In this document: positions 1 through 40,583 of the stretch, piece after piece
How the letters are laid out: the number at the start of each line of letters is the position of its first letter
Numbering within the stretch: the stretch's first letter is position 1
Source: Thermotogaceae bacterium
Lineage (GTDB): Bacteria; Thermotogota; Thermotogae; Thermotogales; Thermotogaceae
Assembly: GCA_026993805.1 (NCBI GenBank)
Contig: JALWSA010000056.1
Coordinates: 1 to 40,583, forward strand
Direction of reading: 5' to 3'
DNA length: 40,583 nucleotides
Made by a program: the position numbers and the translations under genes
Notes under the pieces: model-generated
Told to the model about the DNA's origin: nothing
The model's input: only the letters and a program-made list of their open reading frames with translations
Databases searched by the model: none

Positions 1-1
1 C

Positions 2-487
2 GCTTTTTTGGAAATTGAAGGCAGCAAGGCATCGATTCTAACGAGAATACACATTGGGGAAGAAGAAAGGCTTCTTTGCTGGAAGGGATGGGCTGATCTT
101 GAGAAGAAGGTATTAGATGCGAACTCTCTTGAACCGGTGCTGGGGCCAGAAGAATGGGAGGTAAAAGTGGGATGGTCCACGAACGCTCTGGAGATCTCTG
201 ACACGCAGTACCTTGTTGGATGGCATGCGGTTTTGAAGGAAGATCTATCCTACAGAAACGGATTTGCAGTAGTTGACGGAAAAGGAAATCTTCTTGGAAC
301 AAGCGATTACACGCTCTTTCCGAAGGGGATAAAGGAAGAATACGGTGACAGGCCGCTTGTGATATTCGGCGATGGACTTATCAGGGTTGATAACAAGATC
401 GTTTGGATAGGCGGGGTCGGGGATTACGCCATTGGAATATTCATCGCAGACTTTAACGATGTACTCGAAAACATCAGGAATGTCTGA
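2..487 (+). CDS. GH130-like glycosidase / mannoside phosphorylase, C-terminal part
   Basis: The reading frame is open to the left edge, so the 5' end lies outside the window; about 160 residues are visible. The segment has the repeated beta-blade look of the five-bladed propeller family GH130 (DUF377). It shows a WHAVLKED strand, a DRPLVIFGDGLIRVDNKIVWIGG segment split over two strands, and the typical ending in which a short GVGD turn precedes an IGIFIADF strand and the phrase DVLENI. GH130 enzymes phosphorolyse or hydrolyse beta-mannosides in the cytoplasm. The catalytic part is not in view, so the substrate cannot be assigned. The gene converges on tsaD with a gap of only 5 bases. Confidence 0.55.
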   Translation, partial: AFLEIEGSKASILTRIHIGEEERLLCWKGWADLEKKVLDANSLEPVLGPEEWEVKVGWSTNALEISDTQYLVGWHAVLKEDLSYRNGFAVVDGKGNLLGTSDYTLFPKGIKEEYGDRPLVIFGDGLIRVDNKIVWIGGVGDYAIGIFIADFNDVLENIRNV

Positions 488-492
488 AATGA

Positions 493-1479
<987 letters not shown>

Positions 1480-1511
1480 TCATCCCCCCGCCAGATTATA
1501 CAACCTGCGTT

Positions 1512-3050
1512 TCAGAGCGCTTTCATCCAAAGGTTTTTCAGGAAGAATACAAGGGCTGCGTTCATGGCGATGCCAAAGATCAGGCCGAACGCGGCAAGCC
1601 TTGAGACTCTTACCTTTCCCGATGAAAAGACGACGGCCGATGGGGGTGTGCTTATGGGAAGAGCCATCGCGCAGTTTATCGAGAGCGTTGCGAGCACGAC
1701 CATCAAGATGCCAAAGCTTTCAGGTGAAGCACCCCAGAACCTCGATATTCCCATGCCAAGCGGTATCATAACGGGACCTATGAACGCGGCCGCAGATGTG
1801 TGGCTTGAGAAAACCGTACCTATTAAAAGGAGCGCTGTGAGGAACGCGAAGAGTTCAAGGTCGTTTCTGGGAAGCGGCACCCTTCCAACGACCCAGTCCG
1901 CCCATCCGCTTTCCATGAGCGCCTTACCCAAAGTTAGTCCGCCGCCAAACAAAAGCACGAGATCCCATCTGAGTTTGAAGATATCAGAGCCTTCAAAGAT
2001 CCCAGAAAGGAAAAAGAGAAGTATCGCAAGGAGCGCCGTGGCCGCACTGCTCACTCCTGTGATCTTCGATGTGGACCAGAGAACAACAGTTACGAGTATT
2101 ATTGCGAGCGCCCCCATCCATTTTTTGTCTCCTGGAAGCTCTTCTTTCTCCACATTAAAAGACCCGGCTCTTTTCATGAAAAGAGCACCTAAAATGAAAA
2201 CCACACCAAGTCCAACGAGCCATGTCGGAAAGCCAAAGGCGAGCCACCTTGAAAAGTCCATCTCTTTTCCGAGCATATCCTTTATGAAGCTTGAAACTAC
2301 AAGATTTGGCGGTGTTCCTATGAGCGTGAGAGAGCCGCCTATTGCAGTCGAAGCAACGAGAACGAGAAGGATGGCTTCGGATGCTTCACCGACAACGAAG
2401 CTCAGCAAAATTGGCATCATCACATAGGTGGCCGCAGTGTTCGACATCACGGCAGAAAGAAGGGAAGAGACGAGAATTGTTATGAAGAGCAGAGAATACT
2501 TTCCTCTGGCTCTTCCAAGGAGCGCAATTGCAAGGCGTCTGTCAAGGGCGGTTTTCTTCATGGCAAGTTCGAAGGCGCTTCCAGCCAGGAATATCATTAT
2601 CACGCCCGATGAAAGACTCGAGAGAGCTGTGGATGTTTTTAGAACACCCAAAACCGGCACCAGAACGAGAATGAAGAGAGAAGTTATCACATAGTTCACC
2701 CTTGAAGATAGAGCGAAGAGCGTTGCGGCAAAACCAAGGATGGCACCAGCGAGTTTTGCCTTCCTCACCACAGATATCTCGCAAAGGCTTTTTCCCTCTT
2801 CCACCCTCCTTGGAAAGCATCTCACACCGTTCACGTATACTTCCTTTCCCTGCGGATATTTCACAAAGAGCTTTTTTCCTTCCATCCAGATGCTCACATC
2901 GCCGTTTCTCGTCGTACCTTGAGATGGAGAGTACGAAATTCGCGCGCCCGAAACTTCTACACTGTAAGGTGGTGTCCAGTCAGCCGGAGAAACGGCATAA
3001 AGCAAGAGGCCGATAGCTGCGGCGATCGCGTAGAACAGAAAATTTTTCAC
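1512..3050 (-). CDS. DASS/SLC13-type anion permease with N-terminal extracytoplasmic domain
   Basis: This is a polytopic membrane protein of 512 residues. The transporter part (from about residue 100) has the two signature hairpins of the divalent anion:sodium symporter family: SNTAATYVMMP and, near the end, SSHTSAAAFIGPVMIP. These family members move dicarboxylates, sulfate or similar anions with Na+. The first about 97 residues are unusual: one membrane segment (residues 4-20), then a soluble beta-rich stretch with two cysteines, then the first transporter helix. The start is GTG with a GGGGGG ribosome site. It is divergent from prfB and lies upstream of tsaD. The substrate is unknown. Confidence 0.8.
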   Translation of the reverse strand: MKNFLFYAIAAAIGLLLYAVSPADWTPPYSVEVSGARISYSPSQGTTRNGDVSIWMEGKKLFVKYPQGKEVYVNGVRCFPRRVEEGKSLCEISVVRKAKLAGAILGFAATLFALSSRVNYVITSLFILVLVPVLGVLKTSTALSSLSSGVIMIFLAGSAFELAMKKTALDRRLAIALLGRARGKYSLLFITILVSSLLSAVMSNTAATYVMMPILLSFVVGEASEAILLVLVASTAIGGSLTLIGTPPNLVVSSFIKDMLGKEMDFSRWLAFGFPTWLVGLGVVFILGALFMKRAGSFNVEKEELPGDKKWMGALAIILVTVVLWSTSKITGVSSAATALLAILLFFLSGIFEGSDIFKLRWDLVLLFGGGLTLGKALMESGWADWVVGRVPLPRNDLELFAFLTALLLIGTVFSSHTSAAAFIGPVMIPLGMGISRFWGASPESFGILMVVLATLSINCAMALPISTPPSAVVFSSGKVRVSRLAAFGLIFGIAMNAALVFFLKNLWMKAL

Positions 3051-3106
3051 AAGATATCCCCCCGCACCAGAAGCTTCTTTTCACGAGAAAAGATGATAAC
3101 ACAGAA

Positions 3107-3115
3107 TGGTATAAT
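3107..3115 (+). promoter_or_regulatory. Extended -10 promoter element for prfB
   Basis: TGGTATAAT combines a perfect TATAAT with the TGn extension. It lies 28 bases before the prfB start. No convincing -35 box is seen, as is common for extended -10 promoters. The same nine bases occur in front of recJ on the other strand. Confidence 0.5.
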
Positions 3116-3143
3116 CGCGCTGGATAGGTTCGGAGGTGATTGG

Positions 3144-4253
3144 ATGATAGGTTATGACCTCAGGGTGAAGATAGAAGACCTGAAAAAGAAATTCGATGAC
3201 GCCATGCGCGTATTTAGCAAAGAAAACAAGGAGAAAAAGTTGAAAGAACTCGAAGAGGTGATGTCTTCTCCTGACTTCTGGAACGACCAGAAAAAAGCCC
3301 AAGAGACAACGAGAGAAGCTCAGAAGATAAGAAAAATGCTGCAGGAAGCACAGGAGATAGAAGGGCTCTTTGAAGACATAGAGGTTGCAATAGAGCTTTC
3401 AAACGAAGATCCGGAGATGGCAGAACAGGTAAACGAGCTTGTCGAGGAAGTGGAGGAGAAGGTCAGAGTTTTTGAGCTCGAGATGATCCTGAACGGCAAA
3501 TATGATTCAAACAACGCATACCTTTCCGTACACCCAGGTGCAGGAGGAACGGAGTCGCACGACTGGGCCCAGATGCTCCTGAGAATGTACACCAGATGGG
3601 CGGAAAGACACGGATTTGGGGTTGATATAGTAGATTACCAGCCCGGAGAAGAAGCGGGAGTGAAGAGTGCAACGATCCTGATAAAGGGCGAGTACGCTTA
3701 CGGCTACCTGAAGCACGAAAGGGGAGTTCACAGGCTCGTAAGGATATCTCCATTCGATGCTTCCCACAGAAGACACACATCCTTCGCATCCGTGAATGTG
3801 ATACCCGAGATAGGAGACGATGTGGACATCGAGATAAAGCCCGACGAGATAAGAATAGACACTTTCAGGGCTTCCGGTCATGGGGGACAGTATGTGAACA
3901 AAACGGAGTCTGCCGTCAGGATAACTCACATACCGACCGGAATAGTCGTTTCTATTCAAACAGAAAGGTCGCAGCACAAGAACAAAGAGATCGCTATGAA
4001 GATTTTGAAAGCAAGACTCCTTCAGCTCGAACTTGAAAAGAGAAGAAAAGAGATAGAGAACATTCAAGGAGAACTGAAAGACATCGCATGGGGGAATCAG
4101 ATAAGGTCTTACATATTCCATCCTTACAACCTTGTGAAAGATCACAGGACCGGCGTTGAGACTTCCGATGTTAACGCCGTCATGGACGGCGATATAGATA
4201 TCTTCATAGAAGCTGAGCTCGTCTATTTCGCACAGAGAGGTGAAAATCAGTGA
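3144..4253 (+). CDS. prfB: Peptide chain release factor 2
   Basis: This 369-residue class I release factor has the RF2 stop-codon recognition tripeptide SPF in RLVRISPFDASHRRH and the universal GGQ motif in ASGHGGQYVNKT. It ends translation at UAA and UGA by triggering hydrolysis of peptidyl-tRNA. The chosen ATG follows a strong CGGAGGTGATT ribosome site; a longer open frame upstream has no such site. There is no in-frame stop near codon 25, so the autoregulatory +1 frameshift known from many prfB genes is absent. The stop overlaps the bamA start as GTGA. Confidence 0.96.
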   Translation: MIGYDLRVKIEDLKKKFDDAMRVFSKENKEKKLKELEEVMSSPDFWNDQKKAQETTREAQKIRKMLQEAQEIEGLFEDIEVAIELSNEDPEMAEQVNELVEEVEEKVRVFELEMILNGKYDSNNAYLSVHPGAGGTESHDWAQMLLRMYTRWAERHGFGVDIVDYQPGEEAGVKSATILIKGEYAYGYLKHERGVHRLVRISPFDASHRRHTSFASVNVIPEIGDDVDIEIKPDEIRIDTFRASGHGGQYVNKTESAVRITHIPTGIVVSIQTERSQHKNKEIAMKILKARLLQLELEKRRKEIENIQGELKDIAWGNQIRSYIFHPYNLVKDHRTGVETSDVNAVMDGDIDIFIEAELVYFAQRGENQ

Positions 4254-6526
4254 AAAGGATCCTGACGGTTATTCTGATTTTTTCCATCATCGCGTTCGTG
4301 TTCTCCGTTAAGATAGCTTCAGTCCAGTTTGTCGGGCTCAAAAATGTCTCAAAAGATGAGCTCTTGGGGCTTTTGCAGCCTTATTTGGATAAAGATTACC
4401 AGATAAGCGAACTCGGTGGCGTTATAACCGAGATGAAAACTCTCATTTGGCAGACGGGATATTTCCGGAGCCTGCGAGTCAGACTGGACGAAGACGATAA
4501 AGGAAACCAGATAATCATATTCATAGTAGAGGAAAATCCCGTTTTGAAGAAGATCGTGATCAAAATCGACGGGATGAAGTTAGTGGAAGAAAGCGATGTA
4601 GCCTCTGCGCTGAATCTAAAAGAGGGCGAAATATTAAAGCCAGAAAAGCTTAAAGAGGCCATAAGCAATGTTCAGAAAATGTACAATGAGGCCGGGTATT
4701 TTCTCGTCGAAATAACGCCAAATCTTTCCGAAGAAGGTACATTAACAGTAAACATAACGGAATACGCCTTATGGGACATTAAGTTCGTAGGTGCGGATGA
4801 AAAGGAAATCAATTTCGACGAGATCAAATCGAAGTTGGGATTTTCGCTCCTAAAAGACTATTACAACACATTCTGGCTTTTCAGATGGTTCTTGAACAAG
4901 AAAAACTACTATCCCAAGCTCGAGAATATTCAGAGAGCCATGTATGCACTTTCCCAGTATTACTACTTCGAAGATGTGAGGCTTAAACCCGAAATCGTCA
5001 AGCCCGAAGGTGTAAGTGAAAAAGTCGTGGATCTCATCTTCAAGGTGCGTCTAAGAAAGTTGATAAAAGGAAAAATGAAAGTAGATAAAGTAGAGGTTTC
5101 TGGTAACAAGCTCATCAGTAGCACCGAGATTAAAAAAGCGGCCAACATAGAGGGAAAAGAGATAGAAAACATAGACCTGCTCAAAGCTGCCCAGAAGATC
5201 CTCGAACTCTATGACACAAAAGGTTACATGATGACCTGGCTTGAAACGCATGTATCATCCGGCACTGTAGAGTTCAGAATCCTTGAGAAATGGATAAAAG
5301 ATGTAGAATACGAGTTTATATCAGGGGATGGAAGCTGCACCGCGCTTGTCCCGAAACACTCCAACGAAGAAAACTTCATCGGATGCAAATTCTCACACAC
5401 GAGGAAGTATCTCGTGGACGATCTCGTGGATCTCGATAGAGGGCAGCCACTCACGAAATCGAAGTTGGTGGATGTTTACGGTTCATTGAGCCGATCCAAC
5501 TACTTCGAAAACGTGGATATAATCCCCTTAACGACTAAAACATCAACCGAAGCGATTATGAGGGTCAAACTCAAGGAGAAAAGCAAAAAGATCCAATTCT
5601 TTGGTGCCATATCCTACGGCCCTCCTGAGGACATGAACAAATGGTGGGAAGGATTCGGCGGGCAGTTAAGTATATCAACGACTAACCCGTGGGGATTGGG
5701 ACAGACCATATCTCTCAACACAAATCTTTCCATAACAAGCAAATACGTGGGATTGAGTTATTCTATACCTCGTCCATTCTTGCTCCCGATGAGATTCGGA
5801 ATCTCAACAGGTTACTTGTACCAGAGTCCATCAGAAGACACTCAACCATCCACATCGAGCCTCAACCTTCAGACATCTCTATCGACGCTCCCCATATTCG
5901 GCAACACTCTCTCGATCCTTCACACCTTTAAATACACTCTTCCAAACACTCTGTCGATGTCGGTGGGATTTTCCCACACCTTTGACTCGAGAGATAGCAT
6001 CCTGAATCCAACAAAAGGCTTCCTCCTGAACGAGATCTTTGAAAAAGGCGGCATTTTGCCGGACGAACCCCAGGATTATTACAAGATAACCGGAAGGGCA
6101 GAGCTGTACTTCCCGATATACGACAAGCTTTACGGGGCTCTGAAAGGATACGGGGGGTATGTTAACAACATAAAGGGTGATGAGATCATATACACAATGC
6201 CTGCAGACTCCGTTCGCGGGTATCGATTCTCCGGACACTACATTTACAAATTCTCCACAGAGATTCACTATCCAATTTACACTTCCCCAGTTTCGGTCAA
6301 CCTTGTGGCTTTTTACGATATCGGAAGCGCCGTGCTGGATCTAAACGACATTGGAAACTTCGTTGACAGTACAGGCATTGGGCTCAACATCGTCTTGCCG
6401 ATGTTAGGTCCTATGGAATTCGGAATGGCGTATAAGATCAGGGAAAACAAATTCGATCTTTATTACATAATAGGTATATCCATGGTGGGATTGCCCAATG
6501 TGGGTAGCTCTCCAATTGGAAGATGA
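4250..6526 (+). CDS. bamA: BamA/Omp85-family outer membrane assembly protein
   Basis: The protein has 758 residues with a signal peptide (about 1-18), a series of POTRA domains (about 20-430, several with the VDKVEVSGN-type first strand) and a C-terminal beta-barrel (about 440-745). The barrel carries the lid-loop motif in SVRGYRF. It folds and inserts beta-barrel proteins into the outer membrane. The start is GTG, overlapping the prfB stop by four bases. Oddity: the last barrel strand (FDLYYIIGISM) is followed by about 13 further residues instead of ending in an aromatic residue. That tail is encoded where the next gene begins. No Bam lipoprotein genes are nearby. Confidence 0.93.
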   Translation: MKRILTVILIFSIIAFVFSVKIASVQFVGLKNVSKDELLGLLQPYLDKDYQISELGGVITEMKTLIWQTGYFRSLRVRLDEDDKGNQIIIFIVEENPVLKKIVIKIDGMKLVEESDVASALNLKEGEILKPEKLKEAISNVQKMYNEAGYFLVEITPNLSEEGTLTVNITEYALWDIKFVGADEKEINFDEIKSKLGFSLLKDYYNTFWLFRWFLNKKNYYPKLENIQRAMYALSQYYYFEDVRLKPEIVKPEGVSEKVVDLIFKVRLRKLIKGKMKVDKVEVSGNKLISSTEIKKAANIEGKEIENIDLLKAAQKILELYDTKGYMMTWLETHVSSGTVEFRILEKWIKDVEYEFISGDGSCTALVPKHSNEENFIGCKFSHTRKYLVDDLVDLDRGQPLTKSKLVDVYGSLSRSNYFENVDIIPLTTKTSTEAIMRVKLKEKSKKIQFFGAISYGPPEDMNKWWEGFGGQLSISTTNPWGLGQTISLNTNLSITSKYVGLSYSIPRPFLLPMRFGISTGYLYQSPSEDTQPSTSSLNLQTSLSTLPIFGNTLSILHTFKYTLPNTLSMSVGFSHTFDSRDSILNPTKGFLLNEIFEKGGILPDEPQDYYKITGRAELYFPIYDKLYGALKGYGGYVNNIKGDEIIYTMPADSVRGYRFSGHYIYKFSTEIHYPIYTSPVSVNLVAFYDIGSAVLDLNDIGNFVDSTGIGLNIVLPMLGPMEFGMAYKIRENKFDLYYIIGISMVGLPNVGSSPIGR

Positions 6527-6848
6527 CCTTTTTTTACCTCTCGATCCTGAGAACCTCGACTCTATAAACCCTTCTATAGAGTACAACCCCATGCCCCTCG
6601 AAGGAGGGGTCGTGGGGTTCCACTTGAAGGGAACCAAGATACTTCCTGTGGTCGATCTTCAGGAAAGGATGGGGATTTCAAAAAAACCCGACAAGCTTTT
6701 TATAACTTGCTGTTCTGTCGTCTTCATAGTGGAGTACAAGAGCATGACAAAAAGTCCAAAGGGAAAAAGCTTAGATCTACCTGGAATGGCAAGGGAAATC
6801 TTGAGTGAATTAGGGGTGGATGTATATGGACATGGAAGGACTCGATGA
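6498..6848 (+). CDS. CheW-like protein
   Basis: This short protein of 116 residues is built like a single CheW domain: beta strands, then the characteristic stretch GGVVGFHLKGTKILPVVDL followed by an RMGI segment. CheW domains couple receptors to CheA kinases. It starts inside the end of bamA (29-base overlap) and its end overlaps the start of the CheA-like kinase, so translation is coupled. The sequence is divergent and the C-terminal half after about residue 80 is not clearly CheW. The assignment leans on the neighbouring kinase. The partner receptor is unknown. Confidence 0.6.
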   Translation: MWVALQLEDDLFLPLDPENLDSINPSIEYNPMPLEGGVVGFHLKGTKILPVVDLQERMGISKKPDKLFITCCSVVFIVEYKSMTKSPKGKSLDLPGMAREILSELGVDVYGHGRTR

Positions 6849-8190
6849 AATAGTCGAGCTTTTCAAAAGCGAGGTAACGGAGAGACTCTCGAGGGTTGAA
6901 GAAGAGCTCATAAACAATCAGGGAAAAGACATAGAATCGATATACAGGGAGTTTCACACGATAAAAGGCACCTCGCAGATGTTGGGTTTTGAGAATTACT
7001 CAAAGGCTGCACACCTCGTCGAAGATATAGTGAAACCTCTTTGGAAGCAGAATCTATCCCTTCCTGAAAATTTCATCCCCCGCCTTTTGAACGTCCTCGA
7101 TGTGTTCAGAAAGAAATTGGGGAAAGACATGGATAAGGAAGATTTGGAAAAGATAGAATCCATCTTGAAAGGCGAAGAAGAAGGAGGCGAAAAAAGAGAA
7201 ATAGCCCTCGAAATAGTCACAGAAATAGACAGAGACCTTTTGGAAAAAACCCTTCACCTTTCCGAGCAAGCGCTTTTTCATTCTTTCAGAAACTACCAAG
7301 AGGATGGGATTCTTTTAAAACTCTTGAACGAGATCGTGGATGATCTCAGGGATATCTATTGGAAAGTGGAAACCGTTCCTCTGAAAGACATTTTGAAAGG
7401 ATTCGACAGACTGGTTTTCGAGGAAGCCGCGAGAGAGGGCAAAAAGGTCAGACTCGAAGTCGATGTTCAGGACGTCAGGGTGAAAAAGGAAATAGCGGGT
7501 CCTATCAGAGATGGGCTCGTGCACATAGTTAAGAATTCCATCGTACACGGCATAGAAAAACCCGAAGAGCGAAAAGAAAGTGGAAAAAATGAGGAAGGAG
7601 TCGTAAGAATACTGGCTCGGGTCGAAGGAAGAAAGGTCTATATCTCGGTGGAAGATGATGGAAAGGGAATAGACTTCGAAAAGGTGCGAGCCAAATTAAA
7701 GGCTTTGGGAAAACCCGTTCCCGAGGAAGAAGAAAAGTTGCTATCCGTTATCTTTGAACCTTTCTTTTCTACCAAGGAAACCGCCGATCTCGGTGGCGGC
7801 AGAGGTGTGGGTCTTTCCTCTGTTAAAACATTCATAGAATCCATAGGCGGTAGAGTCGAAGTTCATACTCTAAAGGGAAGGGGAACGAGGTTCACCATAG
7901 AGATAAAAAGCACCAAGGTATGGGAGAGGGTTATGATTTTGAGATCTGGAATACTCACATATGCAGTCCGAGTTCCCGAGATAGAGAAGATTACCACCTA
8001 TTCGGGAGAGGAAATGTGCAGATTCACAGGGCAAATCGTTGTTAAGCTAACAAACGGCTCTTGCTTCAGATGCGATACCAAGATAACGGATGGGGAGTTC
8101 GTCGTAATAGAAAACCCCTTCTTCGCTCTTGAAAATGTGCGGTTCTGGGTTGATTTCTTGGGAATGCCAGTACCCGTTTTCCAGAGATAA
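6826..8190 (+). CDS. Compact CheA-like histidine kinase
   Basis: The protein has 454 residues with CheA domain order but without a P2 domain. An HPt domain carries the phospho-acceptor His44 (FHTIKGTSQMLGF), then a short linker and an ATPase domain. The ATPase has an N box with KNSIVHGIE (Asn237), a G1 box DDGKGID (277-283) and a G2 box GRGVGL (325-330). A C-terminal CheW-like P5 domain follows (about 365-454). Classical thermotogal CheA is much longer. ATG 6826 sits six bases after an AGGGGTGG site; ATG 6820 in frame is possible. It probably forms a signalling pair with the preceding CheW-like protein. No response regulator or receptor gene is beside it. Confidence 0.8.
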   Translation: MDMEGLDEIVELFKSEVTERLSRVEEELINNQGKDIESIYREFHTIKGTSQMLGFENYSKAAHLVEDIVKPLWKQNLSLPENFIPRLLNVLDVFRKKLGKDMDKEDLEKIESILKGEEEGGEKREIALEIVTEIDRDLLEKTLHLSEQALFHSFRNYQEDGILLKLLNEIVDDLRDIYWKVETVPLKDILKGFDRLVFEEAAREGKKVRLEVDVQDVRVKKEIAGPIRDGLVHIVKNSIVHGIEKPEERKESGKNEEGVVRILARVEGRKVYISVEDDGKGIDFEKVRAKLKALGKPVPEEEEKLLSVIFEPFFSTKETADLGGGRGVGLSSVKTFIESIGGRVEVHTLKGRGTRFTIEIKSTKVWERVMILRSGILTYAVRVPEIEKITTYSGEEMCRFTGQIVVKLTNGSCFRCDTKITDGEFVVIENPFFALENVRFWVDFLGMPVPVFQR

Positions 8191-8201
8191 GGGGGGATCG
8201 T

Positions 8202-9680
8202 GTGATCGTTACAGCCTGCACAGAGGGCCTTCAGGTTCACATCGTCAACGTTGAATCTGATGTGGACAGAAAGAGCGTGATAAGGGGAATAGACATTGTT
8301 GGAATGGCAGACACAGCTGTGAAAGAGAGTGAAAAACGCGTGAAAGGAGCCTTGAGAAACTGCGGGTATGACTTTTTGAAGGGAAGGATCACTGTAAACC
8401 TATCACCCGCGGATCTGAGAAAATCGGGTTCACATTTCGATCTTCCGATAGCTCTTTCCATACTCTCGTCGATAGGAGAAATTAAAGAAAAGAAAGTCTT
8501 CGCGATGGGAGAGCTCTCCCTTTCGGGGGAGATAAGAAGGGTCAGAGCCGTGCTCCCCGCTATGCTGAAGCTCTCTGAGGAAGGTTTCGACGGGATAGTG
8601 ATAATACCCAAGGATAACGAAGAAGAGGCCTCCGTTGTCGGCCTGAAAAAGGTCTATGCCCTCTCACATCTGAAAGAAGTGGTATCTCTAATAAACGACC
8701 TCATGACCTTTGAAGAGGTAGAACATAGGATGCCGCTCCCGACTTTCGACAACAGCGTGGATATGTCGGACATAAAGGGTCAAGAGCTTGCAAAGAGAGC
8801 CCTTGAAATTGCGGCAGCCGGTTTTCACAACCTTCTCATGGTGGGACCGCCGGGTTCCGGCAAAACCATGCTCGCAAGGCGTCTCCCCTCAATCCTGCCA
8901 CCAATGGACTTTGAAGAGATAATAGAGACGACCAAAATATATAGCGTCGCCGGCTTTCTGAACGACGGCGTCGTAACATCCCGCCCTTTCAGGGCACCTC
9001 ATCACACCGCTTCACCTGCTTCCATAATAGGCGGGGGTGCAACTGCAAGACCGGGAGAGATCTCTCTGGCACACAACGGGGTCCTTTTCATGGACGAGCT
9101 CCCGGAATTTCGAAAAGATGTACTTGAAGCGCTCAGAGAACCCTTGGAAGAGAGAAAGATAACCGTGGCGCGGGCAAAGACCGTCGCGGTATACCCTGCA
9201 AGGTTCATATTCGTCGGAGCGATGAATCCATGCTCGTGTTTGGAAGTTGATGAAGATGGAGAATGCATCTGTCCTGAAATCGAAAAAGCGAGGTACATGA
9301 GAAAGATATCGGGACCTATCCTCGACAGAATGGACCTTCTGGTAAGGGTTAGGAGGATGAAGTTCGAAGATTTCAGGAAAGGAAAGAAAGGAGAGGAAAG
9401 CAAAGAAATAAGAGAGAGGGTGATGGCAGCAAGGGAAAGACAAAAAAGGAGAGGGAAGCTAAACAGCGAGCTCACACATAAGGAACTCGAGGAAATGGTG
9501 AAACTTGATTCCAAAGCAGAGAGTGTCCTTCAAAAGTTTGCCGAAAAAGCTTCGCTCTCTGGAAGAGCCATAGACAAAGTCATAAAAGTTGCAAGAACTA
9601 TAGCGGATCTCGATGGGAGCGACGATGTGAAAGCCGAGCACCTTCTGGAAGCCCTCCAGTTCAAGGCGGTGGGTCTGTGA
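8202..9680 (+). CDS. comM: ComM/YifB-family Mg-chelatase-like AAA+ ATPase
   Basis: The protein has 492 residues: an N-terminal Lon-protease-like fold (about 1-165), then a magnesium-chelatase-type AAA+ core with Walker A GPPGSGKTMLARRL and a sensor/arginine region (GAMNPCSC, RYMRKISGPILDRMDLLV). ComM is a hexameric helicase that promotes branch migration during natural transformation and recombination. The GTG start follows a GGGGGGATC site, 11 bases after the kinase gene. Its stop overlaps the rsmA start (GTGA). All key motifs are intact. Confidence 0.93.
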   Translation: MIVTACTEGLQVHIVNVESDVDRKSVIRGIDIVGMADTAVKESEKRVKGALRNCGYDFLKGRITVNLSPADLRKSGSHFDLPIALSILSSIGEIKEKKVFAMGELSLSGEIRRVRAVLPAMLKLSEEGFDGIVIIPKDNEEEASVVGLKKVYALSHLKEVVSLINDLMTFEEVEHRMPLPTFDNSVDMSDIKGQELAKRALEIAAAGFHNLLMVGPPGSGKTMLARRLPSILPPMDFEEIIETTKIYSVAGFLNDGVVTSRPFRAPHHTASPASIIGGGATARPGEISLAHNGVLFMDELPEFRKDVLEALREPLEERKITVARAKTVAVYPARFIFVGAMNPCSCLEVDEDGECICPEIEKARYMRKISGPILDRMDLLVRVRRMKFEDFRKGKKGEESKEIRERVMAARERQKRRGKLNSELTHKELEEMVKLDSKAESVLQKFAEKASLSGRAIDKVIKVARTIADLDGSDDVKAEHLLEALQFKAVGL

Positions 9681-10468
9681 AGACCTCTGAGCTTCTCAAA
9701 AAATATGGCATCAAGCTTAAAAAGAGCTTGGGACAGAGCTTCTTATCTACTCAGAGTGTAGCTGAAAGGATTGTGAAAGCTGCAGAAATAAAGAAAGGCG
9801 AGACCGTGATCGAAATAGGAGCGGGTGCGGGTACCCTAACGGAAGAGCTCCTGAAGGCAGGAGCAAACGTTGTGGCTTATGAGATAGACAGGAATTTGGA
9901 AAAACTTTTAATTGACCGTCTCTCGAAATACGAGAACGTAACCCTGATCTTCAAGGATTTTCTCAGCGCCGACCTTTCCTTTCTCCCGGATGGCTTCGTT
10001 TATGTCGCCAACATACCGTACTACATAACGGGTCCAATTATCGAAAAGATCCTTAGAGAAAACAGATTTTCAAGGGCAATTCTAATGGTTCAGAAGGAAG
10101 TGGCAAACAGGATAACATCCCCGCCTGGCAGAAGAGACTTCGGATACTTATCGGCTCTCGTCCAGACATTTTGCGATGTGAAAAAGCTTTTCGACGTTTC
10201 AAGATCGTCCTTCGTTCCGAATCCCGAAGTAGATTCAACAGTCCTTGGATTCAAACCAAAAGAAATCGATATCCCCTTCGATGAGTACAGGGAGTTTCTC
10301 TCGAAAGTTTTCATGAAAAAGAGAAAAACTATAAAGAACAACCTAAAAGGGATAGTGAAGGACCCCGAAAAAGTATTGAAAGATTTGGGGATAGATCCAA
10401 GTTTGAGACCTGAGCAGCTCGGGACCAGCCAGCTGATAAAGCTCTTCCGTCATCTCCAGGTTTCATAA
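9677..10468 (+). CDS. rsmA: 16S rRNA dimethyladenosine transferase RsmA (KsgA)
   Basis: This 263-residue SAM-dependent methyltransferase dimethylates two adjacent adenines near the 3' end of 16S rRNA. Family marks are KKSLGQSFLSTQSVAERIV at the N terminus, the SAM-binding VIEIGAGAGTLTEELL, and the catalytic ANIPYYITGPII (the NIPY motif), followed by the small helical C-terminal domain. The GTG start overlaps the comM stop. It converges on the lipoprotein gene with a 19-base overlap of the two coding ends. Confidence 0.97.
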   Translation: MKTSELLKKYGIKLKKSLGQSFLSTQSVAERIVKAAEIKKGETVIEIGAGAGTLTEELLKAGANVVAYEIDRNLEKLLIDRLSKYENVTLIFKDFLSADLSFLPDGFVYVANIPYYITGPIIEKILRENRFSRAILMVQKEVANRITSPPGRRDFGYLSALVQTFCDVKKLFDVSRSSFVPNPEVDSTVLGFKPKEIDIPFDEYREFLSKVFMKKRKTIKNNLKGIVKDPEKVLKDLGIDPSLRPEQLGTSQLIKLFRHLQVS

Positions 10469-11490
10469 AAAGCCCAGCCTCTTACGCTCTTGCCACCGAA
10501 AGTCCCTTCCACTTCGCAGAGTCCTTCCCAGTATTCCGGAGTGTACACGGATCTGTTGAATTGATCCTTCGCCTTCGCACGGATTTCCAGGTGGATTCCG
10601 TATTCTGGAATGTCTACCGTCCCCGGATATGGAATCCTCACAACGTCTCCCTGACTGTCGATTGCCGTCTCCTCAAACCCCATGGTGAAGTCTTCCAAAG
10701 AAAGGCTCTTAACACTTCCATCTGGAAAAACAATTGTCCCAAACCCAACGTTTCTTCCCGGAAAGCTGTAAAGCATTATTTGAGCGCCGTTTTCAAACCT
10801 TATGCTGTACCACTCCCAGGGCTTTGCATCAAAATCTCCCCACTGCTGGTCTATCCATGTACTTCCGTGAACTTCATGCCACTCCCCATCGAATTTCATC
10901 TCACCCTTTACATCGATATCTGTTATCGAGTAGTAAAAACTCTCTCCGCTCACCATGGGCACCTTTCCATCACCGTGCGCCACCGGCATCTTTCGTGGGC
11001 TCAACTCAAGATGAAGCTCCAAATTCCCATCACCGTATATAAGCGTGATATCATCGAGTCCTCCTGACCACTCGATATACAAACTTTGACTCGAATACCT
11101 CATACAGAAACCTTGACTGCAGGTGCCAACACCGCTTCCGAAAAAGATCAGAGGCGGTAATATCAGCCATTCCTTGAAATACCTCTTTCCACTCTCGTAA
11201 TCGTTCACCATGGCGTGCACTAACCACAACTCTCCCACGGGCTGTCCGAATATCCTCGGCCAGTGCTCACCTTGCGGGTCGTACATTCTAAACAACGTTA
11301 TCTCATATCCAAATCTCCCATCGTTCAAAACCCCAGTTTGATACCACCATTCGGTGGAGTAGTCCCTGTGCGGTGCGAAGTCTTTCGGAAACTTCAAAAG
11401 TCCCGCTTCATACTCTTTGGGAAGTGGCGAGCAGCCAAACATAGAGAAAAAGAAAAGCACAATTACAACGAGTACCGAAACCCTTCTCAA
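10450..11490 (-). CDS. AttH/CrtC-like lipocalin-fold lipoprotein
   Basis: With the TTG start at 11490 (eight bases after AGGAGG) the product has 346 residues and a clean lipoprotein signal ending at Cys20 (FFSMFGCS). A GTG at 11499 overlaps the ribosome site and is less likely. The mature part has the family hallmark STEWWYQTGVL, an HGSTWIDQQWGD motif and a beta-rich two-lobed pattern, as in AttH and hydroxyneurosporene-synthase-like proteins. These are predicted lipocalin-type hydrophobic-ligand binders or isomerases. The biochemical role is not known here. It sits at the cell envelope and is transcribed divergently from rluB. Confidence 0.75.
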   Translation of the reverse strand: MRRVSVLVVIVLFFFSMFGCSPLPKEYEAGLLKFPKDFAPHRDYSTEWWYQTGVLNDGRFGYEITLFRMYDPQGEHWPRIFGQPVGELWLVHAMVNDYESGKRYFKEWLILPPLIFFGSGVGTCSQGFCMRYSSQSLYIEWSGGLDDITLIYGDGNLELHLELSPRKMPVAHGDGKVPMVSGESFYYSITDIDVKGEMKFDGEWHEVHGSTWIDQQWGDFDAKPWEWYSIRFENGAQIMLYSFPGRNVGFGTIVFPDGSVKSLSLEDFTMGFEETAIDSQGDVVRIPYPGTVDIPEYGIHLEIRAKAKDQFNRSVYTPEYWEGLCEVEGTFGGKSVRGWAFYETWR

Positions 11491-11515
11491 ACCCGTCACC
11501 TCCTGTGACTTTATT

Positions 11516-11542
11516 ATTATAGAGTCCGTGATAGAATTCCAA
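11516..11542 (-). promoter_or_regulatory. Promoter for the AttH-like lipoprotein gene
   Basis: On the minus strand a TTGGAA (-35 like) is followed after 15 bases by a perfect TATAAT. It is placed about 25 bases ahead of the TTG start, with the AGGAGG site between. The spacer is shorter than usual. Confidence 0.35.
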
Positions 11543-11545
11543 GCA

Positions 11546-12226
11546 ATGAGACTTGACAGGTACCTATCGAAAGCTCTCGGAATCTCAAGGAGAGAGGCAA
11601 AAAGACTTGTAAAATCTGGAAGAGTGAAGATAGGCGATAAAAATAAAATCGCCAAGGATTTTTCCATCAAAATAGATGACGAACAGGTTTTCGTCAATGA
11701 CAAACCCATAGAAAAACCAAAAGAGAAGATATACATAATGCTCAACAAACCCGCTGGATTTGTTTCGAGTACGAAGGACATAAACCCCACTGTTTTGGAC
11801 TTAATAGATCATCCGAGAGTGGCCGAACTCTTTCCTGTGGGAAGACTCGATATGGACGCAAAAGGGCTATTGATTCTCACCAACGACGGGCAGTTCGCAC
11901 ATAGGATAATCTCTCCGAAGTACCATGTCGAGCGCGAATACGAGGTAAGAGTTTCAGGCAGCGCGGAAAACGCATTGAAGCTCACAGAAGGCGTAAAGGT
12001 TGGTCAGCATTTTTTCAAAGCCAAGAAAGTGGAGATTAACAGAGATGTGGTTAGAATCGTTATATGCGAAGGAAAGCACCATCAAGTGAAACTCATGATG
12101 AAGGCTGTGGGACTGGGAGTCGTTGAGTTAAAAAGAGTCAGGATCGGTCCATTAACTTTGGACATCGATGAAGGAGAGTGGCGGGAATTAACCGAATCTG
12201 AGGTAAGGAGGTTGATGGGGGCATGA
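11546..12226 (+). CDS. rluB: RsuA/RluB-family ribosomal pseudouridine synthase
   Basis: From ATG 11546 the protein has 226 residues. An N-terminal S4 RNA-binding domain (RLDRYLSKALGISRREAKRL) is followed by the RsuA-type catalytic domain, with the catalytic aspartate in PVGRLDMDAKGLLILTNDG. It converts specific uridines of ribosomal RNA to pseudouridine. Which rRNA is modified (RluB, RluE or RsuA type) cannot be fixed from sequence alone. An in-frame GTG at 11528 would add six residues. Its stop overlaps the next gene (ATGA). Confidence 0.88.
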   Translation: MRLDRYLSKALGISRREAKRLVKSGRVKIGDKNKIAKDFSIKIDDEQVFVNDKPIEKPKEKIYIMLNKPAGFVSSTKDINPTVLDLIDHPRVAELFPVGRLDMDAKGLLILTNDGQFAHRIISPKYHVEREYEVRVSGSAENALKLTEGVKVGQHFFKAKKVEINRDVVRIVICEGKHHQVKLMMKAVGLGVVELKRVRIGPLTLDIDEGEWRELTESEVRRLMGA

Positions 12227-14034
12227 GGAAATCTCTTTTCATTCTTCTCGTCTTCCTATACTCCATCTCCTTCGCAACAGTCCTCGTTTACGGAATACTC
12301 GACGAGCCAAAAGCACTGAACGTATGGGTGGATTACGGTCCGCACGCCATAACTTGGTCCAAGTATGTCTTTTCCCACAAATACCGCTCTCTTTACAGAT
12401 TTGCCCATGTCTCCCTCGACTTCGTTCCGGACCTGGCAGCATCTCTCCCAAAGGTACATCACGAGGGGACATACACAGTCTACGAGATAACTCTTAGAAA
12501 TGGTCTTAAGTGGAGTGACGGAAGTGCCATCACGGCAGAAGATGTCGTTTTCACACTCAACAGTGCCGCAAAGCTCGTTAAAAACCACGGTCTTGGGGGA
12601 AATTGGCATGTGATGGTGGATCCCGAGTTCTTCGAAAGGGCAGAAGCAGCCTCTCAAAACGTCGTGAGAATATACTTCAAGAAAACTGGCGTTCTTCGTG
12701 TTGAATACGGAACGCTTATGGCTCCCATAATTCAGAAAAAGTACTGGGAAAGATATGTGAATAGAGTTCTAAGCGGCAAAGAAAAAATAGATTACCTCTA
12801 TTCCATAGATGCCGTTGAAAATCCGGATCCCGCTTCCGGTCCCTTCACGATCGTCAAATGGGAGAAAGGTGCTTTTATCGAACTCAAAGCCGTTGAGAAC
12901 TACTTCGATAAGGGTTATACGGAACTCCATTATGAAAACGGTGCGATAGTTTTAAAAGGTCCGGGAGGATACTTTTGGAGAAGCAAAAAAGAATCTGGCG
13001 ATGTAAAACTCAAGGTCGTCATGGGCCCCTTTGTTGACGGGATAATCTACAGGGTCTATGCGGACAAGGCGTCTGCGGTCCACGCACTCATAACAGGTGA
13101 AATAGATATGATACTCTCACCCCACGGATTGCAGGAGGGAGACCTTGAAGAGATATCAACAGCAGGTGGAATAACCGTTATAAGCTCACCGGGCGCGAAT
13201 CTGCGATACCTTGGATTCAATCTCAGAAGGTATCCGATGAATCTCAAGAGCATGAGAAGAGCCATGCTCTACATCATAGACATGGACTACATTGCATCTC
13301 GCGTACTCAAAGGTCAGATCGTTCTCACGGATTCAATCATTCCTCCAACCAATGCATTTTGGAACAATCCAAACGTGAAGCTATTAGATCACTCTCTGAG
13401 CCATGTTCAGCGAATGAAAAGAGCCGTTGAAATACTGGAAGAGGCAGGGTTTCGCTGGAAAGTCAAACCCAAATTCTCCGGAAACGAGATCGTCAGAAAG
13501 GGCGAGGGACTCATTGGCCCGGATGGCAAACCCTTAAAAGAAATCAAGCTCATAGCTCCAACGGAATCCTACGACCCCGTGAGGGCTTCCATAGCCCTTT
13601 ATATAGAGAAGTGGGCAAACGAAATCGGCATACCGGTAAAAGCCTACTACATGGATTTCAAAGCCATCTTGGGAAAGGTGTGGGACGAGAAGGATTTCGA
13701 TATGTACATACTCGGATGGGGAGCATCTATAACCCCTGACCACCTTATAAGCTACTTCAAGTCGGACAGCGAATTCAACCCAACGGGCTACAGTAATCCC
13801 CGCTACGACGATCTTTGCGAGCGTCTTATGAGCTCTGACATCCTCAACGCCAGAGCCTATGCCTACGAGATGCAGCAAGTACTCGCAGAAGATCTCCCGT
13901 TGATACCACTATACACGCCCGTGATAACTGAAGCTTTTCGCAATTACCTCCACTTTCCGTACCTAAAAACGTTCTCCGGTCTCCAATCCGTCTATGGACT
14001 CCCAGCATTCGTCAAAAAGGAGGTAGGCAAGTGA
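12223..14034 (+). CDS. Family-5 ABC solute-binding protein (peptide/oligosaccharide type), orphan
   Basis: This 603-residue protein has a signal peptide (about 1-19). The fold signature of the DppA/OppA family includes TLRNGLKWSDGSAITAEDVVFTL near the start and a C-terminal WGASITPDHLISYF with YSNPRYDDL. These proteins bind peptides, nickel or oligosaccharides in the periplasm and pass them to an ABC importer. No permease or ATPase gene is adjacent: it lies between rluB and a DUF212 gene, with four-base overlaps on both sides. The partner transporter must be elsewhere. The ligand cannot be predicted. Confidence 0.88.
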   Translation: MRKSLFILLVFLYSISFATVLVYGILDEPKALNVWVDYGPHAITWSKYVFSHKYRSLYRFAHVSLDFVPDLAASLPKVHHEGTYTVYEITLRNGLKWSDGSAITAEDVVFTLNSAAKLVKNHGLGGNWHVMVDPEFFERAEAASQNVVRIYFKKTGVLRVEYGTLMAPIIQKKYWERYVNRVLSGKEKIDYLYSIDAVENPDPASGPFTIVKWEKGAFIELKAVENYFDKGYTELHYENGAIVLKGPGGYFWRSKKESGDVKLKVVMGPFVDGIIYRVYADKASAVHALITGEIDMILSPHGLQEGDLEEISTAGGITVISSPGANLRYLGFNLRRYPMNLKSMRRAMLYIIDMDYIASRVLKGQIVLTDSIIPPTNAFWNNPNVKLLDHSLSHVQRMKRAVEILEEAGFRWKVKPKFSGNEIVRKGEGLIGPDGKPLKEIKLIAPTESYDPVRASIALYIEKWANEIGIPVKAYYMDFKAILGKVWDEKDFDMYILGWGASITPDHLISYFKSDSEFNPTGYSNPRYDDLCERLMSSDILNARAYAYEMQQVLAEDLPLIPLYTPVITEAFRNYLHFPYLKTFSGLQSVYGLPAFVKKEVGK

Positions 14035-14399
14035 AGGTACTCCATCAGCTCATCTCAAACGAGGTCTTATGGAGCATGACTCTCTCGTTCGTAATAGCCC
14101 AGACGATTAAGGGGTTGCTAAAACTTGATGTCAAAGAAGCGTTTTCTTATGGTGGCATGCCGAGCGGGCATGCCGCCTTAGTTGTGGGTATGTCCATATC
14201 CATAGGTTTAAACCTCGGATTTAACTCCCCGCTTTTCGCTTTTGCCGTTGGCTTTTCCATGATAGTCTTCTCGGACGCTGTGAGATTCAGACCTAAGGTG
14301 GATAAAAAGATGGGTCACACATGGGCCGAAGTTTTCGTGGGAGGCGCTATAGGACTGGCTGTCGCAATCATTCTCCATATGCTTTTAAATAAACTCTGA
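14031..14399 (+). CDS. DUF212 (divergent PAP2) membrane protein
   Basis: This 122-residue integral membrane protein has the DUF212/YuiD family pattern: GGMPSGHAALVVG near residue 42 and the later KMGHTWAEVFVGGAIG. Both echo the phosphate-binding motifs of PAP2 phosphatases. Activity on lipid phosphates is a family guess without firm proof. The GTG start overlaps the preceding stop (GTGA). Its 3' end overlaps the end of the convergent barrel gene by 32 bases. Confidence 0.8.
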   Translation: MKVLHQLISNEVLWSMTLSFVIAQTIKGLLKLDVKEAFSYGGMPSGHAALVVGMSISIGLNLGFNSPLFAFAVGFSMIVFSDAVRFRPKVDKKMGHTWAEVFVGGAIGLAVAIILHMLLNKL

Positions 14400-15012
14400 C
14401 GCCCTGCAGGTTTATCAGAGGAGAAGGGTATCCCGCGACATTCGCAATACTGAAAGAATAACTCCCACCCAACTCTACTCCCTTTAAAACATAACTCAAC
14501 CGCATCTCAAAAGTCGCCGGAATGGGTTCCCCCAGCAGGTTCACAGGATAGAAGATGAAGTTTCCTGACGAAGCCAAGTACCCAAGATCATATATAGGAA
14601 AGGTTGCCTTCAATCCAAAATTCAGGCCCTCAGGAGGTGTGTACAAAATCTGCGCACCGTAATACAAATAGCCAACCATTTGTGGCTCTTCCTCTCCTGC
14701 CGAACTCAAAAGATCGTATCCTCCTCCTCCAATCGCGGTCAACTTCACATTGAAAAAACTCAATCCCATTCCAAACTCTGTCCATCCCCTTTGAGCTGTA
14801 TAGAGATCGAGCCCTATGTCTCCGAAAAGTTCCAAAAGAACCAAATTCAAATCAAAATTCACACCAAAATAAGGGTAACCCCCCCACACTTCCAGATCTC
14901 CTATTTCGTATCCCACCCCAGCTCCCCGTGCAGTGTCGAAAAAGAGGAATGGCTGGGAGAATAGGAGAGAAGTGAAAACAAACGAAAGTACGGCCACGAC
15001 CCAATATTTCAC
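14368..15012 (-). CDS. Small outer-membrane-like beta-barrel protein, unknown function
   Basis: From GTG 15012 (six bases after GAGGTG) the product has 214 residues: a signal peptide (KYWVVAVLSFVFTSLLFSQ) and then alternating glycine- and aromatic-rich strands, such as GLDLYTAQRGWTEFGMGLSF and a final VRVYLKAYGE. The pattern is that of a small membrane beta-barrel. I do not recognise the family. Upstream in-frame ATGs (15018, 15042) are poorly placed; the first would sit on the ribosome site. It is the last gene of the five-gene minus-strand operon, 10 bases after the HDOD gene. Confidence 0.6.
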   Translation of the reverse strand: MKYWVVAVLSFVFTSLLFSQPFLFFDTARGAGVGYEIGDLEVWGGYPYFGVNFDLNLVLLELFGDIGLDLYTAQRGWTEFGMGLSFFNVKLTAIGGGGYDLLSSAGEEEPQMVGYLYYGAQILYTPPEGLNFGLKATFPIYDLGYLASSGNFIFYPVNLLGEPIPATFEMRLSYVLKGVELGGSYSFSIANVAGYPSPLINLQGVRVYLKAYGE

Positions 15013-15022
15013 ACACATCACC

Positions 15023-15874
15023 TCACATCTCCAGAAACTCATCGGCTTTCTTCACTTTAACTTTGAACCTATCCATAAACCTTATCAAGGTTTTCGGCCT
15101 TAAAACAAGAAGATTCAACGCGTCATGACTGAGATTTGGCTTTCCATAAGACAGGGAATCTCCGGGAAACATCATATTCGCCACCACATCTGCAACATGC
15201 ACTATTGCTACCACTTCGGCGTTTATGGAGTCGAGGAACATCTCAGGAGAATGGTGGCCTTCGACCGTTTGGACTATGACATCCGGAAGTCCCCACCTTT
15301 CAACGAGCTTCGCTCCTATACTCGTATGGGGTGGTATTTCCAAAAGTTTTTCAGCTTCAAGAAAAGTCCTGTTTTTTGCCGAGGTTATACTGCTTATTGC
15401 TCGCATCATTCTCGGGCTTATAACGTCCAGAGCCACCTTCCCTATATCGTGGAGCAGACCGTTTATGAAAAGTTCTTCTTTCACGGGATATCCCAATATT
15501 TCCCCGAGCGTCTCGCTTCCAACCGCGACATAGACGAAATGTCTCCAAAGAGATTTCCTATTGATCGCCTCTGTACCATTTGAAGAGAACAGAGAACTAT
15601 AGGTGAAAACACTCATAGCCAGATTTCTAACGGTTTTGAAACCCAGAATCATTATCGCCTCGCTCAGAACACTTATCCTTCTGGGAATCCCATAATATGC
15701 GGAATTGGCCAGTTTCAAGACTTTGGAACTCAAACTCGCATCCATCATTATGGCATCTGCCAGCTCCTGAGCCGAGGCATGAGGATCAGATGCTACGGAT
15801 ATTATCTTTTGAACCACGAAGTCGGGTGAAGGCAATTCCTCAATCCTGTCTATCATCTTGTCTATGGACAGCAT
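15023..15874 (-). CDS. HDOD-domain signalling protein
   Basis: This 283-residue protein is a single HDOD domain. Typical parts are ELPSPDFVVQKIISV at the start, MMDASLSSKVLKLANSAYYG and the remnant metal motif LLHDIGKVALD. HDOD proteins are output modules in bacterial signalling, often beside histidine kinases, and usually lack phosphodiesterase activity. It starts four bases after the histidine kinase stop, which suggests that the two act together. The target is unknown. Confidence 0.88.
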   Translation of the reverse strand: MLSIDKMIDRIEELPSPDFVVQKIISVASDPHASAQELADAIMMDASLSSKVLKLANSAYYGIPRRISVLSEAIMILGFKTVRNLAMSVFTYSSLFSSNGTEAINRKSLWRHFVYVAVGSETLGEILGYPVKEELFINGLLHDIGKVALDVISPRMMRAISSITSAKNRTFLEAEKLLEIPPHTSIGAKLVERWGLPDVIVQTVEGHHSPEMFLDSINAEVVAIVHVADVVANMMFPGDSLSYGKPNLSHDALNLLVLRPKTLIRFMDRFKVKVKKADEFLEM

Positions 15875-15878
15875 ACGA

Positions 15879-17357
15879 TCACTCCACCTTCAAAGGTATC
15901 TCCACATAGAACTTCGAACCCTTACCTTCCTCACTCTCCACCCATATCCTACCACCATGTAACTCTACTATCTCCTTCACAATGGCAAGCCCCAAACCCG
16001 TCCCTGAAATCTCATAAGTTAAAGATGAATCCACCCTGTAGAATTTCTCAAAGATCTTATCCAATTTATCCTCAGGTATTCCTATTCCATTGTCCTCAAC
16101 AATTATTTGGACTTTTTCTCCTTCATCCTTCAGAACGACTTTCACATAGCTCTCTCCTTCATCCTTTTTCGAATATTTTATCCCGTTACTAATGAGATTC
16201 AGCAGGACCTGCCTCATTCTGCTGGGATCAACGTTGGCTTTCAAGCTCCCCTCAGGCAACACAACTTCCAACTTAACACCATTGCTCTTAGCGTATTCAC
16301 GCATGCTATCCACCGCATCTTTGACGACTTCAACCAGATCCACGTCTCGTCTCTCAAGCTTCAAAGCCTTTCTTTCCATTCTGGAGAAGTCCAGGAGTTC
16401 GTCCAGTAGGTTCTCGAGATGCATACTCTCTCTGTAAATTGTCTCCATGAAATCCTTGAGTGTATTCTCATCCAATTCCTTCAAACTATCCAACACCGTT
16501 TCAGAATAAGCCTTAATCGCGGCTAAAGGTGTTCGAAGCTCGTGGGATATGTTTGCCACAAACTCCGTCTTCATTCTATCGAGCTGTTTCAACCTTTCGA
16601 GTTCTTTGGTGGAAGTGACGTTCATTATGGTGGTAACAGCTTGATAGGTGTTCTGGTACTGCAAAGGCTCAGCTACTATTGAGTAGTATTGTCCCTCTTT
16701 TTCATACTCGCCAACCCTTCTAACCTTGGTCTCTATAACCTGTCTTGCTATCTTCAAAGCCTCGTCTTTGAGTCCCTCCACATCCCCTTCTTCCACGAAC
16801 CTTCGATTCATATAAACGATTTCCCCTTCTTGTGAGACGACTATAACCATCTCCGGGAACGTATCCAATATACTGTGAAGGTATTTCATGGTCTCTTCAA
16901 CGAGCCTGTTCTTCTCGACCACCTCTTCTAACAATCTGACGTTCTCGGAAACCGTGGAAGATAGGAAAGAAAAAACTCTCAAAGCATCTATTTCTTCCAC
17001 CCTTGGTTCCTGGGATAAACCTATCAATATTATTCCCAAAACGTCTCCGCCCTTTATCATTGGCAAAAAGCCAACTATCTCCTCCCCAACGGGATAGAAG
17101 GAATGGGTTTTGTTATCGAGAGCCCACTCTATCAATTCTGAGAACCTTCCTATATTCAATTCAGAAGAATTAGGATAGATCTTTATGGGCTTTCTCTCCG
17201 CATCCAATATGGCCATCCAATTGACATTGACGGTCTTCCTCATTATCCTTATCAACGCCGAGAAAACTTCTTCCGTGGAATGGACGTTGTTGAGTTCCAT
17301 GATGAAACTCGAAAACAAATTGACGATCTTTTCAGTGCTCCCTATGGTCTCAGCCAT
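15879..17357 (-). CDS. Cytoplasmic GAF-PAS sensor histidine kinase
   Basis: From ATG 17357 the protein has 492 residues without membrane segments. A GAF-like domain (about 1-145) and a PAS domain (about 155-250) come first. The dimerisation domain has phospho-acceptor His272 (FVANISHELRTPLAAIK), and the ATPase has an N box NLISNGIKYS, a G1 box DNGIGIP and GTGLGLAIV. It would autophosphorylate in response to an internal signal. No response regulator gene is adjacent, so it is an orphan kinase. Its start overlaps the end of the cation-efflux gene by eight bases, and the HDOD gene follows. Confidence 0.93.
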   Translation of the reverse strand: MAETIGSTEKIVNLFSSFIMELNNVHSTEEVFSALIRIMRKTVNVNWMAILDAERKPIKIYPNSSELNIGRFSELIEWALDNKTHSFYPVGEEIVGFLPMIKGGDVLGIILIGLSQEPRVEEIDALRVFSFLSSTVSENVRLLEEVVEKNRLVEETMKYLHSILDTFPEMVIVVSQEGEIVYMNRRFVEEGDVEGLKDEALKIARQVIETKVRRVGEYEKEGQYYSIVAEPLQYQNTYQAVTTIMNVTSTKELERLKQLDRMKTEFVANISHELRTPLAAIKAYSETVLDSLKELDENTLKDFMETIYRESMHLENLLDELLDFSRMERKALKLERRDVDLVEVVKDAVDSMREYAKSNGVKLEVVLPEGSLKANVDPSRMRQVLLNLISNGIKYSKKDEGESYVKVVLKDEGEKVQIIVEDNGIGIPEDKLDKIFEKFYRVDSSLTYEISGTGLGLAIVKEIVELHGGRIWVESEEGKGSKFYVEIPLKVE

Positions 17358-18222
17358 GGAAACCACCGTCCTTTTCTGGGCAACTACTCTCCTCGATCTG
17401 CACCGTGGCGTGTGAGATGCCCATAGATTCCAATTTTCTGTGTACACTCCTCAATACATCATCGACATTTGAGGAATCTTCTTTCACAACGTGGAGCTCC
17501 ACATACACTTCTTTTCCATCTGGCGTCCATATGTGCACATGGTGAACATCTCTCACACCTTCTATCCTCTGCAAACCACTTACAACATCTTCAATTGTCC
17601 AGCCTTCTGGCACTGCCTGCATCAGAATCTTAGCCGAATCTCTAAGGTTGGGGATAGACATGAAAATCAAATAGAGGGATATGACTATGGATATCAGACC
17701 ATCGAGAAAATACCAATCTTTAAATATAAATATAATTCCAACGACAACTATAGCCACAGAAGAAAATGTGTCTCCCATTATATGCACAAGGGTCGCCCTA
17801 ACACTGAGGCTCTCGTGGGCATGGGAATGTAAGAACAGAAGGGTCAAGAGATTTCCTATTAAACCCACAACCGCAACTGGAAGCATTACAGAAAGCCCTA
17901 TTTGTTCGGGATTTAGCAATTTTTTCACACCCTCAAAAAATATGAAAGATCCAACTATTATCACGAACGTGGAAACGACCATGGCCGATACAATCTCCGC
18001 TCTTTTATATCCATAAGTGAATCTCTCATCTTCGGGTCTTTCCGCGATCTTAGCACCCCAGTATGAAAACAAAATCGACAACACATCACCGGAATTGTGG
18101 AGAGCATCGGAGAGCAGGGCAACGCTTCTGGAGATTATCCCTCCCACGACCTCGGCGGCTACTATGAAGATGTTGAAAATAGCAGACCACAAAAGCTTTT
18201 GTGCTCTGTGCACATTTTTCAC
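17350..18222 (-). CDS. Cation diffusion facilitator (CDF) metal exporter
   Basis: This 290-residue protein has six predicted membrane helices and the CDF metal sites: LLSDALHNSGD in helix 2 and VHIMGDTFSSVAI in helix 5. A cytoplasmic C-terminal ferredoxin-like domain has GVRDVHHVHIWTPDGKEVYV. CDF proteins export Zn2+, Fe2+, Mn2+ or Co2+ against protons; the specific metal is undetermined. A His-rich loop is lacking. Its ATG overlaps the PASTA gene stop (ATGA), and the kinase gene begins inside its end. Confidence 0.93.
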   Translation of the reverse strand: MKNVHRAQKLLWSAIFNIFIVAAEVVGGIISRSVALLSDALHNSGDVLSILFSYWGAKIAERPEDERFTYGYKRAEIVSAMVVSTFVIIVGSFIFFEGVKKLLNPEQIGLSVMLPVAVVGLIGNLLTLLFLHSHAHESLSVRATLVHIMGDTFSSVAIVVVGIIFIFKDWYFLDGLISIVISLYLIFMSIPNLRDSAKILMQAVPEGWTIEDVVSGLQRIEGVRDVHHVHIWTPDGKEVYVELHVVKEDSSNVDDVLRSVHRKLESMGISHATVQIEESSCPEKDGGFHG

Positions 18223-18848
18223 CTCAAAATCAACGTCATTTTTGTAGAAATGGATCCGGGCTCTGGATACTGATCAACGACCACCTTACCTTCCCCCACT
18301 TTTTCAAAAGGTATGCCCTTTTCTTTGAGCACCTTCTCTGCCTCTTTGAATCCCATCCCTCTGAGGTCTGGGATACTTATAAATTTAGGCGGATCCCCCA
18401 CATCGACGAGCAAGTACAACCTGTCCTTTCTCATATAAACCCCCGCCACTCTTCCATCTTCTCCTGGCAACCTCATTTTCGATATCCCGTACTTAACCTT
18501 TAAAAAGCTTAAGGCTTCCTTGACGAACTCGAAAGATATCCCCTTAATTCTCTTCACAAGCATATTCAAATTCACGCTGGTGGTGTACACCTCGACCTTT
18601 CTCCCCTTAAAAACTCTCATGCCTGGTCTCGGAAATGTACCTATTACCTTTCCCTCTCCAGTAATATCTGGCATCAAACCAGCGTTATAGAGAGTCTTAC
18701 TCGCCTGCTCGGTCTCCATCCCAACAACATCTGGCACTTTGACTGTTTCCAGCCAGCCATGCCACACTTCCATGGTGAGATAAAAGACAAACCCACCTAT
18801 AAAGAAACCCAAAAAAAGAAATAGTAAAGTGGTCAAAACTCCCCTCAT
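18219..18848 (-). CDS. Membrane-anchored PASTA-domain protein without kinase
   Basis: The product has 209 residues. A short cytoplasmic start and one membrane helix (TLLFLFLGFFIGGFVFYL) are followed by an outside part with about three PASTA units. The first begins VKVPDVVGMETEQASKTL and the last SIPDLRGMGFKEAEKVL; the middle one is degenerate. PASTA domains bind peptidoglycan fragments and normally sit on PknB kinases or penicillin-binding proteins. Here there is neither kinase nor transpeptidase domain. The start ATG 18848 follows a GGAGAAG site. It is first in the five-gene operon and divergent from flgM. Confidence 0.8.
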   Translation of the reverse strand: MRGVLTTLLFLFLGFFIGGFVFYLTMEVWHGWLETVKVPDVVGMETEQASKTLYNAGLMPDITGEGKVIGTFPRPGMRVFKGRKVEVYTTSVNLNMLVKRIKGISFEFVKEALSFLKVKYGISKMRLPGEDGRVAGVYMRKDRLYLLVDVGDPPKFISIPDLRGMGFKEAEKVLKEKGIPFEKVGEGKVVVDQYPEPGSISTKMTLILR

Positions 18849-18887
18849 ATCTTCTCCAATTATACCCCAGGGTTTACATTGTTTTCT

Positions 18888-18913
18888 CAAAAGAGATCGA
18901 TCTCTGTCGATTA
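18888..18913 (+). promoter_or_regulatory. Sigma-28-like flagellar promoter before flgM
   Basis: CAAA, 14 bases, then GTCGATTA resembles the flagellar sigma factor consensus (TAAA, 14-16 bases, GCCGATAA/T). It lies about 33 bases before the flgM start in the right orientation. The -35 part is imperfect. The 14-base spacer is itself a perfect palindrome. Confidence 0.45.
18892..18905. repeat. 14-bp perfect palindrome AGAGATCGATCTCT
   Basis: AGAGATCGATCTCT reads the same on both strands. It exactly fills the spacer of the candidate flagellar promoter, in the 97-base gap between the divergent PASTA and flgM genes, so it could be an operator acting on either operon. Protein binding is an inference. 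Confidence 0.5.
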
Positions 18914-18945
18914 TAGAGATGTAGGAGAGATATGGGGGTGACAAG

Positions 18946-19212
18946 ATGATCGAAAAGATAAGAGGTGTGGGAGGACCTCAATCTATAAAAGGAGTGCAGG
19001 GCAAGAAGGCAGAAAAATCTAAAGGGAAGAAGGTAGAAGGGGAAAGCCTCAATACCGAGGGCAGAGATTTTTTGAATAAGATCATGGAAGAAGCCCGGCA
19101 AATACCTGATATAAGAGAAAAGCTGGTAGAAGAGATGAAAAGGGCCGTTGCAAGCGGCACTTACACCGTAAAACTCGACGAGATCGTGAAAAGGATGTTG
19201 GGAGGCGAGTGA
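18946..19212 (+). CDS. flgM: Anti-sigma-28 factor FlgM
   Basis: This 88-residue protein has the FlgM shape: a disordered, Lys/Gly-rich N-terminal half and a C-terminal sigma-binding helix region with IPDIREKLVEEMKRAVASGTY followed by IVKRML. FlgM holds the flagellar sigma factor inactive until it is exported through the finished hook. A GGGGGTGACA ribosome site precedes the ATG. It is the first gene of the flagellar operon and three bases from flgN. Confidence 0.88.
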   Translation: MIEKIRGVGGPQSIKGVQGKKAEKSKGKKVEGESLNTEGRDFLNKIMEEARQIPDIREKLVEEMKRAVASGTYTVKLDEIVKRMLGGE

Positions 19213-19215
19213 AAC

Positions 19216-19695
19216 GTGATAGAACATGTGGTCAACGTTCTGGAGAAAGAGAGAGACCTCTTCGAAAAACTGAGAAAGTCTATATCGAGGCAAAGAGATG
19301 CCATGCTTGCCAAGAGGCTTGACGAAATGGAAGCCGCTTTGAATGAGACGGAGAAGTTGGTCTTCGAGATAGGGAAGATCGACGAAGAAAGACACAAGCT
19401 CTTCGATTTGCTCAAGAAAAAGGCTGGCCTCCCTTCCAATGCGCCCTTTGAAACTCTCCTGTTCCACCTTAAAGGAGAAGAGAGAGAAGCTTTTGAAAAT
19501 TCCGTAACCAAATTCCTGTGGACACTCAATGAGCTGGCACAAGACCTTCAGGGAATAAAAGACGTATTGGAATTCGAAAATTCGTATTTTGAGTTTCTCA
19601 TGAACTTAATACATGGGGAGAGTTCCAATGCAACCTACTCCAAAAAAGGCGAAGTTAGGGCAGAAACCGAAGGAATCTTCGATGCGAGGTGGTGA
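19216..19695 (+). CDS. flgN: FlgN-like flagellar export chaperone
   Basis: This 159-residue, almost entirely helical, Glu/Lys-rich protein is built like FlgN: a long N-terminal helix (VVNVLEKERDLFEKLRKSI), a second helix with the EMEAALNETEKLVFEI pattern, and a C-terminal helix. FlgN guards the hook-associated proteins FlgK and FlgL before export. The sequence alone is weakly conserved, so the call depends on position between flgM and flgL. The start is GTG. Confidence 0.8.
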   Translation: MIEHVVNVLEKERDLFEKLRKSISRQRDAMLAKRLDEMEAALNETEKLVFEIGKIDEERHKLFDLLKKKAGLPSNAPFETLLFHLKGEEREAFENSVTKFLWTLNELAQDLQGIKDVLEFENSYFEFLMNLIHGESSNATYSKKGEVRAETEGIFDARW

Positions 19696-19697
19696 AT

Positions 19698-20594
19698 ATG
19701 AGGATAACCGACTGGATGATAAGAAGTAACATTCTCTACGACATACAATCAACTTTGAGGAGAATAGATAAATACCACAGGCAACTTTCGAGTGGAAAAA
19801 AAGTACAATATCCGAGCGATGATGCCGTCATTGCTACCAGAGCGTCCAACATTCAAAGCAGGTTGAGGGAGCTCGATCAATACAAAAGGAATGTAACCCA
19901 TGTTAGAAACGTTTTGAGTTCTTATGATTCGATCTCCCAGGAGCTCTCAGCGATGTATCAGAGAATAAGAGAGCTTCTGGTGAAAGCCTCCAATGACACT
20001 TTAAAACCGGAGGACAGAAAAGCGATTGCGGATGAGTTCAGGGAAATTCTCGACCATTTTGCAACCGCCGCCAACACCATGGTGGGGGGAGAATACATAT
20101 TCGGTGGCACCAAAACGGACACTCCACCCGTTGCGAAGGAAAACGGAGAATGGAAAATAGCCCTTCCAGCAGAATCGAGCCAGAGAAAAAGCGTGACCAT
20201 GTTCGGGATGAGTGTGGATTACGGGCTCACAGTTAACGATATATTCAAGTTGGACAACGGCGAGGACATATTTAAAGCCATGAAAAACATCATAACTGCT
20301 CTTGAAAACAACGATCTGGATTACATCAAAAACGTGGCTTTGGGAGAAGTCGACTATTTCGAAAAAAAGGCCATGGAAAGCTTTGCAACAGTTGGTGCTA
20401 CATCGAGAAGCTTGGAACTCGTGGAAAAAAGAATAGGAGACCTGAATTTCTTCTTCACCGAGTACCTTTCTAAAGAACAGGATGCGGATCTGACAGAGGT
20501 TGTTACAAAACTCTCCATGCAGAACGCCATCCTTCAGGCTGCCTTGAAGTCTGGTGCCATGGTTCTTGAAAAAACACTCGTTGATTTCGTCTGA
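19698..20594 (+). CDS. flgL: Flagellar hook-associated protein 3, FlgL
   Basis: This 298-residue flagellin-like protein has the FlgL N terminus (MRITDWMIRSNILYDI, LSSGKKVQYPSDDAVIATRA), the middle mark MVGGEYIFGGTKTDTPP and the C-terminal helix DADLTEVVTKLSMQNAILQAA. FlgL forms the hook-filament junction. ATG 19698 is preferred because GAGGTGG lies just upstream; GTGs at 19689 and 19692 overlap that site. It is unusual that flgL precedes flgK, from which it is separated by fliW. Confidence 0.95.
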   Translation: MRITDWMIRSNILYDIQSTLRRIDKYHRQLSSGKKVQYPSDDAVIATRASNIQSRLRELDQYKRNVTHVRNVLSSYDSISQELSAMYQRIRELLVKASNDTLKPEDRKAIADEFREILDHFATAANTMVGGEYIFGGTKTDTPPVAKENGEWKIALPAESSQRKSVTMFGMSVDYGLTVNDIFKLDNGEDIFKAMKNIITALENNDLDYIKNVALGEVDYFEKKAMESFATVGATSRSLELVEKRIGDLNFFFTEYLSKEQDADLTEVVTKLSMQNAILQAALKSGAMVLEKTLVDFV

Positions 20595-20608
20595 AAGGAG
20601 TGATCCAC

Positions 20609-21085
20609 GTGATGTATAAGACGAAATTTGGAGAGATCGATATCAAAGAGGAGGAAATCCTCACCTTTGAGGATGGATTACCGGGATTTGAGCATCTCAC
20701 CAAATTTGCCATAATTTCCAGAGGGATGGATCCAATAATGTGGCTCGTATCCCTCGAAGATGAAAACGTTGCACTCCCTGTGATAAATCCATGGATAGTA
20801 CGAGTGGACTACAAAGTAGATGTACCAAAAGACGCCGTCGAAAGCTTGGGCATACAAAAAGAAGAGGACGTTCAGGTGTGGGCCGTATTGGTTATACCAA
20901 CTGATTCTCCCGATAACATGACGATAAATCTCCTCGCCCCCATAATCGTAAACACGAAAAACGGAAAGGCCGCTCAGGTGGTCTTAGACAACCCCGAATA
21001 CGATATAAGGCATTACGTGAAGGAGGAAATGGAGAGAAGCAAAGGAATCCTTGAAGAAGCAAATTCTCAAACGGTTGAGAGGTGA
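20609..21085 (+). CDS. fliW: Flagellar assembly factor FliW
   Basis: FliW of about 158 residues, with EDGLPGFEHLTKFAI near the start, the PWIVRVDYKVDVP segment and the later VLVIPTDSPDNMTINLLAPI. FliW binds flagellin, and in many bacteria also the translational repressor CsrA; no csrA gene follows here. The start is GTG 20609 or ATG 20612, both behind AAAGGAG; spacing favours 20609. Confidence 0.95.
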   Translation: MMYKTKFGEIDIKEEEILTFEDGLPGFEHLTKFAIISRGMDPIMWLVSLEDENVALPVINPWIVRVDYKVDVPKDAVESLGIQKEEDVQVWAVLVIPTDSPDNMTINLLAPIIVNTKNGKAAQVVLDNPEYDIRHYVKEEMERSKGILEEANSQTVER

Positions 21086-21091
21086 GATTCG

Positions 21092-23713
21092 GTGGCAGAT
21101 CTGACGCTATTTGCACTCTTAAACACCTCTTTACTCGGAGTTTACACACATAAATTAGCCATGGATGTAACTGCTCACAATGTGGCGAATGCCAGTACTC
21201 CTGGCTATTCGCGGCAGCGCCCGGAAATAGAAGCCATGCCACCGATACCCATGACGACGCTCACCCAACCTTCCTATCCCCTTCAAATAGGAACCGGGTC
21301 GAGGGTAAAGACCATAATAAGAGTTAGAGATGAGTTTTTGGACGTTCAATACCGCCAGGTCAACAACAGGTACAACTTCTGGGATACGACGCTTTCCAAC
21401 CTTCATTTTCTCGAGCAGCTCTTTGCCGAACCCGGAGAGAACGGCATAAGATACCTCTTTGACATGTTTTGGGCAGGGTTGGAAGAAGTCATAAACGATC
21501 CGAGCAACGTGGCGGCCAAGCAAGAGCTCATCTCCAGGGCAAAGGTTTTGGCAAACAACCTGAAAGATCTCTACCACAGAATAGACCAACTCCGTGATGA
21601 CATAAACGATGAGATCCAGCAACGTGTGAATTCGATAAACTCCATGCTCCACCAAATCGCAGAACTCAACAACAAAATAAGAATAGGAATGGTCATGAAA
21701 GCCCCGCCGAATGATCTCATGGATAAAAGAGACTTGCTTTTGGACAAGCTTTCAGAGCTCGTTGACGTACACTACAAAGTGGGTGAGGACGGTCAAATAT
21801 TCCTCAGAATAGGAGATCAACTGGTTGTAAACGGTGGTACGGTGAATGAGATAAAACTGTATGAGAGGCCCTATGGCAAGGGCTATTACGAGTTATTCGT
21901 GGGTTCCTCAAAGCTCCACATCTACGATGGAAAACTGAGGTCCCTGCTCGATTTGCGCGATAACACCCTTGTTAAATACATGAACAGGTTGGATGAGTTC
22001 GCACTATTCCTGGCCGACAAACTCAATTTAATTCACAGAGATGGATTCACATCGCAGGGAACGACCAACATCGACTTCTTCAAACCGATAGCCGCTTCAG
22101 GCGGAGACCCTGCTATATTTAGGATAATGGGAGTTAGAAAGATGGTAGGCGGTCCCATCCAGTTTGTAACGGGATTGCATGGTTACGACAATCAAAATGA
22201 CATTCGTAACACACCGTTCGCTCAAAAAGGCATGTTGGTTCTTTTCGACGGTAGTGGTAACTTTGGAGAAATGAACATAAACTCAGGTGATACTATCTCA
22301 GATGTCCTTGGAAACAGCATTACCGCAGGCTCCAGTCAGGTGACCTTCTACACGGGACAGCATTCCCCAGAGGAAGGCGTTACAAAGTACCGCTTTTACA
22401 TCGACGAAACAGGAGATAACAACCTGAACGATGAGCTTTTGATAGACGTTACTGGCACGGTCTTGAAGACTATGGGACTCCCGACAACCACGAAAAAGCT
22501 CATTGTTATAAGTGAAGACAACCTTTCATCGATTGCAAACAAAAGCTTCTTGATAAAAGTCAGCTATGGAGAGACAGGACTTCCACCTGAAAACTTCACG
22601 ATGAGCTTTGGAAATTCACCCACTCTGAGCGACATCGAAACTCAAATAAATTCAAACCTTTCAGGCCTAAAAGCCCATGTTTATACCGATCCCAATTCCG
22701 GTAAAAGTTTTCTAATACTTGCACCGACTTCTAATATCAACTTCGATCTGAATAACGTGACAATAGATGACCAAGATGGATTCTTTACACTGGTAAACGC
22801 CCAGACACAGGACTTCGTGGTGCTCGATCCAAAACCAACCCTTGAAAACATTTTCAACGGTTCGACGAACTTCGACCCGACCACCGGTTTTGAAATAACC
22901 ATAGGAGAGACTTCCATACACGTGGATCCAACAACTGATACCTTGAGTGATCTGGCCGAGAGAATAAACAACTCGAATACCGGCGTTCTCGCAGATGTGA
23001 CACCACACGGCAAATTCGTCTTGAGAGCATCGAGAATGTACGACTTCGACCTGAGAATGGTCACGATAGAAGCTCCGCAAGGATTCTGGGAAGGCATAGG
23101 CTTCACTGACTACGACAGCAATCCTGGAAACTTCAGTGCAGACTGGAGTACAAATGACACCATAACATCTCCCACACAGGACTACTCCACCATAAGGAAC
23201 AAACTCTCTCTGAGTGAATTTCTCACATTCGATAGAGCACCTGAAGGAGAGCCTCTTAAAATCGTGGAACAATTCGATCTCTCGAGCACAGTCGAATACA
23301 GTCCTGAGAACATAGCTCTCGACATCGGATACGTACATCCAAACACCGATTGGAACGCGATACAGATAACACCCACTGGTCCTTCGAACACAGATATACT
23401 CAAGCTCCTTTCAAAAAGCAGATTCGAAAAGCTGTTAGATGATGGAAAAGTTTCACTTGGCCAGTACTTCGGAGCCGTTGTAGCCGAACTCGGTGTTGAA
23501 GGTGAACTGGCCAACAAAATGAAGGTGAACAACGAGATCTTGAGAAAAGAGATAGACAACGCAAGAGAAACCGTTAAAGGAGTATCTTTGGACGAAGAGA
23601 TGGCGAACATGATAAAGTACCAGCACGCTTTCAACGCCGCAGCGCGCGTCATATCTGCAGTTGATGAGATGATCGGTAGGGTAATAGATCGTCTCGGAGT
23701 GGTAGGAAGATAA
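21092..23713 (+). CDS. flgK: Flagellar hook-associated protein 1, FlgK, enlarged
   Basis: This 873-residue FlgK is clearly longer than the usual about 450-650. The N terminus (LLNTSLLGVYTHKLAMDVTA, HNVANASTPGYSRQRPE) and C terminus (VSLDEEMANMIKYQHAFNAA) are canonical. The extra length is a central insertion (about residues 350-740) of beta-rich modules. At least two resemble each other and the flagellin IN motif: a LSD..INSN..GLKAHV unit and a LSDLAERINNSNTGVLADV unit, each followed by a strand pair and a V-T-I-(D/E) segment. The start is GTG behind GAGAGGTGA. The stop shares one base with the next gene (TAATG). Confidence 0.95.
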   Translation: MADLTLFALLNTSLLGVYTHKLAMDVTAHNVANASTPGYSRQRPEIEAMPPIPMTTLTQPSYPLQIGTGSRVKTIIRVRDEFLDVQYRQVNNRYNFWDTTLSNLHFLEQLFAEPGENGIRYLFDMFWAGLEEVINDPSNVAAKQELISRAKVLANNLKDLYHRIDQLRDDINDEIQQRVNSINSMLHQIAELNNKIRIGMVMKAPPNDLMDKRDLLLDKLSELVDVHYKVGEDGQIFLRIGDQLVVNGGTVNEIKLYERPYGKGYYELFVGSSKLHIYDGKLRSLLDLRDNTLVKYMNRLDEFALFLADKLNLIHRDGFTSQGTTNIDFFKPIAASGGDPAIFRIMGVRKMVGGPIQFVTGLHGYDNQNDIRNTPFAQKGMLVLFDGSGNFGEMNINSGDTISDVLGNSITAGSSQVTFYTGQHSPEEGVTKYRFYIDETGDNNLNDELLIDVTGTVLKTMGLPTTTKKLIVISEDNLSSIANKSFLIKVSYGETGLPPENFTMSFGNSPTLSDIETQINSNLSGLKAHVYTDPNSGKSFLILAPTSNINFDLNNVTIDDQDGFFTLVNAQTQDFVVLDPKPTLENIFNGSTNFDPTTGFEITIGETSIHVDPTTDTLSDLAERINNSNTGVLADVTPHGKFVLRASRMYDFDLRMVTIEAPQGFWEGIGFTDYDSNPGNFSADWSTNDTITSPTQDYSTIRNKLSLSEFLTFDRAPEGEPLKIVEQFDLSSTVEYSPENIALDIGYVHPNTDWNAIQITPTGPSNTDILKLLSKSRFEKLLDDGKVSLGQYFGAVVAELGVEGELANKMKVNNEILRKEIDNARETVKGVSLDEEMANMIKYQHAFNAAARVISAVDEMIGRVIDRLGVVGR

Positions 23714-24360
23714 TGTGCAGAATGATAGGTTTTTCAGCCCAAAGTGATATTCCCATACAGCCGTTTTTAGAAAGACTGCTTGAAATGGCGAAGTATGGTA
23801 AAAGGGCACCCCACCCGGACGGGTGGGGATATTTCGCTCTGAGCAGTAGCGGCTTGGTTTCTTACGTTAAAACTTCTCGCCCAATATTCGAAAGCGAAAT
23901 TTCAAGCGTATTCAAAGCAAAACTTTTAATAGCACACGCAAGAAAAGCCTCCAAATCCACCCTCAAAGGGAACGATCAAGCCCATCCCCTGATGCTAATG
24001 AAAAACGAAGACGTCTATGTACTCGCCCACAACGGGTTCATCGAAGCACCGTCAGGGGAATTAGGTATGGATAGCGAATACATTCTGCGCATCTTTTCAA
24101 AACACGGGCCAATCGAAGGAGCCAATCGTCTCCTTTCAGAATCTTACAAATCCCTGAACTTCCTTTTGTTTCACAACGACACTCTTTATGCTTTCAGAGC
24201 CTGCAGAGAAAACTGTGACTATTACACTTTATTTTTAAAGGAAGAAAACGGGGTTGCTATAATATCATCGGAAAGTGATGGGAGGCTTCTCAAAAACGGA
24301 GAACTCGTTGAATTGAGAAATGGGAGGGTTGCAGGGAAATGGCTTCTAAGAACTGGATAA
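23713..24360 (+). CDS. Class II glutamine amidotransferase (YafJ/EgtC-like)
   Basis: The protein has 215 residues with Cys2 exposed as the N-terminal nucleophile after Met removal (MCRMIGFSAQ). The Ntn-hydrolase marks include PHPDGWGYFA, IAHARKAS and LAHNGFIE. Such proteins release ammonia from glutamine or hydrolyse related amides; stand-alone YafJ-like members have no settled substrate. Translation is coupled to flgK by TAATG, although no flagellar role is known. Its end overlaps the DUF1858 gene by 22 bases. Confidence 0.88.
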   Translation: MCRMIGFSAQSDIPIQPFLERLLEMAKYGKRAPHPDGWGYFALSSSGLVSYVKTSRPIFESEISSVFKAKLLIAHARKASKSTLKGNDQAHPLMLMKNEDVYVLAHNGFIEAPSGELGMDSEYILRIFSKHGPIEGANRLLSESYKSLNFLLFHNDTLYAFRACRENCDYYTLFLKEENGVAIISSESDGRLLKNGELVELRNGRVAGKWLLRTG

Positions 24361-24590
24361 CCGCCGATACAACTTTTGAGGAGATAGCTGAATCCTATTC
24401 TTATCTGATAGGCCCGCTCCTTGAAATGGGGATAAAAGTGATAGTGTGCGGAGATGTCCAATGGGGCACGCTTGGAGAAGAAGTCAAAAAACTCGGACTC
24501 GATCTCAATGAAGTATTGGAGAAACTCAACAAGATCGTGGAAGAAAAAGGAGGGCCAGAAAAGGGTATCGGCATAAAGCTCAATATATGA
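24339..24590 (+). CDS. DUF1858 domain protein
   Basis: This 83-residue protein covers the DUF1858 pattern: ITADTTFEEIAESY at the start, LLEMGIKVIVCGDVQWGTLGE in the middle with one cysteine (where relatives often have CxxC or similar), then a helix with LDLNEVLEKLNKI. DUF1858 domains accompany redox and hybrid-cluster proteins; the function is unknown. It is the last gene of the flagellar operon. Confidence 0.75.
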   Translation: MASKNWITADTTFEEIAESYSYLIGPLLEMGIKVIVCGDVQWGTLGEEVKKLGLDLNEVLEKLNKIVEEKGGPEKGIGIKLNI

Positions 24591-24608
24591 AGAGCTTCTT
24601 GAAATGAA

Positions 24609-24634
24609 AAAAGCGGGCCATCGAGCCCGCTTTT
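24609..24634. terminator. Bidirectional hairpin terminator
   Basis: AAAAGCGGGC and GCCCGCTTTT form a 10-bp stem around a six-base loop. On the minus strand it is followed by a T run, so it ends the recJ-ruvX-tRNA transcript. On the plus strand it can end the flagellar operon. Its outermost base is also the last base of the tRNA CCA end. Confidence 0.8.
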
Positions 24635-24710
24635 GGCGTGCCCGGCGGGATTTGAACCCGCGGCCTCCGGATCCGGAGTCCGGCGCTCTATCCAGCTGAG
24701 CTACGGGCAC
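24634..24710 (-). tRNA. tRNA-Arg (CCG)
   Basis: A cloverleaf of 77 bases including encoded CCA. The acceptor stem GTGCCCG pairs with CGGGCAC. The D arm is GCTC/GAGC, the anticodon stem CCGGA/TCCGG encloses loop CTCCGGA (anticodon CCG, reading CGG), and the T arm is GCGGG TTCGAAT CCCGC, with discriminator G. The first ten bases are also the last ten bases of ruvX. Confidence 0.95.
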
Positions 24711-25363
24711 TTGACCCTTATCATCTCTCCGTTCCTCTTTAAAAGATCCTTCACTCTATCAGGTTTGGAACTCAGGATTATATCATAGTCCCCTTCCAGA
24801 AACTGTTCCATCCTTTCAACAAAACGCACTCTCTTTTTGAAGAGATAAGCCACATAGGGATCACTCTGGAGCACATCAAGTCTTTTCGCTTCTATCGAAT
24901 CCAAAACCCCTGGATCACAAACCTCGTGTATCAGAACGCTCTCTGCGCTGATCTTTGGAATGGTCAGCTTGGGAAGCTCATCATACATCATGAAAGCAGC
25001 TTCGGGATTCCTCAAATAATTCTCGAGTATCAAAGAAGCACTAACTGCATCTACAGAAACGTTGCTTTTAGTTTCCTTTAAAATGGAATGTGCCATCTTC
25101 GTGGAAAGCCTTTCATCCACCAAAAAAACTGGAATTTTGCCAAGGGAAAACCTTACTTTCTCCGCGAATTCTATCACTGTAAAGGTCTGGCAAGAGTATC
25201 TTCCGCTCATGGAAAGTGGCAGTCCAAACACTAAAACGTCCGGTTTGAGCTCTCTCAAAAACTCAGCAAGCTCTTCTTTTGGTACAACCGTGCTACTGCT
25301 CGGATTGCTCTCACCCCATGCAACCCCACACCTCTTCTGCCCGTAATCCACGGAAACGATCAC
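24701..25363 (-). CDS. ruvX: RuvX/YqgF-family nuclease with C-terminal extension
   Basis: The protein has 220 residues. The first about 135 are the YqgF RNase H-like fold, with acidic residues in VSVDYGQKRCGVA, LVDERLSTKMA and SVDAVSASLIL. RuvX/YqgF acts in pre-16S rRNA 5' maturation and has been proposed as a Holliday junction resolvase. The family is usually about 140 residues; the extra about 80 residues form an alpha/beta domain I do not recognise. The GTG start lies one base after the recJ stop, with GAGGTGATC as ribosome site. Its TAG stop is inside the tRNA-Arg gene. Confidence 0.85.
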   Translation of the reverse strand: MIVSVDYGQKRCGVAWGESNPSSSTVVPKEELAEFLRELKPDVLVFGLPLSMSGRYSCQTFTVIEFAEKVRFSLGKIPVFLVDERLSTKMAHSILKETKSNVSVDAVSASLILENYLRNPEAAFMMYDELPKLTIPKISAESVLIHEVCDPGVLDSIEAKRLDVLQSDPYVAYLFKKRVRFVERMEQFLEGDYDIILSSKPDRVKDLLKRNGEMIRVKCP

Positions 25364-25364
25364 T

Positions 25365-27971
25365 TCAGATGATCACCTCGTGATCTTGGAGAATTTTCAG
25401 AATTTCTCGCACCTGAGAAGAGGCGACTTTTTCGTTTATCTCCCTTTCGTACGTTTTTTCTATCTCTCCATCGTACTCCTTTGGCTCAATATCATATGCC
25501 AGGATGAACGTTAATGACGTTCCATCCAAAGTTGGGTATATGGAATCCAAAAGTTCGTAAGGGGTTGTGGGGTACGAAAGGAAAGATATCTCACCATTTC
25601 TCAAAAAAGTTGGCAACCCATCAGAGCTGGGCGTGGAAGAAAACCTCCTGACGCTACCCCTCTTTATCAGATTCACCATCGAAGCCCTCTGGAAGCGGTT
25701 CAAAGCATGAGAGTAAATCTGGCCATCTGTCAGAGAAGAGAATTGCTCCGGATCATCTGCCACAATGACGAAATTTCCGTAAGCCGGCTTGTAATTTTTT
25801 CCCCTCATATCCTGTATACGCATTTCTTCCTTATGAAACTTTGCCCTGAGCTTTTTAAACCTCATATCCTTGAGCAAAGACTTTATCCCCTTGGGTATCC
25901 TCGTCCCTACGGCAAACTTGTTATCAATCTTCGCGATTTCTTTTATGAAATCCTCCACAATACCTATTCCTCTCAGTTTCATCAAAATCTGAGGTTCAAT
26001 CAGTACAACCAAAGAGTCTGCAGAACCTCTCTCCAAAAACTCTCTTATCGTTAAAAACTTCTCTCTACGGATCTCCGCGTGTCTTAGAAGAGAACGATAA
26101 ACACTCTCTACTATCTGTAGGCAGCATCCTACAAAAACGGAACCTTTTGCCATGAGTCTACGAAGAACGGCATTCCTGGCTCTTATGTCAGAGAAAACCA
26201 CTCCACCAGAAAATTCATCCCACAGAAGTTCAGAAGCCTTCCTCTTCACCATGAGTTCTTCTTTGTCTATCCTTTCCTCCACTCTTCCTATGACAAGACT
26301 ATCCATCTCTTCCACGCCACTCCTGAATCTCGCATCGAAAATCTTGAGCTTGGGCGAGAAGAAATCCGGCTCTATTTCACCGATGACATCTATTTTAACG
26401 GTACCTTGCTTTATCAAGAGTGAATGATCTGGATCAAGACCCATCCAGACTGCGGTGATCTTCCTTCCTTTCTTCCTTAAAGTAAGATTCACGGAATTTC
26501 CACCGTCGAAAAATGAGGCTTTCTGTATGTTCATGTCTTTTATGAGAAAAGTCAGAGGTGGATTACCCAAACCGAAAGGTTCAAACAGGTCTATTACCTC
26601 AAACAAAGATGGATTCACATCTTCCATATCTATGACAGCATCTACATCGATCACTTCTTCCTGTCTTTCAACACTCAGAGATGCGACTTTCTTTTTCAAA
26701 TCCTCAAAACCCGATTTTTCTATTGTAAAACCAACTGCCATAGAGTGTCCCCCAAACTCGACGAAAAGGTCTTTCAATTCTTGGAAGATCTCCATCACGC
26801 TCACACCGTTGACACTCCTTGCCGATCCCTTACCAACACCATTTGAAAATGAGACGACTATAGCGGGTTTTTTAAACTTGTTTGCTATCTTGCTGGCGAC
26901 GATCCCTATAACTCCTATATGCCAATTTTCCCCCCCAACTACTATCACGGGATTCTTGTAGAGTTCGTTCTCCATGACCATATTCAGAGCTTCCTTGAAG
27001 ATGTCGTTTTCAATAGCCTGTCTCAAAAGGTTGTGTCCAAAGAGCGCTTCTGCCATCTTTTCCGCTTCTTCTTCATCTTCAGCCACAAGCAGCTTAAACG
27101 CATCGTAGGCGGAACCCATTCTCCCGGCTGCGTTGAGTCTCGGCGCTATCTTGTAACTGATATCCCTCGATCTCACCTCAGATAATGAAAGTTTTTCAAC
27201 AAGCTTTCTGAGGCCATGCCTAACCTTTCCTATCTTTCTCAAACCTTCTTTCACGTAGTACCTGTTCTCTCCCACAAGAGGAACCATATCAGCCACAGTT
27301 CCCAACGCGACGAGATCCAAAAGATCTCTCAAATCATCAAGTTCAAGTCCAAACACATTCCCAAGTGCCTGAACCAGCTTGTAGCCAACGCCGACTCCCG
27401 CCAGTTCTTTAAAAGGATAAGGATCATCAGGCCTGTGAGGATTAACCAAAGCATCTGCAGGAGGGAGTTTCTCCATTACTTCATGATGGTCGGTTATAAC
27501 CACCCTCATTCCTAATTTTTTCGCCAATTCGACGCTCTCGTACGCTGTGGTACCACAGTCCACTGTGAGCAGAACCGTGAAACCTTTCGAAGCGAATTCT
27601 TCAACGGCTTGGGGACTGATTCCGTATCCATCGCTCATCCTATCCGGTATATAAACTTGAACATCCCAACCCCTGGATTTCATAAAGGTGTAGAGTAGAG
27701 CCGCACCAGTTATCCCATCCACATCGTAATCGCCGTGGATCAGAATCTTCTCCTTCTTTTTCCAGGCACCTATGAGAACATCCACGGCCTTTTTCATATC
27801 CTTCAAAAGGAAGGGATCTCCCACCAAATCTTCGGAGGGATTGAGAAACTCGTCGAGATTTTCTATCTGTCTTCTCAAAATTATTTCGGCGGCAAGCAAA
27901 GGTATATCATACTTACGGGAGATAGCCTTGGCTTTCTCCTCATCTACATCCTTTATAACCCACCTCGCCAT
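25365..27971 (-). CDS. recJ: Single-strand DNA exonuclease RecJ with long C-terminal region
   Basis: This protein of 868 residues has the DHH phosphoesterase core: LIHGDYDVDGITGAALLYTF, TVDCGTTAYE, VVITDHHEV, then the DHHA1 domain with FVEFGGHSMAVGFTIE and an OB-fold segment near residue 510-560. RecJ degrades single-stranded DNA 5' to 3' in recombination and repair. About 300 residues follow the classical end, containing a region resembling a degraded helicase-like fold with no motif I can name. Extended RecJ proteins occur in several phyla. It heads the recJ-ruvX-tRNA transcript. Confidence 0.94.
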   Translation of the reverse strand: MARWVIKDVDEEKAKAISRKYDIPLLAAEIILRRQIENLDEFLNPSEDLVGDPFLLKDMKKAVDVLIGAWKKKEKILIHGDYDVDGITGAALLYTFMKSRGWDVQVYIPDRMSDGYGISPQAVEEFASKGFTVLLTVDCGTTAYESVELAKKLGMRVVITDHHEVMEKLPPADALVNPHRPDDPYPFKELAGVGVGYKLVQALGNVFGLELDDLRDLLDLVALGTVADMVPLVGENRYYVKEGLRKIGKVRHGLRKLVEKLSLSEVRSRDISYKIAPRLNAAGRMGSAYDAFKLLVAEDEEEAEKMAEALFGHNLLRQAIENDIFKEALNMVMENELYKNPVIVVGGENWHIGVIGIVASKIANKFKKPAIVVSFSNGVGKGSARSVNGVSVMEIFQELKDLFVEFGGHSMAVGFTIEKSGFEDLKKKVASLSVERQEEVIDVDAVIDMEDVNPSLFEVIDLFEPFGLGNPPLTFLIKDMNIQKASFFDGGNSVNLTLRKKGRKITAVWMGLDPDHSLLIKQGTVKIDVIGEIEPDFFSPKLKIFDARFRSGVEEMDSLVIGRVEERIDKEELMVKRKASELLWDEFSGGVVFSDIRARNAVLRRLMAKGSVFVGCCLQIVESVYRSLLRHAEIRREKFLTIREFLERGSADSLVVLIEPQILMKLRGIGIVEDFIKEIAKIDNKFAVGTRIPKGIKSLLKDMRFKKLRAKFHKEEMRIQDMRGKNYKPAYGNFVIVADDPEQFSSLTDGQIYSHALNRFQRASMVNLIKRGSVRRFSSTPSSDGLPTFLRNGEISFLSYPTTPYELLDSIYPTLDGTSLTFILAYDIEPKEYDGEIEKTYEREINEKVASSQVREILKILQDHEVII

Positions 27972-28005
27972 CCTTCCCCTTCTCTCTTGTTTTTATTTTT
28001 TAACG

Positions 28006-28014
28006 ATTATACCA
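28006..28014 (-). promoter_or_regulatory. Extended -10 promoter element for recJ
   Basis: TGGTATAAT on the minus strand, about 35 bases before the recJ ATG, matches the element before prfB base for base. No clear -35 box is seen. Confidence 0.5.
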
Positions 28015-28174
28015 TTAAATTTGTTAACTTCCCACATTCGAATTCTTTGCATCTATTTTCCCTGAAAATCACGAAATATTTTCCAAAACCAAGCGAGGAC
28101 AACCCCTGATAGCTTTTTTCTCCCAATTTCTCCGATACTTTCTGTTTTTTATCTACACCGATTGTGCTATCATA

Positions 28175-28198
28175 ATGAATAGTTATTACCATATTCAT
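28175..28198. promoter_or_regulatory. Candidate operator of the tandem TetR regulator
   Basis: A perfect 7-bp inverted repeat, ATGAATA and TATTCAT, encloses ten bases. A further ATTCAT copy lies at 28216-28221. The repeat overlaps the candidate promoter of the regulator gene, as expected for autoregulation by a TetR protein. Binding is inferred. Confidence 0.45.
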
Positions 28199-28213
28199 AT
28201 AAATTAGTATTAA
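28186..28213 (+). promoter_or_regulatory. Candidate promoter of the nine-gene operon
   Basis: TTACCA and TATTAA are separated by 16 bases, 34 bases before the regulator start. The region is AT-rich and is the only gap of any size ahead of the operon. The 275 bases between recJ and this gene hold no gene I can support. Confidence 0.35.
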
Positions 28214-28246
28214 CGATTCATCTCTTTCTCAAAAGGGTGATATAGT

Positions 28247-29383
28247 ATGGTTGATTCAGAAATGAGAATCCTCGAAGCCGCAATTGAGCTATTCGGAAGA
28301 TTGGGAATAGAAGATGTATCGATAACTCAAATAACGCGATTGGCAAGGGTGAGCAACACCACTTTCTACAAGCACTTTCATGGGAAAAATGCTCTTGTCG
28401 AAAGGATTTTCGAGCTTGGCATTGAAAGGCTCGACAAAGAGCTGAAAGTAAAGGGGTTTTCGAAAAGCAGCAAATTGACCCGACTAATAGAAGACTACGT
28501 CTTCTTTGTGGCTGAAAATGTCGACATATGCCGAATACTTCACGAGGCCGAATTCACCTACACAAAACTCCCTCTGAGCATAAAGAACGTCCTCATGAGC
28601 AAGATGGCCGAACTCAGACTACCTTCCAGGGATGAACTCTTCTGGTTTATGTGGGGATCAACAAGGTTTGTAACGATGTGGTGCTTCTTCTGGAAACACA
28701 AATGCGAAGACGAAATGTTCCAGCAGCTAATGGAATTCATCGAAAAAGGCATAGACCCCAACGCACATGAATTGGACAAAAGAGTTTTTGACATCCACAT
28801 CCAGCCCGTTGAAATCGATATCGACACCACGAAGGTTAAGCTTTTGGCCTCAGCGGAAAAGCTCTTCGGAGAGAGGGGATTCAAAAAAACCCAGATATCG
28901 GATATAACACGGAAAGCCGGTTTAGGTCTCGGAACCTTTTACGTCTATTACGAAACCAAAAGAGAGATACTTAAAGAACTCGTGAGTAGGATAAATTCCA
29001 CTTTGAGATACACACTGAAGAACGCTGTAAGCCACTTCAAAGATAGAAGGGATGCAGAGATAGCAGGCTACAACGCCTTTTTGAGATTCTTTTCCGTTCA
29101 CGGCGGCGTGTACCGCATAGTGAGAGAAGCGGAATTCGTATTGCCCGACGCGGCTTTGAGTTATTACAAAAAGATATACGAAAGCTACGTACCACCTCTT
29201 CAAAAGGCCATAGAAAAAGAGCAAATAAATCCCTTCGATCCCTCCTACCTGGCTGTGTTTCTCATGGGTATAGGACATTTCATGGGAGAAGACCTCCTAC
29301 TCGTTGAGAAGAGGAAAAAGAGGGATTTCTCAAAACCCTTAAAGGGACTGGCGGGGTACCTATTCAAAGGCTTAGGGGGTTGA
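28247..29383 (+). CDS. Tandem-duplicated TetR-family regulator (single-chain dimer)
   Basis: The protein has 378 residues and contains two complete TetR monomers. The first helix-turn-helix is at about 6-52 (VSITQITRLARVSNTTFYKHF), the second at about 196-243 (TQISDITRKAGLGLGTFYVYY). Each is followed by its own helical ligand domain, and both ligand domains share the phrase RI(L/V)xEAEF, so the whole unit was duplicated. TetR proteins normally dimerise; this one could be a covalent pseudo-dimer or bind two sites. It is the first gene of the operon and probably regulates it, with a CoA thioester or organic acid as possible ligand. An AAAGGGTGA site precedes the ATG. Confidence 0.9.
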   Translation: MVDSEMRILEAAIELFGRLGIEDVSITQITRLARVSNTTFYKHFHGKNALVERIFELGIERLDKELKVKGFSKSSKLTRLIEDYVFFVAENVDICRILHEAEFTYTKLPLSIKNVLMSKMAELRLPSRDELFWFMWGSTRFVTMWCFFWKHKCEDEMFQQLMEFIEKGIDPNAHELDKRVFDIHIQPVEIDIDTTKVKLLASAEKLFGERGFKKTQISDITRKAGLGLGTFYVYYETKREILKELVSRINSTLRYTLKNAVSHFKDRRDAEIAGYNAFLRFFSVHGGVYRIVREAEFVLPDAALSYYKKIYESYVPPLQKAIEKEQINPFDPSYLAVFLMGIGHFMGEDLLLVEKRKKRDFSKPLKGLAGYLFKGLGG

Positions 29384-29388
29384 TAGCT

Positions 29389-30681
29389 TTGGAGTACAAG
29401 GAAGAATACAAAAGAAAATTGACCGATATAGAAGAAGTTTTGCACCTCATAAAACCGGGAATGACCGTTGTAGCCGGAATGACACCAATGGAACCTCAGC
29501 TATTTCTAAGCCAGGTACACAAAGCAAGAGCAGACGATGTAAAGATATTTACCTGCCTGAACATGAAACCTTATCCGTTTTTCTACGAAGAGACACCATC
29601 ATCTTTTGAGAACAATTCCTGGTTCTTCGGACATTACAACAGAGAAGCCATTAAAAAAGGCATTTTGAAAACCCATTACGTTCCAAACAACTTGCATCAA
29701 GCTGGAACGGATTTCATTCAGACAAGAAAAGTAAACATGTTCGTTGGCGTGGCTTCTCCGATGGATAAGAACGGATTTTTCACACTTTCCGCCAGTGTCG
29801 TGTACGAAAAGGATATATTAGAAGCGGCGGATATAGTGGTTTTGGAGGTAAATCCGAACGCCCCAAAAACCCACGGTGACACTTCCGTTCACATAAGAGA
29901 AGTGGATTACATCGTGGAAGTCGATTACCCTCTCCCCGAAATCCAGCCCTCCAAAGCAGGAAAAGAAGAACGGGCGATAGCAAGACACATATCCGAGCTC
30001 GTGGAAGATGGAAGCACCCTCCAGCTCGGCATCGGCTCCATTCCCGATACGGTGGCCAGATTCTTAGAAAGCAAGCGAGACTTGGGAATTCACACGGAAA
30101 TGCTTACAGAGTCCATGGTGGATCTGTTCGAAAAGGAGGTGATAACAAACTCCAAGAAAACCCTGTGGAAAGGTAAATTCGTATGCACATTCGCTTTTGG
30201 CACGAGAAAACTCTACGACTTTGTGAATGACAACCCAGCCGTTATGTTCTTCAGAGGCAGCTATGTGAACGACCCCTATGTTATAGCACAAAACGAAAAG
30301 ATGGTAAGCATAAACACGGCCTTAATGGTCGATCTGACTGGAAACGTGTGCTCCGAAGGGATTGGAAAGACGCACTACAGCGGTACAGGGGGGCAGTTGG
30401 ACACGCATAGGGGAGCCATCATGAGCAGAGGAGGAAAGGGAATTATTGCCTTAAAATCCACTGCAAAGGGAGGAGAGATATCTAAGATCGTTCCATTCCT
30501 TCCTGAAGGCTCTCCAGTGACGATCCCAAGACAAGATGTGGACTACGTAGTAACTGAGCATGGAATAGCTCATCTCAGGGGAAAGAGCGTGAAAGAGAGA
30601 GCACTCGAAATGATAAACATAGCCCACCCGGATTTCAGGGAATGGTTGAAAAAAGAGGCAAGTAAACTCGGACTTCTGTGA
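29389..30681 (+). CDS. Acetyl-CoA hydrolase/transferase-family CoA-transferase
   Basis: From TTG 29389 the protein has 430 residues. It is a class I CoA-transferase of the Cat1/4-hydroxybutyrate CoA-transferase branch, with LQLGIGSIPDTVARFL, the catalytic glutamate Glu237 in LGIHTEMLTESMV and the end marks YVVTEHGIAHLRGKS. These enzymes move CoA between acetyl-CoA or butyryl-CoA and a free acid. Beside a thiolase and a dehydrogenase, activation of acetoacetate or a 3-hydroxy acid is plausible. TTG 29380 overlaps the preceding stop but lies directly against the AGGGGG site, so 29389 is preferred. Confidence 0.9.
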   Translation: MEYKEEYKRKLTDIEEVLHLIKPGMTVVAGMTPMEPQLFLSQVHKARADDVKIFTCLNMKPYPFFYEETPSSFENNSWFFGHYNREAIKKGILKTHYVPNNLHQAGTDFIQTRKVNMFVGVASPMDKNGFFTLSASVVYEKDILEAADIVVLEVNPNAPKTHGDTSVHIREVDYIVEVDYPLPEIQPSKAGKEERAIARHISELVEDGSTLQLGIGSIPDTVARFLESKRDLGIHTEMLTESMVDLFEKEVITNSKKTLWKGKFVCTFAFGTRKLYDFVNDNPAVMFFRGSYVNDPYVIAQNEKMVSINTALMVDLTGNVCSEGIGKTHYSGTGGQLDTHRGAIMSRGGKGIIALKSTAKGGEISKIVPFLPEGSPVTIPRQDVDYVVTEHGIAHLRGKSVKERALEMINIAHPDFREWLKKEASKLGLL

Positions 30682-30691
30682 GGTGATCTAA

Positions 30692-31900
30692 ATGAATGTC
30701 TACATAATAGGAGCGAAGAGAACTCCCATCGGCAGGTTTGGAGGGGCTTTTAAGGATGTCCCCGCACCTGATCTTGCTGCAGCGGCCGCAAAGGCAGCCA
30801 TTTCACAAGCTGGCATAGAGCCAAAACAAGTTGATGAAACAGTTGTTGGAAACGTCCTAATGGCAGGACAGGGAATGGGACCAGCCCGGCAGGTAGCCAT
30901 AAACACAGGGATTCCCGTAGACAAGCCTGCCTATACCGTGAACATGGTTTGTGGAAGCGGAATGAAAGCAATAATGCTCGGGGCTCAAAGCATTGCCTTA
31001 GGAGAAGCCCAAGTTGTGCTGGCAGCTGGCATGGAAAACATGTCTCGTGCCCCATTTTTGCTGCCATATAGCATTCGCTTTGGCATGAAATTTGGGGACC
31101 TTAAAGCCATTGACAGCATGATCTGGGACGGGCTCACGGATGTTTTCAACGGTGTGCACATGGGACTCACAGCAGAGCATCTTGCAGAAAAGTATGGAAT
31201 AAGCAGGGAAGAGCAAGATCAGTTCGCATATTGGAGCCAGATGAAAACGAAAGATGCCACCCAGAGCGGAAAGTTCAAAGAAGAGATTCAGCCCATAGAA
31301 GTCACGGTAAAAGGAGAAAAAATCACTGTGGACACGGATGAACACCCGCGGCCCGACGTCACACTTGAAAAACTCTCCAAATTAAAACCCGCCTTTAAAA
31401 AAGATGGAACTGTTACTGCGGGAAACTCCAGTGGAATAAACGATGGAGCGAGTGCCGTAATCCTAACTTCTGAGGAATTTGTGAAAGCACATGGCATAAA
31501 ACCTCTCGCGCAGATAGTGGCTTTCAGCCAAGCAGGGGTCGATCCCATGGAAATGGGTCTCGGTCCAGTTCCGGCAGTCATCAAGCTGCTGGAGAAAACT
31601 AAAATGGATCTTGATGCGATAGAGCTGATAGAACTAAACGAAGCTTTTGCAGCCCAAAGCATTGCTGTAGTAAGGGAGTGGAGCAAGACTTTTAACCTCC
31701 CGGAAGACAGAATCAAAGAAATACTGAACGTAAATGGCGGTGCGATAGCGCTCGGCCATCCAATAGGCGCCTCTGGAAACAGGATAGTAGTCACGCTGCT
31801 CTACGAAATGATGAGAAGAAAGGTCGAATATGGTCTTGCCACCCTATGCATCGGCGGGGGAATGGGAACGGCTATCCTCATTCGGCTCAAGGAGGGATAA
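30692..31900 (+). CDS. Acetyl-CoA acetyltransferase (thiolase)
   Basis: This 402-residue thiolase has its catalytic set complete: acyl-accepting Cys87 in MVCGSGMKAI, the NEAFA motif (Asn316), His356 in GGAIALGHPIGASGNRI and the second Cys386 in TLCIGGGMG. It interconverts two acetyl-CoA and acetoacetyl-CoA, or cleaves longer 3-ketoacyl-CoA. The ribosome site is GAGGTGATC, with an 10-base gap from the CoA-transferase. Paired with the SDR gene behind it, it forms the C4 core of the operon. Confidence 0.95.
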   Translation: MNVYIIGAKRTPIGRFGGAFKDVPAPDLAAAAAKAAISQAGIEPKQVDETVVGNVLMAGQGMGPARQVAINTGIPVDKPAYTVNMVCGSGMKAIMLGAQSIALGEAQVVLAAGMENMSRAPFLLPYSIRFGMKFGDLKAIDSMIWDGLTDVFNGVHMGLTAEHLAEKYGISREEQDQFAYWSQMKTKDATQSGKFKEEIQPIEVTVKGEKITVDTDEHPRPDVTLEKLSKLKPAFKKDGTVTAGNSSGINDGASAVILTSEEFVKAHGIKPLAQIVAFSQAGVDPMEMGLGPVPAVIKLLEKTKMDLDAIELIELNEAFAAQSIAVVREWSKTFNLPEDRIKEILNVNGGAIALGHPIGASGNRIVVTLLYEMMRRKVEYGLATLCIGGGMGTAILIRLKEG

Positions 31901-31902
31901 CG

Positions 31903-32649
31903 ATGAAACTCAAGGGAAAGGTCTGCATAGTAACAGGCGGAGCCAGCGGAATAGGCAAAGCAACTGTGAAACTCTTTCTCGAAGAAGGGGCCATTGTTAT
32001 AGCTTGCGATGTGAACGAAGAAGCTCTTAAAAACCTTGGCAGCGAATTTAGCCAATTCAAAGATAGGCTCGCTCTTGAAAAACTTGATGTAAGGGATCTT
32101 AAGGCGGCACAGGACTTGGCAAAGAGAGTTTACGAGAGATTCGGAAAGATAGATGTTTTGATAAACAACGCTGGGGTCACAAGAGATGCCATGCTCGAGA
32201 AGATGCGTGAAGAGGACTGGGACTTCGTCATAGACGTGAACCTAAAAGGCGTTTTCAACATGACCAAGGCGATTTATCCCTACATGCTCGAAGCTGGAGA
32301 GGGAAGCATAGTGAACACATCTTCCATAGTGGGAATATTCGGAAACATAGGCCAGACGAATTATGCCGCATCGAAAGCCGGAATCATAGGTATGACGAAA
32401 ACATGGGCGAAGGAATTTACAAGAAAAGGAGCGAAGATAAGGGTGAACGCGGTTGCCCCCGGTTTCATAATGACTCCCATGGTCGAGAAGGTTCCCGAGA
32501 ATATCTTAGAGAAATTCAGAGAAAAGATTCCTCTGAAGCGGTTTGGAAAGCCCGAGGAAGTTGCAAGACTTTATCTATTCCTTGCTTCCGATGATTCCAG
32601 CTACATCACAGGTCAGGTAATTGGCATAAATGGCGGATTAGTATTGTGA
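31903..32649 (+). CDS. FabG-like SDR dehydrogenase (3-hydroxyacyl type)
   Basis: A classical short-chain dehydrogenase of 248 residues with TGGASGIGKAT, NNAGVTRDAML, catalytic Ser near 140 and Tyr154/Lys158 in TNYAASKAG. Asp36 at the end of the second strand (IVIACDV) is the usual sign of preference for NAD(H) over NADP(H), which fits an oxidising role such as 3-hydroxybutyrate or 3-hydroxyacyl-CoA dehydrogenase rather than fatty acid synthesis. The start lies two bases after the thiolase stop, with GGAGGG inside the thiolase end. The exact substrate is uncertain. Confidence 0.88.
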   Translation: MKLKGKVCIVTGGASGIGKATVKLFLEEGAIVIACDVNEEALKNLGSEFSQFKDRLALEKLDVRDLKAAQDLAKRVYERFGKIDVLINNAGVTRDAMLEKMREEDWDFVIDVNLKGVFNMTKAIYPYMLEAGEGSIVNTSSIVGIFGNIGQTNYAASKAGIIGMTKTWAKEFTRKGAKIRVNAVAPGFIMTPMVEKVPENILEKFREKIPLKRFGKPEEVARLYLFLASDDSSYITGQVIGINGGLVL

Positions 32650-32664
32650 GGGAGGTGAAGAACT

Positions 32665-33819
32665 ATGAAGAAATTAGCTGTTCTGTTGATACTCGTTTTA
32701 GGGGTGGTCGGACTTCTTGCCGAAGACGGCGTCTATCCTGACAAAGTCGTCATAGGGAGCTTCCAGGCACTCTCCGGGCCATACGCGGTGATAGGGCAAG
32801 GCATGACAAAGGGAATGAAAGCCTATTTCAACTGGATAAACGAACAGGGAGGCATCTACGGTAGGAAGATAAAGCTTATAGTGGCCGATGATCAGCTCAA
32901 TCCTTCAAAGACTGTGGTAGAAGTGAAACGCTTGGTCGAAGAAGACAAGGTATTCGCCATAGTTGGAGGTCTCGGTACTTATGGATGCCTTGCAGTCATG
33001 GATTATCTCAACAGCAAAGGAATACCTTTTGTGTACCAGGGCTCGGGTTCTTCGAAACTCTCCCATCCCCCAAAGAAATACGTGTTTCCGGTGCAACCAG
33101 ATTACCTTCTCGAAGGCCAGCTCATTGCCAAGTTCTTGATGGAAAAACAGGGAATAAAAGATGTTGCCGTGATCTACATGAACAACGATGTCGGTAAAGA
33201 AGGACTCACTGGTATAAAGAAAAGGCTCACTCCCACTCTTGAGATACCGTATAACCCACTCGAGACCGACTACAGTTCACTGGCATTGAAAGTTATGGAT
33301 AAAAACCCGCGCGCAGTCGTTATATACGGCTTTATAACCGATACATTGAGGTGGATAAAAACGCTAAAAGACTACGGCTACGACGGCCTCATAGTCACCA
33401 TCTATCCAAACGCCGATCCCGCATTTGTGAAACTCGGCGGAAAGTATGTGGAAGGTGTCATAGTCACGGGATGGGTTCCCATTCCTTCAAAAGACAATCC
33501 CGAATACACCAAGGATTACCAAAAATTCGTCGAGATATACCAAAAAACCTACCCCAACGAAATTCCATCATCTTACGCTGTAGCCGGTTTTATCGCTGCG
33601 GAAGTCTTCACAGAAGCTCTGAGAAGGGCTGGCAAAGATCTGACTCGTGAAGGCTTGGTAAAAGCACTCGAGAGCTTTAACCACTGGAATGGAATCATGG
33701 CGAAAGACATAACATATGGTCCCAACAGAAGGAGGGGAAAATCCTCCATGTATTTCATAAAGATAGAAAACGGCTTGTTCGCTCCAATAACAGGACTCTT
33801 GAGTGTGGAGGGTGATTGA
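32665..33819 (+). CDS. LivJ-type ABC transporter substrate-binding protein
   Basis: The protein has 384 residues with a signal peptide (about 1-19) and the periplasmic type I binding fold: KVVIGSFQALSGPYAVIGQG, NEQGGIYGRKIKLIVADDQ, FAIVGGLGTYG. This family binds branched-chain amino acids, amides, urea or aromatic and short organic acids. The context of CoA-ester genes argues for an organic acid or ester rather than leucine; this is an inference. The stop and the livG start share one base (TGATG). Confidence 0.92.
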   Translation: MKKLAVLLILVLGVVGLLAEDGVYPDKVVIGSFQALSGPYAVIGQGMTKGMKAYFNWINEQGGIYGRKIKLIVADDQLNPSKTVVEVKRLVEEDKVFAIVGGLGTYGCLAVMDYLNSKGIPFVYQGSGSSKLSHPPKKYVFPVQPDYLLEGQLIAKFLMEKQGIKDVAVIYMNNDVGKEGLTGIKKRLTPTLEIPYNPLETDYSSLALKVMDKNPRAVVIYGFITDTLRWIKTLKDYGYDGLIVTIYPNADPAFVKLGGKYVEGVIVTGWVPIPSKDNPEYTKDYQKFVEIYQKTYPNEIPSSYAVAGFIAAEVFTEALRRAGKDLTREGLVKALESFNHWNGIMAKDITYGPNRRRGKSSMYFIKIENGLFAPITGLLSVEGD

Positions 33820-34568
33820 TGAACATCTTGGAAATACAAAAGATGAATGTGTGGTTCGGAGGACTGCACGCGGTCAGTGATCTGAATATGCGAGTGGCAA
33901 AAGGGGAGATTCATTCCTTAATAGGACCGAACGGAGCCGGAAAAACCACCGTCTTCAACGCGATAATGAATATCGTAAAAAAGAGTGGAAGAGTGGTTTT
34001 TAGCGGCATAGACATAACGAATAAGAAAACACACGAAATCGCGGCTCTTGGAATAAGGAGATCTTTCCAAAACGTACACCTCTTCAAATACATGACGGTC
34101 CTGGAAAACCTCTTAGTTGGATACCATACAAGCTATGAGATTGCTCTCAACGTTAAAAAGCTTTTATACGAAGAGAGGAGGGCCTATAGAAAGGCATTCG
34201 ATGTTGCAGACCTCCTTGAAATAAAAAACAGGCTGGGAGTACCAGCCCTCCTCCTTCCTTACGGCGTGCAAAAAGTCGTTGAAATCGGGAGGGCTCTTAT
34301 GTCAGATCCCAAGCTTTTGATGATGGACGAGCCAGCGGCTGGTTTGACGGAATCAGAGACGGAATGGCTTCATTCGATCATAAAACGCATAAATTCCGAA
34401 CTTGGAATCACGCTGCTTTTGATAGAACACGATATGAAATTGGTAATGGGAATCTCCGACACCATCACCGTTATGGATTTCGGGAAAAAGATCGCCGAAG
34501 GGACACCACAGCAGATAAAGGAAGATGAAAGGGTTATAAAGGCATACCTCGGCGAGGTGATTTCGTGA
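33819..34568 (+). CDS. LivG-type ABC transporter ATPase
   Basis: This 249-residue ATPase has Walker A GPNGAGKTT (Lys42), Q-loop Gln84, Walker B LLMMDEP (Asp170, Glu171) and switch His204 (LIEHD). The ABC signature is changed: where LivG has LSYGQQR this protein has LPYGVQK (about 146-152), losing the conserved Ser. It has the LivG-specific extra region around 105-125. No LivF gene follows, so it may work as a homodimer or borrow a LivF. ATG 33819 follows GGAGGGTGA. Confidence 0.92.
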   Translation: MNILEIQKMNVWFGGLHAVSDLNMRVAKGEIHSLIGPNGAGKTTVFNAIMNIVKKSGRVVFSGIDITNKKTHEIAALGIRRSFQNVHLFKYMTVLENLLVGYHTSYEIALNVKKLLYEERRAYRKAFDVADLLEIKNRLGVPALLLPYGVQKVVEIGRALMSDPKLLMMDEPAAGLTESETEWLHSIIKRINSELGITLLLIEHDMKLVMGISDTITVMDFGKKIAEGTPQQIKEDERVIKAYLGEVIS

Positions 34569-35443
34569 ATCTCAATCAAATCATCTTGGGGATAGTTACG
34601 GGAAGTTACTACTCGCTCGTTGCACTTGGACTCGTGCTCATCTACAAAGTATCTGGCATCGTCAACTTCGCATTCGGCAACATGGGAATGCTATCCGTGT
34701 ATGTGGCACTCCAAATCCTGGGGTTTGGACTCTCACCGGCAGCGGCTTTTTTGATAGTCATTCCGATTTCCATGCTCATCGGTTTCGCTGTGGAACGATT
34801 CACCATTAGACCCCTTAAAAACATCTCCCATGGAAGCATGCTTATCGTAACACTGGCACTCATGATGATATTAGAAGGGTTTGCCGTTCAGATCTGGGGT
34901 GCGGATTACAAAAGCTTTCCCAAGCTCGTTTCCGGAAAGCCCCTTTTGTTCAGAGTCATGGGCGGGCTGCTCCTGCTCAGAAGACAGGATATACTCGTCC
35001 TCAGTCTCTTAGCTGCCGTAGGACTTTTTCTCCTGATATTTCTGAAGTACACGAAATTCGGGATGGCAATAAGGGCTACGTCGGAAGATGAAACCGCTGC
35101 CAACCTAATGGGCGTGGACACGGCAAAAGTGTCGGCACTCGTTTGGATGATGAGTTCTGCCATCTCAACCACCGTCGCCGTTCTGGGAGCCCCCAAGACC
35201 TATGTCTCACCCAATATGATGATTTACTACCAGCTCCAAGGATTCACAGCTGCTGTCCTGGGCGGATTTGAAAGCCTATCCGGTGCAATAGTCGGTGGGA
35301 TCCTGCTTGGAATCTTGGAAAACTTCGTGGCACTCTATCTGGGAAACGAGTTCAAACCAACCATCTCCCTGGCAGTGATAATCACGGTATTAATGCTTAA
35401 ACCTGAAGGCTTATTTGGAAGAAAGAGGAGTGTAAAGTTATGA
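34565..35443 (+). CDS. LivH-type ABC transporter permease
   Basis: This 292-residue membrane protein of the LivH family has about eight helices, the N-terminal LGLVLIYKVSGIVNFAFGNM and the cytoplasmic coupling region around MAIRATSEDETAANLMGVD. With LivM it forms the transmembrane channel. The GTG start overlaps the livG stop, and the stop overlaps the next start (ATGA). Confidence 0.93.
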   Translation: MNLNQIILGIVTGSYYSLVALGLVLIYKVSGIVNFAFGNMGMLSVYVALQILGFGLSPAAAFLIVIPISMLIGFAVERFTIRPLKNISHGSMLIVTLALMMILEGFAVQIWGADYKSFPKLVSGKPLLFRVMGGLLLLRRQDILVLSLLAAVGLFLLIFLKYTKFGMAIRATSEDETAANLMGVDTAKVSALVWMMSSAISTTVAVLGAPKTYVSPNMMIYYQLQGFTAAVLGGFESLSGAIVGGILLGILENFVALYLGNEFKPTISLAVIITVLMLKPEGLFGRKRSVKL

Positions 35444-37146
35444 TCGGGATCTTAATAGCTGCATTTTTGGCTCTTCCAATATTCCTGAAAAACGGATTCA
35501 TACTAACCGTTCTTTCTTTGCTTTTCATCAACTCCATAGCTTCTCTTGGCCTCAACATCGTAACGGGATGGGCTGGTCAGATTTCCATAGGTCACGCGGC
35601 GTTCATGAGCATTGGAGCTTATACGAGCGCGCTTCTCAGCAGCGCGGCAAACCTTCCCCTCTATATATCAATACCGATTGCCGCTGCCACATCGGGAATC
35701 GTCGGATTTCTAATAGGATTCCCATCTCTGAGACTATCGGGCTTTTACCTCGCGATAATGACCATGGGTTTCGGCGTCGCGATTGAACAGCTATTCGGCT
35801 GGATGGAAATAACGGGCGGTCACATTGGTTTAAAAGTGACCAAAGGCTTGGGAGATTTGGGCGCGTATTACCTAACATTCATAACATTGGTGGTTATATA
35901 CGTCTCCTTCAGCTTCATCCTGAACGGAAGAACTGGAAGAGCATTCAAAGCACTGAGGGAAAACGAGGTCGTGGCCAGCTCCTTCGGAATAAACGTTACA
36001 TCCTACAAGATCCTATCCTTTGTTTTGAGCGCTGTTCTTGGAGGCGTAGCCGGAGCACTCTATGCACACACGGTGGGGTACATAGCTCCTTCGGACTTCG
36101 GCCTTGGGAAATCTCTGGAACTCCTTGCAATGATAGTCATAGGCGGGCTTGGAAGCATTGGAGGCTGCATAGCTGGAGCTGCGATATACACGGCGCTTCC
36201 TTTCTTCTTCAGCAGAAGTGCCATATCACTGTCCATAGTCTTCGGTTTTCTGCTTCTCGCAACCGTACTGCTATTTCCAAGGGGAATCTTCTATTATTTG
36301 AATCTGCTCTACCTCAAATACTTCGAGCTTCCAATAATATGGATAATGAGAAAAGCTTCCAAAGCCGAAGGAAGGTTTGTAAAAACGCCCGATGGAATGA
36401 TCCATTTCGTAGAAAAACCTGGAAAGGAGCCGACGGTTGTTCTGCTGCACGGAAACTGGGGAAGCTGGAAATGGTTCAAACCACTCTTGCAGAACTGGAA
36501 CCTTGATAACAGGGTAGTTGCACTCGATCTTCCGGGATTCGGTCACTCGTCCAAACCGACTCGAGAAGTCACATTGGACAACTACGCAGAGTATCTGATG
36601 AACTTTCTCAAAGCCCTCGGAATAATCAAACCCGTGATCGTTGCCCACTCCATGGGAAGTTCCATAGCGCTGAAAATGGTGCACAAACATCCAGAATCTG
36701 CCTCGGCTCTAATCTTCCTTTCCCCATCGCCTATAGACGGTTATAAAACCCCGGAAGAGATTTTCCCGCTCCTGTCACTCTATCCCTCAAGCGTGACTTT
36801 AATAAAGAAACTCGTCTATCCCGTTATCCCCGATAGAAAACTGGCAAAAGAGATTGTAAAAGACGTTGCAAATATGGATCGGCGGGGTTTTACAGAAAAC
36901 GCCAGAGCGCTCCTGGAAAACTTAGAAAACATAGCACCGGATATTTCCCTGCCCATCCTAATCATAAGATGCAACAACGATCCCCTTATAACAACCTCGG
37001 AATATGAGAAAACTGCCAGAGCGCTTAGAGCGGAGGAAATCATCTTCGAAGGATGTGGACATAACCCTCAAATCGTAAGGGTGGAAGAGACTCTCAAACA
37101 GATTCGAATTTTCATAGAAAGAAAAGTCATGGAGGTGAAAGCATGA
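35440..37146 (+). CDS. LivM permease fused to an alpha/beta hydrolase
   Basis: The protein has 568 residues in one frame. Residues 1-300 are a LivM permease (LGLNIVTGWAGQISIGHAAF, coupling region FKALRENEVVASSFGIN, IGGLGSIGG). After a short basic linker, residues 315-562 are a full alpha/beta hydrolase: oxyanion HG at 337-338 (VVLLHGNWGSW), nucleophile Ser404 in VAHSMGSS, acid Asp514 in CNNDPLIT and His541 in GCGHNP. The hydrolase triad appears intact. Such a fusion would place an esterase or C-C hydrolase at the transport channel. LivM is normally about 300-350 residues. It overlaps its neighbours by four bases on each side. Confidence 0.93.
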   Translation: MIGILIAAFLALPIFLKNGFILTVLSLLFINSIASLGLNIVTGWAGQISIGHAAFMSIGAYTSALLSSAANLPLYISIPIAAATSGIVGFLIGFPSLRLSGFYLAIMTMGFGVAIEQLFGWMEITGGHIGLKVTKGLGDLGAYYLTFITLVVIYVSFSFILNGRTGRAFKALRENEVVASSFGINVTSYKILSFVLSAVLGGVAGALYAHTVGYIAPSDFGLGKSLELLAMIVIGGLGSIGGCIAGAAIYTALPFFFSRSAISLSIVFGFLLLATVLLFPRGIFYYLNLLYLKYFELPIIWIMRKASKAEGRFVKTPDGMIHFVEKPGKEPTVVLLHGNWGSWKWFKPLLQNWNLDNRVVALDLPGFGHSSKPTREVTLDNYAEYLMNFLKALGIIKPVIVAHSMGSSIALKMVHKHPESASALIFLSPSPIDGYKTPEEIFPLLSLYPSSVTLIKKLVYPVIPDRKLAKEIVKDVANMDRRGFTENARALLENLENIAPDISLPILIIRCNNDPLITTSEYEKTARALRAEEIIFEGCGHNPQIVRVEETLKQIRIFIERKVMEVKA

Positions 37147-38132
37147 AGTATGCGAAGATCGTCGCGACTGGAATATACGTTCCACAAAAGGTCATGACAA
37201 ACGAAGAATTCGAAAGGATAACGCACATGAATATCGAGCCCCATTACTCACAGGTTTTAGGAATAACCCACAGGCACATCTCCTCAGAAGAAGAAACACC
37301 AGCCTATATGGCCGCAGAAGCTGCCAAAAAGGCTCTGGAGAGGGCTGGAATGAAACCAAAGGATATAGATCTTTTGATCTTGGGTACGGATACACCCGAA
37401 GCCATATCCCCACCAACGGCGACAAAAGTCCAGTACCTTCTGGGTATGCATGAACACAAAACACCCGCTTTCGATGTAAACGCGTCTTGCGCGAACGGTG
37501 CCCTTCTCTTGGACATAGCTTCGCGTTACATATCAATGGGAGATTACCGAAATGTGCTGGTGATCGGAACCTACGCGATGACGAAATTTCTGAGCTGGAA
37601 ATATCCCTGGGAAGCACTCTTCTCCGACGGCGCCGGTGCCGTTATTCTGAGCGCCTCAGAAGAGCCCGGATATTTGGGAGCAACAATGATGACCGATGGA
37701 TCCTGGTGGTACAACTGGGGAATATACATGGGTGCTGGAAAAGCCGATCTAAAAGCTATAGAAAATGGCCTGCATAAACTCGACTTCAGAGCGCCATATC
37801 CCGCAGAAGTGAACGAAGAAGGTTGGCCTGCTTTGGTAAACAAGCTCTTGAAGAAGATTGGCAGGAAATTAGAAGACGTAGGTCTCATACTTTTCACGCA
37901 GGTGAGGAAAAAGAGCATCGTGAAAGTCATGGAAAAACTGGGCCTTCCCATGGAAAAGACTCACACCGTTATGGAAAAATACGGCTATACGGGATCGGCA
38001 TGTGTGTATATGGCCCTTCACGATGCCATTGAAGAGGAAAAAACGAAGGATCTTGAGGCAAAACTGGTGATCTTCATAACCTCTGGCGTGGGATACCAGC
38101 AGATTGCCACAGCTTTCATTTGGAGGGAATAA
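37143..38132 (+). CDS. KAS III-like (FabH-fold) enzyme with altered active site
   Basis: This 329-residue thiolase-fold protein resembles beta-ketoacyl-ACP synthase III, with the nucleophile Cys116 in VNASCANGA and the domain marks FSDGAGAVIL and SGVGYQ. The two other FabH catalytic residues are replaced. The PHQAN motif reads FTQVR (Thr252 for His), and GNTSAAS reads GYTGSAC (Tyr282 for Asn). It may therefore transfer acyl groups without decarboxylative condensation, as some KAS III relatives do. It is the last gene of the operon, immediately before a strong terminator. Confidence 0.85.
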   Translation: MKYAKIVATGIYVPQKVMTNEEFERITHMNIEPHYSQVLGITHRHISSEEETPAYMAAEAAKKALERAGMKPKDIDLLILGTDTPEAISPPTATKVQYLLGMHEHKTPAFDVNASCANGALLLDIASRYISMGDYRNVLVIGTYAMTKFLSWKYPWEALFSDGAGAVILSASEEPGYLGATMMTDGSWWYNWGIYMGAGKADLKAIENGLHKLDFRAPYPAEVNEEGWPALVNKLLKKIGRKLEDVGLILFTQVRKKSIVKVMEKLGLPMEKTHTVMEKYGYTGSACVYMALHDAIEEEKTKDLEAKLVIFITSGVGYQQIATAFIWRE

Positions 38133-38137
38133 AAAAC

Positions 38138-38163
38138 AAAAAGGCCCCGAGCGGGGCCTTTTT
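38138..38163. terminator. Bidirectional hairpin terminator
   Basis: AAAAAGGCCCC and GGGGCCTTTTT form an 11-bp stem with loop GAGC, five bases after the KAS III stop. It ends the nine-gene operon on the plus strand and the tRNA-Val transcript on the minus strand; its last base is the end of the tRNA CCA. Confidence 0.88.
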
Positions 38164-38238
38164 GGTGGGCGCGGCAGGACTTGAACCTGCGACCTCTTCC
38201 TCGTCAAGGAAGCGCTCTCCCAGCTGAGCTACGCGCCC
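38163..38238 (-). tRNA. tRNA-Val (GAC)
   Basis: A cloverleaf of 76 bases with encoded CCA: acceptor GGGCGCG/CGCGCCC, D arm GCTC/GAGC, anticodon stem CTTCC/GGAAG around loop TTGACGA (anticodon GAC, reading GUC/GUU), T arm GCAGG TTCAAGT CCTGC, discriminator A. Confidence 0.95.
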
Positions 38239-38255
38239 ATACGATCGCGATGGTT

Positions 38256-38285
38256 ATTTTACTATCCAATTCCACACGAAGTCAA
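38256..38285 (-). promoter_or_regulatory. Promoter for tRNA-Val
   Basis: On the minus strand TTGACT and TAAAAT are separated by 18 bases, 18 bases ahead of the tRNA 5' end. The -35 box overlaps the stop codon of the DUF5317 gene, so the tRNA can be expressed apart from that operon. Confidence 0.6.
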
Positions 38286-38776
38286 GAAGCCCCTTGAATT
38301 TCTTCTCTCCCCTTTGCCAAGAAAAGCAAAAAGATTCCTATGTAGACCAATATATCACCTATGCTGATTATGAATCTCCTGCCCCAAGGTAGAATAACCG
38401 GTATCCAATCCCCAAAAATCATTCCCCAGTACTGCCAAGAAGAGGACAGGTGGCGACTCCCAATATGAAGTTCCATCGAGCTGGCAAGACTCTGCAAGAC
38501 AGGCATTCTTCCTCCGTTTATGAGCATTATGAAGGCGTTCATAGCCATTCCACACGCCAAAAACTTGAAGCCTGGAATGTGCCTGTTCACTATGAGAAGA
38601 TATATGAGAATAGCGAAAGAAATCAACATCATCCAAAATCTCGGTCCTGGAATTATCTGCAACACGAATGGGACAGGGAACAAAATGAGAAGTTTGTAAT
38701 TTCTATTCAGCACATCCTTTATTCTCCCAGTTATCAAAGAAATGATGAAAGCTATAACGAATACATCAAGTATCAT
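38282..38776 (-). CDS. DUF5317 membrane protein
   Basis: This 164-residue protein has about five membrane helices and the DUF5317 marks: GMAMNAFIMLINGGRMPV in the middle and a final IISIGDILVYIGIFLL helix. The function is unknown. The start overlaps the end of the HD-GYP gene by 11 bases, so the two are translated from one message. Confidence 0.75.
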   Translation of the reverse strand: MILDVFVIAFIISLITGRIKDVLNRNYKLLILFPVPFVLQIIPGPRFWMMLISFAILIYLLIVNRHIPGFKFLACGMAMNAFIMLINGGRMPVLQSLASSMELHIGSRHLSSSWQYWGMIFGDWIPVILPWGRRFIISIGDILVYIGIFLLFLAKGREEIQGAS

Positions 38777-40037
38777 CCCTTTCCTCCTCCTCGAGAACTT
38801 CTAAGAGGGCTTCGAAAACCTTTGGATCAATCTTTCCAAGCATCTTCTTCATCTCTTCTATGGCTTCTTCTTTGGTCATAGCATCCCTGTATGGGCGCTT
38901 GCTCGTCAACGCATTGTAAATATCCGCAACCGCAATTATCCTCGATTCCAACGGAATTTGATCTCCTTTCAAGCCTTCCGGGTAACCGCTTCCATCCAGC
39001 ATCTCATGATGGTACTTCACCCACAAAGCCTCCTTATTTCGGAACCTTCTCAAACTCTTGAGGATTTCATATCCTTTAACCGGGTGCTTTTTGATCTCTT
39101 CAAACTCTTCATCACTCAATTTCCCGGGTTTTTTAAGAACGGTATCCGATATCCCTATCTTACCTATATCATGAAGGAGTGCAGCGACTTTTATTCTCTC
39201 AATATGCGACTCCCGAAGTCCCAGCTTCCTGGCAATACGTTCAGAAAGGTCTGCCACTTTTCTGCTATGTCCATACGTGTATTCGTCCCTCTCCTCGAGG
39301 CTTTTAACCAAAACCATCATATTCTCTATCTTGCTGTCTTCGTAGAGCTTCCTGTAGTAATTGCCCAAAAGGGCCAATATGAGGAGAGAAAAGGCTATAG
39401 GCAAAATCAAAAGGCCAGAAAAACTGTACATTATCAAAATAACCGCTACAGATGGAAAAATGAAAAGTATACTTGGAAAGAGAAATTGGAGATTCTTTTT
39501 GAGCATCGCGAGCAAAGAAACCTTCCTGTCCAAGCTCAACCCAACTGCTATAAAGAGAGCGTTCAAGACCATATACAGCGAAGGTGCAATCACACCATAT
39601 ACCACGTACCAATTTAGATGACGTGCTATGCTCTTTGAAATCAACGCTGTTATCAACGTCGATAAACCAATCTGAGATATGTTGAACACGTATTTGTAGT
39701 ATCTATGAACTCCTTCTTTGCGTTTAAGACGCCTAACGGAAGAAACCGCTATCGAAAGTATGGCAACGAGGGAAGCCTCAAAGGGGTTCAAAAATATCGT
39801 GGCCAGTATGTTTACAAGCATTCCTCCACTTAGTAAAACGTTATAACTTGTTGTATACGATGTTTGAATCTTAACCGTTTCGAACGTTATACCTGCTACA
39901 ACAAAAACGGTGGAGAGAACTATCCCCTCCACCCCATATCTGAACACCCACATTGATTCCAATGATATTAGAAGAATAAACATAATCAAAATATAGATCT
40001 TAGCTACTTTACTTATCTCTTCTTCCAAATCGAGCAT
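38766..40037 (-). CDS. Membrane HD-GYP protein (probable c-di-GMP phosphodiesterase)
   Basis: The protein has 423 residues. The N-terminal half has about seven membrane helices with no known sensor domain. The C-terminal half is an HD-GYP domain: YTYGHSRKVADLSERIARKL, LLHDIGKIGISDTVLKKPG, VKYHHEMLDGSGYPEGLKG and ADIYNALTSKRPYRDAM. The metal ligands and the GYP signature are intact, so hydrolysis of cyclic di-GMP is likely. A GAGGAG site lies just before the ATG. It stands 52 bases behind the second peptide gene; a TATACT-like -10 in that gap could give it a promoter of its own. Confidence 0.92.
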   Translation of the reverse strand: MLDLEEEISKVAKIYILIMFILLISLESMWVFRYGVEGIVLSTVFVVAGITFETVKIQTSYTTSYNVLLSGGMLVNILATIFLNPFEASLVAILSIAVSSVRRLKRKEGVHRYYKYVFNISQIGLSTLITALISKSIARHLNWYVVYGVIAPSLYMVLNALFIAVGLSLDRKVSLLAMLKKNLQFLFPSILFIFPSVAVILIMYSFSGLLILPIAFSLLILALLGNYYRKLYEDSKIENMMVLVKSLEERDEYTYGHSRKVADLSERIARKLGLRESHIERIKVAALLHDIGKIGISDTVLKKPGKLSDEEFEEIKKHPVKGYEILKSLRRFRNKEALWVKYHHEMLDGSGYPEGLKGDQIPLESRIIAVADIYNALTSKRPYRDAMTKEEAIEEMKKMLGKIDPKVFEALLEVLEEEERDDT

Positions 40038-40089
40038 CGCTCCTCTACTTTTTTTGTTAAAAGGAGTATATCACAAAGACGGCCTCAGA

Positions 40090-40176
40090 TCACCACCACT
40101 CAAGGTTTCCCACCGCGGAAACGACCATGAGTAAAACGCTGCTGACGATTATCGCGAGTCTGAGAAGCTTCTTCAT
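40090..40176 (-). CDS. 28-residue peptide ending in EWW, copy 2
   Basis: A very short gene with ATG 40176 behind a GGGGGGTGAAG site. The product begins MKKLLRLAI, has a hydrophobic core with SSVLLMVV, and ends AVGNLEWW before TGA. It is 16 of 28 residues identical to the peptide encoded just upstream, with the last eight all identical. Silent changes between the copies (GCG/GCT, GTG/GTT, CTT/CTC) support coding. The layout is that of a small secreted or membrane peptide precursor. I do not know the family. Confidence 0.7.
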   Translation of the reverse strand: MKKLLRLAIIVSSVLLMVVSAVGNLEWW

Positions 40177-40227
40177 AACTTCACCCCCCTTTCCCAACAC
40201 ATTTTCAAAGACTCTCAGAAAAGAGGA

Positions 40228-40314
40228 TCACCACCACTCGAGGTTTCCAACAGCGGCAAGAACCGCCAGAAGAGCCCCGCTGAGAACCATGATAACCCTC
40301 CAAAGTTTCCTCAT
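40228..40314 (-). CDS. 28-residue peptide ending in EWW, copy 1
   Basis: ATG 40314 follows AGGGGGG with eight bases between. The product starts MRKLWRVIM, runs through a hydrophobic LSGALLAVLA core and ends AVGNLEWW, then TGA. It has the same length as copy 2, which lies 51 bases downstream. A peptide signal or pheromone precursor, a small membrane peptide or a type I toxin are all conceivable. The conserved, non-hydrophobic tip points to a recognised C-terminal segment. Confidence 0.7.
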   Translation of the reverse strand: MRKLWRVIMVLSGALLAVLAAVGNLEWW

Positions 40315-40359
40315 ACCCTATACCCCCCTTCACTCGATAATTGGTTACACAAAAGCTTG

Positions 40360-40388
40360 AATCTAATCAAAATATATATCCAAAACAA
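40360..40388 (-). promoter_or_regulatory. Candidate promoter of the peptide genes
   Basis: On the minus strand TTGTTT and TAGATT are separated by 17 bases, which would start transcription near 40353, about 40 bases before the first peptide ATG. The boxes are imperfect. Confidence 0.4.
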
Positions 40389-40399
40389 TGTTCAATTGC

Positions 40400-40426
40400 T
40401 GTACAAAATGTTACAATTAGGTTACA
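40400..40426. promoter_or_regulatory. Three phased GTTACA-type boxes
   Basis: TGTACA at 40400, GTTACA at 40410 and GTTACA at 40421 (plus-strand reading) repeat every 10-11 bases, one helical turn. They lie just upstream of the candidate -35 box. Single copies also occur at 40344 (GTTACA) and 40489 (TGTACA). The layout resembles direct-repeat boxes bound by OmpR/PhoP-type response regulators. Binding is inferred. Confidence 0.5.
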
Positions 40427-40441
40427 AAAACATTTAGCCAG

Positions 40442-40455
40442 CACAAACGTTTGTG
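40442..40455. promoter_or_regulatory. 14-bp perfect palindrome CACAAACGTTTGTG
   Basis: CACAAACGTTTGTG is fully self-complementary with a central ACGT, a common form of LacI-type and other dimeric repressor operators. It lies about 90 bases upstream of the candidate start of the peptide transcript. Nothing else in this gap looks like a gene. Confidence 0.5.
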
Positions 40456-40520
40456 ATTCGGTCAGAACATGAAAGAGCAACCACGGGCTGTACAAAAATG
40501 ATAAACTACATTTATGAATT

Positions 40521-40541
40521 AAAAAAAGCCCCTCTCGGGGC
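40521..40541 (-). terminator. Terminator of a gene beyond the right edge
   Basis: On the minus strand GCCCC, loop GAGA, GGGGC is followed by seven T. It ends a transcript coming from the right, so the peptide genes start a new transcription unit. No coding region can be supported from 40542 to the edge. Confidence 0.75.
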
Positions 40542-40583
40542 AGAAAGGCTGGGGGTGGTTTTTTTAACTTCATCGGGTCATGT

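Follow-up and report, generated by a model that had tools for sequence, protein, structure and literature searches.

Several described systems resemble the locus reported here. ComRS-type systems consist of a precursor peptide and an adjacent cytoplasmic ComR/Rgg regulator, and the agr system comprises the AgrD precursor, AgrB for its processing and the AgrC receptor kinase. ComS/XIP, SHP-Rgg and the enterococcal inhibitor peptides share with this locus a tiny precursor gene adjoining a presumed receptor gene, and a hydrophobic leader followed by a short C-terminal tail, sometimes with WW. MgrB, SafA, CydX and KdpF are small regulators or subunits that act on a membrane sensor or enzyme whose gene lies near their own, and they resemble the peptides described below in their 25–35 residues and single span. 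In Thermotoga maritima, a density-dependent exopolysaccharide and a candidate peptide have been reviewed (PMC4187201).

The window, that is, the whole stretch of 40,583 nucleotides that was analysed, carries two micropeptide genes on the minus strand, followed on the same strand by a gene for a MASE9-HD-GYP protein and then by a DUF5317 gene, which overlaps the end of the MASE9-HD-GYP gene by 11 bases. The features, with the evidence for each, were as follows.

40228..40314, minus strand: micropeptide gene, first copy, 28 residues plus stop, MRKLWRVIMVLSGALLAVLAAVGNLEWW (homologues; coding signature)
40090..40176, minus strand: micropeptide gene, second copy, 28 residues plus stop, MKKLLRLAIIVSSVLLMVVSAVGNLEWW (homologues; coding signature)
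40231..40254, minus strand: conserved tail AVGNLEWW of the first copy (codons; conservation profile)
40093..40116, minus strand: conserved tail AVGNLEWW of the second copy (codons; conservation profile)
40323..40328, minus strand: GGGGGG ribosome-binding site, 8 nt ahead of the ATG of the first copy (sequence)
40184..40189, minus strand: GGGGGG ribosome-binding site, 7 nt ahead of the ATG of the second copy (sequence)
40527..40550, minus strand: terminator-like hairpin of an upstream transcript (consensus scan, weak)
38766..40037, minus strand: MASE9-HD-GYP membrane protein, 423 residues, predicted c-di-GMP phosphodiesterase (Pfam MASE9 and HD_5)
39351..39908, minus strand: MASE9 domain, residues 44–229, predicted ECF S-component-like bundle (Pfam; AlphaFold2; Foldseek)
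38282..38776, minus strand: DUF5317 membrane protein, 164 residues (Pfam PF17248; adjacency; co-occurrence)

An earlier note, made from the letters of the window, had described two 28-codon frames, each with its own ribosome-binding site, and a shared AVGNLEWW tail encoded by silently different codons. Both descriptions held. The tail is written GCT GTT GGA AAC CTC GAG TGG TGG in the first copy and GCG GTG GGA AAC CTT GAG TGG TGG in the second, with three silent codon differences, no amino acid changes and 8/8 residues identical; the 20-residue leaders were identical at 8/20 positions. The reading in the note of the tail as a constrained part of the peptides was supported; the partner genes that follow are not mentioned there. 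No further occurrence of the AVGNLEWW pattern was found in the 1.69 Mb genome. The terminator-like hairpin is likely to mark the 5′ boundary of the micropeptide unit.

The note had called for a search of relatives, with a lack of conserved copies named as grounds for refutation; a six-frame search of 103 Thermotogota genomes identified homologues of 26–36 residues at the same position across the phylum, which places the micropeptide pair of the window beyond chance. The Thermotogota consensus was MKKLWKV...GSFLALLISAVGNxEWW. By neighbour clustering and inspection, every Thermotogota MASE9-HD-GYP gene with enough upstream sequence was directly preceded by one to three peptides. In the MASE9 genomes of the phylum that gave no search match, the peptide was present on inspection, or the gene lay at a contig edge (G082, G085 and G101). 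Peptide matches outside the MASE9 genomes were spurious, as they fell within longer reading frames or ran antisense to a different gene (G041, with locus L073 inspected). When ten peptides of both phyla in which the family was found (Thermotogota and Bacillota) and one extended form were compared with Pfam and NCBIfam, no model scored above its curated cut-off.

The micropeptides evolve as proteins. Across six Thermotogota groups at genus level, of which two were assigned by locus grouping, the correct frame had a pN/pS of 0.19 and the two shifted frames had values of 0.82 and 2.69; the purifying selection that the note had read from the window was thus borne out, and the excess of non-synonymous change that it had named as grounds for refutation was not seen. 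The tail (0.24) and the leader (0.20) were similarly constrained by this measure, in which pairs of at least 70% identity were used and the values are therefore biased low. Paralogues within one genome had tails that were 8/8 identical and leaders that were 24–47% identical. In the sister genomes G087 and G088, the leaders of orthologous copies were approximately 80% identical, and the same two tail differences were present in both copies. Gene conversion may account for the identity of the tails in G087; recent conversion is unlikely in G088, as the silent sites of its tails differ widely. Most simply, the sequences can be read as tails that answer to a single common partner.

Conservation peaks where the hydrophobic core ends, at A-G-G-A in Bacillota and at V-G in Thermotogota. 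No helical periodicity of conservation was detected in a low-power test, in which 1395/5000 and 3300/5000 permutations reached the observed power. A signal peptidase site carries a small residue at position −1 and an aliphatic or small residue at −3. The residue at the would-be −1 position was A or S in 38/41 Thermotogota and A in 66/80 anchored Bacillota members, and that at −3 was aliphatic in most members. Release of the tail is possible, since most members follow the signal peptidase rule at these positions; we regard it as a real but doubtful prospect that the tail is set free from its precursor. Tryptophan was present among the last six residues in 89/130 members. Diversification of the tail by species or strain was not seen, the tail being kept across phyla, and as it hardly diversifies, a self-sensing or structural role is favoured over strain-specific communication. 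A comparison of the charge of the tail with alignment columns of MASE9 and of DUF5317 for covariation gave clade markers only and was confounded by phylogeny.

The first neighbour of the micropeptide genes matched MASE9 (PF20972) in Pfam with an E-value of 1.6e-27 and 97.2 bits (cut-off 24.3), and HD_5 with an E-value of 1e-41. Its translation contains HDIGKIGI and HHEMLDGSGYP, fitting the HD-GYP motifs HDxGK and HHExxDGxGYP, and the protein is predicted from its sequence to be a c-di-GMP phosphodiesterase. Among the partner proteins, 109/111 matched MASE9 at E ≤ 0.1. The GGDEF family gave 13 matches among the proteins of the source genome, so that c-di-GMP signalling is present there. The second neighbour matched DUF5317 (PF17248) with an E-value of 2.8e-20 and 73.3 bits (cut-off 25); the conserved positions of this family include N64, N80, N87, H109, D123, S138 and D141. 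A MASE9-HD-GYP-DUF5317 fusion was identified at locus L190. No phage copies of DUF5317 were found.

The AlphaFold2 models of the MASE9 domain (pLDDT 90.5) and of DUF5317 (pLDDT 90.8) were confident. Foldseek comparison of the MASE9 model with the PDB gave ECF S-components as all of the best seven matches, with a probability of 0.99–1.00 and E-values of 0.013–0.3; over the S-component matches the E-values were only 0.01–0.4 and the TM-scores 0.4–0.7. In a profile search of the PDB sequences with MASE9, RibU was the best match (E 0.3), S-component Pfam models gave few and weak matches among MASE9 members, and hhalign profile comparison of MASE9 with the sole S-component of the source genome gave no match. 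MASE9 is thus predicted, on the strength of the models, to have the fold of a vitamin-binding ECF S-component, a prediction carried more by structure than by sequence given the weak sequence matches and the failed profile comparison. S-components such as BioY, RibU, FolT and ThiT, which match the predicted structure of the MASE9 member of the window, bind vitamins for transport, whereas MASE9 is fused to c-di-GMP enzymes. The DUF5317 fold had no match in the PDB or among viral models, and no protease or transporter fold was recognisable in it.

The micropeptide family is linked to MASE9-HD-GYP and to DUF5317. Loci from Thermotogota and Bacillota were picked by MASE9 or DUF5317, with the peptide ignored in the choice, and were scored by fixed criteria (a frame of 20–48 residues with a ribosome site, a basic start and a hydrophobic core, at most 450 nt upstream). 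A peptide was present in front of 126/142 membrane HD-GYP or GGDEF genes, compared with 7/584 other genes in the same loci and 1/142 antisense intervals; two of the seven are genuine peptides whose partner gene is truncated or was not recognised. A micropeptide, homologous or analogous, lay directly upstream on the same strand of 114/114 non-duplicate MASE9-HD-GYP genes, which come from related genomes and are not independent samples. The 16 enzyme genes lacking a peptide comprised six MASE9-GAF-GGDEF genes, in DUF5317-less loci (0/6 with a micropeptide), and ten HD-GYP genes with no MASE9 match, mostly the second of tandem pairs and including those of L203 and of the contig-truncated L149. 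Membrane GGDEF genes accompanied by DUF5317 had a micropeptide in 4/4 cases. The micropeptide, MASE9-HD-GYP and DUF5317 very probably form one functional module. As the peptide lies directly in front of this enzyme in at least two phyla, it is a strong candidate for an input dedicated to that enzyme.

Tandem pairs of membrane HD-GYP genes were observed at L154, L155, L157, L159, L160, L173 and L174; in these pairs the MASE9 match and the peptide belong to the first gene only, and the second gene precedes DUF5317. At L095, L097, L098 and L100, another micropeptide, of the ...VVALTSGYKLGG type, is paired with a membrane GGDEF protein and not with an HD-GYP protein.

Within Thermotogota, MASE9 was present in 42/103 genomes and DUF5317 in 42/103, with both in 40; the four genomes with only one of the two come from incomplete assemblies (71–94% complete), and contig breaks were visible in G065 and G062. 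In the f2 genomes, DUF5317 is present and located elsewhere in the genome. Where DUF5317 is unlinked, in Thermotogota and Bacillota, the peptide remains beside MASE9-HD-GYP. In the class of Thermovorax (Bacillota), peptides such as MKINATLLKILLALMALVLAGGANYRLG occupy the same place before MASE9-HD-GYP. A peptide profile search of 399 sampled Bacillota genomes gave matches in 89 genomes at E ≤ 1.1e-5; DUF5317 was present in 118/399 of the genomes and in 88/89 of those bearing a peptide, the one exception lying at a contig end. The Bacillota peptides end in GGANFKM, GGASFRI, GGANFRW and similar sequences.

A plasmid copy in Natranaerobius encodes MNKVVLILVTLLGVVLAGGASFTWGGGG, for which the incomplete gene table of the record has no entry. 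On this plasmid (L225, 2020–3818) the HD-GYP gene and DUF5317 are each split into two frames; the G179 copy of the unit (L205) is intact, indicating frameshift or decay in L225. On a plasmid of Euzebya (Actinomycetota), MSPRTRKALMNLAALVAVILATGAPQKWG is encoded behind an AGGAG and immediately ahead of a gene for a membrane GGDEF-EAL protein and one for a fusion of DUF5317 to EAL; as this is a single locus, Actinomycetota is a tentative third phylum. In Thermus composti, a control genome, the MASE9 and DUF5317 profiles both matched.

When the locus is set against the known systems, the peptide-signal reading of the note stands in part. A signalling role is plausible, given that the micropeptide is tied to a sensor enzyme. 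The proposed kinship with ComS/XIP was dropped: no ComR or Rgg gene is adjacent, the neighbours being MASE9-HD-GYP and DUF5317, and the double-Trp core is not conserved, with WW confined to a few lineages and many members lacking WW or any W. The presumed receptor is a membrane c-di-GMP enzyme and not a cytoplasmic Rgg/PrgX-type regulator, and the tail, unlike those of ComS/XIP-type systems, hardly diversifies and occurs in Thermotogota and many Clostridia-like Bacillota. The agr system likewise has three parts (a small peptide, a multi-span membrane protein and a membrane receptor with a signalling output). It was rejected as a match, as the peptide here has no cyclisable Cys/Ser core, the presumed receptor ends in HD-GYP or GGDEF and not in a kinase, and DUF5317 has no fold match in the PDB.

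In the reading that we judge the best, at even odds, the leader exports or displays the short tail, which is recognised by MASE9 in the adjacent enzyme, and DUF5317 is the third partner. In its favour are the linkage of the peptide to MASE9-HD-GYP, the contrast between GGDEF genes with and without DUF5317, the co-occurrence with DUF5317 at genome level, the DUF5317 fusions, the identical tails of diverged copies, the conservation peak between core and tail, and the S-component matches of the MASE9 model. Against it stand a tail that evolves no faster than the leader and is kept across phyla, unlike typical strain-specific pheromones, and the weak scores of the S-component matches. Both window genes would make copies of one micropeptide acting with the product of the next gene. 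The basic, hydrophobic, signal-peptide-like leader would take the micropeptide into the membrane, and the tail of 7–9 residues (here VGNLEWW) would be presented outside, perhaps cut off after a small residue (ISA|VGN, VLA|GGA). Recognition of the tail by the MASE9 sensor domain of the HD-GYP protein would set c-di-GMP hydrolysis, with DUF5317 taking part obligately as the third partner, either in sensing or in peptide maturation. Display of the tail, its recognition by MASE9, the effect on the enzyme and the role of DUF5317 are inferred; that the tail is the part recognised we hold to be somewhat probable. A wider reading is tentative and rather unlikely: a general and hitherto unseen signalling system, found in two phyla at the least and probably in others, in which a short genome-encoded peptide, exported from a minimal precursor with a signal peptide, is sensed by S-component-like MASE9 with DUF5317 and directly sets c-di-GMP.

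Several features of the locus can be read in other ways. In the strong form of the reading above, the tail could be a released pheromone with which cells of many species signal to one another; MASE9 would read it, c-di-GMP would carry the response, and DUF5317 would process or export it. The small −1 and aliphatic −3 residues of most members, the extra tandem copies in some genomes and the reviewed findings in T. maritima on a candidate peptide and density-dependent exopolysaccharide (PMC4187201) are consistent with this. However, the tail shows no species-specific diversification, the fusions of DUF5317 to HD-GYP and EAL enzymes suggest a sensory partner and not an exporter, and DUF5317 lacks a recognisable protease or transporter fold, so that we consider such a pheromone a possible but somewhat improbable explanation. 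The same lack of diversification suits a permanent single-span subunit that serves the assembly or stability of a MASE9-DUF5317 membrane complex and carries no signal, as do the strict linkage and gene order with constant adjacency to the presumed receptor gene, the conservation over two phyla, the single copy in most genomes and the obligate co-occurrence of the three membrane components. In such a subunit, as in the MgrB-type proteins, conservation would be looked for on a packing face of the span, whereas here the residues of the hydrophobic core vary freely, with no conserved helix face seen in the low-power test, conservation is found instead at the C-terminal junction and in the tail, and tandem copies combine diverged spans with identical tails; a purely structural subunit is accordingly judged fairly unlikely. 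The micropeptides may nevertheless be small membrane-protein regulators, an alternative already named in the note.

The constant position upstream of the HD-GYP gene, a length of 24–28 codons and the frequent Trp before the stop would also suit a cis-acting leader peptide (attenuator or stalling) that controls HD-GYP translation, perhaps sensing tryptophan. Against it, the gap between peptide and gene is variable and reaches approximately 200 nt (negative values reflect mis-set starts), RNA structure between the two is not in excess (folding z averaging −0.18 across 102 loci), no Rfam match lies near the gene, Trp is missing in many members, up to three tandem copies occur, and the co-occurrence with DUF5317 is not predicted by such a leader; this explanation is improbable. 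A type I or other small hydrophobic toxin, also offered by the note, shares with the peptides their size and hydrophobicity only. The obligate partner is a signalling enzyme, retention with that partner is vertical and near-universal, and the Rfam scan gave two tRNAs only, with no antisense RNA family match nearby; a toxin is thus exceedingly unlikely.

The micropeptide provides MASE9 with a candidate ligand or subunit, where ligands are known for few sensor domains of c-di-GMP enzymes, and DUF5317 gains its first functional context. Searches confined to open-licence papers found no literature on MASE9 as a sensor domain or on the function of DUF5317, and nothing relevant on HD-GYP proteins with small peptides. 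The micropeptides apparently form a conserved, undescribed family of approximately 25 residues. As far as was searched, the peptide family and DUF5317 are functionally undescribed and no pairing of a micropeptide gene with a membrane c-di-GMP enzyme in this way has been described. The finding brings to notice a gene family outside the curated model libraries and offers, as a lead, a concrete candidate peptide for the exopolysaccharide response, linked to cell density and based on a peptide, that has been proposed in Thermotoga maritima (PMC4187201).

Additional observations were made on the surroundings of the unit. The window contains tRNA genes at 24637–24710 and 38166–38238, both on the minus strand. 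A conserved CCCCGGC...GCGGAG element lies between the peptide stop and the HD-GYP start at L004, L005, L007, L008, L010–L013 and L015, and its GGAG also serves as the ribosome site of the HD-GYP gene. In Bacillota, the unit lies directly before a secA-like gene (start MLG.LKKIFGD..EREIKKL) at L102, L104, L106, L107, L114 and L120–L124. An HTH repressor-like gene, NiaR-like by eye, follows DUF5317 at L099, L103, L105 and L109–L111, and at L099 and L103 an S-component-like membrane protein is also present after DUF5317.
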